Assembly: GCA_015061335.1 (NCBI GenBank)
Contig: SUWT01000003.1
Location: 1 to 64,000, forward strand
Direction of reading: 5' to 3'
DNA length: 64,000 nucleotides
DNA from: Lentimicrobiaceae bacterium
GTDB lineage: Bacteria > Bacteroidota > Bacteroidia > Bacteroidales > F082
Shown piece by piece: positions 1 through 64,000 of the stretch; positions within the stretch are counted from its first letter, which is position 1; each line of letters opens with the position of its first letter. A program made the position numbers and the translations under genes. Under the pieces are notes generated by a model. The model did no database searches. It was not told the origin of the DNA and saw only the letters and a program-made list of their open reading frames with translations.

Positions 1-2
1 TA

Positions 3-101
3 GGCGTATCAGTATTCGCTAAAACACCCATTCGAGAGTTGCTCGCAAAAGACCAACCAACAATCGAAAATCAAAATGTCAAAGAACTAAAATTATTTTA
101 A
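3..101 (+). CDS. 3' end of an unidentified protein (partial)
   Basis: An open frame enters from the left window edge and ends at TAA 99-101, giving 32 codons that finish ELKLF. It contains no ATG, so the start lies outside the window. The visible tail (with TPIRELLAKDQP in it) is polar and charged and matches no family I can name. It lies 34 bases upstream of clpS on the same strand with no clear terminator between them, so it may be co-transcribed with clpS. That it is coding is inferred only from the open frame and its amino-acid make-up. Confidence 0.45.
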   Translation, partial: GVSVFAKTPIRELLAKDQPTIENQNVKELKLF

Positions 102-135
102 TAAAAATTTATTGCATCAGTAGTAATAAATAATA

Positions 136-408
136 ATGAATCAAGAGAAAGAATTATATAGTCATGATGGTTTAGAACTGCTAGACGAAGAGAAGACATT
201 ATTGTTGCTCAATGATGACGTCAATACATTTGATTATGTTATTGAAGTATTAATGAAAGTTTGTAAACATACATTAGAACAAGCAGAAACCTGTGCGCTA
301 ATAACACACTATAAGGGTAAATGTGCTGTAAAATCTGGTACTTACGAAGAGTTGGAGCCGTACTATATTAGTTTGTTAAACCATCATTTATATGCCAAGA
401 TTCAATAG
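136..408 (+). CDS. clpS: ClpS, N-degron adaptor of the Clp protease
   Basis: A 90-residue protein of the ClpS family. ClpS docks on the N-domain of the ClpA/ClpC unfoldase and delivers substrates with destabilising N-terminal residues to ClpP. The hallmark LLLLNDDVNTFDYVIEVL (about residues 21-38) and the later THYKGKCAVKSGTYEE segment line up with the substrate-pocket and core strands of E. coli ClpS. Length is typical, with a short acidic N-terminal tail ahead of the core. Only two bases separate its stop from the following relA-like ATG, so the two are almost certainly co-transcribed and perhaps translationally coupled. That arrangement links proteolysis and stringent signalling in one transcript; the functional link is inference. 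Confidence 0.95.
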   Translation: MNQEKELYSHDGLELLDEEKTLLLLNDDVNTFDYVIEVLMKVCKHTLEQAETCALITHYKGKCAVKSGTYEELEPYYISLLNHHLYAKIQ

Positions 409-410
409 TT

Positions 411-2591
411 ATGCATACATATACAGATAGTGAATTAAAAAAAATAGATGCTTCTTATAAGTCTTTTATTGAATCTATTTCTCATGTTATGGATTCAGAG
501 CAGATTGGATTTATCGACAAGGCATATCATTTGGCGCTGAAGTCGTTTGATGGTAGGAGGACCATCTCTGGTAAATTGTATGTTTTGTCTTTAATAGAGA
601 TGGCTGCGATTGCTGCAAATGAGATCGGTTTGCGTAGTAAAACTATTGTCGGTATTTTCTTACAAGACGTAATTCATAATCAGACTATCGATCTGGATTA
701 TATAAAAGAGAATTTTGGTGAAAGAATAGCACTGATTATTGAGGGGTACGAAAAAATATCTAATGTTCAAACTAATAAATTATCATTTCAATCAGAGCAG
801 TTTAGAAGATTATATCTTTCGTTAATTGATGATATTCGTGTTCTTCTGATTAAGATAATACATCGTATTTATGATATGCGTCATAAGGAAGATGTTGATA
901 GTAAGCAATTTGTTATTTATCTCAGGGAAGTGAAGTATCTTTATATTCCTATTCTTCATCGTCTCGGCATGTATGAGGTTAAGAAGGAATTAGAGGAGAA
1001 GCTGATGATTTATGAAAATCCTGAAGAATTTGAGGAGATAAAGAATAAGATTAGAGTTACAGCAGCTGAGCAAGAGAAACTGATGGAAGATTTTTTGGCT
1101 CCTATACGGCAGGCTTTATCTGATGAACATATTGAAGCTCAAATTAAATGGCGTACAAAATCGATTCCATCTATATACGAAAAAATGAAATCGAACAATC
1201 TTCCTTTTGAGCAGATCTTTGATATCTTCGCAGTTCGTATTATCATAAAAAATTGTAAGAGAAATGAAGAGAAGACAGATTGCTGGCGTGTTTATTCTCT
1301 GGTAACTAATATCTATCAACCTAATCCAAAACGTTTAAGAGATTGGATAACTACACCTAAAGTGTCTGGTTATGAATCTCTTCATACTACAGTAAAGGCA
1401 GGTAATAAATGGATTGAGGTGCAAATCCGAACAGAGAGAATGGACGAAATTGCAGAAAAAGGTAGTGCTGCGCATTGGCAATATAAGGGTAAGGACAAGA
1501 AACAGACTACAGATGAATGGTTGAACCAGATCAGAGAAATTCTTGAAACACCGAACTTTGGAAATAATGACGAAGGACTAGCTAAAAGTTGCAAGTCGGA
1601 TAAGATATACGTCTTTACTCCTAATGGTGATTTGAAACAACTTCCGATAGGTGCAACTGTCCTGGATTTTGCTTTTGATATTCATACTCAGCTTGGATGC
1701 CATTGTTCTGGTGCTAATGTGAATGGAAAAATACAATCTATTAAGTATCAACTTAATAGCGGAGATAGAGTAGAGGTTATTATTAATAAAAAACAGGTTC
1801 CTAAGCCTGATTGGCTTTCTATTGTAACAACAGATAAAGCAAAAAATAGGATAAAACGTTATCTTAAAGATCTTGAGATGAAGGAAGCAGAGCTGGGAAG
1901 TGCATTGTTTTTTAGAAGACTTAAGAATTGGAAAATACCATATACGGAAAAGTTGCTAAATGAAATCTTAAAGAATTATAATCTGTCATCAGGAATAGAA
2001 TTGTATCATCTTATTGCAACTGAGGAGATAGATATAAGTGATTTAAAAGATTTTATATTTTCACTGGCAGATAGTAATGATAGTAAATCTGCGAAGGTTG
2101 AAGATGAACGCAATAAAGATAAACCTAATGATCTTAAAACCAAAGAATTATCCTTAAGTCTGGGTGCAGATGTTAACGATTTGGCTTATAAGATCGCAAA
2201 ATGCTGTAATCCACATCCCGGTGATGAGATGTATGGATTTATTACAATATCAGGAGGGGTTACACTACATAGAGCTGATTGTAATAATCTTAAATCATTG
2301 AGAAAGAATTATCCATATAGGATAATTGATGTAAGGTGGTCTAATGAGGATTCTGTTACTACAAATGTTACAATAAAGATTATTGGTAATAATGAACTCG
2401 GCTTGTTGAGCTCTATTTCAAGTTCAATCAATGAAATGAGAATCAATATCCTAAATGCTAATTTTGTGACGGAAAACAACAAATTCACTGGTGAATTGGT
2501 GTTGCAAATGCACAAAACCATCAATATGGAACAATTGATAAGGAAGATAAAGTCTCAAAAAGGAATTATAGATGTACATCAAGTAAAATAG
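411..2591 (+). CDS. relA: Long RelA/SpoT homologue, synthetase intact, hydrolase site lost
   Basis: A 726-residue RSH protein with HD domain (about 25-160), (p)ppGpp synthetase (about 215-350), TGS (about 395-455), zinc-finger/RIS segment with KCCNPHPGD (about 585) and ACT (about 645-720). The synthetase keeps RTKSIPSIYEKMK, DIFAVRI, GYESLHTTV and EVQIRT. The HD domain has lost its metal and catalytic residues: the usual HD pair reads QD (85-86), the following ED reads HN (89-90), the first His is Ser60 and the DRxxN segment reads HRIYD (151-155). It therefore looks hydrolase-dead. Where bifunctional enzymes carry RxKD and E. coli RelA carries ExDD, this one has RLRD, so it is a RelA-like synthetase with a bifunctional-type loop. 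A second, SpoT-type gene elsewhere in the genome is expected. Starts 2 bases after clpS. Confidence 0.93.
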   Translation: MHTYTDSELKKIDASYKSFIESISHVMDSEQIGFIDKAYHLALKSFDGRRTISGKLYVLSLIEMAAIAANEIGLRSKTIVGIFLQDVIHNQTIDLDYIKENFGERIALIIEGYEKISNVQTNKLSFQSEQFRRLYLSLIDDIRVLLIKIIHRIYDMRHKEDVDSKQFVIYLREVKYLYIPILHRLGMYEVKKELEEKLMIYENPEEFEEIKNKIRVTAAEQEKLMEDFLAPIRQALSDEHIEAQIKWRTKSIPSIYEKMKSNNLPFEQIFDIFAVRIIIKNCKRNEEKTDCWRVYSLVTNIYQPNPKRLRDWITTPKVSGYESLHTTVKAGNKWIEVQIRTERMDEIAEKGSAAHWQYKGKDKKQTTDEWLNQIREILETPNFGNNDEGLAKSCKSDKIYVFTPNGDLKQLPIGATVLDFAFDIHTQLGCHCSGANVNGKIQSIKYQLNSGDRVEVIINKKQVPKPDWLSIVTTDKAKNRIKRYLKDLEMKEAELGSALFFRRLKNWKIPYTEKLLNEILKNYNLSSGIELYHLIATEEIDISDLKDFIFSLADSNDSKSAKVEDERNKDKPNDLKTKELSLSLGADVNDLAYKIAKCCNPHPGDEMYGFITISGGVTLHRADCNNLKSLRKNYPYRIIDVRWSNEDSVTTNVTIKIIGNNELGLLSSISSSINEMRINILNANFVTENNKFTGELVLQMHKTINMEQLIRKIKSQKGIIDVHQVK

Positions 2592-2593
2592 TA

Positions 2594-3871
2594 TTACTCT
2601 TCTGTCATGATTGAGATGATTTCTTTATCTGTTTCTCTCATTCCTTCACTGGCTAAGCGACCGATATTTCTTATGGTTTTCTCAATGTTGTTACCTATGA
2701 GACCATCTCCAGGGCAGAAATTCTTGTTGTTTTTACTCATCAAATAACCTGTGATACCTGAATCGACAGCTGTTGCTATCTTTGCTGCACAAGATGCTTT
2801 GGCTCCATCGCAGATTACACCAGAAGTGATTGATAATGAATTTGATAATGTATTAGAAATGGTTTCTAGGTTTTCGCCTAAAAGGTATGCGATTCCGCAG
2901 CCTGCAGCGCATCCTGCACTGATAGCTCCGCAGTAAGCAGAAAGACGACCTATTGTGGTCTTTTGATGTATGGCTGTTAAATTGGATACTATTAATGCTC
3001 TATACAAACGCTCATCGTCAATATTATATTCTTTTGCATAGGCTAAGACAGGCATAGATGCTGTGATACCTTGATTTCCACTTCCGGAATTAATAATAAC
3101 TGGTAGTTCGCAGCCATTCATTCTTGCGTCGGAACCTGCTGCAGCCCATGCTCTAGCCTTAATTTTAACATCATTACCATAATTATTGATCAAGAGACTT
3201 CCGATGTTTGCACCCCAATCATTTCTCAGTCCTTCATCAGAGATGGCTTTGTTGTAATCGAGTTGACGTTTAAGGATGTCTTTAATATCTTGAATATCAA
3301 CACTATTAGCAAAATCGTATATGCCTTCCATACTTAAGATGCTCCTATCGGTAAGCTCTTTTGATGGTTTGGCAATTGAATTGCTTTCAAATAAGACTTT
3401 TTCATCTCTTTGAATATGGACTATATTAGTGTGAAATCCTGATATTCTTACTGATGCAGAATGTTCTCCTTTATATAATTTTACGGTTACATCAAGTTGC
3501 TCCTGACAATTTATATGTTTGATTGTCATGGGTATTTCTTCTAAAAATCTTTCTGTTGCTTTCTTTTCCTCTTCACTGACATTGGCTATAACCTCTAGTT
3601 CTTTGTCGGGATTACCACCTACTATTCCTATTGCAACGGAGGCTTTTAAACCTTTCATGCCGTTTGTGTTAGGTACGATGACACTTTTAACATTTTTGAT
3701 GATATTACCGCTCGCTAATATTTCAACCTTATCAGGCATTTCTCCTAATATATTCTTGGCTTTTGCGGCTGCATAAGCGAGGCAAATAGGCTCTGTACAG
3801 CCCATGGCTGGAACAAGTTCTTCTTTTAAAATGTTGATATACAGATTATAACGACAATCAGATTTATTCAT
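2594..3871 (-). CDS. cyuA: L-cysteine desulfidase / UPF0597 serine dehydratase-like
   Basis: A 425-residue protein of the UPF0597 (YhaM/CyuA, CdsB) family, which degrades L-cysteine to pyruvate, ammonia and sulfide using an Fe-S cluster. The N-terminal signature PAMGCTEPICLAYAAA (about 22-37) is diagnostic. Further conserved cysteines lie in AYCGAISAGCAAGCGIAYLL and VICDGAKASCAAK near the C-terminus and are the likely cluster ligands. The stretch NSGSGNQGITASMPV is also family-typical. It is convergent with relA, with only two bases between the stops and no obvious terminator. A -7 element TATATTTG at 3894-3901 gives a short leader before ATG 3871. Some relatives act on serine rather than cysteine, so the substrate is a family-level inference. 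Confidence 0.88.
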   Translation of the reverse strand: MNKSDCRYNLYINILKEELVPAMGCTEPICLAYAAAKAKNILGEMPDKVEILASGNIIKNVKSVIVPNTNGMKGLKASVAIGIVGGNPDKELEVIANVSEEEKKATERFLEEIPMTIKHINCQEQLDVTVKLYKGEHSASVRISGFHTNIVHIQRDEKVLFESNSIAKPSKELTDRSILSMEGIYDFANSVDIQDIKDILKRQLDYNKAISDEGLRNDWGANIGSLLINNYGNDVKIKARAWAAAGSDARMNGCELPVIINSGSGNQGITASMPVLAYAKEYNIDDERLYRALIVSNLTAIHQKTTIGRLSAYCGAISAGCAAGCGIAYLLGENLETISNTLSNSLSITSGVICDGAKASCAAKIATAVDSGITGYLMSKNNKNFCPGDGLIGNNIEKTIRNIGRLASEGMRETDKEIISIMTEE

Positions 3872-3893
3872 AATATGAAGGATTTATTGTTTG

Positions 3894-3901
3894 CAAATAT
3901 A
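3894..3901 (-). promoter_or_regulatory. -7 promoter element of cyuA
   Basis: Reads TATATTTG on the minus strand, an exact TAnnTTTG match, about 23 bases upstream of ATG 3871. Confidence 0.6.
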
Positions 3902-3926
3902 CGTTTTTTTATTGGTAATTAATAAA

Positions 3927-5909
3927 TTAATCGCCTTTTGTTATTTCCATTGATTCAATTTCAATATTGCCATTTTCTGGAGTAATCTCAATCCATGTGT
4001 TATCTTCGCTAAACCACTTATACTGAGCACCAATTCTTATTATATAATCGTTGGTTTTTTGATTGTTTGGAACTCTTATCATGAGGCTGCCGCTTTTACC
4101 ATTTTCGCTACCATAGGAAATAAATACGTTAAAACTTGTGTATGATATGTTTTTGGCTTTTATTGTAATATAGTTACCTCTACGGGCAGTAACTTCTATA
4201 GGATTGAATGTCACTCGTTTAGATGTGTTTGATGTGATTTTTGTCTTTTTATCTATTAGAGTCTCAATTTTGTTTACTTTTAACATTTCGCTTATTTGAG
4301 CAAGCATCTCCAATGGATATGTTTCTCCAGACTCTAATTCAGATGCTTGTGTGTAATACTCAATTGCTTTATCATAATTTTTTGCTGAATATTCAATGTC
4401 GCCGCTTGATACGAGTCTTTTATACTCTGTCGATATTGCTGCAATTCTAGATTCTTTGAGTTTTTGGGCTTTGTCGAGACCTAGTGAAGCTGCAGCGTCA
4501 TTGGGCTTGATTGTCAGAGCTCTCTCGTAATCTTTAATGGCATCATCATAATTCTCTTCATTAAGATTTACCTCGGCAGAAACCATTGCGGACTGATATT
4601 GTTTCTCAATCTCCTGTTTCTCTAATGCCAATTGAACCTCTATCTCATCAATACGTTTCTGTGTATTGTTGATTTTTTCTGTAATAGTTAAATTGTCTGG
4701 CATCAGTAATTTAGCTCTATTATAAGAATCTAGAGCTTTTCGATAATCTTCATTATTATATGCGTTGTCACCGTCATTTACTAATGATGCGAACTGGAGA
4801 TTCAATTCTTCTTCTTGTTTCTTTTGATTTATCAGCTTGTTGATGTGTTCAATTTTTTGTATTGAAAATTCGTCTCCAGGTTTAAGTGTAAGAGCTTCTT
4901 GGTATTTGGATATAGCTGAATCCCAGTTGTTTGCATTTTCATATGATTTTGCCTCTTCTATGATTGCGAGATAGTTTTGCATGGCAAGATACTCTTCACT
5001 TTTCAGTGTTTCATTAATTCTGGCAATCATATCTGTTGAATATGCATCATCAGGTATAATGTTTAACGCTTCATTATAAGCTACAATAGCTTCATTATAT
5101 GATTTTTCTAAATAAAGACTATCAGCAATATGGATTTTGGAATTGTATTGTTCTGTGATATTTTTTTTGTTCGTTAATTCTGTTATTAACAGATTTAACT
5201 CAGTCTCATCTGGGAAAATTTCCAGTGCTCTTTGGTATTTTTCTATGGCTTCAGCATATTTTTTTCTTAAAGTGAATTCTTGTGCTTCACGTTTAAGTTG
5301 TTCAAAAATAGCAGTTTGCATATCAAGTTCTTCTTTCTTGGCTTTCGCTTCTTTGTACTTTGATTGTACCTCTATGTTATTAGGATATAGTTCTAAAGCA
5401 GATTTGTATTGTAATGTGGCTTCTGCATATTTCTCTTGTGACATGAAATTATCGGCAATAGAAACTATCTCGTTGAAATTATTGATTCTTTCTCTTTCGT
5501 CATTAATTATTTTAGTGATAGTTTCTATTTGATTTTTTGTGTAATTGTCTTGAGGAAAGATTTTAATAGCCTCATTATATGCGGTTAAAGCTTTTTCGTA
5601 ATCAGAGTTGTTATAAAAAGAATCAGCTTCGTCTAGATATTGGAAAAATACCTCTTCTTTTTCGCTTTGTTCTCTGATCTTCTGAAGAGTTCTGTCTAAT
5701 TTTGCTTTTGCGGTTGCATCGTTGGTTTTTATTCTTAAAGCTTCTTGGTAATAAGCTTTGGCTTTAATATATTCTTGATTATTATATTCTTTGTCACCCA
5801 GTTCCATCATTGATTGATATGTAGGTTCAGTGCTTTGAGCTGATAATTCGTTGTTGAATGATAATATGCTAATTACCAATGCTATTATAAATATTATTCT
5901 TTTATACAT
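3927..5909 (-). CDS. Secreted/periplasmic TPR-repeat protein with C-terminal beta domain
   Basis: A 660-residue exported protein. The N-terminus (MYKRIIFIIALVISIL followed by ELSAQS) is a signal peptide. Residues about 30-550 hold roughly seven to nine tetratricopeptide-like units with the recurring pattern 'Y..A...Y..AL.I.P.D', for example YNNQEYIKAKAYYQEALRI and YEKALTAYNEAIKIFP, joined by Lys/Glu-rich helical linkers. The last 110 residues (VTFNPIEVTARRGNYITIKA to the end) are beta-rich with no repeats and may form a sandwich domain. Such proteins are scaffolds for periplasmic or envelope complexes; no enzymatic motif is seen. It begins 22 bases after lolD on the same strand, so it is probably the second gene of a lolD operon, hinting at a role in the envelope. 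Confidence 0.8.
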   Translation of the reverse strand: MYKRIIFIIALVISILSFNNELSAQSTEPTYQSMMELGDKEYNNQEYIKAKAYYQEALRIKTNDATAKAKLDRTLQKIREQSEKEEVFFQYLDEADSFYNNSDYEKALTAYNEAIKIFPQDNYTKNQIETITKIINDERERINNFNEIVSIADNFMSQEKYAEATLQYKSALELYPNNIEVQSKYKEAKAKKEELDMQTAIFEQLKREAQEFTLRKKYAEAIEKYQRALEIFPDETELNLLITELTNKKNITEQYNSKIHIADSLYLEKSYNEAIVAYNEALNIIPDDAYSTDMIARINETLKSEEYLAMQNYLAIIEEAKSYENANNWDSAISKYQEALTLKPGDEFSIQKIEHINKLINQKKQEEELNLQFASLVNDGDNAYNNEDYRKALDSYNRAKLLMPDNLTITEKINNTQKRIDEIEVQLALEKQEIEKQYQSAMVSAEVNLNEENYDDAIKDYERALTIKPNDAAASLGLDKAQKLKESRIAAISTEYKRLVSSGDIEYSAKNYDKAIEYYTQASELESGETYPLEMLAQISEMLKVNKIETLIDKKTKITSNTSKRVTFNPIEVTARRGNYITIKAKNISYTSFNVFISYGSENGKSGSLMIRVPNNQKTNDYIIRIGAQYKWFSEDNTWIEITPENGNIEIESMEITKGD

Positions 5910-5931
5910 GTTGGATTTTATTATATGATTT

Positions 5932-6588
5932 TTATACTAATATTCCGTCTTTCATTATTAATGTACGATCTGCCATCTCTGCTAATTGAGGATTATGTGT
6001 GACAATTACAAAGGTCTGTCCTAGTTTGTCTCTTAGATTGAAAAACATTTGATGTAATTCTTTCGCATTATTTGAATCAAGATTTCCTGATGGTTCATCA
6101 GCTAATATTACGGAAGGATTGTTGATTAAAGCTCTAGCTACCGCAATACGTTGTTGTTCTCCGCCTGATAACATAGAAGGCTTATGATCTTTACGATCTT
6201 TAAGGTTCATGTAATCAAGTAGTTCTATTGCTTTGTCGTGTGCATCTGCCTGTTTTGTGCCAGCTATGAGTGCAGGGATACAAATATTTTCTAATGCAGT
6301 AAATTCCGGTAATAGATGATGAAATTGGAAGACAAAACCAATATTTTTGTTCCTAAATGCAGCTAATTCATTCTGATTTAATTTACTTACTTCTTGATTA
6401 TCAATGATAAGTTTTCCTTTTTCGGCTTTTTCTAATGTTCCCAGGATTTGAAGCAGGGTGGATTTTCCAGCGCCAGAAGCTCCCATTATACATACGATTT
6501 CTCCTTTATCTATTTTAATATCAACACCTTTTAAAACCTGTAGGTTCCCAAATGATTTATATATATTATTAGCTTCTATCATCAGCAT
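5932..6588 (-). CDS. lolD: LolD-like ABC transporter ATPase
   Basis: A 218-residue ATP-binding subunit of the LolD/MacB class. Walker A is GASGAGKST (about 36-44), the Q-loop lies in [17 protein letters not shown], the signature is LSGGEQQR and Walker B is VILADEP with GNLDS following; the H-loop is VTHN. LolD works with LolC/LolE permeases to release lipoproteins from the inner membrane toward the periplasmic carrier. No permease is adjacent; a fitting LolE-like permease lies at 19249-20469. A -7 element TAAATTTG at 6597-6604 puts the transcription start only a few bases before ATG 6588, so the third residue Met (6582) may be the real start. The TPR gene follows in the same operon. MacB-type export is the alternative role. 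Confidence 0.88.
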
Positions 6589-6596
6589 TTTTTTTG

Positions 6597-6604
6597 CAAA
6601 TTTA
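6597..6604 (-). promoter_or_regulatory. -7 promoter element of the lolD-TPR operon
   Basis: TAAATTTG on the minus strand, nine bases before ATG 6588, implying a very short or absent leader. Confidence 0.6.
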
Positions 6605-6657
6605 ATAAAAATCTTGGATATTTGCTATATAATGATGTGTTTTTATTATAAATGAAA

Positions 6658-6677
6658 AAGGAGGTGTTAGCCTCCTT
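6658..6677 (-). terminator. Rho-independent terminator after the GNAT-like gene
   Basis: Perfect 7-bp stem (AAGGAGG at 6658-6664, CCTCCTT at 6671-6677) with a six-base loop. On the minus strand the stem is followed by a T run, so it ends the 6726-7940 transcript just ahead of lolD. Confidence 0.75.
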
Positions 6678-6725
6678 GCATTATAATCGTCAAATTCAAT
6701 TAATGGTTTAAATTTAAAAACTCAT

Positions 6726-7940
6726 TTATCTGTTTTTCTGTAATTTAGCCCTTGTAAAAGGTTTATTTCTATCAAATAAATATCGGTATGTGATATGTGT
6801 TTTATATATTTCTGCGCCTGCACTTTCTGCAATCTTCATCATAGGTGGGTTGAAATCACCTATCCAGTTGAGTTGTAGATCTTTGTATTTAAATCTTCTC
6901 TTTTTGTGTTGTGACTCTAAAGAACATACCAAACCAGCTTCCAAACCTTTACCTCTATATTCAGGAATTATACCGAATACTAAGGAAATTGCTCTGTTGC
7001 ATACTTTTGTGACTTTAATTCTCCAAAGAACTCTTAATTTGTTGAACAAGTGCATTTTGCCGTTTAGACCTTTATATATTTGATTTAAATCTATCATGAG
7101 AAGGAAGAATCCTATGGCTTCTTTGTTTCCGTTTTCATCAATGTGATATGCAAAATGCATTAGGCGTGGGTCTATGACAGGTTTCAGACTGTTTAACAAT
7201 CCTATTGCGTGTTGTCGTGTTAGTTTTGTACTTCCAGGTATCGATCCCCATGCTTTGTTATAAACAGTTAGAAAATCATCGGCATATTTGTCGATCTTTT
7301 TCATATTGATAATTTCAAAACTGTAGTTGTTATTTCCGTAAAAACGTTCAGCCTTTTTGTGTAAGATAGGATCTAAACCTCCTAATTGGAAAGTCCTTCT
7401 GTAAGTGAGTTGTTTGAAAAATACTTGAAAGCCGTAGTTTTCAAATAGTTTGCTATAATATGGATAGTTATAAGGCATGTTATAAACTGGATCTGTGAAG
7501 CCTTCATATAAACATCCCCAAAAATAGTCTCTGTCGCCAAAATTGACGGGACCATCCATTGCTTCCATTCCTTGTTTTAAGTTCCATTCCTTGGCGGCAT
7601 CAAATAATGTATTTGCAGCTTCTTGATCATCAATACAATCGAAGAATCCACAACCGCCAGTAGGCTGTCCGTTCTCTTCTTTCTCGTATGTGGATGATGT
7701 TTTTTTGTCGTAAAAAGCAGCTATTCGCCCAACAATATTGTTGTTTTTATCAGTAAGTAAAAATCTTATCGCATCTCCATGTCGGAACAGTTTGTTTTTG
7801 GATTTATCGAAAATACCTTCAACCTCATTATCTAATGGTCTTACATAATAAGGATCTTTTTTGTATAGTTTTGCTGGAAAATCAAGCCATTGCTTGATTT
7901 GTCTTGCAGTTTCGACTTCTATAATATTAAAATTTCCCAT
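6726..7940 (-). CDS. GNAT-fold acyltransferase-like protein
   Basis: About 404 residues from the preferred start at 7940 (MGNFNIIEVETARQ). An upstream in-frame ATG at 8012 would add 24 residues rich in Phe and Lys, encoded by a T-rich stretch that looks like promoter, so I prefer the inner start. The protein matches a family widespread in Bacteroidota: an N-terminal FPAKLYKKDPYYVRPL segment, a middle FFDCIDDQEAANTLFDAA segment, and a C-terminal GNAT-like region with an acyl-CoA-loop-like PEYRGKGLEAGL (about 340). Members are usually annotated as N-acetyltransferase-like or hypothetical, and the substrate is unknown. It is a single-gene transcript ended by the hairpin at 6658-6677. Confidence 0.75.
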   Translation of the reverse strand: MGNFNIIEVETARQIKQWLDFPAKLYKKDPYYVRPLDNEVEGIFDKSKNKLFRHGDAIRFLLTDKNNNIVGRIAAFYDKKTSSTYEKEENGQPTGGCGFFDCIDDQEAANTLFDAAKEWNLKQGMEAMDGPVNFGDRDYFWGCLYEGFTDPVYNMPYNYPYYSKLFENYGFQVFFKQLTYRRTFQLGGLDPILHKKAERFYGNNNYSFEIINMKKIDKYADDFLTVYNKAWGSIPGSTKLTRQHAIGLLNSLKPVIDPRLMHFAYHIDENGNKEAIGFFLLMIDLNQIYKGLNGKMHLFNKLRVLWRIKVTKVCNRAISLVFGIIPEYRGKGLEAGLVCSLESQHKKRRFKYKDLQLNWIGDFNPPMMKIAESAGAEIYKTHITYRYLFDRNKPFTRAKLQKNR

Positions 7941-8064
7941 CAACAGTTTATTTTTTTGCAAAAGTGTAAAAAAAAACCTAATGATATTAAATATTATGCG
8001 TTTTTTTTTCAAAAAATCAATAAAAAGTAGATATATGTCTCTAAAATATTATTATGAAGGTATT

Positions 8065-8301
8065 TTATTTTATTGATAGTTCTATGTATTCATTGATTAT
8101 ATTTCGTGCTTTTTCTGCATCCTGGGAATGGACTTTTAATGTGGTACTATTACATGGAGAACTGGCTGCCCATCCTGCTAATGTGCTTTCTTCTAATGTG
8201 TTAACAATCATATGTTTGATATTTTGCTCGTTTAATAATGCAGAAATATATTTTACTTCGATTTCCGAGCCGATGAACATGTCGATTAAATTATTATCCA
8301 T
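8065..8301 (-). CDS. Small DUF2007-type protein
   Basis: A 78-residue soluble protein. The pattern 'GSEIEVKYISALLNEQNIKHMIVN' followed by a variable loop and LKVHSQDAEKARNIINEY is that of the DUF2007 family (putative signal-transducing protein), a small alpha-beta fold resembling one half of a PII/ACT-like domain. The function of the family is unknown. It is divergent from nth and stands alone. It reads as a real gene because the pattern is conserved and the coding bias matches its neighbours. Confidence 0.8.
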   Translation of the reverse strand: MDNNLIDMFIGSEIEVKYISALLNEQNIKHMIVNTLEESTLAGWAASSPCNSTTLKVHSQDAEKARNIINEYIELSIK

Positions 8302-8342
8302 AACTTTATAAGTTTATAAGTACAAATATAATATTTTTTTCT

Positions 8343-8350
8343 TATTTTTG
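8343..8350 (+). promoter_or_regulatory. -7 promoter element of nth
   Basis: TATTTTTG, an exact TAnnTTTG match, ending 11 bases before the nth ATG. Confidence 0.55.
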
Positions 8351-8361
8351 TTCAATTATAA

Positions 8362-9012
8362 ATGAACAAGATGCAAAATAAATATAATAAATTGATAGCA
8401 TATTTTGAGGAGAATATGCCGGTAGCGGAATCGGAATTACATTATGAGAATCCGTATCAGTTGTTAGTAGCTGTTATTTTATCTGCTCAATGTACTGATA
8501 AGAGGGTTAATATGACGACACCTTTGTTTTTTCAGCGCTTTCCTGATGCGAAGTCATTATCTGAAGCATCTGTAGATGAGATATTTACAATTATTAAGTC
8601 AATCTCATATCCTAATAATAAGTCTAAAAATCTATTAGGGATGTCTAAGGTTTTGGTTGAAAAATTTGATGGGGTTGTACCCGATGATGTCGAAATGTTA
8701 CAGATTTTGCCGGGTGTAGGAAGAAAAACGGCTAATGTTGTGGCGTCAGTCGCTTTTAATAAGCCTGCAATGGCTGTTGATACTCATGTTTTTAGAGTTT
8801 CAGCTAGAATTGGTCTTACTATAAATGCGAAAAATCCTTTGGATACAGAGAAACAATTGATAAGGTATATACCAGAGAGTATCATTCCTAAAGCACATCA
8901 TTGGCTAATATTACATGGACGTTATGTTTGTAAGGCAAGAAAACCTAATTGCAATGAATGCGGTATTACTGATATTTGTGATCATTATCAGTCTATAGTT
9001 AAAAATAGTTAA
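8362..9012 (+). CDS. nth: Endonuclease III
   Basis: A 216-residue DNA glycosylase/AP lyase of base excision repair that removes oxidised pyrimidines. The helix-hairpin-helix LPGVGRKTANVVASVAF carries the catalytic Lys (about 121) and AVDTHVFRVSARIG carries the catalytic Asp. The C-terminal [4Fe-4S] loop has the canonical spacing C-x6-C-x2-C-x5-C (CKARKPNCNECGITDIC, about 192-208). Length is the family norm. A second in-frame ATG at 8371 is an equally good start. A -7 element at 8343-8350 gives a near-leaderless transcript. It lies upstream of recA on the same strand, but recA has its own promoter. Confidence 0.96.
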   Translation: MNKMQNKYNKLIAYFEENMPVAESELHYENPYQLLVAVILSAQCTDKRVNMTTPLFFQRFPDAKSLSEASVDEIFTIIKSISYPNNKSKNLLGMSKVLVEKFDGVVPDDVEMLQILPGVGRKTANVVASVAFNKPAMAVDTHVFRVSARIGLTINAKNPLDTEKQLIRYIPESIIPKAHHWLILHGRYVCKARKPNCNECGITDICDHYQSIVKNS

Positions 9013-9017
9013 AATTC

Positions 9018-9047
9018 TTGACAATAAAATTTTATTTCTTATATTTG
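9018..9047 (+). promoter_or_regulatory. recA promoter
   Basis: TTG at 9018-9020, 19 bases, then TATATTTG at 9040-9047: both the -33 and -7 Bacteroidota elements with good spacing. It predicts a leader of roughly 95 bases before the recA ATG. I saw no clear SOS-box palindrome there. Confidence 0.75.
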
Positions 9048-9148
9048 TAAATTGATTACAAATAGAGTTTATATATACGGATTTTTGTTTTTTAATATTA
9101 AAGTAAAACTAGAACTGAAAATTAAATATTATTGAAAATTAAAAAGTT

Positions 9149-10192
9149 ATGAGTATGGAAAAGAACATTAATGTAGAAGAAATTGAAAGAATTAGAAAAG
9201 AGAAGTTGAAGGCTTTGGAAGCTACAATTGGAAATATTGAAAAATCGTGTGGTAAAGGAAGCATAATGCGTTTAGGTGAGGCTGCATCTGAGAAAGTAGA
9301 GAGTATTTCTACTGGTTCTTTGGGCTTGGATTATGCACTGGGTATTGGAGGTTTGCCGAAAGGAAGAATAGTGGAGATCTTCGGACCTGAGAGTTCCGGA
9401 AAGACTACATTGGCATTACATGTTATAGCTGAATCTCAGAAACAGGGCGGTATTGCTGCTTTTATCGACGCTGAACATGCTTTTGATCGTTTTTATGCTA
9501 AAAAGTTGGGTGTAGATGTAGAGAATTTGCTCATTTCTCAACCCGATTGCGGAGAACAAGCCCTCGAAATAGCTGAGAATCTTATAAGATCAGGTGCGAT
9601 AGATGTTATAGTTATTGATTCGGTAGCTGCATTAACACCAAAAAGTGAGATTGAAGGTGAAATGGGTGATAGTAAAATGGGTTTGCAGGCTCGTTTAATG
9701 TCACAGGCAATGCGTAAATTAACCGCCACCATAAGTAAAACAGGTTGTGTCTGTATATTTATCAACCAATTACGCGAGAAGTTGGGTGTTATGTTTGGAA
9801 ATCCTGAGACAACAACAGGAGGAAATGCTCTTAAATTTTATAGTTCTGTACGCCTTGATATCAGAAAAGTCAGTCAGATTAAGGATGGAGAAAATATAAG
9901 CGGTAATAGAGTGAAAGTTAAAGTGGTAAAGAATAAGGTCGCTCCTCCGTTCAAAAAAGCAGAGTTTGACATCCTTTATGGAGAAGGAATCTCGCTGACA
10001 GGTGAGATTATAGATCTTGGTGTTGAAATGGGAGTTATTAAGAAGAGTGGATCATGGTTTAGTTATAATGAATCAAAATTGGGGCAGGGTAGAGATGCCT
10101 TAAAAAGACTCCTTGATGAAAATCCTGAACTCTGCGAGGAGTTATATGATAAAATAATGAATGCATTAAATAATAGTGATCAAGAATTATAA
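9149..10192 (+). CDS. recA: Recombinase RecA
   Basis: A 347-residue RecA, the ATP-dependent strand-exchange protein of homologous recombination and SOS induction. Walker A is GPESSGKTT (about 74-82), Walker B is [10 protein letters not shown] and loop L2 contains [20 protein letters not shown]. The N-terminal helix, [13 protein letters not shown] and the C-terminal domain are all present. Length is typical, and the acidic tail is short ([13 protein letters not shown] to NNSDQEL). It has its own promoter at 9018-9047. The following lipoprotein gene begins within seven bases of the stop, so read-through is likely. Confidence 0.98.
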
Positions 10193-10198
10193 TTGATA

Positions 10199-11218
10199 AT
10201 GAAGAAATTAGCCCTAATCCTTATTAGTATATTGATAGTTTCAAGTTGTACTGATAATAAACCAAATAAAGGAAATGCAGGAACTAAGGAAACATCGGTC
10301 GTGGTATCGAATAAGACAGATGTTGATATATTGACAGATTCCATAAAGATGGATTCTCTTAATCCGTCCTTATTCGTTAACAGGGCACGTATTAATCTTG
10401 CTAATGAACAAGTTAGTATGGCCATCAAAGATATTAACTACGCATTGTCGATAGAAAAGGATAATATAGACGCACTTCTTGTTTTAGCTGATATTTATTA
10501 TGCTCTTGGTGATGAGACAAATATCTTAATGACCTTGAATAAAGCTAGTGAGTATGCACCGTTAGATACTAGACCAATGATAAAATTAGCGGAGCTTAGT
10601 TTCTTACAAGGAAACATAAGATTGGCGGATGCTTATATTGAGAAAGCTTTGGATGTTGACAGGTTTAATCCTAGGGCATATTATATGCGTGGTATGATAG
10701 CTTTGTCAAATAATGATACGATTAATGCTCTTAAGAATTACATGACAGCTCGTGTTCAACAGGAAGATTTTGTTGATGCAATTATACAGATAGCACATAT
10801 TTACGCTTCCAAAGAAGATACTTTGGCGAAATCATTTTTCAAAGAGGCAATAGCTGTTTCACCTGATGATTATTCATTGTATTATGATTATGCAATGTAT
10901 CTTCAAGATAACGGTTTTCCGGAGGAAGCTTTGTCGTATTATGATACTTTATTGAATATCATGCCTGGAAATCCAAACTTTATATATAATAAAGGTTATG
11001 TATATTTGGTATATTTAGGTGATAATGAGAAAGCCATGGAATGTTTTGATATGGTTTTACAATACGAGCCCAATTCTGTAAATGCTTTATTTAACAAAGG
11101 TAGGACTTATGAGCAGATGGGGGATTATATGAAAGCAAAAAGCATCTACCTCCAAATATTAAGGGAAAATCCTGATTATCAGTTGGCTGTAGATGCTGTA
11201 AATCGTATAGGAGAATAA
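10199..11218 (+). CDS. TPR-repeat lipoprotein
   Basis: About 339 residues from ATG 10199; an in-frame TTG at 10193 would add two residues. The signal peptide MKKLALILISILIVSSC ends in a lipobox (VSSC), so the mature protein is a lipid-anchored envelope protein. Residues about 45-335 form eight or so tetratricopeptide units, for example NPSLFVNRARINLANEQ, NPRAYYMRGMIALSNNDT and NSVNALFNKGRTYEQMGDY. No catalytic motif is visible. It begins just after recA, probably by read-through, and ends four bases from the convergent phosphohexomutase gene. The function is unknown; a scaffold in outer-membrane or periplasmic complexes is the family-level inference. Confidence 0.82.
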   Translation: MKKLALILISILIVSSCTDNKPNKGNAGTKETSVVVSNKTDVDILTDSIKMDSLNPSLFVNRARINLANEQVSMAIKDINYALSIEKDNIDALLVLADIYYALGDETNILMTLNKASEYAPLDTRPMIKLAELSFLQGNIRLADAYIEKALDVDRFNPRAYYMRGMIALSNNDTINALKNYMTARVQQEDFVDAIIQIAHIYASKEDTLAKSFFKEAIAVSPDDYSLYYDYAMYLQDNGFPEEALSYYDTLLNIMPGNPNFIYNKGYVYLVYLGDNEKAMECFDMVLQYEPNSVNALFNKGRTYEQMGDYMKAKSIYLQILRENPDYQLAVDAVNRIGE

Positions 11219-11222
11219 ATTA

Positions 11223-12959
11223 TTATTCTCCTACAAAGATTTTTGTGAGATTGCTTAATTTATCGTCAATTTCTTTCTCAACTGATTCGAATTCAGCAAT
11301 ATCATTTAGTTTTGCTTTCGTTCCGAAGTAGAATTTTATTTTAGGTTCTGTTCCTGAAGGTCTGATTGTTACCTTACAACCGTCTTCTGTGAAGAATTGC
11401 AGGACATCAGATTTAGGGAGATTTATTTTTGTTTCAATACCTAAAATAGTGTCTATGCAGATACTCTGTTTATAATCCTTAATTTCAACAATTCTAGAAC
11501 CTAAAAGGCTTTTAGGAGGATTGTTTCTAAATTGGTGCATCATCTGTTTGATTTCTTCGCTTCCGCTGATACCTTTCTTAGTCAGAGAGATAAGACTTTC
11601 TTTATAGAATCCAAATTCTTTGTATATTTCTTTAAGTATTTGATATAGAGTCTTATTTTGTTCAGCAGCCCATGCTGTCATCTCTGCTATGATGAAACAA
11701 GCGATGGCGGCATCCTTATCACGAACGAAATCACCTACCAAATAGCCGTAACTTTCTTCTCCGCCTCCAATGAAAGTCATGCCAGGATTGTTTAAAATCT
11801 TGTCGGCAATAAATTTGAAACCAGTGAGGACGTCAAATTTCTTGACATTGTATTTATCTGCAATAGCAAATAAAAGTTCTGTTGTAACAATTGTTTTTAC
11901 AATATATTCATTACCAGTAAGTTTGCCAAGTTCGTTCCAACGTGTGAGTAGGTAATAGATTAATAATGAAGCGGTTTGGTTGCCGTTCATCAAGATATAT
12001 TCACCCTTATCATCCTTAATCGCGATACCAACTCTATCAGCATCAGGATCTGTTGCTAAAACGACATCGGCATTTACTTTTTTAGCTTTTTCAATAGCTA
12101 ATGTTAATGCTGCGTGTTCTTCTGGGTTTGGAGATACTACTGTTGGGAAGTTGCCATCAACAATCATCTGTTCTTCAACGGTAAATACATTGTTGAAACC
12201 TGCTTTTTCAAATAATTTTGGAACAATTTGTCCTCCAGTGCCATGAATAGGTGTATAAACAAAGACTAAATCTTTTTGCTTTTTGATTAATTTTGGTGAT
12301 AATGAGAGACTTAAAATTTTATTCATGTAAATTTCATCGAAATTTTCATCAAGATATTCGATGAGACCTTCGTTTGTATTGAAATTTACCATTGAGATGT
12401 CGGTGATTTTTTCAACTTCTCCAATAACATTTTTATCGTGAGGACTGACCAATTGACCTCCGTCTTCCCAGTATGCTTTATAACCGTTATATTCTTTAGG
12501 GTTGTGGGATGCTGTAATAACTACACCAGCTTGGCATTTTAATTCCCTGATAGCGAAAGAAAGTTCTGGCGTAGGACGTAAAGAGTTGAAAATAAACACT
12601 TTTATGCCGTTAGCAGACATGACATTGGCAGTGGTTTTAGCGAACTCCTTGCTGTTGTTTCTGCAGTCGTATGCTATAGCGACCTGAGGTTGTTCGATAT
12701 TAGGGAACATCTTTTTGATATAGTTGGCAAAACCCTGAGTTGCCATAGCAACGGTATAAGTATTCATTCTATTAGAACCGACACCCATGATACCTCTTAA
12801 GCCACCTGTGCCAAATTCTAAATTTTTGTAGAAACTTTCTAATAATTCATTTGGATTGTTGTCTATGAGATCTTGAACAATTCCTCTTGTTTCTGCATCG
12901 TATTGGTCTGATAACCATACTTTTGCTTTTTCAATAATTTCTGGTGCTATTTTTTCCAT
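11223..12959 (-). CDS. Phosphoglucomutase/phosphomannomutase
   Basis: A 578-residue alpha-D-phosphohexomutase. The active-site serine loop is GVVITASHNPKEYNGYK (about residues 138-154), the metal loop is DPDADRVGIA, the sugar-binding loop is GGGEESYGYLVGD and the phosphate-binding loop near the C-terminus is RPSGTEPKIKFYF. Its size and the FGTGGLRGIMGVG opening place it with the long PGM2-like bacterial enzymes that interconvert hexose 1- and 6-phosphates, and in some cases pentose phosphates. It is the last gene of the DUF3078-rfbD operon, nine bases after rfbD. With rfbD this points to nucleotide-sugar supply for surface polysaccharide. The preferred substrate cannot be read from the sequence. 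Confidence 0.92.
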   Translation of the reverse strand: MEKIAPEIIEKAKVWLSDQYDAETRGIVQDLIDNNPNELLESFYKNLEFGTGGLRGIMGVGSNRMNTYTVAMATQGFANYIKKMFPNIEQPQVAIAYDCRNNSKEFAKTTANVMSANGIKVFIFNSLRPTPELSFAIRELKCQAGVVITASHNPKEYNGYKAYWEDGGQLVSPHDKNVIGEVEKITDISMVNFNTNEGLIEYLDENFDEIYMNKILSLSLSPKLIKKQKDLVFVYTPIHGTGGQIVPKLFEKAGFNNVFTVEEQMIVDGNFPTVVSPNPEEHAALTLAIEKAKKVNADVVLATDPDADRVGIAIKDDKGEYILMNGNQTASLLIYYLLTRWNELGKLTGNEYIVKTIVTTELLFAIADKYNVKKFDVLTGFKFIADKILNNPGMTFIGGGEESYGYLVGDFVRDKDAAIACFIIAEMTAWAAEQNKTLYQILKEIYKEFGFYKESLISLTKKGISGSEEIKQMMHQFRNNPPKSLLGSRIVEIKDYKQSICIDTILGIETKINLPKSDVLQFFTEDGCKVTIRPSGTEPKIKFYFGTKAKLNDIAEFESVEKEIDDKLSNLTKIFVGE

Positions 12960-12968
12960 AACGAATAA

Positions 12969-13838
12969 TTATTTATTGTTAATTTCTTCTATACATTTTA
13001 TCAGGCTATCTCTCCAAAAAGGTATTTTAATACCGGTAAACTCTTTGATCTTTGTTTTGTCCATTGCGCTGAATGCCGGTCGTTTTGCTTTGCTTCCAAA
13101 ATCCTTTGTCGAGATTGGTTTTACCTTACATTCTTTATTGCTTATGTCGAATATGGCGGCGGCAAAATTATACCAATTTGTTATGCCTTCATTTGTAAAA
13201 TGGAAAATATCATGAATAGGATTTTTTCCATTACGTTGTATGATCATAAGGATAGAAAAGGCGAGATCGTATGCCCATGTAGGATTACCGCTCTGATCAT
13301 CAACAACATTGACATAATCTCTTTCTGATGCTAATCGTAACATTGTTTTTACAAAGTTATTGCCGAAAGAAGAGTAAAGCCAGGCCGTTCTTATAATGAT
13401 GTATGAACAGCCTGAATTGATGATATTGATTTCTCCATCAGCTTTGGTTTTTCCATATACAGACTGAGGATTGATCGTGTCATTTTCCATGTATGGATTC
13501 AACGACGTACCATCGAAAACATAATCTGTAGATATGTGAATTAGGATGGAGTTGTGTTTTTTACATATATCTGCCAAAAATAAAGGTGCATCTGAATTTA
13601 TTATTTTAGCTTTTTCTTTCTCTTCATCATCTTCAGCCTTATCTACAGCAGTATAAGCAGCACAATTTATGCAAATATCAATGTTTCTATCCTTGAAAAA
13701 TAATTCAATATCATCCTTATTACAAATATTCAATGTATCGACATCTGTAAAATACCAATCATGCTCAGTACTGGTAGTTGATATTTTCTTTAATTCACTA
13801 CCTAATTGACCATTACTTCCTGTCACCAGAATAATCAT
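12969..13838 (-). CDS. rfbD: dTDP-4-dehydrorhamnose reductase
   Basis: A 289-residue extended short-chain reductase that carries out the last step of dTDP-L-rhamnose synthesis, using NAD(P)H. The Rossmann motif is TGSNGQLGSEL (about 6-16), followed by NCAAYTAVDKAEDD, the STDYVFDG segment and the catalytic YGKTKADGE (Tyr-x3-Lys). IIRTAWLYSSFGNNFV is also family-typical. The rmlA, rmlB and rmlC partners are not in the window. The gene lies between a DUF3078 gene (20 bases) and a phosphohexomutase (9 bases), forming a three-gene operon. Alternative substrates are possible within the family, but the motif set is classical. Confidence 0.93.
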   Translation of the reverse strand: MIILVTGSNGQLGSELKKISTTSTEHDWYFTDVDTLNICNKDDIELFFKDRNIDICINCAAYTAVDKAEDDEEKEKAKIINSDAPLFLADICKKHNSILIHISTDYVFDGTSLNPYMENDTINPQSVYGKTKADGEINIINSGCSYIIIRTAWLYSSFGNNFVKTMLRLASERDYVNVVDDQSGNPTWAYDLAFSILMIIQRNGKNPIHDIFHFTNEGITNWYNFAAAIFDISNKECKVKPISTKDFGSKAKRPAFSAMDKTKIKEFTGIKIPFWRDSLIKCIEEINNK

Positions 13839-13858
13839 AATTGTATATTTGAGTTATT

Positions 13859-15001
13859 TTATGTTGCAAATTTATATAAAAAAGAAATACCAAGCGACTC
13901 TTTAAACTGTAAAATAGGACTTTGTTTGGTGATTTCTTTTCCATCTATAACTTCTGTTATCGTAAATTTAATATTATCATCATAAATCAGATGAATGTTG
14001 ACAATCGCAGATATTCTCTTGTTTATGATAAATTGTATTCCAGTTTCCCAATCTATATCAATATTCCATCTGTTAGATTTATTGGGATCCATATAGTTGT
14101 TATATAGGTTTAAGGTTGAGAATATACTTATATCGTCGTTAAAGTTTTGTTTGTATCTTATTAAAATATTGATACCCAGCTCAGATAGAATATTTTTGCC
14201 CTTTACCCATGTGCTGTCTCCGTTTATAATATTCCAATATCCTTTTTCAACACCGAAAGAACCGGCGTCGGCCAGGTCCTGATTCATAACAAAAGTCATT
14301 TTTCCAGCTATAGGACTTATGTAGATTGACAATAAATCTTTTATAGATAGATTGTAACCTGCTGATAAAGTTAAATATGCAGGTGCGAAGAATCCTGAAA
14401 TCGGTACAGAATCGTTGGGATATGTATAACCATTTGAGAATTGTGTTTTAAGAGATGCTATAGATGTAAATGAGAAGTTTTGTTTGTTGTTGTGCGACAT
14501 TGTCATAGAAATTTCAAAACGGTCTTCTGTTTTTTCATATCTTTTGTCCTTGGTGTAATTTGACATACCGTAAGCAAATATTCCGTTGAAGGTGTAATTG
14601 AAAAGTTTCCTATGATAATTATATGTTAGGTTTGATGCGATTTTGCCGCTTCCATTACTTTCACCACCTGCAGCCCAATGTGTTATAGCCATTTGGTTGA
14701 GTGTTATTCCAAATTCGCCTTGGAAGTCATGGAAATTTTTATTGAAAAATGAATTCTCATCAGCTAAAGTATCCTTGAAAAGGAAAATTGTGTCCGCTAC
14801 GATATAAGTGTCGGTATTTATGATGGTATCAATGATATATGTTGTATCTATTCTGGTTACAGAATCATATTTAACAATATAATTAGGCACTGTAATAATA
14901 GTGTCCTGCCCCTTAATTGTTGATATATCCGTTAATGAATATATTATGATTAGGGCGAGAAATGAAAAAAGACGTTTCAAATAAAATTTGAAAAAATACA
15001 T
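13859..15001 (-). CDS. DUF3078 outer-membrane-type protein
   Basis: About 380 residues from ATG 15001. A longer frame starts at a TTG (15029-15031), but that TTG is part of a -7 promoter element, so it is rejected. The signal-like N-terminus (YFFKFYLKRLFSFLALIII then IKGQD) is followed by a spacer, and the DUF3078 signature starts near ITLNQMAITHWAAGGESN. The rest alternates short hydrophobic strands ending in aromatic residues, as in outer-membrane barrels (LQFKESLGISFLYKF at the end). It is first in an operon with rfbD and a phosphohexomutase. A second DUF3078 gene lies at 28085-29023. Function is unknown. Confidence 0.82.
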   Translation of the reverse strand: MYFFKFYLKRLFSFLALIIIYSLTDISTIKGQDTIITVPNYIVKYDSVTRIDTTYIIDTIINTDTYIVADTIFLFKDTLADENSFFNKNFHDFQGEFGITLNQMAITHWAAGGESNGSGKIASNLTYNYHRKLFNYTFNGIFAYGMSNYTKDKRYEKTEDRFEISMTMSHNNKQNFSFTSIASLKTQFSNGYTYPNDSVPISGFFAPAYLTLSAGYNLSIKDLLSIYISPIAGKMTFVMNQDLADAGSFGVEKGYWNIINGDSTWVKGKNILSELGINILIRYKQNFNDDISIFSTLNLYNNYMDPNKSNRWNIDIDWETGIQFIINKRISAIVNIHLIYDDNIKFTITEVIDGKEITKQSPILQFKESLGISFLYKFAT

Positions 15002-15028
15002 GCCTAAAATAACTCGTTTTTCTGTTTG

Positions 15029-15036
15029 CAAAGATA
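15029..15036 (-). promoter_or_regulatory. -7 promoter element of the DUF3078-rfbD-mutase operon
   Basis: TATCTTTG on the minus strand. It excludes a TTG start at 15031 and sets the first gene's start at ATG 15001, with a leader of about 20 bases. Confidence 0.65.
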
Positions 15037-15094
15037 AAAAAAACGTTTAGAATATTTGTATGTATTGAAATATAAATTAACTTTGTAGAAAAAA

Positions 15095-15709
15095 ATGTCT
15101 GCAATTAGAATCATGCTATCGAAGACAGAAGAAGAGCTGTTTTGTAAGAGCAAATGGTGGGGAAATCCAGATATCCCACAAGGTTTTGAATTTGATACAT
15201 CATTGATGTTTCTGTGTCAGATACGATGCGATGAATTGAAATTTTTTGATTGTGAGAATGTTTTTCCTGATAGGGGAATGTTATACTTCTTCTGTGATAT
15301 TGCATATTATTTGGGTTACTATGATGATTTCGATCCTCCGTCATCACCATTATGGGATACAGAGTATGTGAAGGTGTATTATTCTGATAATGAAGATTTT
15401 GAGTCATATAGACAAGTGATTTTTGATGATGATTATTTCCCGCGAATAAAAGAGAGAAAGATTGATTTTAAGATAGTTGACGATAGTGAAGAAGGTCATA
15501 AGTTGCTAGGTGTTCCTTATCAGTTTGAATATGAAGATTGGCCAGAGCCTTGTCAATCATGGATTAATCTGCTACAGATTGATTCTGATGAGGATGATGA
15601 TTACAATTTGATGTTTATGGATATGGGGATGGTTTATATTATAATTGATCCCAAGGATCTTGAAAAGAGAGAGTTTTCAGGAGTACGAGCGTATATTTAT
15701 TCAACGTAA
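15095..15709 (+). CDS. DUF1963 (YwqG-like) protein
   Basis: A 204-residue soluble acidic protein with the DUF1963 layout: an early KWWGNPDIPQGFEF segment, FLCQIRCDELKFFD, MLYFFCDIAYYLGYYDD, then LLGVPYQFEYEDW and NLLQIDSDEDDDYNLMFMD, ending with MVYIIIDPKDLEKREFSGV. Members such as B. subtilis YwqG have unknown function. The strong bias toward Asp and Glu is typical. It is followed nine bases later by a short acidic gene on the same strand, and the pair is closed by the hairpin at 15997-16020. Divergent from the DUF3078 operon. Confidence 0.85.
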   Translation: MSAIRIMLSKTEEELFCKSKWWGNPDIPQGFEFDTSLMFLCQIRCDELKFFDCENVFPDRGMLYFFCDIAYYLGYYDDFDPPSSPLWDTEYVKVYYSDNEDFESYRQVIFDDDYFPRIKERKIDFKIVDDSEEGHKLLGVPYQFEYEDWPEPCQSWINLLQIDSDEDDDYNLMFMDMGMVYIIIDPKDLEKREFSGVRAYIYST

Positions 15710-15718
15710 AAGCTTAAT

Positions 15719-15994
15719 GTGATGATAATAAATGTATTAGATGAATTTGATGATAGTGTTCATGAGTTTGATATATCTGATGAACTATATGATATGGCAT
15801 TTAATGGCAAAGATTTAGATGCTTTGTTTGAGATTGCGGAATTTATTTATAATACTGGAGAGGTGTCAGATCTTCCGGTACTTGATATGATGAGTGAGGC
15901 TTGGGATGATGGAGAAGGTAGTGAACGTGCAGGTATTTGGTTAGATGATTATTATGAAGAAGACGATGATGGAAGGTATGATGCGTGGATATAA
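15719..15994 (+). CDS. Small acidic protein of unknown function
   Basis: 91 residues, or 90 if the second Met (15722) is used. About a third of the residues are Asp or Glu, with a C-terminal run LDDYYEEDDDGRYDAWI. No family is recognised; the segment LDALFEIAEFIYNTGEVSDLPVLDMM could form two helices of a Sel1/TPR-like unit. It directly follows the DUF1963 gene and shares its terminator, so the two probably form one transcript and may act together, but nothing more can be said from the sequence. Confidence 0.65.
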   Translation: MMIINVLDEFDDSVHEFDISDELYDMAFNGKDLDALFEIAEFIYNTGEVSDLPVLDMMSEAWDDGEGSERAGIWLDDYYEEDDDGRYDAWI

Positions 15995-15996
15995 AA

Positions 15997-16020
15997 AAAA
16001 GTCCCAGGAAAGGGACTTTT
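15997..16020. terminator. Bidirectional terminator between the DUF1963 operon and tRNA-Met
   Basis: Perfect 9-bp stem (AAAAGTCCC at 15997-16005, GGGACTTTT at 16012-16020) with loop AGGAAA. T-rich on the plus side and an A8 run on the other side, so it can end both the plus-strand operon and the minus-strand tRNA. Confidence 0.85.
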
Positions 16021-16022
16021 AG

Positions 16023-16096
16023 TAGCGAGGATGAGAATTGAACTCATGACCTCCGGGTTATGAATCCGACGCTCTAACCAACTGAGCTACCTCGCC
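16023..16096 (-). tRNA. tRNA-Met (CAT anticodon)
   Basis: A 74-base cloverleaf on the minus strand. Acceptor arm GGCGAGG pairs with CCTCGCT (G-U at the first pair), the D-arm is GCTC...GAGC, the anticodon loop is TTCATAA (anticodon CAT), the variable region is AGGTC-like and the T-arm is ATGAG/CTCAT with loop TTCAATT. CCA is not encoded. A CAT anticodon could be elongator Met, initiator or lysidine-modified Ile; the D-loop and acceptor resemble elongator Met. The T-loop is TTCAATT and the 31-39 pair of the anticodon stem is an A-C mismatch, both slightly unusual. Confidence 0.93.
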
Positions 16097-16195
16097 GTTT
16101 GCAGGTGCAAAAATATAAATTATTTTAATACAAAAAACATTTTTTGAAAAAAAATAAAAAAAAATTACAAGATGGCTACAACCAAAAAAAATACG

Positions 16196-16203
16196 TATCT
16201 TTG
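16196..16203 (+). promoter_or_regulatory. -7 promoter element of the DUF1573 gene
   Basis: TATCTTTG, exact TAnnTTTG, about 38 bases before ATG 16241. Confidence 0.65.
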
Positions 16204-16240
16204 GGGTCTGATTAATCATAGTTCTAAATAAAGTATTACA

Positions 16241-16711
16241 ATGAAAAAATTATTCAATTTATTATGTATGTTGTTTGTGTTCAATGCTTTAGCATTTGCA
16301 CAACTCGAATCATCTTCTGAAAATGGACCTGAGATTACATTTGAAAAGACAACACATCAATTTGGTAAAATTCCATTTAATGGAAATGGAACCTATGAGT
16401 TTCTGTTTAAAAATACAGGAAATGAGCCATTAATTTTATCACAACCTAAGTCATCATGTGGTTGTACTGTGCCGGAATGGCCTAAGAAACCTATATTGCC
16501 AGGGGAAACAGATGTGATAAAAGTTACATATAAAAATACTAACCGTCCAGGTAGCTTTAGTAAATATGTTACAATTTTTTCAAATGCAAAAGTAAATAAA
16601 GAAGTTAAATTATACATTAAAGGTACAGTCTTGAGTGAGCCAACTGAGGCTCTTCCTACAAAAGACGACTTTATGAATAATGCTTCACCATTAAATAACA
16701 ATAGAAACTAA
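16241..16711 (+). CDS. Secreted DUF1573 protein
   Basis: A 156-residue exported protein. Signal peptide MKKLFNLLCMLFVFNALAFAQ is followed by one DUF1573 domain (about 28-132): ITFEKTTHQFGKIPFNGNGTYEFLFKNTGNEPLIL, then the conserved SSCGCTVPEWPKKPILPGE and the closing strand VTIFSNAKVNKEVKLYIKGTV. The fold is immunoglobulin-like (ASPM/SPD-2/Hydin type). The CGC motif is family-conserved. Function is unknown; these are abundant periplasmic or surface proteins in Bacteroidota. The C-terminal 20 residues are Asn- and Pro-rich. It is followed by the aminotransferase gene 42 bases downstream on the same strand. Confidence 0.9.
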   Translation: MKKLFNLLCMLFVFNALAFAQLESSSENGPEITFEKTTHQFGKIPFNGNGTYEFLFKNTGNEPLILSQPKSSCGCTVPEWPKKPILPGETDVIKVTYKNTNRPGSFSKYVTIFSNAKVNKEVKLYIKGTVLSEPTEALPTKDDFMNNASPLNNNRN

Positions 16712-16753
16712 ATAGAGTATTATACCTATATTAATTAATGTAATTTTTTTGTT

Positions 16754-17956
16754 ATGCCAAGTATTTCACAAAAAGGCAAAAGCATGCCTGAATCACCTAT
16801 TAGAAAGCTTGTCCCATTTGCAGACGCTGCGAAATCTAGAGGAGTTAAAGTCTTTCATCTGAATATAGGTCAACCTGATATTGAAACATCTCAATATGCA
16901 CTTGATGCAGTGCGTAATTATTCAGAAAAAATAATTGAATACAGTCCATCACAAGGTAACCTTTCATATAGAAAGAGATTATGTGAGTATTATGCTAATA
17001 TCGGCATTGATATTACACCTGATCAGGTTTTGGTTACTACAGGTGGTTCAGAAGCCTTGGTAATGGCATTTCAAACAATAATGGATCCGGATGATGAGGT
17101 AATTATTCCAGAACCGTTTTATGCTAATTACAACGGATTTGCAAAAAATGCAGGAATTAATGTTAAACCTATATTCTCTTCCATAGATAGTGGCTTTGCT
17201 TTACCTGATATCGCGGAATTTGAAAAAGCTATTACTCCTAAGACAAAGGCTATCTTGATTTGTAATCCTAATAACCCAACAGGTTATCTGTATTCAAAAG
17301 AAGAGATGGAAACACTTCGTCAGATCATTCTAAAACATGATATTTTCCTTATTGCTGATGAGGTATATCGCGAGTTTTGTTATGATGGAAAAACACACCA
17401 TTCTGCAATGAAACTTAAAGATGTTGAAAATAATGTTATTTTAATTGACTCAACATCAAAGAGATACAGCGCATGTGGTATTCGCGTTGGCTGTCTCGTG
17501 ACAAAAAATAAAGATGTTATCTCAACTGCTATGAAATTTGCTCAGGCACGTTTGTCACCTCCTACTTTTGGACAGATTGCCGGTGAAGCAGCTCTCGATA
17601 CTCCTGCAGAATATTTTGATGAAATAGTAAAAGAATACTTATCTCGTCGTGATGTTTGTATAGAAGGTATCAAAAATATAGAAGGCGCATTCTGCCCTGT
17701 TCCTCAAGGTGCGTTCTATCTGGTGGCTAGACTTCCTATTGATAGTGGTGACAATTTCTGTAAATGGATGTTGACAGATTATAACTATAATGGTAAAACA
17801 GTCATGATGGCTCCTGCTAGCGGTTTTTATTCAACACCAGAGAGAGGTACTCAAGAAGTGAGAATTAGCTATTGCCTTAAGAAAGAGGATTTAAAAGAAG
17901 CTATGTTTATCCTTAATGAAGCTCTTAAAGTTTATCCAGGAAGAACAAATAAATAA
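16754..17956 (+). CDS. Class I/II PLP aminotransferase (aspartate aminotransferase-like)
   Basis: A 400-residue fold-type I PLP enzyme. LNIGQPDIETSQYALDAV forms the N-terminal substrate segment, the cofactor-binding stretch is VTTGGSEALVMAFQ, CNPNNPTGYLYSKEEM holds the conserved Asn, FLIADEVYREF holds the Asp/Tyr pair, STSKRYSACGIRVG carries the Schiff-base Lys and VRISYCLKKEDL carries the carboxylate-binding Arg. The group contains aspartate, aromatic and alanine aminotransferases, and exact specificity cannot be assigned. It ends in the terminator at 17978-18008 and may be co-transcribed with the DUF1573 gene. Confidence 0.9.
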   Translation: MPSISQKGKSMPESPIRKLVPFADAAKSRGVKVFHLNIGQPDIETSQYALDAVRNYSEKIIEYSPSQGNLSYRKRLCEYYANIGIDITPDQVLVTTGGSEALVMAFQTIMDPDDEVIIPEPFYANYNGFAKNAGINVKPIFSSIDSGFALPDIAEFEKAITPKTKAILICNPNNPTGYLYSKEEMETLRQIILKHDIFLIADEVYREFCYDGKTHHSAMKLKDVENNVILIDSTSKRYSACGIRVGCLVTKNKDVISTAMKFAQARLSPPTFGQIAGEAALDTPAEYFDEIVKEYLSRRDVCIEGIKNIEGAFCPVPQGAFYLVARLPIDSGDNFCKWMLTDYNYNGKTVMMAPASGFYSTPERGTQEVRISYCLKKEDLKEAMFILNEALKVYPGRTNK

Positions 17957-17977
17957 TTATTTTTATTTATATAATTT

Positions 17978-18008
17978 AGGCATCTCTACCAAAGGGATGC
18001 CTTTTTTT
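17978..18008 (+). terminator. Terminator after the aminotransferase gene
   Basis: Stem AGGCATC (17978-17984) with GATGCCT (17996-18002) and a T7 run. It overlaps the last codons of the convergent namZ gene (stop at 18007-18009), so the T-tract doubles as namZ coding sequence. Confidence 0.75.
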
Positions 18009-19209
18009 ATTTAAAATCTTTGTAAATCAAGTATTTGGCTCTTATGTTTTTGTAATCCTTAATGTTTTTGCTCCAAGTATTTCTGATTTCTTCTTCGCTT
18101 AAACCATTCTCAATTTGTTTTCTTAAAGTTTCGCTACCAGATAATTTGATAAAGAAATTGTTGAAAAAATCTGTTTGATTACTTAAACCATTATATGCTT
18201 TTATTAACCATGATAAATTTATTCTATCTGGATTCTCTTGATAATTATTTGCGTAATCTATAAGAAATTCGCCTCTGCATTCTTGATCGCAGTATAAAGG
18301 TGCTCTGTGTCCTTCTTTCTTTCTAGGGATAAAAGCAAATTCATCACTTATGAGAGGGTGTCCATAGACCTGAAACGGTTTTTCAGTGCCGCGACCTACA
18401 CTGACAATAGTACCCTCAAATAAACATAAGGAGGGATATAAATATACAGACTCCCAATTGGGAAGATTTGGTGAAGGCTTGACCGATAATTTATAAATAG
18501 AGTTTCTGTCATAATTTCCTAGAGGAATGACCTTCAATTCGCATTGTAAGCTGTCACTTAACCAAAATTCTCCATTAACCATTAAGGCGTATTCTCCAAT
18601 TGTGAGAGCATAGACTATGGGAACGGGATGTAAACCAACAAAAGAAATGTTTTCCTTTTCCATTATTGGTCCATCAATATAAAAACCATTTGGATTAGGC
18701 CTGTCTAAAACAATCATTGGAATATTGTTCTCGGCAGCAGCTTCCATGACGTATGTCATAGTGGAGATATATGTATAAAATCTTGTTCCAACATCTTGTA
18801 AATCAAATATTAAGATGTCAATATCCTCGAGTTGAGAGGAATCTGGTTTTTTGTTTTTCCCGTATAAAGAGATAATTGGAAGTTGAGTTTTTTCATCGAT
18901 GCTATTGTTTATTATAGCACCTTCGTCAGCAGAACCTCTGAAACCATGTTCAGGTGTAAATATTTTCTTTATCCTGATACCATGACTTAAAAGTGTATCA
19001 ATAAGATGAATTCCGTTGAAAATACTAGTCTGATTTGCTATTACTCCGACGTTTTTATCTTGAAGGTCTGATATATATAATTCTATACGGGAAGCTCCTA
19101 CAATAGCATCTTCCGCATCAATAATACTTCTTTTATTGTTGTTTTGTCCTTGTAAGTTTTGGCAGAAAAATAATAATAATGATAATAAAATAAAAAAAAA
19201 TCTTTGCAT
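18007..19209 (-). CDS. namZ: NamZ-type exo-beta-N-acetylmuramidase (DUF1343)
   Basis: A 400-residue exported protein; the N-terminus MQRFFFILLSLLLFFCQ is a signal peptide. The DUF1343 motifs are GVIANQTSIFNG, FTPEHGFRGSADEGA, ISLYGKNKKPDSSQL, DLQDVGTRFYTYISTM, LDRPNPNGFYIDGP, SVGRGTEKPFQVYGHP and the C-terminal LSWLIKAY. NamZ enzymes (B. subtilis YbbC and a Tannerella forsythia enzyme are characterised) release N-acetylmuramic acid from peptidoglycan fragments. The cysteine FFC in the signal could be read as a lipobox, but the residues around it fit poorly. Together with the AmgK-like and MurU-like genes at 38.6-40.8 kb it would feed MurNAc recycling. Confidence 0.9.
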   Translation of the reverse strand: MQRFFFILLSLLLFFCQNLQGQNNNKRSIIDAEDAIVGASRIELYISDLQDKNVGVIANQTSIFNGIHLIDTLLSHGIRIKKIFTPEHGFRGSADEGAIINNSIDEKTQLPIISLYGKNKKPDSSQLEDIDILIFDLQDVGTRFYTYISTMTYVMEAAAENNIPMIVLDRPNPNGFYIDGPIMEKENISFVGLHPVPIVYALTIGEYALMVNGEFWLSDSLQCELKVIPLGNYDRNSIYKLSVKPSPNLPNWESVYLYPSLCLFEGTIVSVGRGTEKPFQVYGHPLISDEFAFIPRKKEGHRAPLYCDQECRGEFLIDYANNYQENPDRINLSWLIKAYNGLSNQTDFFNNFFIKLSGSETLRKQIENGLSEEEIRNTWSKNIKDYKNIRAKYLIYKDFK

Positions 19210-19224
19210 ACTTAAATAAATGTT

Positions 19225-19232
19225 TATTTTTG
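19225..19232 (+). promoter_or_regulatory. -7 promoter element of the LolE-like permease gene
   Basis: TATTTTTG, 17 bases upstream of ATG 19249, in the 39-base divergent gap from namZ. Confidence 0.55.
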
Positions 19233-19248
19233 CAATGATAAGAAAAAA

Positions 19249-20469
19249 ATGAAAGCAACACGATTCATATCATCAAGAATTTTTTCATTGTCGAAAGATA
19301 ATCTTTCTTCGATAGTGATGAAAATAGCTATTATTAGTATCGCATTAGGATTGTCGATAATGCTGATTTCCATAGCGGTCGTAGTTGGTTTTAAAAATCA
19401 GATCAAGGATAAAGTCGTTGGTTTTGTCTCACCAATCCAAATACAGGTGCTCAATCAGAATGAGTCTATAGAAGAGACTCCTTTTGTATATGATAGTTTG
19501 TTAAAATCAAGATTGGATCATCCTTTTATTAGTCAGATTAATGCGACTGCTAATAAAGCCGGCATTATAAAAACCGATTCCGAGATTCATGGTATAATCC
19601 TTAAAGGTGTTGATAAAAACTATAATTGGAATTATATAAATTCCAATCTTATTACGGGAAATATACCTCAATATTCTGATAATGAACGCTCTAATGATGT
19701 CGTTGTTTCTAAGATCATTGCTGATAAGATGTTACTTGATATTGGTGACGAGGTTAGAATTTGGTTTGTCGGAGAAGATTTAAAAACTAGAGGTAGAAAA
19801 TTTATTGTAAAAGGCATTTATGAAACAGGACTTACAGAATGTGATGAGCGTTTCATATATTGTGACTTGAATCAGATTAGAAAATTGAATGGCTGGGATG
19901 ATAATCAGGTCGGACATCTGGAGGTTTTTTTGAATGATGATACAGATATTGATATAGCTAACAATATTATTTATTATAGTATTCCTGTTAATTTAATTGC
20001 CTATTCGGCTGATGATTTATATCCTCAGATATTTGACTGGCTTGAACTTCAAGATATGAATGTGGTGATAATCATAATATTAATGCTTCTGGTAGCTGGT
20101 ATTACAATAATAAGTATGTTATTGATAATTGTTCTTGAAAGAACTTCGACAATTGGAATTTTAAAATCTATGGGAGCTAATAACGCTTTTGTCAGGAGTA
20201 TTTTTTTACGACGTTCATGCAGATTATTGTTAATAGGTATGTTGATAGGTAATACATTTGGTATAGGTCTTTGTCTAATACAAAAATATACAAATATTAT
20301 AACATTATCGCCCGAATCTTATTATTTGTCATCAGTTCCCATAGAATTGAATGTATCATATATTTTGATGCTTAATATAGGTACGTTTATATTATGGGTT
20401 ATGATGATGCTTATTCCGACAGTAGTAATTAATAATATAAAACCGTCTAAATCAATACGTTTTGAGTAA
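19249..20469 (+). CDS. ABC transporter permease, LolC/LolE type
   Basis: A 406-residue four-helix permease of the MacB/FtsX/LolE class. Helix 1 lies at about 26-46 (IAIISIALGLSIMLISIAVV). A large periplasmic domain follows (about 50-265), with ILKGVDKNYNW and VVVSKIIADKMLLDIGDEV typical of the MacB-core fold. The FtsX domain then has helices at about 273-298, 322-345 and 370-395. The cytoplasmic coupling segment ERTSTIGILKSMGAN contacts the ATPase. In Bacteroidota a single LolE-like permease can pair with LolD, whose gene here is 12.6 kb away (5932-6588). Assignment to lipoprotein release is inferred; the family also includes export systems. Confidence 0.82.
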   Translation: MKATRFISSRIFSLSKDNLSSIVMKIAIISIALGLSIMLISIAVVVGFKNQIKDKVVGFVSPIQIQVLNQNESIEETPFVYDSLLKSRLDHPFISQINATANKAGIIKTDSEIHGIILKGVDKNYNWNYINSNLITGNIPQYSDNERSNDVVVSKIIADKMLLDIGDEVRIWFVGEDLKTRGRKFIVKGIYETGLTECDERFIYCDLNQIRKLNGWDDNQVGHLEVFLNDDTDIDIANNIIYYSIPVNLIAYSADDLYPQIFDWLELQDMNVVIIIILMLLVAGITIISMLLIIVLERTSTIGILKSMGANNAFVRSIFLRRSCRLLLIGMLIGNTFGIGLCLIQKYTNIITLSPESYYLSSVPIELNVSYILMLNIGTFILWVMMMLIPTVVINNIKPSKSIRFE

Positions 20470-20486
20470 CTTATAAAAAACACACT

Positions 20487-20939
20487 ATGAAAAATTTAAC
20501 AATTGAGCCTTTAAAAGGTTATGGTGACATTAAGTTTGGTATGTCAGTTGAAGAGATTATTAGGATGTTTGGTGAGCCTAGTAACCATGAAGAATTGGAG
20601 CCTTTGATGGAGGAGAATGAGAACTATTGCATTCTTTATGATTATGATGATGAAGATCTTTCTATATATTTTGAAGGAGTTTCTTCTATTGTTGTCGCAA
20701 ATATCTCAACAAAAAATGAGGATGCTACATTATTTGGAGAACGAATATATGATATGGATCGGAATCAGATAGTGGATCTGATGAAGAAAAACGGATATAA
20801 ATTTTTTGAGGAAGAGGAACAAGAAGGTGATACATGCATCATTTATGATGAGTTGATGCTCGACTTTTATTTTAAAGATGGAGAATTGATAGACGTATTA
20901 TGGGGTGTTATCGTTGATTCCCACGGAAACATTATCTAA
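20487..20939 (+). CDS. Small acidic protein with a SmpA/BamE-like opening
   Basis: 150 residues, soluble, strongly acidic, no signal peptide. The N-terminal segment GYGDIKFGMSVEEIIRMFGEPS resembles the 'G...G.t.eeV...lG.P' hairpin seen in SmpA/BamE-like and some immunity proteins. The second half (IYDMDRNQIVDLMKKNGYKFF and DELMLDFYFKDGELIDVLWGV) looks like a repeat of a similar two-strand unit. I do not recognise a named family. It follows the permease gene by 17 bases, probably in one operon, and its last four bases overlap the stop region of the convergent xerD gene. Confidence 0.7.
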   Translation: MKNLTIEPLKGYGDIKFGMSVEEIIRMFGEPSNHEELEPLMEENENYCILYDYDDEDLSIYFEGVSSIVVANISTKNEDATLFGERIYDMDRNQIVDLMKKNGYKFFEEEEQEGDTCIIYDELMLDFYFKDGELIDVLWGVIVDSHGNII

Positions 20940-21850
20940 TATTCTTTCATTTTAAATCTTGGATGATATTCTGAAATAACCTCTCGTAGATATTGATCAG
21001 AAATATGAGTATAAACTTCGGTAGTAGTGATACTGGAGTGTCCTAGCATTTGTTGTACGGCTCTTAAATCAGCACCTCCTTCAAGAAGATGTGTCGCGAA
21101 GGAATGTCTAAATGTATGAGGACCAATGGTTTTGTTAACACCTGCTTTTTCAGCGTATTTTTTTATCATGATAAAAATCATTTGCCTGCTCAATGCAGTT
21201 CCTCTTTTATTGATAAAAACTATATCTGTATATTTAGGATCTATGTATTGGCGTCTTCTTTCGTTCTCAATATAAAGATCTATAGTTTTCAGAGTAGATC
21301 TGGCGATTGGAATTAATCTTTCCTTATTCCCTTTACCTAAGACTCTTATAAATTCATCTTTATTATATATGTTGCTTATTCTCAGTGATATAATTTCTGA
21401 TACTCTTAATCCGCAAGCATATAACACCTCAATAATTGCTTTATTTCTGTGACCAAATTGTTGACTAAGATCAATGGCATTAATAATTGAGATTATCTCA
21501 TTATATGATAAAACATCAGGAAGATGTCGTCCAATACTTGGAGAGCTAATTAATATTGTAGGGTTTTCTTCTACGATTTTTTCCTGGATAAGAAATTTGT
21601 AAAATTTTTTTATACCTGATAATATTCTTGCCTGAGATCCTGGCGACATTCCCAGTTCATATAAGTAAGCTAGAAAGGATTCGATGTCATCTAGATGTAT
21701 TCCCTTTATATGCATACTATGGTTTACACCTTGCAGATATTGCATAAAAGTCTCAATATCATGGGAATAAGCAATTATACTATTCTCTGACAATGATTGC
21801 TCCAGCCTTAAGTAGTCAATAAAGTGTTTTATGAGATATTTGTCAAACAT
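20936..21850 (-). CDS. xerD: Tyrosine recombinase XerD
   Basis: 304 residues from ATG 21850. A longer frame to 21973 adds a Phe/Ile-rich stretch encoded by the divergent promoter region and is rejected. The SAM-like N-terminal domain (FIDYLRLEQSLSENSIIAY) is followed by the catalytic domain: Arg in ACGLRVSEIISL, Lys in GKGNKERLIPI, HTFRHSFATHLLEGG (His-x2-Arg), then GHSSITTTEVYTHIS (His and the nucleophile Tyr). XerD with XerC resolves chromosome dimers at dif. No mobile element surrounds it, so this is the housekeeping gene rather than an integrase. A dif site was not recognised in the window. Confidence 0.92.
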   Translation of the reverse strand: MFDKYLIKHFIDYLRLEQSLSENSIIAYSHDIETFMQYLQGVNHSMHIKGIHLDDIESFLAYLYELGMSPGSQARILSGIKKFYKFLIQEKIVEENPTILISSPSIGRHLPDVLSYNEIISIINAIDLSQQFGHRNKAIIEVLYACGLRVSEIISLRISNIYNKDEFIRVLGKGNKERLIPIARSTLKTIDLYIENERRRQYIDPKYTDIVFINKRGTALSRQMIFIMIKKYAEKAGVNKTIGPHTFRHSFATHLLEGGADLRAVQQMLGHSSITTTEVYTHISDQYLREVISEYHPRFKMKEY

Positions 21851-21909
21851 TTTTTTTGCAAAAATGTGAAATATTATGATATGAATTATAAAGAATGCAA
21901 AAAAAAATG

Positions 21910-21917
21910 TAATTTTG
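21910..21917 (+). promoter_or_regulatory. -7 promoter element of the Omp28-like gene
   Basis: TAATTTTG, 34 bases before ATG 21952. Confidence 0.6.
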
Positions 21918-21951
21918 CCACAAAATAATTTATAAATCAAAATTGACAGAA

Positions 21952-23589
21952 ATGAAGAATTTTTTATTAGCATTTATTGCAACAGTGTTGATTAGTAGTA
22001 CTCTTTCAGCACAGAATGTAGCACGTGAGTGTGTTTTATTCGAAGTTTTTACTGGTGTTAATTGTCCCTATTGTCCTGCTGCCGCTAATGGTATCGCAGA
22101 AATGTTGGAGGAAGGTTTGTCAATAGCTCCTATTGCTTATCATACAAATGCTTTTTCAACAGACCAGTTTTATACATCAGAAACAAATGCAAGAGCTTCT
22201 TACTATGGTATCAATAGCTATCCAACATTAAAAGCTGATGGTAAATTGACTAAAGCAGGTGGAGGAAGTGCGTCACAATCAATGTATAGCCAATATATTT
22301 CATTCTATAATCAACGTATAGCTATAGAAAGCCCTTTTACAATTGACCTTTCATTCGACTATCATTCAGGAACACAATGTGAGGCAAAAGCTGTTGTCAC
22401 TCAGGTCGGAGATTGTGCAGGTACAGATGTCAGAGTGTTTATTGTTATGACAGAATCACACATCCAACGTCCATGGCAAGGTATGCAAGAAGTAAATTTT
22501 GTTGTACGTGATATTATTCCAAATCAAAATGGAACTCCGTTTACTGGTGGCACTCAAGAGATTACAGGTTTGTTCGATATGGGTGGTTACAATAAAGAAA
22601 ATTGTGAACTCGTTGCGTGGGTGCAAAATTATTCAGGAGATAAAGAAGTTTATCAGGCTGTAAGACTTTCTATAGCTGAGACAGCTGCTCAATATGATAT
22701 GGGAGTAGTAAAGGTTGAAGAAGAAATTCCACAAAATTGTTCAGGATTAATGACTCCTCGTTTTACAATTAAGAATTATGGTTCTGAGACATTAAACAAT
22801 GTTTTATTTGAAATCACAGATGATGCAGGAAATGATTTGGGCGTATATGAATGGGAAGGTAGTTTACAACAAGGTCAAGAAACAGAATTCATTATCCCGG
22901 AAATTAATTTCGGAGGCGCTTCTTCATTGACTATTTCCGCAACAGATTTGAATAACGGTAATGCTGATCAATATTCATTTGATAATAATTATTCTATTAC
23001 ATTTGAACAGCCAGAAGATCTCGCTGATGGTTATATGAAAATACAATTGAGAACAGGTTCAGATCCGGAGAACTTCAGTATTGAAATTAAGAATATGGAA
23101 ACAGAAGAAATAATACATACTTTCACATACGAAGAATCTGGAGATGCATATCAGGAAGATATATATTTGCCACAATTAGGTTGTTATCGTGTAACTTTCA
23201 GAAACACAGAAGGTAACGGAATGGGCGGAGGATTTTTCGGTATTAAGAATAAGGATAATGAGACTATCTTTATGGGTAGCAATACTGAAAATAAATTTAG
23301 ATATGAGCTCGCTGTAGAATTAACATATAGCGTTGAAGGTCTGGAAGATGTCAGAATTAGCGATTATAATATTTTCCCTAACCCAGCTTCATCTGTAATA
23401 AATGTAAACGCTAACAATTTAAGCAAGATAGAAGTCTATAATAGTGTAGGTCAATTGATATATGTACAGGATGTAGATCATGATAATGTTGTAATTAATT
23501 CAGAATCATGGGTTAATGGATTGTATTACATTAACTTGGAAACATCAGATGGTGCTAAGATATCACAAAAAGTTGTAGTTAATAACTAA
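21952..23589 (+). CDS. Omp28-like secreted protein with type IX sorting domain
   Basis: About 545 residues from ATG 21952 (an in-frame TTG lies nine bases upstream). Signal peptide MKNFLLAFIATVLISSTLSAQ. Residues about 10-230 follow the Omp28 pattern: LFEVFTGVNCPYCPAAANGIAEM contains a CPYC thioredoxin-like motif, followed by APIAYHTNAFS and later VFIVMTESHIQRPWQG. A middle beta-sandwich region follows. The final 75 residues start with NIFPNPASSVINVNANN, include IEVYNSVGQLIYVQDV and end IINSESWVNGLYYI-like/ISQKVVVNN, the classical type-A C-terminal sorting signal of the type IX secretion system. The protein is thus expected on the cell surface or outside. The CPYC pair could support redox activity, but that is unproven. 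Confidence 0.88.
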   Translation: MKNFLLAFIATVLISSTLSAQNVARECVLFEVFTGVNCPYCPAAANGIAEMLEEGLSIAPIAYHTNAFSTDQFYTSETNARASYYGINSYPTLKADGKLTKAGGGSASQSMYSQYISFYNQRIAIESPFTIDLSFDYHSGTQCEAKAVVTQVGDCAGTDVRVFIVMTESHIQRPWQGMQEVNFVVRDIIPNQNGTPFTGGTQEITGLFDMGGYNKENCELVAWVQNYSGDKEVYQAVRLSIAETAAQYDMGVVKVEEEIPQNCSGLMTPRFTIKNYGSETLNNVLFEITDDAGNDLGVYEWEGSLQQGQETEFIIPEINFGGASSLTISATDLNNGNADQYSFDNNYSITFEQPEDLADGYMKIQLRTGSDPENFSIEIKNMETEEIIHTFTYEESGDAYQEDIYLPQLGCYRVTFRNTEGNGMGGGFFGIKNKDNETIFMGSNTENKFRYELAVELTYSVEGLEDVRISDYNIFPNPASSVINVNANNLSKIEVYNSVGQLIYVQDVDHDNVVINSESWVNGLYYINLETSDGAKISQKVVVNN

Positions 23590-23613
23590 AATGTTTTTAA
23601 TATAAGATAATGG

Positions 23614-23646
23614 AGACGTCATTTTTATGGCGTCTTTATTTTTTAA
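23614..23646 (+). terminator. Terminator between the Omp28-like gene and mpl
   Basis: Nine-bp stem (23614-23622 with 23627-23635, one G-T pair), four-T loop, then a T-rich tract. It argues that mpl starts at the ATG at 23658, not at an in-frame ATG (23610) inside or before the hairpin. Confidence 0.75.
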
Positions 23647-23657
23647 ATATAATCTAT

Positions 23658-25013
23658 ATGAAGAAAGTTCATTTTATAGCAATAGGTGGTAGTGCAATGC
23701 ATAATCTTGCAATTGCTTTGCATAGAAAAGGATATGTGGTGACAGGTTCTGATGATGAGATATTTGAACCATCAAGATCTCGTTTAAAGAATGAAGGTAT
23801 ATTACCTGAAGAACTTGGATGGCATCCCGAGAAATTGGATTCTTCCTACGAAGCTGTTATTTTAGGAATGCATGCAAGAGTTGATAATCCAGAACTTCTT
23901 AAAGCACAGGAACTTGGCTTGAAAATTTATTCATATCCTGAATATCTTTACGAACAGTCAAAAGACAAGATTAGAATAGTGATAGGGGGTAGTCATGGCA
24001 AAACTACAATTACTTCTATGATTCTTCATGTATTGAAATATGCTGGTATAGAAACCGATTTTATGGTAGGAGCGCAACTTGATGGTTTTGATGTAATGGT
24101 AAGATTGAGTGAGACGGCAAAATATATGGTAATAGAAGGTGATGAGTATCTTACATCTCCCATAGATAGGGTGCCTAAGTTTCATAAATACCATCCTCAT
24201 ATAGCTGTGATAAGTGGAATAGGTTGGGATCATGTTAATGTTTTTCCAACTTTTGAATCTTATATTGAGCAATTCAGAATTTTTGTGCAAACAATAGAGG
24301 AGGGGGGATGTCTTATATATGATAAAAATGATAATGAAGCATGCAAAATCGCACATGATTCTGAAATAAAATCTTTTGCTTATGATATTCATAATTATTG
24401 TAATGATAATGGTCAGGTGTATTTGTTAGTTGGAGATGAATTAATTAGAATCAAGCTGTTTGGCGAGCATAATATGAAGAATATTAATGCTGCATATAAT
24501 GTATGCAAACAGTTGAATATCAGTGATAAAATCTTTTATGAAGCAATCTCAACATTTAAAGGCGCTTCAAGAAGATTGGAGCTTATTCTTGATAATCATA
24601 TTAATAATAATCTATTATTCAGAGATTTTGCTCATGCGCCATCAAAGGTGTTGGCAACAGTTAAAGCTCTTAGAGAACAATTCCCCAATCAATTTTTACT
24701 TGTGGTTTTTGAACTACATACGTATAGTAGTTTGAGTGAATTTTTTATAGATCATTATAATAAATGTTTGGATGATTGTGATAAGGCGATAGTTTTTTAT
24801 GATCCGCATGCGGTGGCTATCAAGCACTTAGAGATGATGACTGATGACAGAATTAAGGTAGGGTTCTCCCGCGATGATTTGGATGTCGTTCACTCAAAAG
24901 TTGAATTAGTGGAAGTATTAAACAAATTACCTAAGGAGAATATGATTGTTGGTTTTATGAGTTCGGGTGATTTTAATGGACTTACTATAGATGATCTGCG
25001 TCTTATTTATTGA
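23658..25013 (+). CDS. mpl: Mpl, murein tripeptide ligase
   Basis: About 451 residues from ATG 23658; the longer frame from 23610 overlaps the terminator hairpin. Mpl joins recycled L-Ala-gamma-D-Glu-meso-DAP to UDP-MurNAc. Visible are the N-terminal Rossmann-like HFIAIGGSAMHNLAIALHRKG, the Mur-ligase P-loop GGSHGKTTITSMI, the acidic IEGDEYLTSPID, the ISGIGWDHVNVFPT segment, and the central FKGASRRLELI with the ligase-domain FRDFAHAPSKVLATVKALR. These distinguish it from MurC, which shares the fold. It supports an active peptidoglycan recycling route alongside NamZ and the AmgK/MurU-like pair. No promoter element of the TAnnTTTG type is obvious. Confidence 0.93.
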   Translation: MKKVHFIAIGGSAMHNLAIALHRKGYVVTGSDDEIFEPSRSRLKNEGILPEELGWHPEKLDSSYEAVILGMHARVDNPELLKAQELGLKIYSYPEYLYEQSKDKIRIVIGGSHGKTTITSMILHVLKYAGIETDFMVGAQLDGFDVMVRLSETAKYMVIEGDEYLTSPIDRVPKFHKYHPHIAVISGIGWDHVNVFPTFESYIEQFRIFVQTIEEGGCLIYDKNDNEACKIAHDSEIKSFAYDIHNYCNDNGQVYLLVGDELIRIKLFGEHNMKNINAAYNVCKQLNISDKIFYEAISTFKGASRRLELILDNHINNNLLFRDFAHAPSKVLATVKALREQFPNQFLLVVFELHTYSSLSEFFIDHYNKCLDDCDKAIVFYDPHAVAIKHLEMMTDDRIKVGFSRDDLDVVHSKVELVEVLNKLPKENMIVGFMSSGDFNGLTIDDLRLIY

Positions 25014-25044
25014 TTAAGGAAATCTGAATAAATGACGATTCATG

Positions 25045-25076
25045 TTGAGACGTGTCAATGCATTGACACGTCTCAA
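25045..25076. repeat. Perfect 32-bp palindrome (dispersed repeat or terminator)
   Basis: Two perfectly complementary 16-base arms (25045-25060 and 25061-25076) with no spacer; each arm contains GAGACGTGTCAATG. It lies between the convergent mpl and rho genes and could terminate both. It resembles the dispersed palindromes beginning GTAGAGACG that are common between genes in many bacteria. A single half-site (GTAGAGACGTATCAATG) occurs after gltS at 47053-47069. Confidence 0.75.
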
Positions 25077-25094
25077 GTTTTATAATGTGTATTA

Positions 25095-26870
25095 TTATTT
25101 ATCTATTGTAGCAAGAAATTCCTCATTGGAATGTGTTTTTGATATTCTGTCTTTAAGAAATTCCATTGCTTCGACAGGAGTCATATCGGCGAAGTGATTG
25201 CGGAGAGCCCAGACTCTTGCGAGAGTACGTTCGTCAACCAATAGATCATCGCGGCGTGTTCCAGAAGCAACAATATCTATGGCAGGATATATACGTTTAT
25301 TTGATAATCTACGGTCGAGTTGTAATTCCATATTACCTGTGCCTTTGAACTCTTCGAAGATGACTTCATCCATTTTTGAACCAGTATCGATCAATGCTGT
25401 TGCTAAGATTGTCAGTGAGCCTCCGTTTTCTATGTTACGAGCGGCACCGAAGAATCTCTTTGGTTTTTGAAGAGCATTCGCTTCAACGCCACCAGATAAA
25501 ACTTTTCCTGAAGCAGGAGATACGGTATTGAAAGCACGGGCAAGACGGGTGATAGAATCTAATAAGATTACTACATCGTGACCGCATTCTGTCAGTCTTT
25601 TAGCTTTTTCAAGAACTATATTGGCAATTTTTACATGTTTTTCTGCAGGTTCGTCAAATGTTGAAGAAATTACTTCTGCATTAACACTTCTAGCCATGTC
25701 TGTGACTTCTTCCGGACGTTCGTCAATTAATAAAATAATGAGATAAACCTCGGGATGATTAGCGGCAATAGCGTTAGCCACTTCCTTTAGTAGAACGGTT
25801 TTACCAGTCTTTGGTTGAGCCACAATAAGACCACGTTGACCTTTTCCTATAGGAGCAAACAAGTCCATTACTCTTGTAGAAACGCTGCTACCGGCATGAG
25901 ATGTTAGATTGAATTTTTCTGTAGGGAAAAGTGGAGTTAGGAAGTCAAATGGAATACGGTCACGGACTTGTTCAGGTGTTAATCCGTTTATCTTTAATAC
26001 TTTTATAAGAGGGAAGTATTTCTCGCCTGATTTTGGAGGTCTGATAACACCTAAGATGCTATCACCTGTTTTAAGTCCAAATAATTTAATCTGTGACTGT
26101 GATACATAGATGTCATCAGGGGAGTTGAGGTAATTATAGTCAGACGAACGTAGAAATCCATATCCATCAGACATTATTTCCAAGACACCTTCAGCTTGAA
26201 CTACAGCGTCAAACTCATTTATTATATCTTCTTTTTTGGTTTGAGCAGGCTCTTCAACATTGTTTTTGTTGATATTATCGTTGTTTGACTTATTTGAATG
26301 TTTATTGTCGTTATTGATATTTTCATAAATTGCAGTTTTTTCTTCAACAATAATATCTGTTGTTTCTTCTGTTTCTGTTATATTTTGATTTAATATCTCA
26401 TTTTCAGTATCTACAACTTTATTATTTGCAAATGATGAAACGTGTTGAACTTTGTTTTGCTCATTATCATTATCGATTGTTGTCTTAACGATATCGGTGC
26501 GTTTCCCTATTCTAGGGCGTTTTTCGCGTTTAGGTTTTGAATCTGTCGTATTAACTTCTGTTTTGATTTCTGGCTTATCAGTTTTATTATCAATATCTTC
26601 AACAATTTTATCTTCTTTTTTGCCAGGAGCTGAAGTCGCGACTTTTCTGCCTCTTTTACGTGGCGCATCCTTAACAACAGGTGTATCTGCAGTTTGTTCT
26701 TCTTTGGAAATTACTTTGTTGGGAATAATATCAGGGTGAACAGCTTGATGATCAATGATGCTATAAACTAAATCTTCCTTTGGTACATTGATATTGTCAA
26801 TTCCTAACTGAAGAGCAATCTCTTTAAGTTCAACTAACGATTTTTCGTTTAGTTCGTAAATGTCGTACAT
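25095..26870 (-). CDS. rho: Transcription termination factor Rho with long disordered insert
   Basis: A 591-residue Rho, the hexameric RNA helicase that ends transcription. An N-terminal Rho_N helix bundle ([19 protein letters not shown]) is followed by about 160 residues of low-complexity Lys/Glu/Asn/Thr sequence (about 55-215). Then come the RNA-binding cold-shock-like domain ([20 protein letters not shown]) and the ATPase core with Walker [36 protein letters not shown] and the R-loop/Q-loop segment [20 protein letters not shown]. Such an insert is typical of Bacteroidota; in B. thetaiotaomicron the disordered region has been reported to drive phase separation. Transcribed with a leader of about 105 bases from 26983-26990. 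Confidence 0.97.
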
Positions 26871-26982
26871 AGAATTTCCCTTTTGGATTTTGTTAAAATA
26901 AGGAACTTTATTTGAAAAATTGAGAAAATGAACATTTTCTCTTGTTAAACAATAATAAGTGCTGATTGTTCGATCAACAGTG
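26871..26982 (-). promoter_or_regulatory. Leader of rho with a palindrome
   Basis: About 105 untranslated bases between the predicted start of transcription and the rho ATG. It holds a perfect inverted repeat, GAGAAAATG at 26922-26930 with CATTTTCTC at 26933-26941. Rho is autoregulated by leader termination in several bacteria, so the leader could have that role here (inference). Confidence 0.4.
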
Positions 26983-26990
26983 CAAAGATA
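26983..26990 (-). promoter_or_regulatory. -7 promoter element of rho
   Basis: TATCTTTG on the minus strand, 112 bases upstream of the ATG. Confidence 0.6.
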
Positions 26991-27058
26991 CTACAATTTC
27001 TTGAAAAACCAAGCGTTTTAAATAAATTTAAAAAAAATATTTTTATTAAAAATATCAT

Positions 27059-27066
27059 TATCTTTG
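27059..27066 (+). promoter_or_regulatory. -7 promoter element of the DUF4293 gene
   Basis: TATCTTTG, 23 bases before ATG 27090. Confidence 0.65.
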
Positions 27067-27089
27067 CAGAAAAAATAAAAATAATACTT

Positions 27090-27557
27090 ATGATACAAAG
27101 AATTCAAACTGTATTTCTTTTTTTTGCGGCAATTTTTGCAGGATTGATGTTTCTATGTCCTATAGCTGCAGTCGATTATGGAACGGAACAGATGTTATTG
27201 ACAATTTTAGGTGTTGAAAATCAACTTGATGCTGAATACTTTTCTGGTATTTACACATTACCTTTACTTATTTTGACAATATTAACCATCATTGTTCCGA
27301 TTTTTACTGTTTTTAAATTTAAGAATCGTCAGCTTCAGATAAAGTTAAGTTCACTTAATGTATTCCTGAATGCTATTATTTGTGGATTGATTTTCTTATA
27401 TTATTCATCAAATATGCAAAAGACGATAGCATCGGATGTCATTTCATATTCTTTTGGTACCTATATACCTCTTATTAATATGATTTTATCTGTAATGGCG
27501 ATGAGATGGATTAAGAAAGATATTGATTTGATAAGGTCTATTGATCGTTTGAGATAA
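27090..27557 (+). CDS. DUF4293 four-helix membrane protein
   Basis: 155 residues with four predicted transmembrane helices at about 6-26, 50-72, 85-105 and 120-140. The opening MIQRIQTVFLFFAAIFAGLMFLCPI and the closing MAMRWIKKDIDLIRSIDRLR are the signatures of DUF4293, a Bacteroidota-specific family that commonly sits beside rho, as here (divergent, 219 bases apart). Function is unknown. It stands alone, with its own promoter and the bidirectional hairpin 27559-27587. Confidence 0.88.
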   Translation: MIQRIQTVFLFFAAIFAGLMFLCPIAAVDYGTEQMLLTILGVENQLDAEYFSGIYTLPLLILTILTIIVPIFTVFKFKNRQLQIKLSSLNVFLNAIICGLIFLYYSSNMQKTIASDVISYSFGTYIPLINMILSVMAMRWIKKDIDLIRSIDRLR

Positions 27558-27558
27558 T

Positions 27559-27587
27559 AAAAAAAGCTGTGATTCACAGCTTTTTTT
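27559..27587. terminator. Bidirectional terminator, DUF4293 / phosphodiesterase operon
   Basis: GCTGTG (27566-27571) pairs with CACAGC (27575-27580) around loop ATT, flanked by A7 and T7 runs that extend the stem, so it works on both strands. Confidence 0.9.
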
Positions 27588-27590
27588 ATT

Positions 27591-28082
27591 TTATTTATCG
27601 GCTTCGTAAATCTCAAGGTTTTCTGCCTTATTACCGTTGATTTCGAATCTCATCATCGTGACTTTTTTATGGAATCCTTTCAAACCTGCCGCTCCTGGAT
27701 TAAGATGTAATAGGTTTAATTTCGGGTCTCGCATAACTTTAAGAATATGAGAATGACCACTTATGAAGATGTCGGGTTTTTCCTCTAAAATCATAGGTTT
27801 GACATTGTAATCATAAGCATTAGGATATCCACCAATATGTGTCATAAATATCTTGGTTTCTTCAACTTTAAATATCTGATATTGTGGGAACATACTCCTG
27901 ACATCCCAATCATCAATATTACCGAAGACCGCTCTTAACTTCTTAAATGCCATCAATTCATCTGCGACATCGGTACTGCCGATGTCGCCTGCATGCCAAA
28001 TCTCATCACAATCCTTGAAGAATTCATAAATTTTTGGATTTAACCATCCGTGAGTATCCGATAACAAGCCTATTTTAGTCAT
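27591..28082 (-). CDS. YfcE/MJ0936-type metallophosphoesterase
   Basis: A 163-residue calcineurin-like phosphoesterase. The metal ligands are visible in order: GLLSDTHGW (D-x-H), WHAGDIG (GD), VFGNIDDWD (GN-D), MTHIGGYP (H) and SGHSHILKV (GHSH). Small members of this family are phosphodiesterases acting on model substrates or 2',3'-cyclic nucleotides; the physiological substrate here is unknown. It is the last gene of an operon with the TonB-like and DUF3078 genes, two bases after the latter, ending at the hairpin 27559-27587. Confidence 0.9.
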   Translation of the reverse strand: MTKIGLLSDTHGWLNPKIYEFFKDCDEIWHAGDIGSTDVADELMAFKKLRAVFGNIDDWDVRSMFPQYQIFKVEETKIFMTHIGGYPNAYDYNVKPMILEEKPDIFISGHSHILKVMRDPKLNLLHLNPGAAGLKGFHKKVTMMRFEINGNKAENLEIYEADK

Positions 28083-28084
28083 TA

Positions 28085-29023
28085 TTAAGGAATTTTATAA
28101 GAAATACCAATGCTTAGGACTTCCTTAAACTGAATAAATGAGTCGCCTTCAATAGGAGTGATGTCTTCGTCATAGACGAGACGGGCTGTGATGTTGCAGT
28201 TTAACCAGTCGTTAACTTTAAGAACTAAAGCGTTATCCCAATCGAAGTCTAAGTGGCATGAGTATTTGTTTCCTAAAGCGTTTAACTCTCTTTCTTGCAA
28301 ATAATCGTAAAAAACAATGAGTTTTGATGCAAAAACAACATTCTTAAAAATCTCGTATCTGAAGTCTGCGATTAACTGAGCACCGAGTTCCATGCGGAAT
28401 TTGCTTCCATATTCCAAAATTTCTCCTGTTATAGGATCAATAATAGCTGCTTTTACACCGAAAGCACCGGCATTAGCTAGATCTTGGTCATTGACAATTG
28501 TCAATCTTCCCGATGCTGGAGCGAGGTTTAATGAGAACCAGCTTGTCGGAGTGTATTGAGCACCAATACCAACAGTCAGATAAGCAGGAGCGAGAAATGT
28601 TGAAATTTTGTTAGTGCTGTCGGTCTTATAATCGAAACCGTCAGCGAATTGTGTTTGGAAATTGAGGTTGGCTGTTATGAATAATTCGTCTTTTACGACA
28701 TCATAACCGTATAATGAACTAAAGTTGATGCGGTCGTCTGTTTTTATAGGTTTCATATCAAAATCAAAGTAGCTGTAACCTAGCGCGAAATCAAATGTGT
28801 TGTCCCATTTCGACTTGTTTTTCTTATAATTGATATTATATTTTAACGCAGCTAAGCCATTGATGTTGTCTTGTCCACCGGAAGTCCAGTTTGAGAAATG
28901 ACTTTGTGCTACATTGAATCCGACGAAACCGCCGTGTGTCCAGTTTTTTTCTTCTGCATCTTGTGCTAGAACCATCTGTGAAGCTAAAAACATCACAGCT
29001 AATGTAAGTAGAATTTTTTTCAT
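28085..29023 (-). CDS. DUF3078 outer-membrane-type protein (second copy)
   Basis: 312 residues. Signal peptide MKKILLTLAVMFLASQMVLAQ, then the DUF3078 signature FVGFNVAQSHFSNWTSGGQDN, followed by amphipathic strands with aromatic ends (FDFALGYSYFDFD, NLNFQTQFADGFDY, FLAPAYLTVGIGAQY, LASKLIVFYDYLQ-like) and a C-terminal FKEVLSIGISYKI. It shares the 'TFLAPAYLT' and 'DLANAGAFGV' blocks with the paralogue at 13859-15001. The pattern suggests a small outer-membrane barrel; function is unknown. It lies between a TonB-like gene and a phosphodiesterase in an operon. Confidence 0.87.
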   Translation of the reverse strand: MKKILLTLAVMFLASQMVLAQDAEEKNWTHGGFVGFNVAQSHFSNWTSGGQDNINGLAALKYNINYKKNKSKWDNTFDFALGYSYFDFDMKPIKTDDRINFSSLYGYDVVKDELFITANLNFQTQFADGFDYKTDSTNKISTFLAPAYLTVGIGAQYTPTSWFSLNLAPASGRLTIVNDQDLANAGAFGVKAAIIDPITGEILEYGSKFRMELGAQLIADFRYEIFKNVVFASKLIVFYDYLQERELNALGNKYSCHLDFDWDNALVLKVNDWLNCNITARLVYDEDITPIEGDSFIQFKEVLSIGISYKIP

Positions 29024-29053
29024 AAAAAAAATTTAAATTATTAATTGATATTT

Positions 29054-29848
29054 TTAATATTGATTTCCATCATGATAATTTCTTTCACCGAATTGGAATG
29101 TGATGTCCTGAGTGGTATGTGTTCTGACAATACTGTCATTTTTTACACCTGGGATCCATGTGAGATTCTGAATCAAACGGATAGCCTCGTTATCGCAGCC
29201 TCCGCCAACACTGTTTTCTATGGTAATATTAGAAGCTTTTCCATCGGTTTCTATTATAAAATCGATTTTTACAGTTCCTGATATCTCAAATTCTTTTGCA
29301 TGATCGGGATAAATAAGTTCAGTACGAAGATATGCTCCGATAGTGACATTCTGATTGTTGAAATATGGTTTCGGAGCTTCATCTAATTCTTTGAAATCGT
29401 ATATTTTATATGATTTTTCTGTCGGCAATTTCTGTTCTGGAATGAATTTTATTATGTTTTTTTCTATGTTTTTATTGTAATTTTTAGGTGAGAATTCAAC
29501 AACAAATTCATGATTATAGTCACAGGGAAGTGCGTTGTTGGTGGCGGGCTTCCATTGGATAAGTTTTACTAGGTGAATAGCTTCTTTTGCGCATTCTTCA
29601 TTGAAATGCTCATCTACATGATGTCCGTATGCATCACCATTTTTATCCACAGTAAATTTAACTGTTATTTTGCCGCCTTGTTTTTGTTCCAGAGCTTCAT
29701 CAGGATAAACGAGATGCTGAATTATAAAGTCGTTGGTTAGTTTCTTACCTGCTATAGGTTGTGGTCTTATAATGGTCTGTGCATTGATGCTATCATTAAG
29801 CAATAATGATAGAAGTATGCTGATGATGCTTATTCTAATACAATTCAT
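29054..29848 (-). CDS. Exported protein with two TonB C-terminal-like domains
   Basis: 264 residues. Signal peptide MNCIRISIISILLSLLLNDSINAQ. Two copies of the TonB_C fold follow: first about 45-115 (GKITVKFTVDKNGDAYGHHV ... IHLVKLIQWKPATNN), second about 185-260 (GTVKIDFIIETDGKASNITI ... AIRLIQNLTWIPGVKN). Each has the typical 'YP..A' lead-in (VYPDEALEQ, IYPDHAKEF). There is no proline-rich spacer and no non-cleaved membrane anchor, so it is probably not a classical energy transducer but a periplasmic or secreted relative. First gene of the operon with DUF3078 and the phosphodiesterase. Confidence 0.82.
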   Translation of the reverse strand: MNCIRISIISILLSLLLNDSINAQTIIRPQPIAGKKLTNDFIIQHLVYPDEALEQKQGGKITVKFTVDKNGDAYGHHVDEHFNEECAKEAIHLVKLIQWKPATNNALPCDYNHEFVVEFSPKNYNKNIEKNIIKFIPEQKLPTEKSYKIYDFKELDEAPKPYFNNQNVTIGAYLRTELIYPDHAKEFEISGTVKIDFIIETDGKASNITIENSVGGGCDNEAIRLIQNLTWIPGVKNDSIVRTHTTQDITFQFGERNYHDGNQY

Positions 29849-29929
29849 ATTGCTGTTTTCTTATATTATTTTTGAGGCTGCAATTTAGTAAAAAAATATA
29901 ATACTAGCTTATTTTTTGAAGCAATTTAT

Positions 29930-29937
29930 TATTTTTG
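29930..29937 (+). promoter_or_regulatory. -7 promoter element of rlmB
   Basis: TATTTTTG; the predicted transcription start falls at the in-frame TTG 29942, which excludes that TTG as the start codon and supports ATG 29966. Confidence 0.6.
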
Positions 29938-29965
29938 TACCTTGAAAATTTATAATAAGATAAGA

Positions 29966-30700
29966 ATGATGGAAAATAATATGGTTTTTGGTATTCATCC
30001 TGTTGAGGAGCTAATCAAAGCTGAGAAAGAGATAGACAAGATATATATACAGAATGGTTTGCGCTCGCAGCAGATTTCTGAGATAGCGAGATATGCACGT
30101 GCACATAATGTTGTGGTTCAATATGTTCCTATAGAGAAACTTAATCGTCTAACAAGAAAGAATCATCAAGGTATAGTGGCTTTCACTTGTCCGATTTCGT
30201 ATCAATTGATCGAGGAAGTTGTTCCTATGGTTTATGATGAAGGGAGAATGCCTTTTATTGTGATATTGGACAGAGTGACAGATGTGCGTAATTTCGGTGC
30301 TATCGCCCGTACTTGTTATGCGTCTGGTGTTGATGCCATTGTGATTCCGTCTCGCGGTTCCGCATTGATTAATGGTGATGCGATGAAGACTTCTGCTGGC
30401 GCATTGTCGAGAATCAATGTTTGTAGAGTTGAAAATATAAAAGATACTATCGACTTTTTGAAGAGCAGCGGGGTCAAGGTTGTTTCAATTTCAGAGAAAG
30501 GTAGTAAGAATATTTGGGAAGGTGATTTTAAGGTTCCTGTGGCAATCATGATGGGTTCAGAAGAAGACGGCATCAGTGAGGCATATCTGAAACGTTCCGA
30601 CGAACATTTTCTTATCCCAATGCCTGGCGACATCGACTCGTTGAATGTTTCTGTCGCTACCGGTGTTGTTTGCTTTGAAGTGGTGAGACAAAGGTTATAA
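29966..30700 (+). CDS. rlmB: 23S rRNA 2'-O-ribose methyltransferase RlmB (SpoU family)
   Basis: About 244 residues from ATG 29966 (another ATG follows immediately at 29969). An N-terminal substrate-binding domain (VFGIHPVEELIKAEKEIDKIYIQNGL) precedes the SPOUT knot domain. The three SpoU motifs are LDRVTDVRNFGAIARTCYAS, VAIMMGSEEDGISEAYLKR and IPMPGDIDSLNVSVATGV. RlmB methylates G2251 of E. coli 23S rRNA; assignment to that site is by family. A frame from TTG 29942 is rejected because of the promoter at 29930-29937. It ends in the bidirectional palindrome 30701-30730. Confidence 0.93.
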   Translation: MMENNMVFGIHPVEELIKAEKEIDKIYIQNGLRSQQISEIARYARAHNVVVQYVPIEKLNRLTRKNHQGIVAFTCPISYQLIEEVVPMVYDEGRMPFIVILDRVTDVRNFGAIARTCYASGVDAIVIPSRGSALINGDAMKTSAGALSRINVCRVENIKDTIDFLKSSGVKVVSISEKGSKNIWEGDFKVPVAIMMGSEEDGISEAYLKRSDEHFLIPMPGDIDSLNVSVATGVVCFEVVRQRL

Positions 30701-30731
30701 AAAAAACAGCGTGAATTCACGCTGTTTTTTT
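30701..30731. terminator. Bidirectional terminator between rlmB and rplS
   Basis: Palindrome CAGCGTGAATTCACGCTG (30707-30724) with a GAATTC centre, flanked by A and T runs, placed exactly between the two convergent stops. Confidence 0.9.
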
Positions 30732-30750
30732 TTTATTTATCGTCAAAGAA

Positions 30751-31110
30751 TTATTTGCTTTTACGAGCAGCTTCTTTGATTCTAGCTTTCTTACCACGTA
30801 AACCTCTGAGGTAGTAGATACGAGCTCTTCTCACAGCACCTTCTTTATTTCTTTCGATGCTTTCGATCATTGGAGATGAGATAGGGAATATTCTTTCTAC
30901 TCCAACGTTGCCTGATATCTTTCTAACTGTGAAAGTAGCATGTGAACTTTCACTTGCACGTTGTAACACTACACCTTGGAATTTTTGTAAACGTTCCTTG
31001 TTTCCTTCAATAATTTTATAAGTTACAGTGATGGTGTCACCAGCTTTGAATGGTGGAAAATCTTTAACTTTTACTTGATCTTCAACAAATTGAATTAACT
31101 CGTTCTTCAT
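30751..31110 (-). CDS. rplS: Ribosomal protein L19
   Basis: 119 residues of the 50S subunit protein at the 30S-50S interface. Typical blocks are FKAGDTITVTYKIIEGNKER, QKFQGVVLQR, TFTVRKISGNVGVERIFP and the basic C-terminal RRARIYYLRGLRGKKARIKE. Length is normal. It is downstream of trmD on the same strand, the usual pairing, but with its own -7 element at 31158-31165. Confidence 0.98.
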   Translation of the reverse strand: MKNELIQFVEDQVKVKDFPPFKAGDTITVTYKIIEGNKERLQKFQGVVLQRASESSHATFTVRKISGNVGVERIFPISSPMIESIERNKEGAVRRARIYYLRGLRGKKARIKEAARKSK

Positions 31111-31157
31111 TTCTTATAATAATTTTTGTTCTTTATTCCTCTTCACGAAAAAGTGTG

Positions 31158-31165
31158 CAAATATA
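31158..31165 (-). promoter_or_regulatory. -7 promoter element of rplS
   Basis: TATATTTG on the minus strand, 48 bases before the ATG at 31110. Confidence 0.6.
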
Positions 31166-31193
31166 TAAAATTTTTCAATACAAAAAACACTAA

Positions 31194-31883
31194 TTATTTT
31201 TTTTTCAAAATTTCATACATTTCTGGTCTGCGTTCTTTTGTTCTTTGTAAAGCCTGACTTAGTTTCCATTCATTGATAATCATATCATTACCTGATAATA
31301 AGACCTCTGGAACAGTCCATCCCTTATAATCTCTTGGACGCGTATAAACAGGTGGAGAAACTAGTCCGTCTTGGAAAGAGTCTGACAAAGCTGATGTTTC
31401 ATCGCTCAAAGCACCTGGGATTAAGCGTACGATGCTGTCAGTCAGTACAGCTGCGCCTAATTCGCCTCCAGATAGGACATAGTTACCGATAGAAATTTCT
31501 TTAGTGATCAGATGTTCCCTGATTCTTTCGTCAATACCTTTATAATGTCCACAGAGTATAATAATATTCTTGTAAAGAGATAATTGATTAGCAAGAGGTT
31601 GTGTTAATAATTCCCCATCAGGACTCATATATATGACCTCATCGTATTCTCTTTCAGATTTTAATTGTGAGATGCAATTGTCGACAGGTTCTATCATCAT
31701 AACCATTCCGGCTCCGGCAGAAAAGGCATAGTCATCTACTCTTTTATGTTTATCGGTACTATAATCTCTCAGGCTATGTAAATTGATTTCTACAATACCT
31801 TTATTGACAGCTCTTTTCACAATAGATTCAGTGAAAGGACCCTGAAACATTTCTGGAAATATGGTTATGATGTCAATCCTCAT
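31194..31883 (-). CDS. trmD: tRNA (guanine37-N1)-methyltransferase
   Basis: A 229-residue trefoil-knot (SPOUT) enzyme that methylates G37 next to the anticodon, preventing +1 frameshifts. [17 protein letters not shown] opens the protein; the SAM knot has [13 protein letters not shown] and [20 protein letters not shown], followed by the catalytic Asp-bearing linker [17 protein letters not shown] and [12 protein letters not shown]. Full length. It lies between mnmE and rplS, all on the minus strand, each with a local -7 element. Confidence 0.97.
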
Positions 31884-31896
31884 TTTTATTTTTTTG

Positions 31897-31904
31897 CAAA
31901 AATA
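31897..31904 (-). promoter_or_regulatory. -7 promoter element of trmD
   Basis: TATTTTTG on the minus strand within the 41-base gap after mnmE, giving a very short leader before ATG 31883. Confidence 0.55.
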
Positions 31905-31924
31905 CGAAAAATCAAGATACTAAA

Positions 31925-33433
31925 TCACTTTCCGATGCAAAAGCGACCGAAAATGGAATTTAACACATCCTGACTGCTGATTTCTCCTGTAATGCTACCT
32001 AAATGATATAAAACATCCTTTAGATCTTGGGCTACGAACTCTGTTGAGATACCCGATAATAAACCGTCCCTGACTGTTTTTAAAGCATTGTTAGCATTTA
32101 CTAAGGCTTCATAATGACGTATATTTGTGACCAAGATGTCATTTTCATCGACGCTTAGATCTGTGCTGTTGAAATAGATGTCGTCTTTTAACTTCTCAAT
32201 ATCCGATTTTTCTTTTGCTGTGATGAATGTTAATTTTAATAGGTTTCTTATGTCTCGACAATCAGTTCCGCTTGTACTATATTTATATTCGTCAAGCATA
32301 TAAGCTCCATGATCTTCAATATTCTTTTCTATGGAACTGCCTAATGCATGATGAAAATCTTCAGCATCCATAAATAATGCGTCAGAGTTTAGGTCGATTT
32401 TGTTGAAGACAAGTATCAGTTTTTGTTTTAATATGTTGACCTTTGATATTATGGTACGTGCGGAGTTGAAGAATTCATTGTGAGTCTTGCTTAAATCCAG
32501 CACTCCTAATATTATGTCAGCTTCAGAGATTTTCTCATAAGCTCTCTCAATACCGATTCTCTCAATCACATCATCAGTCTCTCTGATGCCAGCCGTATCG
32601 ATAAATCTGAATGTCTTACCTTTGATATTCAATGTTTCTTCTATTGTATCGCGTGTTGTTCCTGCAATATCAGAAACTATAGCTCTTTCCTCTCCAAGAA
32701 GAGCGTTTAAAATTGTGCTCTTGCCAGCGTTTGTATCGCCGACAATGGCAACAGGAATACCTCTTTTAATTGCGTTTCCAAGTTTGAACGAATCGATTAA
32801 TTTCTTGATGTGCTCAGATGTCTTATCGATAATATTGTATAGCTTTTCTCGATCAGCAAACTCTACATCTTCCTCAGCGAAATCTAGTTCCAGCTCCATT
32901 AAAGATGTTAAATCTAGAATCTGAGTCCTTAGAATCTGTAAATCTCTAGAAAACCCACCTTTCAGATGATTCATTGCCACCTTGTGTTCAGCCTCATTTT
33001 GAGATGAAATTAAATCCGCAACAGCTTCTGCTTGTGTGAGATCCATCTTATTGTTGATAAAAGCTCTCATGGTATATTCTCCGGCATCGGCGAGACGAGC
33101 TCCCATATTAACAAGGATTTCCAAGATCTTCGACTGAATATATGGAGACCCATGACATATAATCTCGGCAGAATCTTCACCTGTATATGAGTATGGAGCT
33201 TTGAAAAAAGTAATCATGACATCATCGATAGTATGTAGATTGTTATCAAGGAACTCTCCATAATACATTCTGTTAACTTTCAGATTGTCAATGGTTAAAT
33301 CCTTATTATTTCTTCTGAAACATTCAATGGCAATCCTATGGCTATTACATCCTGATAATCTGATAATAGCTAATGCCGCAGTGCCAGAGGCTGTTGAAAT
33401 GGCACAAATTGTATCCTTATTTATAAAACCCAT
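31925..33433 (-). CDS. mnmE: tRNA modification GTPase MnmE
   Basis: 502 residues. With MnmG it installs the 5-carboxymethylaminomethyl group on U34 of certain tRNAs. An N-terminal folate-binding domain (DTICAISTASGTAALAIIRLSG, SYTGEDSAEIICHGS) is followed by helices and an inserted G domain: G1 GDTNAGKST, G2 TTRDT-type, G3 DTAGI, G4 NKID. The C-terminal end FGRFCIGK carries the essential Cys of the CIGK motif. The length is about 45 residues over the usual 450, owing to an insertion in the G domain after NKID (LNSDALFMDAEDFHHALGSS region). It follows the thioredoxin-like gene by six bases, so the two form an operon. Confidence 0.97.
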   Translation of the reverse strand: MGFINKDTICAISTASGTAALAIIRLSGCNSHRIAIECFRRNNKDLTIDNLKVNRMYYGEFLDNNLHTIDDVMITFFKAPYSYTGEDSAEIICHGSPYIQSKILEILVNMGARLADAGEYTMRAFINNKMDLTQAEAVADLISSQNEAEHKVAMNHLKGGFSRDLQILRTQILDLTSLMELELDFAEEDVEFADREKLYNIIDKTSEHIKKLIDSFKLGNAIKRGIPVAIVGDTNAGKSTILNALLGEERAIVSDIAGTTRDTIEETLNIKGKTFRFIDTAGIRETDDVIERIGIERAYEKISEADIILGVLDLSKTHNEFFNSARTIISKVNILKQKLILVFNKIDLNSDALFMDAEDFHHALGSSIEKNIEDHGAYMLDEYKYSTSGTDCRDIRNLLKLTFITAKEKSDIEKLKDDIYFNSTDLSVDENDILVTNIRHYEALVNANNALKTVRDGLLSGISTEFVAQDLKDVLYHLGSITGEISSQDVLNSIFGRFCIGK

Positions 33434-33439
33434 AATAAT

Positions 33440-34732
33440 TTAATTAACCCTAATCAAATAGAATTCTATATCCTCAGCTTTAATATTTTTTGCGATAATC
33501 TTTTTGTTCTTGTCAAGCAAAAATAAAGTCGGGCTTGTCATTATATCGTATTGGTGTATAATATCGCTGTAGATTGTCTCGTCGGTGATGTCAATTGTAA
33601 TGACCTCTAGATCTTTATGTCGGCTTTTTATTAAATTTAATATTCTTTTCTCTTTAATGCATTTCTGACAATCGGCTTTGAAGAAGAAGATTACTATGTT
33701 TTTGTCAACAATATCGTTTAATGAAATAATGCTGTCATTTTCATCACTATAACTAATAATTGGAGCATTTGCGCCAATTATGATATTTCTCAAGACATCG
33801 GCTCTTTCAATAATATCTTTTCTAAGATTATCGCTTAAATTCTCGATGTCCAATCGGGAGAAATAATTATCGACTATATAAATGAATACAGATTCGTGTT
33901 TAATGTTTTCAGGAGTGAAATAATGAGAATATAAATACCAGAGTATATAGTCTCTAACTTCTTTACAATCATTAACTTTGTTGATTAATGCATTAATGTG
34001 CTTACATATATTTTCTGAGTCTAGATAAAAGATATAATTGTTGAAGTAATCGTCTAATTTATGTTTTAAGAGTCTTGAGTTAAGGATTCTGCTATCACAT
34101 AATGGTATCTCATCAAAATAATGATCAACAATATATGCGTCCTTTCTTGATTTCTTATCTCTCAAGGAATCAGGGATATATATCTTTTCTATACATTTAA
34201 TGTATGTGTTAAGGAATGAATTTTCATCTTTGCTTAGCATATTTTCCTGATAATCTAGCAGTATGTCAGAAATGGAGTCAATCTTGTTTTTGTTGTTCGG
34301 ATTTTTATTGATTTCACTTCGTAAAGCATCAATATATAGATTATAATGTGTAGTCATTGCTATAACCTTGAAATATGCAGAAGTTTCCTTGCTTCCTTTT
34401 ACTTTATATGTTTTATTGTCCATTAGCTCATCGATATGAATTGAAAATGTTTGATCAATACCTATAAGTATTTCAAAAACAGGTTGTTGTTTGCTGTCGG
34501 CAAGAACATAAATGCCTTCTTCGTATAAAGTGTTATTAGTAAAACTTTTTTTCTTTTGAGATATGGATGAAGTGTCAATAATAGCGTGAGTTTTATCGCT
34601 TTTGTATTTGATAAGGTAAAAAACACTATCGTTGAGACCCTTAATATTGATGTCTATCTGGGCTTGAGAAAAAAGATTATAATGAAATGTTAAAAGAAAT
34701 AAACAGATAAATGTTAATTTGATAATTTTCAT
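33440..34732 (-). CDS. Exported thioredoxin-fold protein (TlpA/ResA-like, DUF4369/DUF5106 type)
   Basis: 430 residues. Signal peptide MKIIKLTFICLFLLTFHYNLFSQ. The N-terminal 100 residues (INIKGLNDSVFYLIKYKSDK) form a beta domain like DUF4369. A long helical middle (about 120-310) follows, and the last 110 residues are a thioredoxin-like domain with IVIFFFKADCQKCIKEKRILN, a C-x2-C pair, and the cis-Pro loop MTSPTLFLLDKNKKI. Such proteins are periplasmic thiol-disulfide or lipid-anchored stress proteins in Bacteroidota. The substrate is unknown. It has its own -7 element at 34756-34763 and is followed by mnmE after six bases. Confidence 0.85.
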   Translation of the reverse strand: MKIIKLTFICLFLLTFHYNLFSQAQIDINIKGLNDSVFYLIKYKSDKTHAIIDTSSISQKKKSFTNNTLYEEGIYVLADSKQQPVFEILIGIDQTFSIHIDELMDNKTYKVKGSKETSAYFKVIAMTTHYNLYIDALRSEINKNPNNKNKIDSISDILLDYQENMLSKDENSFLNTYIKCIEKIYIPDSLRDKKSRKDAYIVDHYFDEIPLCDSRILNSRLLKHKLDDYFNNYIFYLDSENICKHINALINKVNDCKEVRDYILWYLYSHYFTPENIKHESVFIYIVDNYFSRLDIENLSDNLRKDIIERADVLRNIIIGANAPIISYSDENDSIISLNDIVDKNIVIFFFKADCQKCIKEKRILNLIKSRHKDLEVITIDITDETIYSDIIHQYDIMTSPTLFLLDKNKKIIAKNIKAEDIEFYLIRVN

Positions 34733-34755
34733 ACTTAAAATGATTTATGAGCGAA

Positions 34756-34763
34756 CAAAGATA
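34756..34763 (-). promoter_or_regulatory. -7 promoter element of the thioredoxin-like/mnmE operon
   Basis: TATCTTTG on the minus strand, 24 bases upstream of ATG 34732. Confidence 0.6.
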
Positions 34764-34795
34764 CTAAATCTTTTTGATAATAAAAAAATAAAGAT

Positions 34796-34803
34796 TACTT
34801 TTG
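34796..34803 (+). promoter_or_regulatory. -7 promoter element of the EEP-family gene
   Basis: TACTTTTG, 31 bases upstream of ATG 34835, back to back with the divergent promoter at 34756-34763. Confidence 0.55.
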
Positions 34804-34834
34804 TAATTCAAAAACCATATAATAACCTAAATTT

Positions 34835-35881
34835 ATGAGATGTCTTTCTTTATATAAGCTATTTGTATTTGTGATTGTCTTATTTGGCATTGAAAAGCTT
34901 TTTGCGCAAAAGAATGATATTATCCGTGTAGCATTTTGGAACTTTGAGAATTTTTTTGATCCGTTTGTCGATACTACACGTCATTATAATGAATTTACGG
35001 AGGAAGGTTCGCAGCATTGGACATTATCCAGATTTTATAAGAAACGAAACAATATGTACAAGGCGATTCTGTCTTTATCAGAAGGTAAACCGCTAGCGAT
35101 TTTAGGTATTTGTGAGGTTGAAAATACTTTTGTTACAAGTATGTTGTTTAATGAGACACCTTTGAAGAAGCATAATTATAGAGTTGTTCATTATGAAGGT
35201 GAAGATAGGAGGGGTATTGATGTTGCGCTAGTTTATTCCATTGATAAACTGCAACTTATAAAAAGTGATGTTATTCATATACGTGATCCTGATAATAAGA
35301 AATTCAGGACACGTGATATTCTGTACGCTAAATTTTATGATAGAGGTGAAGATACCTTACATTGTTTTGTAAATCATTGGCCATCTCGTTATGGAGGTGA
35401 GAGAGAAACAATCTATTTAAGAAATATTGCAGCTGAAACATTGAAAAGAAAGATAGATTCGCTGGTGAAGATGAATGATAAAATACCCAAAATAATCGTT
35501 ATGGGTGATTTTAATGATTCTCCGTACGATGAAAGTATAATTAAATATTTGGGAGCGGTTCCTTACAAGGATAAGATAAGATCCGATACTTTGATAAATC
35601 TTTTTGCAGATGATAAAACACTTGGTTTTAAAGGAACATTAAAACATCAATATCAATGGCAGACGTTTGATCAGATAATTGTAAGTGCTTCTTTATTAGA
35701 TAATTTGGGAACAATAAGATATGTAGATGAATCGGCGTCAATTTTTCACGATGATTTTCTTTTTGTGAAAGATGAGACTTACGGCGGTGTAAAATTATTT
35801 CGTACTTATATCGGGCCTAAATATCAAGGAGGATATAGTGATCACCTTCCTATATATATAGATCTGGAAATCAAAAAGTAG
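34835..35881 (+). CDS. Exported endonuclease/exonuclease/phosphatase-family protein
   Basis: 348 residues. Signal peptide MRCLSLYKLFVFVIVLFGIEKLFAQ. The EEP (DNase I-like) fold motifs appear in order: VAFWNFENFFDP (Asn), AILGICEVENTFV (catalytic Glu), GIDVALVYS, CFVNHWPSRYGG (His), KIIVMGDFNDSPYDES (D-x-N) and GYSDHLPIYIDLEI (SDH). All catalytic residues are kept, so it is likely an active secreted nuclease or phosphodiesterase. The HWPSR and GDFND details match the family of secreted 'endonuclease/exonuclease/phosphatase' proteins of Bacteroidota. It is convergent with the AddB-like gene. Confidence 0.9.
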   Translation: MRCLSLYKLFVFVIVLFGIEKLFAQKNDIIRVAFWNFENFFDPFVDTTRHYNEFTEEGSQHWTLSRFYKKRNNMYKAILSLSEGKPLAILGICEVENTFVTSMLFNETPLKKHNYRVVHYEGEDRRGIDVALVYSIDKLQLIKSDVIHIRDPDNKKFRTRDILYAKFYDRGEDTLHCFVNHWPSRYGGERETIYLRNIAAETLKRKIDSLVKMNDKIPKIIVMGDFNDSPYDESIIKYLGAVPYKDKIRSDTLINLFADDKTLGFKGTLKHQYQWQTFDQIIVSASLLDNLGTIRYVDESASIFHDDFLFVKDETYGGVKLFRTYIGPKYQGGYSDHLPIYIDLEIKK

Positions 35882-35890
35882 GTGTTGGAA

Positions 35891-38662
35891 TTATCGTTTG
35901 CAAATATCCTTATAATCGCAGTTCTTACAATTGTCGGCATTATCTGTTTGAGAAAATGGGATGTTCTTATCTGAGATTTCAATAATTAAATCTTCAAATA
36001 AACGGTCACACGAATTTAAGAAATTGTCATTATCAAATGTTTCGCTTTGATTATCTAATTGAAAAATACCTTTGCTCATTTTACGTAGTCCGAAAATACC
36101 TGGTTTAATTTTCTTTATTTCGGTATTTGTACTCTTTGCGTAAAGATATTTGTATGTGATTAGTTGTAATGATTTGTCTTTCAAATCTTTAAGATTATCG
36201 ATATTGTTTTTTATCTTTACATCCTCATCGTATATTTGTCCGGTTTTATAATCTAAAACTCGTATGGTATCATTGACGGAATCTATTCTGTCGGCAAATC
36301 CAATAATTCTTGCGTTTTTCCCATTTATGCAGAAGGTATGAGATAGTTTTTGTTCTAAACCTATAATTTTTATTGTGTTGTTCTTTAAAAATGTAATCTC
36401 AGTATTGATAAAGTTATTAATAAGTTTTTCAATCATTTTTTTGCTCAGATAATTAAATCCATTTTCTGGCAAACCATCTGGGAAGTTATTTTTAATGAGA
36501 GCTTTCTGATATGAGCTGCATAAAAATTTGTCAACGACCTGTTCATAAAGTTTTAAGTCTATGATATTATCACCAAAGTGTTCATATAAAAATTGGAATG
36601 TAGAGTGAATAATATTACCAATTACATTACTTTGTATTGATTCGTCAGTACTGGTATCATTTATATTTTCGATATATTTTATATAAAATTGCATTTTGCA
36701 ATTAAGGTAGCAGCTTATGGAAGTGGGTGATAAATCCAGTAATTTTTTTTCTATTTTAGATAGTATTCTTTCATTTTTCTCTATAGATATATTTGCTTTA
36801 TTGTTTTGTTGTTTAATTTCAGGACATTTATAGAATGACTCTATGATATTGATATTCTTGGATTTGTAAGGCATTTCGTGCAAGATTTGACGAATGAATC
36901 TACTTGCTTCACCTTCACCCATACCGTCAGCCAAAGTGTTGTAATAGATGTTTATATTATTTGCATTTTGCAATAGTCTATAGAAGTGATAGGCATATAC
37001 TGCTTGTTTGTTCTTATATGTAGGTAGTCCGAAATTTTTTCTTAAGTCGAAAGGAATCAGACTGTTATTGTTTTTTGACTGTGGTAATATGCCTTCATTA
37101 ACGCTCAGTATATGTATAGTGTCAAAATCTAGATTTCTTGTTTCCAGTAATCCCATTATTTGCAAGCCATTGATGTTACCTTTCAAATTGATACTCATTT
37201 CTTGAGAGGATTGTTTATATAGAGATTCTATATCACGGATATCTATCAGTATATTATATTTAAACAGTAGTTTTTCTATTTTATTGATAATTCTTCCTGC
37301 AATACTGATTTGGTTTTTAAGAAAATTTGATTTGTCGTTATCAGAAATAAGTTTATATATCAGTTTTAGGATGAGTTTTATTGAGTTAATACATTCGTTA
37401 GATGATTTCCATTTTATTGAGAACAGTTTTAAAAATTCATAAATGTTATTATGAGTTTTGAAATAATCGTAATCATCGATTTTAATGTAATATGTAGATT
37501 TGGAAATTTTATCTTCTTTCCAAGTAAGGAAATCCTTAAGTTCTGGAGGTGTGAGTAGAATTTTGGATAATTCCGAGCCCATGAGTTTTAGCAGTCCCCA
37601 GAAGTATATGGTATTATCTTTTTCGTTTATAAAATTCTGAAATGAAAAAAGTTGTATTATAAAATGATTGATAATGGTTTTAGAATAAGGATATCCCATT
37701 GTAACCTGTAAATCATCATAATTATGGGGTATGGAGTTCAGTACAGGTATTAAAAGTTTCTCATCAGCCAGAACAATGGCTTTTTTATTCTGAGTGTTTT
37801 TATCATCTTTGAGTAATTGTATTTGGAGAGCATTGGTTTGGACAGAATTGCCTGATACACCGATGATATTGATATTTTTTTTATCCGAGAAGTTATCGCT
37901 TAGGAATGTTTTTTTTATTCTTGGATGATTTTTGAAGAACTCTCTTGCAAAAAGTCCGGCTTCTTGTTTTTCATCTTCAAAATAATATTTGTCCAGATCC
38001 CAAAGAAGTACGGCTTTGTTACATTCAACTAGTCTTACTATAACAGACTCTTCGCTTTTTGTCATGGCATTGAAACCGGCGAAGATGATTTTTTTATTTC
38101 CTATTATCGATATGAGTTTATCATCACTCATCTCGTCTATATATCTGGTTATCATTCCATAGTATCCGCATTTCTCATTTGATAAAACATCTCTGAGAGA
38201 TAGATAATAGTTATACAATGATTTAAAGAAGTGTAGATATGATGATTCTATTGGATTGTCGAGGTCAGGAGTCCAATTCTCTATTTCTTTGACTTCTGCC
38301 AAAAAGTTAAAGAATTTTTTAGCGTTTATCTCATATTGATCAATCTCATCAAAATCTTTAATCATTTGAGATGCGAGGCTAAACAGATCCTTTCTTGATG
38401 AAAAATCATTATTTTTGTTAATAATTTTAATTAACTCAAAAATAGCATCGACATTGTCTGCCAGATTTAAACCACTCCATTGTGACATGGCTTCTTGTAT
38501 GGAAAGAATATCAGGAAGCCAAATATTGTAATTGATTCTTTTGGAAAGCTCGTTCCTTAATGTTAAAGCAGCACGTTTATTTGGAAATATTATAGTAAGA
38601 TAATCTTTTGTGAGATCATAATTATCGACTATATATTCTGTTATTTTTGAGATAAAAGCCAT
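35891..38662 (-). CDS. AddB-like PD-(D/E)xK nuclease/helicase protein
   Basis: 923 residues. The opening TIIFPNKRAALTLRNELSKR matches the first conserved block of Bacteroidota AddB-like proteins. There is no Walker A P-loop before it, so the helicase half is probably inactive, as in many AddB/RexB proteins. The C-terminal 250 residues are a RecB-type nuclease domain: ATSISCYLNCKMQFYIKYI-like start, GNIIHSTFQFLYEHF, IIGFADRID, VLDYKTGQI (D-x-K) and LQLITYKYLYA. A Cys before the nuclease plus C-x2-C-x5-C at the end (CKNCDYKDIC) would hold an Fe-S cluster. AddAB processes double-strand breaks; addA is not in the window. It overlaps the MurU-like gene by 22 bases. Confidence 0.83.
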   Translation of the reverse strand: MAFISKITEYIVDNYDLTKDYLTIIFPNKRAALTLRNELSKRINYNIWLPDILSIQEAMSQWSGLNLADNVDAIFELIKIINKNNDFSSRKDLFSLASQMIKDFDEIDQYEINAKKFFNFLAEVKEIENWTPDLDNPIESSYLHFFKSLYNYYLSLRDVLSNEKCGYYGMITRYIDEMSDDKLISIIGNKKIIFAGFNAMTKSEESVIVRLVECNKAVLLWDLDKYYFEDEKQEAGLFAREFFKNHPRIKKTFLSDNFSDKKNINIIGVSGNSVQTNALQIQLLKDDKNTQNKKAIVLADEKLLIPVLNSIPHNYDDLQVTMGYPYSKTIINHFIIQLFSFQNFINEKDNTIYFWGLLKLMGSELSKILLTPPELKDFLTWKEDKISKSTYYIKIDDYDYFKTHNNIYEFLKLFSIKWKSSNECINSIKLILKLIYKLISDNDKSNFLKNQISIAGRIINKIEKLLFKYNILIDIRDIESLYKQSSQEMSINLKGNINGLQIMGLLETRNLDFDTIHILSVNEGILPQSKNNNSLIPFDLRKNFGLPTYKNKQAVYAYHFYRLLQNANNINIYYNTLADGMGEGEASRFIRQILHEMPYKSKNINIIESFYKCPEIKQQNNKANISIEKNERILSKIEKKLLDLSPTSISCYLNCKMQFYIKYIENINDTSTDESIQSNVIGNIIHSTFQFLYEHFGDNIIDLKLYEQVVDKFLCSSYQKALIKNNFPDGLPENGFNYLSKKMIEKLINNFINTEITFLKNNTIKIIGLEQKLSHTFCINGKNARIIGFADRIDSVNDTIRVLDYKTGQIYDEDVKIKNNIDNLKDLKDKSLQLITYKYLYAKSTNTEIKKIKPGIFGLRKMSKGIFQLDNQSETFDNDNFLNSCDRLFEDLIIEISDKNIPFSQTDNADNCKNCDYKDICKR

Positions 38663-39384
38663 GATGAAGCCTCCTTTAATTGTTCTTGTGTTCCTAGATC
38701 AAACCAATATTGAGGTTGAATAAAACAAGATTTAACATGATAATTTCTTGACAATTCTTTATATAAATCAAAAACGTAACATGGTTTTAGGTCAAAATTA
38801 TTAAAATACTCAGGTTTTATTAAATGTATTCCACTAAATGACAGTAATTTATAATTTGATTTTATAGCGCCATATCCATCATATTTATCAGTTTCCATAT
38901 TGTATCTTCCAAGAAAATTATCTTCAATATCAAACACAAGTTTTCTTTTATTATTGCGATTTTGAGTCAGAAGAATTGCAGCATTTTCAGATATGCAAAA
39001 CTCTTCGTATATATATTTTAGGTTAATATCTGTTATTATATCTACGTTATGAATAAGTACGGCTTTGCTGTTCTTAAAGTAGGGGAGAGCTTTCAGAATG
39101 GCGCCTCCGGTATCGAATAACATATCACTTTCGTCGGATATATCGATGTCAAGCTTACTGAATTTTTCTTGTTTTAAGAAATCAATTATTTTATCGGCAT
39201 GATGGTGAATGTTTATTACGAAATGGTTAAAACCTTGATTAACAAGATTATCTATTGCGGTTTCGAGCAAGGTTCTACCATTGATTTCAATCAATGCTTT
39301 TGGTTTATTAATGGTAAGTTCCTTTAATCTGGATCCTAAACCGGCAGCCAAGATAAATGCGGTTATCTTATTATTTTGTTTCAT
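38641..39384 (-). CDS. MurU-like sugar-1-phosphate nucleotidyltransferase
   Basis: About 248 residues from Met 39384 (MKQNNKITAF); an in-frame ATG eight codons upstream at 39408 is possible. N-terminal FILAAGLGSRLKELTINKPKALIEI is the nucleotidyltransferase signature, with LFDTGGAILKALPYF and IHNVDIITD (metal Asp) following and YWFDLGTQEQL at the end. The order of motifs matches MurU (MurNAc-1-phosphate uridylyltransferase) and the related ADP/GDP-heptose enzymes. Because the preceding gene, overlapping by 14 bases, encodes an AmgK-like kinase, a MurNAc/GlcNAc salvage role is most likely. The stop overlaps the AddB-like start. Confidence 0.83.
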   Translation of the reverse strand: MKQNNKITAFILAAGLGSRLKELTINKPKALIEINGRTLLETAIDNLVNQGFNHFVINIHHHADKIIDFLKQEKFSKLDIDISDESDMLFDTGGAILKALPYFKNSKAVLIHNVDIITDINLKYIYEEFCISENAAILLTQNRNNKRKLVFDIEDNFLGRYNMETDKYDGYGAIKSNYKLLSFSGIHLIKPEYFNNFDLKPCYVFDLYKELSRNYHVKSCFIQPQYWFDLGTQEQLKEASSWLLSQK

Positions 39385-40834
39385 AAATGTATGATTTGTT
39401 TTGTACAATATGGTTTATAATAATTTTAATTTGCGGATAATTTTTATGAAGATAATCCGCGCATTTTTGAGCGAAGAAAACGGATCTATGTTGTCCTCCT
39501 GTACATCCGAAATTCACAAATAAATTTTTGAAATTTCTTTCCAGATAATTATTAACAGATTGGTTAACGATAGATTGAGTATAATTTATAAAGTCGTGAA
39601 CTTCTTTTTTATCATAAAGAAAATCTTGAACATCCTTATCCAATCCATTTAGCTTTTTGTATTGTTCATAACGCCCTGGATTTGGCAATGCGCGGCAATC
39701 GAACACGAAACCACCTCCGTTTCCGCTGAAATCATCAGGGATACCGCCTTTTTTGTAAGAGAAACTGTTGATGATTACTGTAAGTTTTTCATTATCAGTA
39801 GGTTTATATCTGGGCAATAAAATCTCAATTTGGTCTAATACTGATTTTAATTCTTTTAATTCGAAAGGGAAAGATATGATTTTATTTAAAGAAATAAGTT
39901 CTTTCAATGCGTATGATATACTCTCTAAGAAATGTAATTTTTTTTGTATCAGTCCTCTAAATCCATAAGCTCCAAGTACTTGCAACAATCTTAACAATAT
40001 AAATGATTTGTAATATTCGTCGAATTTTATTTTATCGAGTTGAATATATCTACTTAGTTTTTCTTTGTAATAATCGAGTAGTATTGTTTTTATTTTTTCT
40101 GGTAATTGAGCTTTTACTTGGTATAGTATAGAAACAATGTCGTATTGCAGAGGTCCTTTTCTTCCACCTTGATAATCAATAAAATATGTTTTATTGTTAT
40201 TTATTATAATATTTCTTGACTGGAAATCTCTATACATGAAGAAATCGGAAGGAGCGTTTATTAGATACTCGGCTAGTGTTTGGAAATCTGAGTTTAATCT
40301 GGTTTCATTAAAGATGATGTCATCGTGAATTTTCAAGAAATAATATTTGAAATAGTTTAAATCATTGATGATGGAATTTTTGTCGAAAGCAGGGCTTGGG
40401 TAAGCTTTTGAGTAGTCGAGGTTTTTATTTCCAAATATTTGGAAATAAACCAGATTATCGATTGCTTGTTTGTAAAGATCTACTGTTTTATCATCGAAGT
40501 TATTATTACGAATACAGTTATTTACGTAGTCGAAAAGAGATGATTCTCCTAAGTCACTTTGAATATAGCAGGTAATATCATCATTTACTGCCAGAATTTG
40601 TGGTACGGGAAGATTGATTTTGTTAAAGTGTTCTGTAAATGATAGGAATGCGATATTTTCTTCCACATTAGTGTTATAGGTTGCGATATAACGGTTATTG
40701 TTTTCAGTAAAGATTCTGAAGTAGGAGCGAGAAGATCCTGATTTTGCCAATTCTGATATTTCTTTGACGTTTTCTTGTAAGTTATTATCAATCAATTTGA
40801 TAATGATATTCTTTATTTCTTTGATTTTATTCAT
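39371..40834 (-). CDS. AmgK-like amino-sugar kinase fused to RapZ C-terminal domain
   Basis: 487 residues from ATG 40834; a longer frame crosses the promoter. Residues about 1-335 are an APH-type kinase like AmgK (MurNAc/GlcNAc 1-kinase): SGSSRSYFRIF nucleotide loop, catalytic YRDFQSRNII (Asp203, Asn208) and the metal IDYQGGRKGPLQYD. Residues about 350-480 are the C-terminal domain of RapZ: SFSYKKGGIPDDFSGNGGG, FVFDCRALPNPG and FGCTGGQHRSVFFAQ. In E. coli RapZ this domain binds glucosamine-6-phosphate and the GlmY/GlmZ RNAs and controls GlmS. The P-loop half of RapZ is replaced here by a sugar kinase. With the downstream MurU-like gene this suggests amino-sugar salvage with built-in sensing (inference). 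Confidence 0.88.
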   Translation of the reverse strand: MNKIKEIKNIIIKLIDNNLQENVKEISELAKSGSSRSYFRIFTENNNRYIATYNTNVEENIAFLSFTEHFNKINLPVPQILAVNDDITCYIQSDLGESSLFDYVNNCIRNNNFDDKTVDLYKQAIDNLVYFQIFGNKNLDYSKAYPSPAFDKNSIINDLNYFKYYFLKIHDDIIFNETRLNSDFQTLAEYLINAPSDFFMYRDFQSRNIIINNNKTYFIDYQGGRKGPLQYDIVSILYQVKAQLPEKIKTILLDYYKEKLSRYIQLDKIKFDEYYKSFILLRLLQVLGAYGFRGLIQKKLHFLESISYALKELISLNKIISFPFELKELKSVLDQIEILLPRYKPTDNEKLTVIINSFSYKKGGIPDDFSGNGGGFVFDCRALPNPGRYEQYKKLNGLDKDVQDFLYDKKEVHDFINYTQSIVNQSVNNYLERNFKNLFVNFGCTGGQHRSVFFAQKCADYLHKNYPQIKIIINHIVQNKSYIYETK

Positions 40835-40854
40835 TTCTAACAAATGTAGGTTTA

Positions 40855-40862
40855 CAAATTTA
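40855..40862 (-). promoter_or_regulatory. -7 promoter element of the AmgK-RapZ/MurU/AddB operon
   Basis: TAAATTTG on the minus strand, 20 bases before ATG 40834. A second match, TACATTTG at 40841-40848, would give a leaderless transcript and is less likely. Confidence 0.6.
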
Positions 40863-40910
40863 CGATTATTTTTTAAAGAGAATCTGATTAAGAAAATAAA
40901 AAAATAAATG

Positions 40911-40918
40911 TAAATTTG
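40911..40918 (+). promoter_or_regulatory. -7 promoter element of the methionine gamma-lyase-like gene
   Basis: TAAATTTG; it contains the TTG (40916) that would otherwise appear to be a start codon, and supports ATG 40955 with a leader of about 30 bases. Confidence 0.65.
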
Positions 40919-40954
40919 CAGATTGAATTTTTGAGGATTAAAAAAATAATAGTT

Positions 40955-42136
40955 ATGCATAATGATGAAAATATGGGCTTTGGCTCAAAGGCAGTTCACG
41001 CAGGTGCCATAGATTGTTTAGGTAGTGCAGTCACACCGATTTTTCAAACATCAACATTTCGTTTCAGAGACGTAGATCATGGAGCACGATGTTTTTCTGG
41101 AGAAGAGAACGGATACATATATACTCGTATCGGGAATCCGTCAATAACAGAGTTGGAAGAAGCTGTAGCTTCGCTGGAAGGTGGTTGTGGTTCTGTTGCG
41201 GTAAGTTCAGGTATGGCTGCTGTTAATACTGTTTATATGACATTTTTATCGCAGGGTAAGCATTTGGTTGCGCATAATTCGTTGTATGGACCTTCAAGAG
41301 GAGTGATGGAGAGCATATATCCCAAATATGGGGTAGAGTCATCGTTTGTTGATGCAACTGATACTGAAAATGTTAGAAATGCAATAAAAGATAACACAGC
41401 TTTGATATATCTTGAAACTCCTGCAAACCCGACAATGGGTATTATGGATATTGAGGCTATTTGCAAGATAGCACATGAACGTAATATACCGGTTTGTGTT
41501 GATAATACATTCTGCAGTCCTTATTTACAACAGCCTTTGGCTCTTGGAGCTGATGTGGTTCTGCACTCAATGACAAAATTTATCAATGGTCATGCTGACA
41601 TTGTTGGAGGTATTGTCGTAGCAAAAGAGAAAGATATTTACACAAGATTGAGAGCCATTATGGTGAACATGGGCTTTAATATGGATCCGCATCAAGCATG
41701 GTTGACACGTAGAGGTCTTAAAACATTACCTATTCGTATTGACAGAGCACAGGAGAATGCTATTAAAGTTGCAGAATTCCTTGAGAATCATCCAAAAGTA
41801 GAATGGGTGTTATATCCGGGATTAAAATCACATCCACAATATGAGTTGGCAAAACGTCAGATGAAAGGACCTGGTGCAATGATCACATTCTGTTTAAAAG
41901 GAGGATTAGAGGCTGGTAAGAAACTGATGAACAATGTACATCTGGCGATGTTGGCAGTATCATTGGGAGGTATAGAGACACTTATTCAACATCCTGCTAG
42001 CATGACGCATTCTAAATTGAGCAAAGAAGCGAGAGAAAGTGCCGGTATAACAGATGGTCTGATCCGTTTCGCTGTAGGTATAGAAAATGTTGAGGATATT
42101 ATAGCTGATTTAAGAGAGGCTTTAGAAAAAGCATGA
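40955..42136 (+). CDS. Cys/Met-metabolism PLP enzyme, methionine gamma-lyase-like
   Basis: 393 residues from ATG 40955. A fold-type I PLP enzyme of the gamma family: YTRIGNPSITELEEAVASLEGG (cofactor-phosphate Tyr and Arg), SSGMAAVNTVYMTFLSQG, ETPANPTMGIMDI, VDNTFCSPYLQQPLALGADV, SMTKFINGHADIVGG (Schiff-base Lys) and VSLGGIETLIQHPASMTHS near the end. The FNMDPHQAWLTRRGLKTL segment and overall pattern are closest to methionine gamma-lyase, which yields methanethiol, ammonia and 2-oxobutyrate. The Cys that marks classical gamma-lyases after LYG is Pro here (LYGPSRGV), so cystathionine gamma-synthase or gamma-lyase activity is an alternative. Divergent from the AmgK-RapZ operon. Confidence 0.85.
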   Translation: MHNDENMGFGSKAVHAGAIDCLGSAVTPIFQTSTFRFRDVDHGARCFSGEENGYIYTRIGNPSITELEEAVASLEGGCGSVAVSSGMAAVNTVYMTFLSQGKHLVAHNSLYGPSRGVMESIYPKYGVESSFVDATDTENVRNAIKDNTALIYLETPANPTMGIMDIEAICKIAHERNIPVCVDNTFCSPYLQQPLALGADVVLHSMTKFINGHADIVGGIVVAKEKDIYTRLRAIMVNMGFNMDPHQAWLTRRGLKTLPIRIDRAQENAIKVAEFLENHPKVEWVLYPGLKSHPQYELAKRQMKGPGAMITFCLKGGLEAGKKLMNNVHLAMLAVSLGGIETLIQHPASMTHSKLSKEARESAGITDGLIRFAVGIENVEDIIADLREALEKA

Positions 42137-42175
42137 TAAATAATATTTTTTTTGTATATTACATTAAATTATTTT

Positions 42176-42183
42176 TATCTTTG
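42176..42183 (+). promoter_or_regulatory. -7 promoter element of the DUF349 gene
   Basis: TATCTTTG, 130 bases before the ATG, leaving an unusually long leader for this genome. Confidence 0.65.
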
Positions 42184-42189
42184 CAGTCT

Positions 42190-42313
42190 AATATTATGTA
42201 GTGAAAACGATTACGTAGTCATGATTAACGGTTGTTTGTGGATTGTTATTGCGTAATCAATTAGTAATCAACACCCATCGGATTCTCGCAAGAGATGATG
42301 AATTAAAATTTTA
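42190..42313 (+). promoter_or_regulatory. Structured leader of the DUF349 gene
   Basis: About 124 untranslated bases. GATTACG (42209-42215) can pair with CGTAATC (42252-42258). Close to the start codon, TCTC (42284-42287) and GAGA (42292-42295) enclose a GCAA tetraloop, extended by CATC (42276-42279) with GATG (42297-42300). The hairpin ends 13 bases before the ATG, so it could gate translation. No known riboswitch class is recognised. Confidence 0.45.
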
Positions 42314-44242
42314 ATGAATATGAATGTTAACGAACGTGAAGAAACTGTTAAGCTGACAGAGCCTAACAATTTACAAGAAACTGTCGAACCTAAGGTTGAA
42401 ATGGCAGAGGATCAAAAGAATGTCGAAGAGATTAATCCTGTAGAAAATCAAGAAGTTGTTGCTATTGATGAGGATACGGTCAATATTGACATTGAAGATG
42501 ATGAAGAAAATGAGGAGAATGAAACTGATTATGATTTCTCTAGCTGTAATAAATTGCAACTCATAGAAATTCTTGAGGAGACAGTACAAGATACGGACGT
42601 TGTCAAAATAAAGGATAAGGTTGCAGCTATTAAGTTTAATTTCCTGAGATTGTGCAAAGAAGATAGAGATCGCGAGATGGAGCAATTCATCCTCGATGGT
42701 GGTGATAAGGATTCATACGAACATGTAGAAGACCCTCTTGAGATTCGTTTCAAAGCTGCTTTTAATATTTTTAAGGATAACAAGAATAAATTCAACGATA
42801 TTCTTGAAAAACAAAAGGTTGAGAATCTTCAGCAGAAAGTAGCTATTCTAGAAGAACTTAAGCAATTAATATCATCAGAGGAGACATTAAAGAAGACATA
42901 CGATGAATTCCGTAATCTCCAAGAGAGATGGAAAGAAATAGGTCAGGTTCCAGCAACAGAGATAACAAATCTTTGGAATAACTATCATTTCTTAGTAGAG
43001 AAGTTCTATGATAAAGTCAAGATCAACAGAGAACTGCGTGATTTAGATCTTAAGAAGAACTTGGAAGCCAAGATTGAGTTATGTGAAAAGACTGAAGAGT
43101 TGCTTCTTGAGAAATCAGTTACCAAAGCATTCAAGTTATTACAGAAATATCATGATGAATGGAAAGAGATAGGACCTGTTCCTCAAGATAAAAAGGATGA
43201 GATTTGGGAACGTTTCAAGAATACTACAGACAAGATCAATCAAATTCGTCGTGATCATTATTCAAAGATTCAAGATGATCAACAGGCTAATTATGATGCT
43301 AAACTAGCTATTTGTGAGAAGATGGAAGAACTTCTTAATGATAATATCAATAGCATTGGTGCATGGCAAAAGAAATCTGTTGATGTTAATGAACTCTTCA
43401 AGGTATGGAAGACTATCGGTCCTGCACAGAAGAAGCAAAACGATGAAATTTGGAATCGTTTCAAAGGTTCTATGGACAAATTCTTTGAGACAAAGAAAGA
43501 GTTCTTCAGCAGATTGAAGGAGCAACAGATAGATAATTATAACAGAAAGTTACAACTATGTGTTGAAGTTGAAGCTTTGATGGAAAGTAAAGAATGGAAG
43601 AAATCTACTGATTATATCAAGAAACTTCAAGAGGAATGGAAGAAGATAGGTCCTGTTCCAAAACGTCATTCTGATAAAATCTGGAAACGTTTCCGTTCTG
43701 CTTGCGATGCGTTCTTCAAGAATAAATCAGAACATTTCAGTGGAATCAAAGGTAAGGAAGAGGAGAATCTCAAACTTAAGAAAGAACTTATTGAACGTAT
43801 TCAGGCATACGAGATAAAGAAAGAGCGTTCAGAAAATATGGAAGCAATAAAAGGTTTCCAAAGAGAATGGATGTCAATAGGTTTCGTTCCTATGAAATAT
43901 AAGGACTCAGTACAAGAGGAATATCGTAAGAGTATTGATGCTTTGTTCGATAAGATGAAGATTACTGAAAATGAAATATCCACATCAGAATATCGTAATA
44001 TGGTTGCGGGTATGAAAGATGATCCTGATGCACGTGAAAAGGTTAGAAGAGAACGTAACACATTGACTAATAAAATTAATAAGTTACGTGAGGAAATCAA
44101 TATCTTGGAAAACAATATCGGTTTCTTCTCAAACAGTAAGCAATCAGAACTTCTTAAGGCTGAATATGAAAAGAAGATCAACAGAGCCAAGAATGATTTG
44201 AAAGTTTTAGAGGCAAAGTTAAAAATAATTAACGAACGATAA
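42314..44242 (+). CDS. DUF349 repeat protein
   Basis: 642 residues, cytosolic, highly charged. After an acidic disordered N-terminus (about 1-75, ending DDEENEENETDYDF) come five DUF349 units, each keyed by 'W..IG.VP...D.IW..F': RWKEIGQVP, EWKEIGPVPQDKKDEIWERF, VWKTIGPAQKKQNDEIWNRF, EWKKIGPVPKRHSDKIWKRF and EWMSIGFVP. The C-terminal 70 residues form a coiled coil (TLTNKINKLREEINILENN). DUF349 proteins are helical, of uncertain function, and E. coli YhgF-unrelated; no enzymatic motif is present. The long structured leader and good coding bias suggest a regulated, well-expressed gene. It ends at the hairpin 44260-44292. Confidence 0.9.
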   Translation: MNMNVNEREETVKLTEPNNLQETVEPKVEMAEDQKNVEEINPVENQEVVAIDEDTVNIDIEDDEENEENETDYDFSSCNKLQLIEILEETVQDTDVVKIKDKVAAIKFNFLRLCKEDRDREMEQFILDGGDKDSYEHVEDPLEIRFKAAFNIFKDNKNKFNDILEKQKVENLQQKVAILEELKQLISSEETLKKTYDEFRNLQERWKEIGQVPATEITNLWNNYHFLVEKFYDKVKINRELRDLDLKKNLEAKIELCEKTEELLLEKSVTKAFKLLQKYHDEWKEIGPVPQDKKDEIWERFKNTTDKINQIRRDHYSKIQDDQQANYDAKLAICEKMEELLNDNINSIGAWQKKSVDVNELFKVWKTIGPAQKKQNDEIWNRFKGSMDKFFETKKEFFSRLKEQQIDNYNRKLQLCVEVEALMESKEWKKSTDYIKKLQEEWKKIGPVPKRHSDKIWKRFRSACDAFFKNKSEHFSGIKGKEEENLKLKKELIERIQAYEIKKERSENMEAIKGFQREWMSIGFVPMKYKDSVQEEYRKSIDALFDKMKITENEISTSEYRNMVAGMKDDPDAREKVRRERNTLTNKINKLREEINILENNIGFFSNSKQSELLKAEYEKKINRAKNDLKVLEAKLKIINER

Positions 44243-44259
44243 AATTTTAAAGAAAATGA

Positions 44260-44292
44260 AGTTGCACTGCAGTAATGTGGTGCAGCTTTTTT
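44260..44292 (+). terminator. Terminator after the DUF349 gene
   Basis: AGTTGCAC (44260-44267) pairs with GTGCAGCT (44280-44287, one wobble pair), followed by a T6 run; it lies just before aroC. Confidence 0.7.
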
Positions 44293-44302
44293 ATTAATAG
44301 GT

Positions 44303-45307
44303 ATGGGAGCGAATACATTTGGACATAATTTTACATTAACCACCTTTGGAGAATCGCATGGAATGGCTATAGGTGGTGTTATTGATGGCTGTCCTTCAGG
44401 ATTGTCTCTTGATTTTGAAGCTATCAATGAGGAACTCAGAAGAAGAAAAACATCCTCCGATGCCATAATGTCGCAACGAAAAGAGAATGATGAGCTGATC
44501 TTTATGTCTGGAATTTTTGAAGGAAAGACTTTGGGAACACCGATAGCTTTTATGGTTGTCAATGAAGATCATCGTTCTTCAGATTATGATGATATAAAGA
44601 ATATTTTTCGTCCCTCGCATGCCGACTTCACCTATTGTAATAAATATTTCGTTCACGACTATAGGGGTGGGGGAAGAAGCTCAGCCAGAACAATGCTGCC
44701 ATTTGTGGTAGCAGGTGCAATCGCAAAACAAATTATAAAAAAATATAATATCAAGATACAATCATTTATAACACAAGTAGGCGAGTATAAAAAAAATTAT
44801 TTCTCTCTTGATGAAGTGAATGAGATACTTCAAAAAATAAAAAACGATAATGATACCGTCGGTGCTGCTATTCGTGTTGAAATAAACAATGTTCCTATTG
44901 GTCTTGGCGAGCCTCATTTTAGAAAATTTCAGGCTGTTCTGGCTCATGCGATATTCAGTATTAACGCTGTCAAAGGATTTGAATATGGAGAGGGCTTTAA
45001 TGCAGCCTCTATGAGAGGTTCTCAGTGTAATGATTTGTTTATCAATGATGATGGAAAAATTAGAACAAAAACCAATCATTCTGGAGGTGTTTTGGGTGGT
45101 ATAACAAATGGAGAACAAATTTATTTTAATGTCGCTTTTAAACCAATACCAACGTTGATGCAAAAACAACAGACTGTAGATAAAGATGGTAATGAAATTT
45201 TTCTGAATCCTAAAGGACGACATGATGTTTGCGTTATACCTCGTGTACTTCCTGTCGTAGAGGCAATGACAGCAATGGTGTTGTTGGACTTTCTCCTTGA
45301 GAAATAA
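44303..45307 (+). CDS. aroC: Chorismate synthase
   Basis: 334 residues, about 20-30 shorter than most AroC. It makes chorismate from EPSP using reduced FMN. Motifs seen: NTFGHNFTLTTFGESHG (flavin and substrate His), GCPSGLSLD, RRRKTSSDAIMSQRKE, RPSHADFTYCNKY, DYRGGGRSSARTMLPF, GGVLGGITNGEQI and the C-terminal KGRHDVCVIPRVLPVVEAM. The usual RSSARET reads RSSARTM here, a change at a normally conserved Glu. Otherwise the active-site set is intact. The promoter is not clear. Its 3' end is followed by a candidate small RNA rather than a gene. Confidence 0.93.
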   Translation: MGANTFGHNFTLTTFGESHGMAIGGVIDGCPSGLSLDFEAINEELRRRKTSSDAIMSQRKENDELIFMSGIFEGKTLGTPIAFMVVNEDHRSSDYDDIKNIFRPSHADFTYCNKYFVHDYRGGGRSSARTMLPFVVAGAIAKQIIKKYNIKIQSFITQVGEYKKNYFSLDEVNEILQKIKNDNDTVGAAIRVEINNVPIGLGEPHFRKFQAVLAHAIFSINAVKGFEYGEGFNAASMRGSQCNDLFINDDGKIRTKTNHSGGVLGGITNGEQIYFNVAFKPIPTLMQKQQTVDKDGNEIFLNPKGRHDVCVIPRVLPVVEAMTAMVLLDFLLEK

Positions 45308-45390
45308 ATCAATTTCGTTTTCGCTAAAACGTTTACTTGTTATAATTTGCCGAATACTGATTATAATCGTGACTTGCTACTGTGCGATTA

Positions 45391-45398
45391 TATTTTTG
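45391..45398 (+). promoter_or_regulatory. -7 promoter element of a candidate small RNA
   Basis: TATTTTTG in the non-coding region after aroC; predicted start of transcription is near 45405. Confidence 0.4.
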
Positions 45399-45404
45399 TG
45401 CTCG

Positions 45405-45529
45405 GTTATTAATAATTGTGACGTAAATATCTGCTATCCCATGGCAGAAACGTTTTCATCAGCCCTTGAGAATGAATTGCTTTTTTGTTGTTTTTTTTCG
45501 ATTCATATAATTCTCAAGGGCTTTTTTTT
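45405..45529 (+). ncRNA. Candidate small RNA between aroC and gltS
   Basis: About 125 bases from a -7 element (45391-45398) to a strong terminator. An inner hairpin has TCTGC (45430-45434) with GCAGA (45444-45448), extended by ACGT (45421-45424) with ACGT (45450-45453). The 3' end is a 13-bp perfect stem, 45461-45473 with 45510-45522, followed by T8. A frame of 88 codons crosses the region from a TTG inside aroC, but its Cys/Phe-rich sequence and lack of an ATG make it an unlikely gene. I match it to no known RNA family; it could instead be a long aroC 3' UTR. Confidence 0.4.
45461..45529 (+). terminator. Long-armed terminator upstream of gltS
   Basis: Thirteen complementary bases (AGCCCTTGAGAAT with ATTCTCAAGGGCT), an inner GAAT/ATTC pairing, a T-rich loop, and a T8 run at 45522-45529. 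Confidence 0.8.
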
Positions 45530-45593
45530 GACTGTGAGCTATGGACTTTGTCGAAAAAAGTAAAATAAATTTATTATTAGTAAAAATAATTAC

Positions 45594-45601
45594 TATTTTT
45601 G
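45594..45601 (+). promoter_or_regulatory. -7 promoter element of gltS
   Basis: TATTTTTG, 20 bases before ATG 45622. Confidence 0.6.
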
Positions 45602-45621
45602 TGTGTTAAAAAACGAGTATT

Positions 45622-47055
45622 ATGGATATTTTAATGACATTATGTGATGCTTCTGCGAGTCAGGAAGTTATTACATCGTTTGCAACACCAGAAGCGTGGC
45701 GTTGGTTATTACAGTTTTGCATTATCGCAATAGGTTTATTAGCGGGTAACATTTTGAGACGTAAGGTGCCTTTTCTCAGAAAGAGTTTGATACCTTCAGC
45801 ATTATTGGGTGGAGCTTTATTACTTTGTCTTAAACTCATTCCTGGAATGGATAACGTTGTCAACAAACAATCAATGGAGATTATCACATATCATGCACTC
45901 GGATTAGGCTTCGTTGCTCTCGCATTAAAAAACAACAAGATAGAATCAAAATCCTCGACGATGACCGTCATCGAAACCGGAACTCTCACTGCAAGTACTT
46001 ATTTAATTCAAGCGATTGTTGGTTTAGGAGCGACTATACTTTTGTGGTATTTTGGAAAACATATATTCTATGCCAGCGGATTGCTTCTCCCAATGGGATA
46101 CGGTCAAGGTCCTGGACAGGCTCTTAACTTCGGTACTATCTATGCAGGACAAGCTAATCTTCAAGGAATAGAGTTCGCCGGTGCCGACTTCGGACTTTCC
46201 ATTGCAGCTATGGGATTTATTGTCGGTAGCTTGATAGGCGTCATTTACCTAAATATCTTACGTAAGAAAGGAATTATTAGCGTTCAAGAAATGGAAGAAC
46301 GTCAGACAAATACATTAGACGATTATCAAAGCGAAGACGATATTCCGGATAGCGAATCCATAGATAAGTTCTCAATCCAGATCTGTCTCGTTCTCTTGGT
46401 TTATTTCTTCGTTTATCTCTTTGTAAACTGGATTCAGAAAATGGATCTCGGCGACTTCGGAACAAACACCTTGAAACCTATGTTATGGGGATTTAACTTC
46501 TTGTTCGGTACTTTGTTCGGTGTTATCGTTAAATGGATTATGAATAAATTTAAGAAAGTCAAACTGATGAGCCGTGAATATGCGAATAATTATCTTCTTA
46601 ACCGTATCAGCGGTTTTTGTTTCGATATTATGATTGTCGCCGGTACAGCAGCTATCAGTTTCAAGAACTTGAGAGATTTCATAGTTCCTCTGATTATAGT
46701 ATGCGTCTTAGGAGCCATCGCTACATTCTGGTATCTCCGCGCAGCTTCAAAACATCTTTATCCTACATATCAGAACGAAGGTTTCCTCAGCATGTTCGGT
46801 ATGCTCACCGGAACAGCAAGTAACGGCATGATTCTTCTTCGTGAAATCGACCCTAAATTCGAGACTCCGGCTGCCAACAACTTGGTTTTACAAACATTCC
46901 CTGCCATTATCTTAGGATTCCCAATCATGCTCATCTTAGGATATGCACCGCAGTCGTTCCAAGCAACATTGATAACATTAGGAGTTGTTACAATTCTGTT
47001 TATAATCATGGCAGGATTTATCTTCAGGAAGAAGATTTTTAAAAGACGAAAGTAG
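45622..47055 (+). CDS. gltS: Sodium/glutamate symporter (GltS/ESS family)
   Basis: 477 residues with about ten to twelve membrane helices in two halves joined by a charged cytoplasmic loop (MEERQTNTLDDYQSEDDIPDS, about 230-252). The first half contains LIPSALLGGALLLCLKLIPG and the pore-type LLLPMGYGQGPGQALNFG; the second contains FLSMFGMLTGTASNGMILLREID, the inverted counterpart. This is the ESS family of Na+-driven glutamate carriers, slightly longer than E. coli GltS (about 400). Substrate specificity is by family. Its coding sequence is less AT-rich than its neighbours, as expected for a well-expressed gene. A terminator at 47142-47174 follows. Confidence 0.87.
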   Translation: MDILMTLCDASASQEVITSFATPEAWRWLLQFCIIAIGLLAGNILRRKVPFLRKSLIPSALLGGALLLCLKLIPGMDNVVNKQSMEIITYHALGLGFVALALKNNKIESKSSTMTVIETGTLTASTYLIQAIVGLGATILLWYFGKHIFYASGLLLPMGYGQGPGQALNFGTIYAGQANLQGIEFAGADFGLSIAAMGFIVGSLIGVIYLNILRKKGIISVQEMEERQTNTLDDYQSEDDIPDSESIDKFSIQICLVLLVYFFVYLFVNWIQKMDLGDFGTNTLKPMLWGFNFLFGTLFGVIVKWIMNKFKKVKLMSREYANNYLLNRISGFCFDIMIVAGTAAISFKNLRDFIVPLIIVCVLGAIATFWYLRAASKHLYPTYQNEGFLSMFGMLTGTASNGMILLREIDPKFETPAANNLVLQTFPAIILGFPIMLILGYAPQSFQATLITLGVVTILFIIMAGFIFRKKIFKRRK

Positions 47056-47141
47056 AGACGTATCAATGATTTCTGCAAAATATAAACAAACATTGATAAG
47101 TCTTAAATGACAAAAGTCTAAGGACTAAAGATAAAAGGAGT

Positions 47142-47174
47142 GAGGTGTCGTTGAAAAATGACGCCTCTTTTTTT
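47142..47174 (+). terminator. Terminator after gltS
   Basis: GAGGTGTC (47142-47149) pairs with GACGCCTC (47160-47167, one wobble), with inner pairs closing a GAAA loop and a T run after it; 87 bases past the gltS stop. Confidence 0.8.
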
Positions 47175-47180
47175 AGTGTA

Positions 47181-47204
47181 GAGTTTAGAGTTTAGAGTTT
47201 AGAG
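47181..47204. repeat. Heptamer tandem repeat (TTTAGAG)n
   Basis: About 3.4 head-to-tail copies of TTTAGAG without mismatch. Confidence 0.9.
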
Positions 47205-47300
47205 TGTGAGGTTGCAATAAATAACCTCTGCGATACTTTGCGCCTTTGCGAGAGAACCTTTCGACTTTCCCATTTAGACTTTAGATTTTCATCTTTAGAC

Positions 47301-47325
47301 AAAAAAAGGACGCCATATCGCGCCC
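47301..47325 (-). terminator. Terminator of the rluA-like gene
   Basis: On the minus strand GGGCGC pairs with GCGTCC (one wobble) around GATATG, followed by T7; 77 bases past the stop, beyond the heptamer array. Confidence 0.65.
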
Positions 47326-47330
47326 TCATA

Positions 47331-47400
47331 ATTCCTAACTCCTCATTCCTAATTCCTAACTCCTCATTCCTAATTCCTCATTCCTAATTCCTAATTCCTA
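47331..47400. repeat. Ten-unit heptamer array adjoining the rluA-like stop
   Basis: Exactly 70 bases read as ten heptamers made of ATTCCTA, ATTCCTC and ACTCCTC variants. The array ends one base before the stop codon of the minus-strand gene. Confidence 0.95.
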
Positions 47401-47401
47401 A

Positions 47402-48316
47402 TTAAACCCCTACCGCAGCATAAAACGCTTTCGGAATGTCAGTCTCGAATTTCATATCTTCTCCTGTGACAGGATGTTTGAAGCATAACTTATAAGCGTG
47501 AAGTCCTAATCTGTGGATAGGATCGCTGCCGTCACCATATTTTGAGTCGCCGACAACAGGACAACCTAAATCCTGAAGATGAACTCTGATTTGATTCTTG
47601 CGACCGGTCTCCAACTGCATCTCGACGAGTGAATATCCGTTGCCAGACTTTATTTTCTTATAATGAGATACCGCATATTTACCTCCGTTGTCTTCCTGAC
47701 TTGAATGTGTCACATAATGACTATCATCTTTAAGCCACGAAGCTATTGTACCTTGCGATTTAGGAAGCTCGCCATGAACCAAAGCGACATAGCGTCTATC
47801 GTAAACCCTCTCTTTCCAATCTTCTTCAAATTCGAGGGCTACTTTCTTGCTCTTAGCGAAAATCATCAAGCCTGAAGTGAATTTGTCGAGACGATGAACG
47901 GTGTGAGCATTAGCATGTTGATGCGATTTATCTAAATAATAATTAAGAATAGATTTGACGCTCTCATCTTTAGGACTTGTGCTGCTCGACAAGATGCCGG
48001 GTTTCTTTTCAATGACAAGAATATGATCATCTTCGAATACAATTTTAACCCAGAAGTTCTTGAATCTGTTGCCTTCGCTCGACTTCTTAATCGTGACACG
48101 CATATTAGGTTTCAGCAGGAAATCATGTTGCGAGACGGCTCTGTCGTTGACATTGACCAAGTCGTAAGTCAGCATTTTCTTCACTTTTGTACGGCTGATA
48201 CCGTCCATAGCTTTCATCAGAAACTCCATCAGTTCGCATTCCTCTCTGACGATAAAATCAATCTCCTGCGATTTCTTTTTATACTTATTATTCTTGTTGT
48301 TATAATGTCTTGCCAT
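47402..48316 (-). CDS. RluA-family pseudouridine synthase
   Basis: About 304 residues from ATG 48316; a TTG at 48337 is part of the promoter element and is rejected. A basic N-terminus and S4 RNA-binding domain (about 20-80, MDGISRTKVKKMLTYDLVNVND) precede the synthase domain. The catalytic motif is HTVHRLDKFTSGLMIFAKS (Asp in RLD), followed by RRYVALVHGELP, LETGRKNQIRVHLQDLGCPVVGD and the closing RLGLHAYKLCFKHPVTGE. It isomerises uridines in rRNA or tRNA; which site cannot be told. It marks the left border of the accessory block. Confidence 0.92.
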   Translation of the reverse strand: MARHYNNKNNKYKKKSQEIDFIVREECELMEFLMKAMDGISRTKVKKMLTYDLVNVNDRAVSQHDFLLKPNMRVTIKKSSEGNRFKNFWVKIVFEDDHILVIEKKPGILSSSTSPKDESVKSILNYYLDKSHQHANAHTVHRLDKFTSGLMIFAKSKKVALEFEEDWKERVYDRRYVALVHGELPKSQGTIASWLKDDSHYVTHSSQEDNGGKYAVSHYKKIKSGNGYSLVEMQLETGRKNQIRVHLQDLGCPVVGDSKYGDGSDPIHRLGLHAYKLCFKHPVTGEDMKFETDIPKAFYAAVGV

Positions 48317-48334
48317 CGTAAAAATTGTTTTGTG

Positions 48335-48342
48335 CAAAGTTA
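48335..48342 (-). promoter_or_regulatory. -7 promoter element of the rluA-like gene
   Basis: TAACTTTG on the minus strand, 19 bases upstream of ATG 48316. Confidence 0.6.
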
Positions 48343-48390
48343 AGAATTTTTAGGTTATTTCTATAAATTGCTTACCAAATGATTTATGAA

Positions 48391-48433
48391 TTTTTTAACG
48401 TGAAAGTTAATGAAAGTAGGATAGAAGTGTTAA
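48391..48433. repeat. Partial, decayed third copy of the 116-bp cassette repeat
   Basis: 43 bases matching the last 43 bases of the repeats at 49074-49189 and 50272-50387 with about four mismatches. It lies downstream of the DUF1016 pseudogene, 756 bases from copy A. Confidence 0.85.
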
Positions 48434-48489
48434 TTTCTGTTAAGGATTATCATCTTCGATTTCTGTTTTTACCTTATTTATTTCTTTAA

Positions 48490-49043
48490 TTAATTGAGAT
48501 TTTGTCGGTAGATACAATTGATATCATAATAATTCACATACATTTGTAATTGTCCTAAATCTTGATGAGACAATTTGTCGTTTTTCAATTCGATGATGAC
48601 GAAACAACGTAGCAGACGGTTGTAAAAGACCAAATCTATAAAGAACTCCAACCGTTATTGACAGACTCCAATTCGTAATATTCACGTTTGTCAGGATCAG
48701 ATATAGAAATAAGTTGTTTATATTGGTTCCAGTTCAATTGCGAACGCAGTGCGTTCGCAATCGGGTAAACTCTGTAAAATTGTCTGCTTTGTTCCAATGT
48801 TCTCACAGAAAAACCGCTGCCATATTCGGGAATCAATTTGTCAGCAAGATTCTTTATCAGGTAAGAACCATAATCAGCTCTGTCTTTTCCCTCCTGTTCC
48901 TCTTCGAAAATACGTTTGCCAATATCCCAATACATTCTTACACGACAGAAATCTACGCTTCTCACTGCCTTCTGACGCGCATTGTCGATTATGCTTTTCA
49001 CATCATCAATAAAATTCTGATTGCTTAAATCTTTCTTTTCCAT
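48490..49043 (-). pseudogene. Broken DUF1016 (PDDEXK nuclease) gene
   Basis: An intact frame covers the first 135 residues (ATG 49043 to a stop at 48636): a DUF1016 N-terminus with VRMYWDIGKRIFEEEQEG, YGSYLIKNLADKLIPEYG and LNWNQYKQLISISDPDKREYY. It then shifts frame, and the continuation in another frame encodes EFFIDLVFYNRLLRCFVIIE, LKNDKLSHQDLGQLQMYVNY and a premature stop at 48490. That continuation is the DUF1016 nuclease domain with its D-x-n-E-x-K core. The middle third of the gene is deleted (compared with the intact 350-residue gene next door), and the C-terminus after NYYD is missing. It is probably non-functional, although the N-terminal fragment could still be made. Confidence 0.88.
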
Positions 49044-49073
49044 AACATAAATTTTGGTAATTAAAACTTTGTG

Positions 49074-49189
49074 TTCTCATCTGCAAAACTACAATCTCAT
49101 CATCCTTTTGTCAAGACTTTTAAAAGGAAAAATTAAGCCATTAACAATTTTTAACGTAAATGTTAATGAAAGTAGGAGAGAAGTGTTAA
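49074..49189 (-). repeat. Cassette promoter repeat, copy A (116 bp)
   Basis: Identical over all 116 bases to copy B (50272-50387), 1198 bases away in the same orientation. It precedes the DUF1016 pseudogene. It holds a promoter (49084-49114) and an inverted repeat CATTAACA/TGTTAATG (49139-49146 and 49161-49168). Confidence 0.97.
49084..49114 (-). promoter_or_regulatory. Promoter within repeat copy A
   Basis: On the minus strand TTG (49112-49114), a 20-base spacer and TAGTTTTG (49084-49091): full -33/-7 elements, about 35 bases before the pseudogene ATG. Confidence 0.65.
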
Positions 49190-49196
49190 GAATTTA

Positions 49197-50249
49197 TTAT
49201 TCTAATTTCTCTTCATTTCTCTTTTTCATTTCGTTAGTAATCATCTCTTTTAATTTATTTGTCGGTAAAAGATACTGAAACTCAGCGACTCCTATTGGTT
49301 TGTTGATGTCTTGTAGAGCCAACTCCACCTCAAGATGTTCCTTATTTGCACAAAGAATAATGCCTATAGAAGGATTTTCGTCAGGTGCTTTCTCCAGCTT
49401 ATCCAACAACGATAAATAGAAATTCATCTTGCCGACATATTCCGGTTTAAATTCCCCGATCTTTAATTCAATAGCGACCATAGAACGTAACCTTCTGTGG
49501 AAGAATAACAAATCGACATGATATTCTTTGTTGTTAAATGACAAAGTATGTTGGTTGCCGATAAAGCTAAATCCGTTACCCAACTCCATGATGAAAGATG
49601 TGATTTTATTGACTAAGTGACGTTCTAAATCCAACTCTTTCAAAGGCTCGACAGCATCGATGAAACCAAGATGATAACGACTTCTGAAAATCTCATTTGC
49701 ATATTCTGCATTTTCATTAGACATGGTAAAAGCGAAGTTGTTAGATCTCTCGCTTGCTTGTAATGAAAGATGGTACTCAGATTTCAAAGCGAGGTATAAC
49801 ATATTCCTAGACCAACCTTTTGAAACAACTTCATTGGCATAAAAAAGTGTGTGCTCAGCAGACAAATCATAGTTTATCAATAGTAGATTATGACCCCATG
49901 GCAAAACTGCGACAAGCTGTCGCAGTTTTTCATCTTCTTGATAATAACGAAGATAAAAACGTTTCATGTCCCATAGATTTCTTGGAGACAATCCCATGTT
50001 GGGATATTTTGCTTTCAAATCAGCGGACAATCTTTTTACGACGCTATCGCCATGTTTGCTGTCCAGTTTGCGTTCTTCCAACAATCTGCCGATCTCCCAA
50101 TGAGAAGATATTATCGTTGTATTAATCTGCTTGGCAATCTGCACTCTTGAAGATTCTATAACTGCGATAGTCTCATGCAATAAATCCTGATAATCCTCTT
50201 CCTTGTAATTCTCTGATAATTCACCATTGTGATTTGTGATTTTTTTCAT
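49197..50249 (-). CDS. DUF1016 PDDEXK nuclease-family protein (YhcG-like)
   Basis: 350 residues. The N-terminal DUF1016 helical domain ([70 protein letters not shown]-like) is followed by the C-terminal nuclease domain: FIGNQHTLSFNNKEYHVDLLF, RRLRSMVAIELKIGEFKPEY (Asp, then E-x-K), YLSLLDKL and NPSIGIILCANKEHLEVE. The catalytic residues are present. YhcG-type proteins often sit inside or beside restriction-modification loci; their role is not firmly known. Here the gene is preceded by the 116-bp repeat copy B and divergent from the defence cluster. It is only distantly similar to the broken copy next to it. Confidence 0.9.
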   Translation of the reverse strand: MKKITNHNGELSENYKEEDYQDLLHETIAVIESSRVQIAKQINTTIISSHWEIGRLLEERKLDSKHGDSVVKRLSADLKAKYPNMGLSPRNLWDMKRFYLRYYQEDEKLRQLVAVLPWGHNLLLINYDLSAEHTLFYANEVVSKGWSRNMLYLALKSEYHLSLQASERSNNFAFTMSNENAEYANEIFRSRYHLGFIDAVEPLKELDLERHLVNKITSFIMELGNGFSFIGNQHTLSFNNKEYHVDLLFFHRRLRSMVAIELKIGEFKPEYVGKMNFYLSLLDKLEKAPDENPSIGIILCANKEHLEVELALQDINKPIGVAEFQYLLPTNKLKEMITNEMKKRNEEKLE

Positions 50250-50271
50250 AATATTTTGGTATTAATATATA

Positions 50272-50387
50272 TTCTCATCTGCAAAACTACAATCTCATCA
50301 TCCTTTTGTCAAGACTTTTAAAAGGAAAAATTAAGCCATTAACAATTTTTAACGTAAATGTTAATGAAAGTAGGAGAGAAGTGTTAA
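50272..50387 (-). repeat. Cassette promoter repeat, copy B (116 bp)
   Basis: Identical to copy A. It precedes the intact DUF1016 gene and carries the same promoter and inverted repeat (50337-50344 and 50359-50366). Confidence 0.97.
50282..50312 (-). promoter_or_regulatory. Promoter within repeat copy B
   Basis: TTG (50310-50312), 20-base spacer, TAGTTTTG (50282-50289) on the minus strand, about 33 bases before ATG 50249. Confidence 0.65.
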
Positions 50388-50542
50388 TTTTTATTAAGAA
50401 GGCAAATAGGCTTTGAGTTATGAGCGGTGGCTACGGGCTTGATGAAATGATGAGAAGATATGATGAAACATCAAGCTAAACCTGTTGATAAAAATCAATA
50501 ATTTTTTCGAATAATATTGTTAAAGTTTCGGATAATTATTGC

Positions 50543-50550
50543 TAAATTTG
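50543..50550 (+). promoter_or_regulatory. -7 promoter element of the defence cluster
   Basis: TAAATTTG; the only clear promoter element before the five-gene plus-strand cluster, leaving a leader of about 75 bases. Confidence 0.5.
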
Positions 50551-50632
50551 TAGATGATTCGTTTAAAAATAATTTTCTTATATTAAACTTGTTTGTGTTG
50601 TCAAACCTATTATGTAATAAAGAATATATTTC

Positions 50633-51640
50633 GTGATGATGAATAAAGAAATTGTTGATATACAGGAAAATGAAATGTTGAAAGAATATCCGGAAGTCTT
50701 GGTGCAGTTGTTACGTGACCATACAACTGGAAAAAATATATTCTGGGCGACTCATGATTATGAGTGTTTAGGTGACGGATATGAATATAATTCTGAGATA
50801 ACGATTGAATCTATCACAGGAGAGAATGGTTTTGTTGTTAAACCTCGTGTTCTTAAATCTAAAGAAAGCCAGACAGGTCGCGTAAAAGATATGGCTGAAG
50901 TTTTTACCCCATCATGGATATGTAATGCTCAGAATAATCTTGTTGATAATGCTTGGTTTGAAAGAGAAAATGTATTCAATATAGAAAGTGCTGATTCACG
51001 TTCATGGGAAGCGACAAAAGAAAAGATAATTTTTCCTGAAGGTAAGACATGGAAAGATTATGTTAAAGATACTCGCTTGGAAATAACCTGCGGTGAAGCT
51101 CCATATATTGTAAGTCGCTATGATACGACGACAGGTGCCTTTATTCCTTTGGAAAAACGCATTGGATTATTGGATAGAAAATTAAGAGTCGTAAGTGAAA
51201 ATGTTGATACAAGCGGCGAATGGTTAGAGTGGGCGCAAGTGGCATATAAAAACACATTCGCTTATGAGTGGCAAGGCGACAATCTTTTGTTGGCAAGAGA
51301 GGCGATGTTGCTTTCTTTCATTGAATATTACCAGGCTAAGTTTGGAAAGAAACCTTTGGAGAAGTCGATAAAGACAATCGCCTATATAATCTCATGGAAT
51401 GTATGGCAGATGGACGGACTGAAATGTGTAGTACCTAATTCTTGTAAGAATGGAGTGGTGGAAATAGTTTCTAATTTATTTGAGGAAGAAGAACAAGTCA
51501 TTAACTGCCATGGATGTCAGCAAGATAAAATGCACAAACATAACGGAATATATTGTCAGCTTCGCGATTGGGGAGTTAGAGATCCAAAAACCGGCGAAAA
51601 TAATATGAAGATTAGATTTGTAGATTTGTTTAAAAAATGA
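50633..51640 (+). CDS. Methylase-like restriction subunit ('subunit M' family)
   Basis: 335 residues (first Met at 50633; two further Mets follow). It has one methylase-type motif X region, DMAEVFTPSWICNAQNNLVD (about 87-105), then ITCGEAPYIVSRYDTTTG, RIGLLDRKLRVVSEN and FAYEWQGDNLLLARE. The SAM-binding motif I and the NPPY motif IV are both absent, so it cannot methylate alone. The C-terminus has a cysteine/histidine cluster (CHGCQQDKMHKHNGIYC, about 292-308), likely a zinc site. Such proteins precede large helicase-methylase genes in Bacteroidota and are called restriction endonuclease subunit M. Its stop is three bases before the 1309-residue partner, implying a complex. Confidence 0.82.
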   Translation: MMMNKEIVDIQENEMLKEYPEVLVQLLRDHTTGKNIFWATHDYECLGDGYEYNSEITIESITGENGFVVKPRVLKSKESQTGRVKDMAEVFTPSWICNAQNNLVDNAWFERENVFNIESADSRSWEATKEKIIFPEGKTWKDYVKDTRLEITCGEAPYIVSRYDTTTGAFIPLEKRIGLLDRKLRVVSENVDTSGEWLEWAQVAYKNTFAYEWQGDNLLLAREAMLLSFIEYYQAKFGKKPLEKSIKTIAYIISWNVWQMDGLKCVVPNSCKNGVVEIVSNLFEEEEQVINCHGCQQDKMHKHNGIYCQLRDWGVRDPKTGENNMKIRFVDLFKK

Positions 51641-51643
51641 GTT

Positions 51644-54600
51644 ATGGAAGGTGTAGAAATTATAGATGGTATTATATATGGCAGGGTGGATCCTCATATT
51701 TATGCGTTTGAAACCAATACTGTCCCGAACTTCTTGAAAGTCGGTGATACATATCGTCCTGTTAAAGTTAGGTTAGATGAATGGCGAAAACATTACAGCG
51801 ATTTGGTTCAGAGATTTGATGAAGTAGCCAAAGTTGATGAGGATACTTATTTCAGAGATTATTCGGTTCATCATTATTTGGAACATGAGAAAAAGCTTGA
51901 AAGAATAAAAGATGAAGATTTTACAGAAGACTTGTATAAATCAAATGAGTTCTTTAGAGATGCAACAGAGAAAGATATTGAGGATGCAATTGCTGATATA
52001 CAAAAGAATTTCAATGAGAATAGCGGGAAATATGTGTACTACAACATAGATGATCATTTGTCGAAAGATATTTCATACATTAGAGATGCAGATTGGAAAC
52101 CAAGAGCTAATCAACAAGTCGTAATTGACAATTATTTGAATGCTGTTAAAAATGGAAGAACGAATCTTCTTATGTATGCAGTTATGCGTTTCGGTAAATC
52201 CTTTACGGCATTATGTTGTGCTAAGGAAAGCAACGCAAAACTTGTAGTTGTCGTTTGCGGAAAGACAGACGTGAAAGAGGAATGGCGAAAAAATGTTCTT
52301 AAGCCTAAAATATTAGAAGGTTACGGATTCGTTGATACTAATGAATTGGTAAAAAATCCCAATATTATTTCTTCAGAACTTAATGACAATAAGAAAGTGG
52401 TAGTTTTTCTTACATTGCAAGATTTGTTGGGAGATAATATTAAGGATAAACATTTGGATTTGTTTAATCTTAATCAAGAAGGTAAGATAGATTTGCTTAT
52501 CATTGATGAAACACATTTCGCGGCGCGTTCCGAACAGACAGGAAAAGTGTTGAAGAATTTTCTGAAAAAAGATTTTAGACAAGAGGAAAAAGGTCAGGAC
52601 GAGAGTATTGAAGATTTGCAAGAGTGCGTAAAACAGTTTAATCCGAAAGTTAAACTTCATCTTTCAGGAACTCCTTATCGTATTTTGATGAATGGTGAAT
52701 TTACTAAAGATGATATAATAGCGTTTGTTCAATATGATGATATTGTTAGAGAACAAGAGAAATGGGATTCTGAGAATATGGAAGATGAAGAATGGAGAAA
52801 TCCATATTACGGTTTCCCGCAAATGATTAGATTCGCTTTCAATCTTAATCAATCGTCTATTGACAGACTAAATCAGATGAAGAATACAGGAGTTGATTTT
52901 CATTTGAACACATTATTCAGACCAGCATCGTTGAACAAGGATGAAGACAACAATTATAAGAAATTCAAATATGAGAATGAAGTCTTGGATTTGCTTTATG
53001 CAATTGATGGAGCAAAAACAGATGAGAATATCTTCAGTTTTTTGAATTACGATAAAATCAAAAAAGGTAAAATGTGCCGTCATATTGTGATGGTACTTCC
53101 TTATAGAGCTTCATGTGATGCTATGGAGAATATGTTGAAAAACAATCATTTCAACAATCTTAATGATTACGAGCTTATAAATGTGGCAGGATTGGATTCT
53201 CCTAAAAAGTATTCTAACGCAGTGAACAATGTCATTAATGTTATAAATGATATAAAGGATTACGAGGAGAAAGACCAGAAGACAATAACTCTGACAGTAG
53301 GAAGAATGCTTACAGGAAGCACCGTCGAGTATTGGGATACAATGATATATCTTAAAGATACGTTATCGCCGCAAGAATATGATCAGGCGATATTCCGTCT
53401 TCAAAGTCAATACGTAAAGACGATAAAAGGTAAAGATGGAAAAGAGATAAAGTACGATATGAAACCTCAAACTCTTCTGGTTGATTTTGATCCGACAAGA
53501 ATGTTTGTGATGCAGAATAGAAAGTCATTGATTTCTAATATAAATACTTCTATAAGAGGAAACGATGAGTTAGAAAACAGGTTGAAAGAAGAGCTGAGAA
53601 TATCTCCAATTATATTGTTTAATAAGGATAAGATAAAGAAAGTAGAGCCTACGGATATTATTGATGAAGTATGCAAATATTCTGCTAATAAAAGTATTTT
53701 GGATGAAACTTTTGATGTTTCCGTTGACAATACATTTTTTGATGATGAGATATTTTTGTCACTGATAAGTAAACAACCTGAAATGTCGGCACATGGAACA
53801 GTGTTTATTTCCAAACCCAATATAGGTGAGGAAGATGACGCAGAAACTGAAGAAACAGATGTGAATGCAGAAGGTGAGAAAATAAAATCACAAGAAAAAG
53901 AATCAGAAAAAGATGATGATAGAGAACAAAAGTCATTGATAAGAAAATTACAGACATATTATTTTAAGATCTTGCTGTTTGCATATCTTTCTGATTTGGA
54001 GGAAAAGACAATATCAGACATAATAAATAATATTGAAAATGATGATAATGCAAAACGTATAGCAAATAATATCCAGCTCGATATAGAAGGATTAAAATAT
54101 ATCAGAGAGAAGATACATCCGGTGGCACTCAATGAATTGGAAAATAAAATCAATAATATGGATCGTTTGAGTGGAGATTATGAAGCAGATGTCAAGACTG
54201 CGATGCGTAGGTTCTCTCGATTGTCTGAGTCCGAAATAATAACACCAGAATGGATAGCGAAAGATATGATAGAACTTCTCCCTGATGATATTGGTAAAGA
54301 TTTTAAGTTCTTGAATATTGCTGGTAAAACAGGAGAGTTTGAGTATGCTATAATAAAAAGATATGGAGACGATATCAAGAATAATATTTATACAATACCT
54401 ACTTCTGGCGTTACATACGAATGTACTCGCAAGATGTTTCAGTTGTTAGGAATACCAACAAAAAATATATATACGGATTTTAATTCGTTCGATTTAATAG
54501 ATAAAAACAAGAATCAAGATATAATAAAAACGTTATCAGATATGAAGTTTGATGCAGTAGTAGGAAATCCACCTTATCAAGAAGAAGGTCTTAATACGAG

Positions 54601-55573
54601 AAAAGCACCGATATATCATTTGTTTTATGATCTTGCTTTTAATTTGTCTGATAAGGTTTCACTTATATCGCCAGCCAGATTTTTATACAGGGTGGGACAA
54701 ACACCAAAAGGATGGATGGATAGAATTTTAAATGACAAGCATTTTAAAGTTGTCGATTATTTCCAAAAATCAATAGATGTTTTTCCTACTGTTGTTATAA
54801 AAGGCGGTGTAGCTATTACATACCGTGATACAAAACAAGATTTTGGAAAGATAGAGTTCTTTTCAAATTTTCCTGAGTTAAAGACAATATTGCAAAAAGT
54901 ATATATTCATAACGATTTTAAAAAAGAGGAATTTTCAAGAATAGTTTCATCTCAGGGAATTTATAGATTCTCCAATTTGGCATTAAAAGAACATCCTGAA
55001 ATTTTAGCTATTCAAGGTCAAGGAACAGCAGCAAAAATTACATCAAGAGGTTTTGAAAAATTATCAGATATATTTTTGGCAACAGAACCTGAAAATACAG
55101 ATGATTATGTTAAGATAATAGGTTTGTCAAATGGTCGTCGTGTTTTGAAGTGGATAAAGGTATCTTATATTCAAAATGTAGATTCTCTAAATTTTTATAA
55201 GGTTTTTGTGCCTGAGGCAAATGGTACAGGAGCAATAGGTGAGGTGTTAAGTACGCCGATGATCGGCTCGCCGATGATCGGCCATACAGATACATTTTTA
55301 ACTGTCGGAATGTTTAATGATTATGGAGATGCTAATAATTGTTTGAAATATGTCAGTTCCAAATTTGCTAGAACGTTGTTAGGAACTTTGAAGGCTACTC
55401 AGCATAATCCACGAGATACATGGGCAAATGTTCCTCTTCAAGATTTTACAGAAAAATCAGATATAGATTGGACTCAACCAATATCAGATATAGACAAGCA
55501 ACTTTACAGAAAGTATAATCTGTCAGAAGAAGAAATTGCTTTCATAGAAAGAATGATAAAATCGATGGAGTAG
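51644..55573 (+). CDS. GIY-YIG / SF2 helicase / N6-adenine methylase fusion restriction enzyme
   Basis: 1309 residues. Residues about 10-80 resemble a T5orf172-type GIY-YIG domain: HIYAFETNTVPNFLKVGDTY, RPVKVRLDEWRKHY (catalytic-type Arg), then YFRDYSVHHYLE, where an Asp stands near the usual Glu. The SF2 translocase follows: AVMRFGKSFTAL (Walker A, about 179), LLIIDETHFA (about 285), LHLSGTPYRI (about 339), and AIFRLQSQ (about 581). After an acidic linker (about 728-762) comes a gamma-type N6-adenine methylase: IITPEWIAKDM, FLNIAGKTGEF (about 889) and VVGNPPYQEEG (about 975). The C-terminal 270 residues should be the target-recognition domain. The order recalls type ISP enzymes, with a GIY-YIG domain in place of the Mrr-type nuclease. 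Confidence 0.85.
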   Translation: MEGVEIIDGIIYGRVDPHIYAFETNTVPNFLKVGDTYRPVKVRLDEWRKHYSDLVQRFDEVAKVDEDTYFRDYSVHHYLEHEKKLERIKDEDFTEDLYKSNEFFRDATEKDIEDAIADIQKNFNENSGKYVYYNIDDHLSKDISYIRDADWKPRANQQVVIDNYLNAVKNGRTNLLMYAVMRFGKSFTALCCAKESNAKLVVVVCGKTDVKEEWRKNVLKPKILEGYGFVDTNELVKNPNIISSELNDNKKVVVFLTLQDLLGDNIKDKHLDLFNLNQEGKIDLLIIDETHFAARSEQTGKVLKNFLKKDFRQEEKGQDESIEDLQECVKQFNPKVKLHLSGTPYRILMNGEFTKDDIIAFVQYDDIVREQEKWDSENMEDEEWRNPYYGFPQMIRFAFNLNQSSIDRLNQMKNTGVDFHLNTLFRPASLNKDEDNNYKKFKYENEVLDLLYAIDGAKTDENIFSFLNYDKIKKGKMCRHIVMVLPYRASCDAMENMLKNNHFNNLNDYELINVAGLDSPKKYSNAVNNVINVINDIKDYEEKDQKTITLTVGRMLTGSTVEYWDTMIYLKDTLSPQEYDQAIFRLQSQYVKTIKGKDGKEIKYDMKPQTLLVDFDPTRMFVMQNRKSLISNINTSIRGNDELENRLKEELRISPIILFNKDKIKKVEPTDIIDEVCKYSANKSILDETFDVSVDNTFFDDEIFLSLISKQPEMSAHGTVFISKPNIGEEDDAETEETDVNAEGEKIKSQEKESEKDDDREQKSLIRKLQTYYFKILLFAYLSDLEEKTISDIINNIENDDNAKRIANNIQLDIEGLKYIREKIHPVALNELENKINNMDRLSGDYEADVKTAMRRFSRLSESEIITPEWIAKDMIELLPDDIGKDFKFLNIAGKTGEFEYAIIKRYGDDIKNNIYTIPTSGVTYECTRKMFQLLGIPTKNIYTDFNSFDLIDKNKNQDIIKTLSDMKFDAVVGNPPYQEEGLNTRKAPIYHLFYDLAFNLSDKVSLISPARFLYRVGQTPKGWMDRILNDKHFKVVDYFQKSIDVFPTVVIKGGVAITYRDTKQDFGKIEFFSNFPELKTILQKVYIHNDFKKEEFSRIVSSQGIYRFSNLALKEHPEILAIQGQGTAAKITSRGFEKLSDIFLATEPENTDDYVKIIGLSNGRRVLKWIKVSYIQNVDSLNFYKVFVPEANGTGAIGEVLSTPMIGSPMIGHTDTFLTVGMFNDYGDANNCLKYVSSKFARTLLGTLKATQHNPRDTWANVPLQDFTEKSDIDWTQPISDIDKQLYRKYNLSEEEIAFIERMIKSME
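55255..55285. repeat. 15-bp tandem duplication inside the target-recognition region
   Basis: CGCCGATGATCGGC occurs twice head to tail with period 15, encoding PMIGS-PMIGH in the C-terminal specificity region of the 1309-residue enzyme. Confidence 0.85.
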
Positions 55574-55608
55574 AGAATGTGTATTGATGTAGGTAAATAA
55601 AAAAACGT

Positions 55609-56421
55609 ATGGCATTATTTTCAGAAAGATATGGGTATGTAAAACCTGACGACATTATAATAAGAGAAAGAATAAACGAACCAATATTAAATAGTATTGA
55701 CAACTGGCTTTATGATATTCCTGAGGATAATAAATGGTTTGAGATACAACGTTTTTTTTGGACACGATTTTTGAATAATAAGGTGTCAGATTTAGACAAG
55801 CAATGGGATTTTCATTATTATGATATAGTTAGAAAATACATTGGTAGCCGAGACATTGAATGGTATAAAAAATTAGATGCAATCGAATTTATACTGCCGT
55901 ATATTAAAGATGAGTACGGAGATTCTTTTTGCGAACAAGAAATAGACGAGTTAAATGCTGAATTCAGCAGACATAATTTTGCTTATCGTATCATTGATTA
56001 TAAAATTGTTGAAGTTAATTCTGAGGAAGAGATTCGTTCGATTGAAAATGCTCTCGATAATCCTATATCAGAAGTTGGCGTTCATTTAAGAACAGCGTTG
56101 GAAAAAATATCTTCATCACAAAAAGAACCTGATAGCAGAAACTCCATTAAGGAATCAATCTCTGCTGTTGAATGTTATTGCCGAAACAAAACAAATACTA
56201 CATCATTTGGAGCTGCAATAAATCAAATAGAGAAAAAAATATATATCAACAAGCAGTTGAAAGAAGGACTAAACAAGATTTATGCATACACATGTAATGG
56301 CGATACAGGTATTCGCCATGCATTGATGGATGATGATAATCCACCTACAAAAGATGAGGCGATTTTTATGTTGGTAATGTGTAGTGCTTTTATTAATTAC
56401 TTTACAAAGAAGTTAGGGTGA
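55609..56421 (+). CDS. AbiJ-NTD4 family abortive-infection-like protein
   Basis: 270 residues. The opening FSERYGYVKPDDIIIRERIN ... LNSIDNWLYDI is the AbiJ_NTD4 signature, followed by WYKKLDAIEFILPYI and NAEFSRHNFAYRIIDYKIVEV. The C-terminal half (about 150-270) is all helical: ALEKISSSQKEPDSRNSIKE, ISAVECYCRNKTNTTSFGAA and GDTGIRHALMDDDNPPTKDE, with an Arg-His pair that recalls HEPN-type nuclease or Abi domains. AbiJ proteins block phage growth by stopping the infected cell. It is third in the cluster, 35 bases after the methylase fusion, with a plausible role as a backup to restriction (inference). Confidence 0.82.
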   Translation: MALFSERYGYVKPDDIIIRERINEPILNSIDNWLYDIPEDNKWFEIQRFFWTRFLNNKVSDLDKQWDFHYYDIVRKYIGSRDIEWYKKLDAIEFILPYIKDEYGDSFCEQEIDELNAEFSRHNFAYRIIDYKIVEVNSEEEIRSIENALDNPISEVGVHLRTALEKISSSQKEPDSRNSIKESISAVECYCRNKTNTTSFGAAINQIEKKIYINKQLKEGLNKIYAYTCNGDTGIRHALMDDDNPPTKDEAIFMLVMCSAFINYFTKKLG

Positions 56422-56465
56422 ATAAAGTATAGTAAATTGTTGTATAGTTGTCACAATTAAGAAAA

Positions 56466-57362
56466 ATGGAATTTTATAATAAGACAAAATATAATATTGA
56501 CGATATATATTATTTAATAGAAAGTGAAGCAGAAGAATCTATTTATCTCGACTTTAAAGCAGCAGGTTCACTGAGTAAAGAACCTAAGAAAAAAGAAGAA
56601 ATAGCAAAAGATGTATCTGCTTTCGCAAACTCAGATGGTGGTATCATTGTATATGGTTTAGAGGAGCGAGACCATAAAGCTCACAAATTATCATATATAG
56701 ACGGAAATACGTATACAAAAGAGTGGTTAGAACAGGTTGTTCTAGATAATATCCAACGGCGAATAGAAAACCTTGAAATATTCCCAATTCGAGAAAACGG
56801 CGATATGACCAAGACGATTTATGTTGTCAAAATTCCTCGTAGTAGTAACTCTCCTCATATGAGTGCAGACAAGTGTTATTATAAGCGCAATAATTTTCGC
56901 TCTGTTAAGATGGAAGAATATGAGGTTAGAGATTTGTTTTATCGAGAGTCGGTCCCAGATTTAAGGATATCAGAATATTTATTTGATAAAATTAAGGAAG
57001 ATTCAGACTGCATAACATTTTGTATTCTGGTTCAAGTCGCAAATATTAGTAATACAATAGCGACACTATATAAGTTGAATTGTTACATAAGTGCTTTTGA
57101 AAATATTCACAATTATTGTGGTAAGTATATATCAGAATTTATAAGTCCAACTATAGTAAATGATAATAAATTGAAAATTTCTGAAATGGGAAAATGTCCG
57201 TTGTTTCCTAATGAGGTCTTGGATATGTTAAGAGTTGAATTTCAAATTAAAAAAGATAAAATTCATGACTTCGTCAATAATACAACATTCGAATTTGTTC
57301 TGATGTTTGCAAACAAAACAGACAAGGTATCTTTTTTAGCCAAAGATTTTAATTTCAATTAA
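56466..57362 (+). CDS. Schlafen-type AlbA_2 domain protein
   Basis: About 298 residues from ATG 56466 (an in-frame TTG at 56448 is rejected because a proper ATG with A-rich leader follows). Residues about 16-160 are an AlbA_2/Schlafen core: ESEAEESIYLDFKAAGSLSK, DVSAFANSDGGIIVYGLEE, FPIRENGDMTKTIYVVKIPR and CYYKRNNFRSVKMEEYEVRDL. Acidic residues (Glu23, Asp29, Asp49) sit where Schlafen RNases have theirs. The C-terminal 130 residues are beta-rich with no recognised family. AlbA_2 proteins occur in defence loci and as transcription regulators, so either RNA/DNA cleavage or regulation of the cluster is possible. Confidence 0.82.
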   Translation: MEFYNKTKYNIDDIYYLIESEAEESIYLDFKAAGSLSKEPKKKEEIAKDVSAFANSDGGIIVYGLEERDHKAHKLSYIDGNTYTKEWLEQVVLDNIQRRIENLEIFPIRENGDMTKTIYVVKIPRSSNSPHMSADKCYYKRNNFRSVKMEEYEVRDLFYRESVPDLRISEYLFDKIKEDSDCITFCILVQVANISNTIATLYKLNCYISAFENIHNYCGKYISEFISPTIVNDNKLKISEMGKCPLFPNEVLDMLRVEFQIKKDKIHDFVNNTTFEFVLMFANKTDKVSFLAKDFNFN

Positions 57363-57387
57363 AATTAAAACAATCTCTGAGAACACT

Positions 57388-58167
57388 ATGCTCCTCCCAT
57401 CAATGACATATAAAGAGATGTACGATAATCTCGCAGCAGACCTTGAAAAGATTAAGATAAAGAAAGAATATCTTTTGCCGAGGGCTGTTAAAGAACTCAA
57501 AAAGGAAATGAGATTTCCTGCTTGGAGATACTATGAATATACAATTCCAGCCTCGGGTAATAAGTATGTAATATTCTTCTATGCAGATAACAAATTCTCT
57601 GTTCAAAATCCTAAAACAGATTATTTTTGTCTTGCATACGATGATGATGGTAGAAATGTAATTAAATGGGGTGCAAGATGTTTTGTGCCAGATGGTGGAG
57701 AAATGATGCTTCTCAGAGAAATACAACTATATACAATTCACTTTTTCGCTAGATATAAAGAACGCTGGTTAAATAATGAATCGAGATATAAAAACATGTC
57801 GCTCAGTGCAAATGATGTTGCTTGCATATATCTGTCAAGAAACAAAGATAATGCAATGCCAATCGAAATGAATGATGAGATTAATAAACGTTTAGATAAA
57901 TACGGAGAAGGAGCAAAGTACGGATATCGTGTCAGAGACGGATTTTGCTTCACACTGACAGATGGTCAACAGGTGAAAGGAGAAGATTCCAAAGAGAGAC
58001 CCATAGCGCGATACGTAGTGTATAAAACCTTTATGAACGAGTCAGACATGGCTGATACGCAACTGTCAGCCATAGATAAAGAATATTACCAATCTTGGTT
58101 GCAATACCAACGAGTTATGCAAGAGAAATTGCAAAGCGGCAATACAACCTTAATACTTGAAAAATAG
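57388..58167 (+). CDS. Unknown protein closing the defence cluster
   Basis: 259 residues; ATG 57403 is a second possible start. Not recognised. The N-terminal half is a mixed alpha-beta segment (YEYTIPASGNKYVIFFYADN, KTDYFCLAYDDDGRNVIKWG). The middle has a repeated aromatic pattern (QLYTIHFFARYKERWL), and there is a lone motif GARCFVP. A second half with GYRVRDGFCFTLTDGQQVKG and MNESDMADTQLSAIDKEY follows. No signal peptide, membrane segment or nuclease motif is visible. It is fifth in the cluster, 25 bases after the AlbA_2 gene, and is followed by repeat-rich DNA; its place suggests it travels with the defence genes, but function is unknown. Confidence 0.75.
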   Translation: MLLPSMTYKEMYDNLAADLEKIKIKKEYLLPRAVKELKKEMRFPAWRYYEYTIPASGNKYVIFFYADNKFSVQNPKTDYFCLAYDDDGRNVIKWGARCFVPDGGEMMLLREIQLYTIHFFARYKERWLNNESRYKNMSLSANDVACIYLSRNKDNAMPIEMNDEINKRLDKYGEGAKYGYRVRDGFCFTLTDGQQVKGEDSKERPIARYVVYKTFMNESDMADTQLSAIDKEYYQSWLQYQRVMQEKLQSGNTTLILEK

Positions 58168-58523
58168 TCGAAAGACAAAAGTCTAAAGTCTAAAGGGAAG
58201 AAGTATGAACCACCTTCCTACCAAGTTCCTAATCATTTTAAACCTGAGAAACTGAAAATCTGAAAACCTGAGACGTCAAAATCTCCAACTTTGAGACTCT
58301 GTGTCTTTGCGACCTATTATCAAAAAATCTCCTATCATCTGCATCAGATGACCTTAAATTCAGACAAGAAATTCGATGATTTCAGTCAAGATAATTAATT
58401 TTCAAAAAAAGTAAAACTATCACAAAATTCCTTACATTTGCAAAGGGCATTAAGCTCATGACCCATGGCTCACAGCTCAATGCAAAAATCTTGAATTATT
58501 AATTATTATAAAAATAACAATAT
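58168..58523. repeat. Repeat-derived intergenic region before transketolase
   Basis: 356 bases without a gene. It contains decayed intergenic repeats (GACAAAAGTCTAAAGTCTAAAG at 58174-58195, much like 47109-47130; a CTGAGAAACTGAAAATCTG-like track; CTGTGTCTTTGCGACC near 58300, recalling 47230-47257), then the transketolase -7 element at 58433-58440 and a GGCTCACAGCTCAATG stretch (58467-58482) in the leader. Confidence 0.8.
58433..58440 (+). promoter_or_regulatory. -7 promoter element of the transketolase operon
   Basis: TACATTTG; leader of about 78 bases. Confidence 0.6.
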
Positions 58524-59366
58524 ATGGAAATCAATCAGTTAAAAGATGTAGCATCACAGGTAAGACGTGATATCATCAGAATGGTTCATGCTTGTCAATC
58601 AGGACACCCAGGCGGTTCATTGGGAGCTACCGACATCGTCACGGCTCTTTATTTCGATCAAATGCAAATCAATCCTGAGAAATTTGCGATGGATGGAGCA
58701 GGAGAGGACGTGTTCTTCCTTTCTAACGGTCACATCAGCCCAATGTTCTATAGCGTTTTGGCACGTCGCGGATATTTCCCTGTCTCAGAATTGGCAACAT
58801 TCCGTCGCCTCGGCACTCGCCTTCAAGGTCACCCTACAACAGCAGAAAACCTCCCAGGCGTAAGAGTAGCCAGCGGTTCTTTAGGACAAGGCATGTCGGT
58901 GGCAATAGGCGTCGCTGAAGCCAAAAAACTCATGAAAGATGACCATATCGTTTACGTCTTGATGGGCGACGGCGAACAAGAAGAAGGTCAGATCTGGGAA
59001 GCAGCAATGTATGCTCCGGCTAAAAAGGTCGATAACCTCATCGCCATCGTTGACTACAACAAAAAACAAATCGACGGCTCAACAGACGATGTCATGAACC
59101 TCGGCGACCTCAGAGCTAAATACGAATCTTTCGGATGGAAAGTCTGGGAATGCAACGGCAATGACATGCAGGAAGTCGTTGACACATTGACAAAAATGCG
59201 CGAAAACACTCACAAAGGTCAGGCTCAGATCCTTCTCGCACACACAGAAATGGGTATGGGTGTTGACTTCATGATGGGAACTCATAAATGGCACGGCGTC
59301 GCACCTAACGACGAACAAGCCGCTAACGCTTTATCACAACTTAAAGAAACTTTAGGAGATTATTAA
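58524..59366 (+). CDS. Transketolase, N-terminal subunit
   Basis: 280 residues covering the ThDP pyrophosphate-binding half of transketolase. Motifs: HACQSGHPGGSLGATDIVTAL, FFLSNGHISPMFYSVLA, RLQGHPTTAENLPGVRVASG and the ThDP/Mg signature MGDGEQEEGQIWEAAMYA to NLIAIVDYNKKQIDG. The C-terminal half is a separate gene 18 bases downstream, so this is the split two-subunit form. It is rich in C-ending codons, unlike the AT-rich neighbours, typical of a highly expressed gene. It moves two-carbon units in the pentose phosphate pathway. Confidence 0.95.
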   Translation: MEINQLKDVASQVRRDIIRMVHACQSGHPGGSLGATDIVTALYFDQMQINPEKFAMDGAGEDVFFLSNGHISPMFYSVLARRGYFPVSELATFRRLGTRLQGHPTTAENLPGVRVASGSLGQGMSVAIGVAEAKKLMKDDHIVYVLMGDGEQEEGQIWEAAMYAPAKKVDNLIAIVDYNKKQIDGSTDDVMNLGDLRAKYESFGWKVWECNGNDMQEVVDTLTKMRENTHKGQAQILLAHTEMGMGVDFMMGTHKWHGVAPNDEQAANALSQLKETLGDY

Positions 59367-59384
59367 TTTCAAAAACACATTATC

Positions 59385-60341
59385 ATGGATTTCACAGTAC
59401 AAAATTATAAAGATACAAGATCAGGATTTGGTGAAGGTCTTTTAGAAGCAGCAAAACGCAATCCTAAAGTCGTTGGTCTCTGCGCCGACTTAATCGGTTC
59501 TCTCAAGATGGACGCTTTCGCAAAAGAATTCCCGGAAAGATTTTTCCAAGTGGGTATCGCAGAAGCTAATATGATCGGCATCGCTGCAGGTTTGAGCATC
59601 GGCGGCATGGTTCCTTTCACAGGTACTTTCGCTAACTTCTCAACAGCTCGCGTCTTTGACCAAATCCGTCAAGTGGTTTCTTATTCAAATAAAAACGTCA
59701 AGATCTGCGCTTCACACGCTGGTCTCACTCTCGGCGAAGACGGTGCTACTCACCAGACTTTAGAAGACATCGGCATGATGAAGATGTTACCTAACATGAC
59801 AGTCATCGTCCCATGCGACTTCAACCAGACAAAAGCTGCAACTATCGCTGTAGCAGAACACGACGGTCCTGTTTACTTACGTTTTGGTCGTCCGAAAGTA
59901 GCTAACTTCACTCCAGCCGATGAGCCATTCGTAATAGGTAAGGCTCAGATGATGCAAGAAGGTACAGACGTGACAATCTTCGCTTGCGGTCATATGGTAT
60001 GGAAAGCTGTTCAGGCACTTCCAATCTTGAAAGAAATGGGTATCAACGTAGAACTTATCAATATCCACACAATTAAACCTCTTGACGTTGAAGCAGTCAT
60101 CGCATCAGCCAAGAAGACAGGTTGCGTTGTCACAGCAGAAGAACACCAACTCAACGGCGGTCTGTTCGACAGCATCTCACAAGTACTTTCAAGAAACTGC
60201 CCAACTCCAATGGAAGCAGTAGCGGTATTCGATCAATACGGACAAAGCGGCACACCAGACGAACTCTTGAAACACTATCATTTAGATACAGAAGACATCG
60301 TCGAAGCAGCCAAGAGAGCTATCGCAAGAAAAAATAAATAA
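59385..60341 (+). CDS. Transketolase, C-terminal subunit
   Basis: 318 residues with the pyrimidine-binding and C-terminal domains. Motifs: VGLCADLIGSLKMDAFAKEF, FFQVGIAEANMIGIAAGLS (catalytic Glu), GMVPFTGTFANFSTARVFDQI, ASHAGLTLGEDGATHQTLED and the C-terminal GHMVWKAVQALPILKE with VVTAEEHQLNGGLFD. Together with the preceding gene it makes a complete transketolase. Codon choice is again biased to C-ending codons. It ends at the hairpin 60363-60398. Confidence 0.95.
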   Translation: MDFTVQNYKDTRSGFGEGLLEAAKRNPKVVGLCADLIGSLKMDAFAKEFPERFFQVGIAEANMIGIAAGLSIGGMVPFTGTFANFSTARVFDQIRQVVSYSNKNVKICASHAGLTLGEDGATHQTLEDIGMMKMLPNMTVIVPCDFNQTKAATIAVAEHDGPVYLRFGRPKVANFTPADEPFVIGKAQMMQEGTDVTIFACGHMVWKAVQALPILKEMGINVELINIHTIKPLDVEAVIASAKKTGCVVTAEEHQLNGGLFDSISQVLSRNCPTPMEAVAVFDQYGQSGTPDELLKHYHLDTEDIVEAAKRAIARKNK

Positions 60342-60362
60342 TCTATATTTTGTATAAAAAGA

Positions 60363-60398
60363 AAATCCCGTGAGAATAATACCTCCGGGATTTTTTTA
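60363..60398 (+). terminator. Terminator after the transketolase operon
   Basis: AAATCCCG (60363-60370) pairs with CGGGATTT (60386-60393), followed by a T run. Confidence 0.85.
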
Positions 60399-60417
60399 TT
60401 GATAAATTTAAAAGAAA

Positions 60418-60894
60418 TTATTTCGTTATCTTACTGGTCTGGCATAATGATAGACTCTTCTCTTCCGACATCTTTCTGATTGCAATTACATCGGTACGAT
60501 TCTCAATATTAATTACATTAATGCTTTTGTCTTTATCACTCAGTGCTTTTACGTCATAGTCAAAATCTCTGCAGGCTTTAATAAGATCTTCGCATGATTT
60601 TGCATCTATTACTGAATATTCAAAATTCTTAATGGCATCTTCTATATTAGCGGTCATTCTTTTGGTAGCTGCATCCTTCTTGGCTTCTCCGCCAAAACGG
60701 TATATTTGCTTGCCGTTAATTACCGTATCTGCTTTTTTTGTGGCAACAGGAATTTCTGTAGCTTTCTTGTTTTTAGAAGTGATAGGAGTCTCTTCCTTTT
60801 GATTAATTTCGTTGTTATTTTTATCTACTTGATTTTCACATGAGAAGAAGAGAAAACCTAAACATAAACTAACTGTCAATACAATTCTTTTCAT
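60418..60894 (-). CDS. Small lipoprotein of unknown function
   Basis: About 158 residues from ATG 60894; a TTG at 60915 belongs to the promoter element. The signal peptide MKRIVLTVSLCLGFLFFSC ends in a lipobox-like Cys (FFSC), so it should be lipid-anchored. A Lys/Glu/Thr-rich spacer (about 20-60) leads to a folded C-terminal part (QIYRFGGEAKKDAATKRMTA, IDAKSCEDLIKACRDFDYDV) containing two cysteines. No family is recognised. It is a single gene, convergent with transketolase and divergent from arcC. Confidence 0.7.
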   Translation of the reverse strand: MKRIVLTVSLCLGFLFFSCENQVDKNNNEINQKEETPITSKNKKATEIPVATKKADTVINGKQIYRFGGEAKKDAATKRMTANIEDAIKNFEYSVIDAKSCEDLIKACRDFDYDVKALSDKDKSINVINIENRTDVIAIRKMSEEKSLSLCQTSKITK

Positions 60895-60912
60895 ACTAAA
60901 ACTATTATTTTG

Positions 60913-60920
60913 CAAAAATA
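60913..60920 (-). promoter_or_regulatory. -7 promoter element of the small lipoprotein gene
   Basis: TATTTTTG on the minus strand, 19 bases before ATG 60894. Confidence 0.6.
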
Positions 60921-60942
60921 TGATATTTATCGAAATAATTTA

Positions 60943-60950
60943 TAAATTTG
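60943..60950 (+). promoter_or_regulatory. -7 promoter element of arcC
   Basis: TAAATTTG, 39 bases before ATG 60990. Confidence 0.6.
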
Positions 60951-60989
60951 CAGTTTATTTTTTCTAAATAGGAATTAACATATTATAAT

Positions 60990-61928
60990 ATGAGTAAACT
61001 AGTTGTTGTTGCCCTTGGTGGTAACGCATTATTAAGAAGTAATCAAAAAGGAACATATCAAGAACAAATTGCGAATGTAACAGAAACCTGTCAAGCCTTG
61101 GTGGATTTTCTTAAACGTGGTAACCGATTGATTATTGGTCACGGTAATGGTCCGCAAGTTGGAAATGTTATGTTACAACATGAAGCAGGACAGAAGATAT
61201 TTGAATTACCATCGATGCCAATGGATTATTGTGTTTCTGAGACACAAGGTTCTATAGGATATCTTATAGAACTTGGTTTTAAGAAAGTTTTGGCACAGGA
61301 AAATATTGATAGAAATGTCGTCACACTGATTACACAGGTCGTTGTTGATAAAAATGATCCAATGTTTCAGAATCCTACTAAACCCGTAGGACCGTATTAC
61401 ACTAAAGAGGAGGCTGATGACTATTCAGAACAGACAGGAGCTGTTTTTCATGAAGATCCTAGAGGTCGTGGTTGGCGTAAAGTCGTACCATCGCCACAAC
61501 CTATCAAGATTAATAATATAGATATTGTCAAGACTTTGGCTGATGCTGGTAATATCGTTGTGACTGTTGGAGGAGGTGGAATTCCTGTTGTTGAGAATAA
61601 TGGTTATGTGTCAGGTATTGAAGCTGTTATAGATAAAGATCTTGCATCTTCCTTGGCTGCAATTCATGTAAATGCTGATGCTTTTTATATTCTTACCGAT
61701 GTGCCACAGGCATATATCAATTTCAAAAAGGAAAATCAAGAGGCTCTTGGAATTATAACTGTTGCACAAGCCAAACAATATCTTGCTGATGGACAATTCA
61801 CAGAAGGTAGCATGGCTCCAAAGATGCGTGCTGCCATTAAATTCGTTGAAGCGACAGGTAAGGAAGCTGTTATCACAGATGCCACTACATTATCAGATGA
61901 AAATGGTGGAACAAGAATTATAGCTTAA
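60990..61928 (+). CDS. arcC: Carbamate kinase
   Basis: 312 residues of the amino-acid kinase fold. It makes ATP from carbamoyl phosphate. Motifs: VVALGGNALLRSNQKGTYQEQ, IIGHGNGPQVGNVMLQ, MPMDYCVSETQGSIGYLIEL, PTKPVGPYYTKEEAD, FHEDPRGRGWRKVVPSPQP, VTVGGGGIPVVENN, VIDKDLASSLAAIHVNADAF, ILTDVPQAYINF, and a final DATTLSDENGGTRI. Length is standard. No arginine deiminase or ornithine transcarbamylase gene is nearby, so the source of carbamoyl phosphate (arginine, citrulline, allantoin or oxamate routes) cannot be told. It ends at a long bidirectional hairpin. Confidence 0.96.
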   Translation: MSKLVVVALGGNALLRSNQKGTYQEQIANVTETCQALVDFLKRGNRLIIGHGNGPQVGNVMLQHEAGQKIFELPSMPMDYCVSETQGSIGYLIELGFKKVLAQENIDRNVVTLITQVVVDKNDPMFQNPTKPVGPYYTKEEADDYSEQTGAVFHEDPRGRGWRKVVPSPQPIKINNIDIVKTLADAGNIVVTVGGGGIPVVENNGYVSGIEAVIDKDLASSLAAIHVNADAFYILTDVPQAYINFKKENQEALGIITVAQAKQYLADGQFTEGSMAPKMRAAIKFVEATGKEAVITDATTLSDENGGTRIIA

Positions 61929-61941
61929 CTGTTAAATTATA

Positions 61942-61991
61942 GAGACTCAAGAATATAAGCTGTTAAGCAAAATTCTTGAGCCTCTTTTTTT
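61942..61991. terminator. Terminator between arcC and the S9 peptidase
   Basis: Long stem (61942-61954 with 61972-61984, one mismatch) and a T8 tract, between two convergent genes. Confidence 0.85.
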
Positions 61992-62004
61992 ATGTCTTTA
62001 TGAT

Positions 62005-64000
62005 TTATTTAAGATATTTATCTAACCAATTATAAAATCTTCTTTGCCATAATATTCCGTTTTGTGCTTGTAAGACCCAGTGATTCTCATCCGGGAAGTA
62101 TAAAAACTCGGCGGGAATGCCTCTTAATACCGCGGCATTATAAGCTTGCATGCCTTGTGTGAAGCAAATTCTGTAGTCCTTGGCACCATGGATAACCATG
62201 ATAGGAGCGGTCCATTTATCTACAAATTTATGAGGTGAATTGGCATACGACCATTGTACTACAGGATTATCCTTGTCCCAATAAGGTCCGCCTAAATCCC
62301 AATTGACAAACCACATCTCCTCTGTCTCAAGATATTGTGACTCAAAGTTAAACATACCATCGTGTGCTATCAAAGCTTTGAAACGTCCTTCATGATGACC
62401 GGCAAGCCAGAATACGGAGAAACCACCGAAACTTGCTCCTACAGCACCAAGTCGGTTCTCATCAATAAATGGTTCTTTCGCTAAAGCATCTATGGCAGAA
62501 AGATAATCTTTCATACATTGACCACCATAGTCACCGCTTATGGCTTCATTCCATTCTTGTCCAAAACCAGGCAAGCCTCTACGATTAGGTGCTACTACTA
62601 TATAGTCGTTCGCAGCCATCATTTGGAAGTTCCAACGGTATGACCAAAACTGACTTACAGTACTTTGAGGTCCGCCTTCACAGTAAAGCAATGCCGGATA
62701 TTTTTTGTTCTTATCAAAATGAGGTGGATATATTACCCATACCAACATTCTTTTGCCATCTGTGGTCTCAATCCAGCGTTCTTCTACATTGCCCATGGTT
62801 AACTGGTTAAAAATGTTGTCATTGACGCTAGTGATCTGCGTCGCTTCACCACTATTAGGATCAACTAGGAATAATTCTGTCGGTCGTGACATTGATTGAC
62901 GTCCTGCAACAAGTTTGTCACCGGCCCATGCTAAAGAAATATAGTTGTGCTTTCCTTCTGTAATTTTCCTGATACTGCCAGTGCTGAGACTTAAAGCATA
63001 TATCTGGTCTGTGGCGTGACGATCGCTGATGAAATATATAGATTCTCCATCAGCTGACCATAGAAGATGTGTGGCGTTTTGATCAAAACCTATAGAATAG
63101 TCTTTCTTCTCTCCAGTAGTTAGATCCATGACATAAAGACGTTGCTTGTCTGCTTCATAACCATCACGTTCCATACTCTCCCAAGCTATTTTGTCACCCT
63201 TAGGAGAAACAACGACATTCATATCGTAACCCATCATTCCATTAGTGAGATTCTTACATTCTCCAGTAGGTATGTTGTATTGATAAATGTCTGTATTTGT
63301 TGAAATCGCATATTCTAATCCAACTTTCTTCCTGCAAGAATAAAGAATATTCTGTCCGTCATTAGTCCAAGCGATCTGTTCCATGCCTCCCCATGGTCTC
63401 ACTGGAGCTTCCCACATTTCTCCGTTCATGATGTCAAGTTTGGTTTTACCATTATCAGAAGTGACGAAAATATGACTGTAGGTGTCAACCCATTGATCCC
63501 AATGACGATACATCAGGTCATTGTTGATTCTTCCAGATGAAAGAGGAAGATCTGGGTAGATATCTGCGACATTGTCTTTTAGCTTTACCTCTGCGTTGAA
63601 GAGCAACTGTGACTCGTCTGGTGAATATTTAAATCCACTAATGCCTCCTTCTACAAAAGAGACTTGCTTTCTTTCACTTCCGTCAGTATTCATCTCCCAT
63701 ACCTGCATCTCACCACTATCGGCGCACATAAATAGTATCTTTGAACCATCTTTATTCCATGTCGGACTATATTCGCTTGATAATGATGATGTTAAACATC
63801 TGTTGTTGTTGCCGTCAATATCAATGATGTAAATATCACTCTTACTTCTGTTCTCTTCAATAATGAAGTAAGTTAGGCTGTAAACAATCTGTTTGCCATC
63901 AGGAGATACTGAGTATTCGCCCAAACGATTCATCGACCATAAAACCTCCGGCGTCATAATGTCTGATTGAAGTACTAGATCTTGAGGCGGTGTGTAAGAA
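62005..64000 (-). CDS. S9-family dipeptidyl peptidase, DPP5-like (5' end outside the window)
   Basis: At least 664 residues are visible. The frame stays open past ATG 63957 (SYTPPQDLVLQSDI precedes it), so that Met is internal and the true start and signal peptide lie beyond the right edge. The N-terminal half is a beta-propeller with WD40-like PD40 repeats (VSPDGKQIVYSL, WNKDGSKILFMC, VSPKGDKIAWES). The C-terminal hydrolase has the nucleophile in GAVGASFGGFSVF, Asp in IHGAKDYRI and His in FPDENHWVL. YCEGGPQSTVSQFWSYRWNF and HDGMFNFESQYLETEEMWF match the Porphyromonas gingivalis DPP5 type, a periplasmic enzyme that frees dipeptides. Confidence 0.9.
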   Translation of the reverse strand, partial: SYTPPQDLVLQSDIMTPEVLWSMNRLGEYSVSPDGKQIVYSLTYFIIEENRSKSDIYIIDIDGNNNRCLTSSLSSEYSPTWNKDGSKILFMCADSGEMQVWEMNTDGSERKQVSFVEGGISGFKYSPDESQLLFNAEVKLKDNVADIYPDLPLSSGRINNDLMYRHWDQWVDTYSHIFVTSDNGKTKLDIMNGEMWEAPVRPWGGMEQIAWTNDGQNILYSCRKKVGLEYAISTNTDIYQYNIPTGECKNLTNGMMGYDMNVVVSPKGDKIAWESMERDGYEADKQRLYVMDLTTGEKKDYSIGFDQNATHLLWSADGESIYFISDRHATDQIYALSLSTGSIRKITEGKHNYISLAWAGDKLVAGRQSMSRPTELFLVDPNSGEATQITSVNDNIFNQLTMGNVEERWIETTDGKRMLVWVIYPPHFDKNKKYPALLYCEGGPQSTVSQFWSYRWNFQMMAANDYIVVAPNRRGLPGFGQEWNEAISGDYGGQCMKDYLSAIDALAKEPFIDENRLGAVGASFGGFSVFWLAGHHEGRFKALIAHDGMFNFESQYLETEEMWFVNWDLGGPYWDKDNPVVQWSYANSPHKFVDKWTAPIMVIHGAKDYRICFTQGMQAYNAAVLRGIPAEFLYFPDENHWVLQAQNGILWQRRFYNWLDKYLK

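Follow-up and report, generated by a model that had tools for sequence, protein, structure and literature searches.

Near-identical promoter modules before unrelated accessory genes in a ruminant-gut Bacteroidales lineage

Introduction

Mobile promoters, or promoter propagation in prokaryotes (Matus-Garcia 2012 and van Passel 2014, as cited in PMC8049555 and PMC9944727), and horizontal regulatory transfer or regulatory switching, in which regulatory DNA moves or is replaced independently of genes (PMC9944727), are established ideas. Concerted evolution by gene conversion, of which rRNA operons are an example (PMC8022953), leaves copies within a genome more alike than orthologues. Two PDC families, PDC-S02 and S05, are reported to be common in rumen genomes in an account (PMC13356809) whose available part makes no mention of a shared promoter.

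The module described here resembles mobile promoters in that near-identical promoters stand before non-homologous genes of one genome. It differs in being tied to a narrow set of gene families that includes phage-defence candidates, in its local homogenisation and in joints that lie inside coding starts, and no new insertion was seen among the flanks compared. As distinct from horizontal regulatory transfer in the same sources, module copies are paralogous within a genome and it is the gene behind the promoter that changes; as distinct from rRNA operons, likeness is limited to the 5′ unit of non-homologous genes. Within the partial literature covered, no description of a homogenised promoter module of such genes was recognisable by title or abstract.

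Results

Two identical repeats in an accessory stretch

The window is a 64,000-nucleotide stretch of Lentimicrobiaceae bacterium (GCA_015061335.1, contig SUWT01000003.1, positions 1–64,000); G and L numbers label genomes and loci, and the window's own genome is G000. The features under study are:

48343–58450, no strand assigned: accessory stretch, absent from G009, holding R0–R2, genes A and B and four further genes
50272–50387, minus strand: R2, full 116-bp module copy 5′ of gene B; model match, including the outer TTAACA-like box, 50280–50399
50307–50312 (TTGACA) and 50282–50289 (TAGTTTTG), minus strand: promoter boxes of R2
50359–50366 and 50337–50344, minus strand: inverted-repeat arms of R2
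49197–50249, minus strand: gene B, intact YhcG/DUF1016 protein of 350 aa with DUF1016_N and YhcG_C domains; PADLOC PDC-S02
49074–49189, minus strand: R1, full 116-bp module copy 5′ of gene A, identical to R2; model match 49082–49199
48440–49043, minus strand: gene A, broken YhcG/DUF1016 gene; N-domain kept (ORF 48636–49043), two inner deletions
48392–48444, minus strand: R0, third module copy of which the left part is present; identity 93% over 42 nt and lower from there to 48444

A preliminary description of the locus had reported identical 116-bp promoter repeats, each upstream of a DUF1016-family gene on the same strand, with a partial third copy nearby. These observations were all reproduced. 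R1 and R2 are identical over the complete 116 bp, and each was found in the own genome by BLAST with E = 1.8e-55, which excludes chance. Both have minus-strand orientation, and the distance to the following gene is 23 nt for gene B and 31 nt for gene A. Both carry TTGACA-N17-TAGTTTTG, a promoter that fits the Bacteroidota −33/−7 type. R0 matches at 39 of 42 bases (48392–48433) and is 91% like 50346–50398 over 53 nt.

Gene B scored above the Pfam cut-off for both domains of the YhcG/DUF1016 nuclease family (121.4 bits for DUF1016_N and 184.4 bits for YhcG_C). Gene A retains the N-domain (127.9 bits); of YhcG_C, no more than 43 positions survive, in a separate ORF. Compared to its G064 orthologue, two inner stretches of ~293 and ~120 bp are gone, so gene A is indeed broken, and the loss of ~39% is a little more than the third first estimated. 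The stop codon of gene A falls inside the next TTAACA both in the window, where this is R0, and in G064, whose array (module-A, module-YhcG, cut module) has the same layout; on these grounds, we interpret R0 as the beginning of a third unit that has been lost.

In G009, the sequences that border the stretch 48343–58450 (window positions 48342 and 58451) are 172 bp apart, and thus ~10.1 kb, repeats included, is accessory here. Besides A and B, this stretch encodes a type II methyltransferase, a type IIG enzyme, an AbiJ-type protein and an AlbA_2 protein. The preliminary description had pictured an array beside a restriction system; nothing ties the module to a restriction system.

Genes A and B are only distantly alike, as first described, with 25% protein identity over 131 aa and DNA homology not above noise. 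The tandem layout, and an assembly in 143 contigs, might suggest a recent duplication of one unit or an assembly artefact. We find either scarcely credible and reject both: each of A and B has its own orthologues in other species, and the two lack mutual DNA homology, showing that they are not recent duplicates at the DNA level, and similar arrays occur in other assemblies (L149, L103 and L123). Simple tandem duplication is therefore unfit to explain the locus, as had been argued from the window, and identical promoters on divergent genes need either recombination limited to the promoter or exchange of the genes behind it.

Anatomy and distribution of the module

The repeat corresponds to a 5′ unit of ~120 bp with three components: TTAACA and TGTTAA boxes in pairs, a promoter of the Bacteroidota type and a leader. 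Alignment of 17 copies revealed invariant TTAAC, GTTAA-n-AA-n-TGTTAA, CTTGACAAA and TGTA..TTTG elements, and four TTAAC/GTTAA boxes whose starts are ~10, 34 and 10 bp apart, the outermost being the least conserved. The inverted repeat first noted (8-bp arms, 14-bp spacer) is present in the window copy as one form of this box region and is absent from many of the 17 aligned copies. As a folded element, the window copy gave z-scores of −0.50 and −0.47 and one other copy gave −0.73 and −2.47, and no structure is claimed; Rfam gave no match in window positions 48000–51000.

By BLAST, the repeat had nine matches across its own genome; of 60 genomes searched, 4 (G000 among them) gave matches, and G009 gave 13. 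A sequence-only model built from the 17 copies was then searched against 99 genomes of the genus (E ≤ 0.001). Matches were found in 32 genomes, 11 of which contained four or more (4–19 per genome): G009 (19), G081 (18), G068, G072, G073 and G079 (10 each), G000, G063 and G064 (8 each) and G062 and G077 (4 each). The remaining 21 matched genomes had one or two matches each, mostly weak. A pattern scan of GTDB genomes returned 62 stretches, mostly in ruminant-gut Bacteroidales assemblies. Fifteen outlying stretches of the 62 and the single viral stretch were rescored; L156 and L174 proved to be clear copies and L196 a weak one (18.9 bits), and the other 13 gave no module match. A phage search gave no match, and a plasmid search gave three weak matches, all inside the nuclease gene.

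Genes behind the module

To characterize the downstream genes, the surroundings of the stronger copies were fetched. From 96 model matches in 76 sources, the 90 of at least 28 bits were used (the six dropped were all below 24 bits) and divided into 65 strong copies of at least 55 bits and 25 weaker copies. Genes were labelled by tblastn with 28 proteins, 26 of which have Pfam families; the names RAYT and HicB are our own presumptive labels, for which Pfam gave none (for example, none for the L104 protein). The module lies mostly directly 5′ of single genes. The first labelled family was YhcG/DUF1016 for 37 strong copies, RhuM or RhuM-Fic for nine and HicA or HicB for three; LPD3, RAYT-like and IVP genes followed two each, and KilA-N, Bro-N, Fic-DUF4172, HTH (HigA-like) and BNR genes one each, with five copies left without a label. 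The related genomes therefore do not hold the repeat always before one DUF1016 gene in one order, and the proposed array of DUF1016 genes proved too narrow a description, as YhcG is not the first match downstream of 28 of the 65 strong copies and the own genome holds nine matches to the repeat.

The tested YhcG, RhuM, RhuM-Fic and KilA-N proteins matched the PADLOC families PDC-S02, S05, S23 and S22, respectively, which that resource lists as phage-defence candidates and whose function is only proposed. Sharing of upstream DNA (at least 70 nt at 80% or more) was scored between protein-unrelated genes of the same genome, and was found for 37 of 165 pairs within the guild, 8 of 3,012 guild–other pairs and 6 of 12,323 other pairs, rates that apply to loci chosen for the module and are not genome-wide.

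Among the 25 weaker copies, seven precede the core gene DUF2851 and three precede lipocalin. The DUF2851 version is a diverged form of the module in seven genomes (L110, L113, L114, L101, L133, L146 and L152) that is apparently vertically inherited and may be an old source of the module. At 20 weak loci, mostly outside the eleven genomes, the DNA fetched included a labelled gene in 10, one of them DUF2851. At another site (L032:7017–7700, L109 and L138), a gene for IVP (23S rRNA intervening-sequence protein) lies between the module and a peptidase gene in G009 and G068, within short ATGTAGTG/CATTACTTC-like repeats; in G072, where the IVP gene is absent, the module adjoins the peptidase gene.

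Modules resemble their genome more than their gene

Gene B has orthologues in G009 (two), G063, G068, G073 and G081 with DNA identity of 78–82%, and their modules are 63–77% like that of the window; for gene A (orthologues in G064, G068, G072 and G081), the values are 79–87% and 61–70%. Modules before unrelated, non-homologous genes of one genome can be near-identical. Of 62 accessory modules that have an orthologue, 35 are nearer to some module of their own genome whose gene is unrelated at the DNA level than to their closest orthologous counterpart, with the own-genome maximum taken over more copies than the orthologue maximum, and 27 are as close or closer to an orthologue. Against the orthologue mean, the own-genome likeness was higher for 47 of the 62 accessory modules. 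For core DUF2851 and lipocalin copies, the count was one of nine. Unrelated copies of one genome are thus more alike than orthologous copies, the pattern of concerted evolution. R1 and R2 were not scored as mutually unrelated, because a 42-nt repeat linked their downstream stretches, which makes these rows conservative; two L150 copies near a contig end were left out of this comparison, the tree and the AU tests.

In a tree of 78 modules, the genome label required 40 changes, compared to a shuffled mean of 55.3 (0 of 200 shuffles as low). The gene groups likewise required 40 changes, so a gene signal is present too. With few columns, 15 of 75 inner branches were starred. One starred group holds R1, R2 and a third G000 copy; another holds 17 modules, 15 of them from G068 and G081, that precede YhcG, RhuM, RAYT-like, LPD3, KilA-N and HTH genes. 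AU tests rejected one module lineage per gene for gene B (p = 1.1e-8) and gene A (p = 1.9e-6), as well as a third gene group held together (p = 2.7e-4), these groups having been picked after the data were seen. Module pairs less than 3 kb apart were more alike than other same-genome pairs (medians 0.855 and 0.756; n = 10 and 159; stratified permutation p = 5.5e-4), although in G009 and G081 neighbours hardly differ. Taken together, these comparisons support modules that track genomes more than genes.

Selection alone, with a shared regulator preserving operator and promoter and no recombination between copies, would explain why boxes and promoter are invariant in the 17 aligned copies and why the core DUF2851 copies look vertical. 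It is nevertheless improbable, since the bases of the spacer are particular to each genome and do not differ between R1 and R2, and since modules of orthologous genes have diverged where those of unrelated neighbours agree. Regulatory constraint by itself gives no such pattern and recombination would, from which we infer recombination between the copies.

Another source of likeness would be a module that is itself copied to new sites, for example by a RAYT-like enzyme, and lands 5′ of resident genes. The likeness of modules before unrelated genes often runs from the left TTAACA to near the −7 box, as such an element might, but fixed ends are equally expected of conversion, which stops where homology stops. 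RAYT-like genes do follow two of the 65 strong copies, and RAYT-like matches lie near four weak copies outside the 11 genomes (L012, L041, L080 and L084), but the RAYT name is ours where Pfam gave none, as for the L104 protein, and we found no gene that had stayed at its site and gained a newly inserted module. We therefore consider such a mobile promoter unlikely. As a separate observation, RAYT-like remnants adjoin weak module copies at L012, L045 and L080, in genomes outside the eleven, and in L012 and L080 they are near what are presumably ribosomal-protein genes.

Gene turnover and joints behind the module

Gene content varies between species at the same chromosomal site, as the unit-swapping reading of the preliminary description expects. 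Between the same flanks (86% and 93% identical), G081 (L129) has a module and an HTH (HigA-like) gene and G068 (L107) a module and a YhcG gene, and the site in G009 (L028) holds a larger set with two YhcG genes. G009 (L030) carries YhcG where G064 (L147) carries RhuM-Fic (flanks 91% and 83%). In G068, the module is followed by YhcG-A and then YhcG-E; in G009, a module that is 99% identical over 150 bp lies directly before YhcG-E, and the change falls at the shared leader. G081 has a YhcG gene between the module and a BNR gene, and in G009 the module (99% identical) persists along with a short 5′ remnant.

Some joints lie within the leader or the first codons, giving N-terminal chimeras as judged by nucleotide comparison. 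After the ATG, gene B of the window and a G081 RhuM gene are alike at 22 of 24 nt, and the likeness includes the leader. First-codon matches of at least 18 of 24 nt were found for 8 of 726 cross-family pairs, which rest on two YhcG and four RhuM genes, compared to 0 of 2,904 internal windows; one of 53 start codons was mis-set and dropped.

Integron gene-cassette arrays consist of head-to-tail single-gene units next to repeats, and a comparable dedicated system, in which a recombinase uses the repeats to insert or exchange DUF1016 cassettes, was considered. Head-to-tail arrays occur in the window and in L021, L026, L103, L123, L144 and L149, and in both the window and G064 the end of gene A lies in the following TTAACA. 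However, each integron cassette has its recombination repeat on the 3′ side, whereas the module repeat lies at the 5′ side with the promoter, and an element-like match on the right was found at only 9 of 65 gene 3′ ends (internal controls, 2); these are thus single units without cassette anatomy. Joints are at varied places in the leader or first codons, and no recombinase was found among the proteins examined. A cassette system of this kind is very unlikely, and of the two processes first proposed, cassette exchange and promoter-restricted gene conversion, promoter homogenisation is the better supported. Sharp homology ends at the element start and the stop codon resemble precise mobility, a reading that we reject: the closest pair has 70 of 98 fourfold sites identical, and the flanks may simply have decayed. 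Among the matches listed, which are dominated by other intergenic repeats, flank comparisons gave sites with different genes and no clean new insertion.

Sequence comparison thus supports promoter homogenisation with gene turnover behind it, and the locus probably represents a lineage-specific 5′ expression module that is kept alike by recombination while gene bodies change behind it. R0, R1 and R2 would be copies of this module, whose leader would reach to or into the first codons. In this ruminant-gut Bacteroidales clade, the module would drive single genes that change fast, with many phage-defence candidates among them. The modules of a genome would stay alike through homologous recombination from copy to copy, either by gene conversion or by the joining of incoming genes to a resident module, and gene bodies would be gained, lost and swapped behind them. 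The window would then record a recent homogenisation of R1 and R2, the decay of gene A and, in R0, the remnant of a third unit. The fixed spacing of the boxes points to a single regulator common to the copies.

More tentatively, and with some doubt on our part, this could be a portable module for an accessory immune repertoire: one operator–promoter–leader–start unit, held uniform by recombination, to which the bodies of candidate defence genes are joined, in some cases as N-terminal chimeras, leaving a changing repertoire under the control of a single host regulator. If this is right, a genome can renew its candidate defence genes yet keep common control, and a shared regulator of single-gene defence candidates becomes testable, with a known operator and many natural copies to serve as baits. 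It would also caution that promoters may be alike through concerted evolution without the genes having a common origin.

YhcG genes without the module

In G000, the GTTAA..A.TGTTAA motif was found before 5 of the 8 YhcG genes for which upstream DNA was available; in G009, the count was 9 of 18. Together with TTGACA, it stands before 4 and 8, respectively. That the module explains YhcG expansion is unsupported, as genomes without a module match carry up to 20 YhcG matches, and a shared promoter of YhcG genes elsewhere was likewise unsupported in G032, G084, G101, G045 and G051. Upstream pairs passing 70 nt at 75% numbered 0 of 91 in G101, 0 of 66 in G084 and 0 of 55 in G032 (covering 14 of 18, 12 of 16 and 11 of 13 matches, respectively), compared to 27 of 153 pairs for G009 and 6 of 28 for G000. 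Species in which no module match was found may thus hold just as many YhcG genes, with no common promoter among them, and the module is therefore a trait of one lineage that the family as a whole does not require.

A different conserved leader, TATNAANCATAGCGTTTGC (~45 nt with context), was observed before tandem YhcG and other genes at L294 (G053), L308:412–435 and L311:397–420 (G084) and L345–L356; exact matches to it occur in 14 of 100 genomes, compared to 0 for the reversed control, and Rfam gave no match. Intergenic DNA is also rich in short degenerate repeats (such as CTAATTCCTCATTCC and GTAGTCTTGTGGTCTTG) that are common to loci and species, as seen at window positions 47160–47410 and in L103, L129 and L147.
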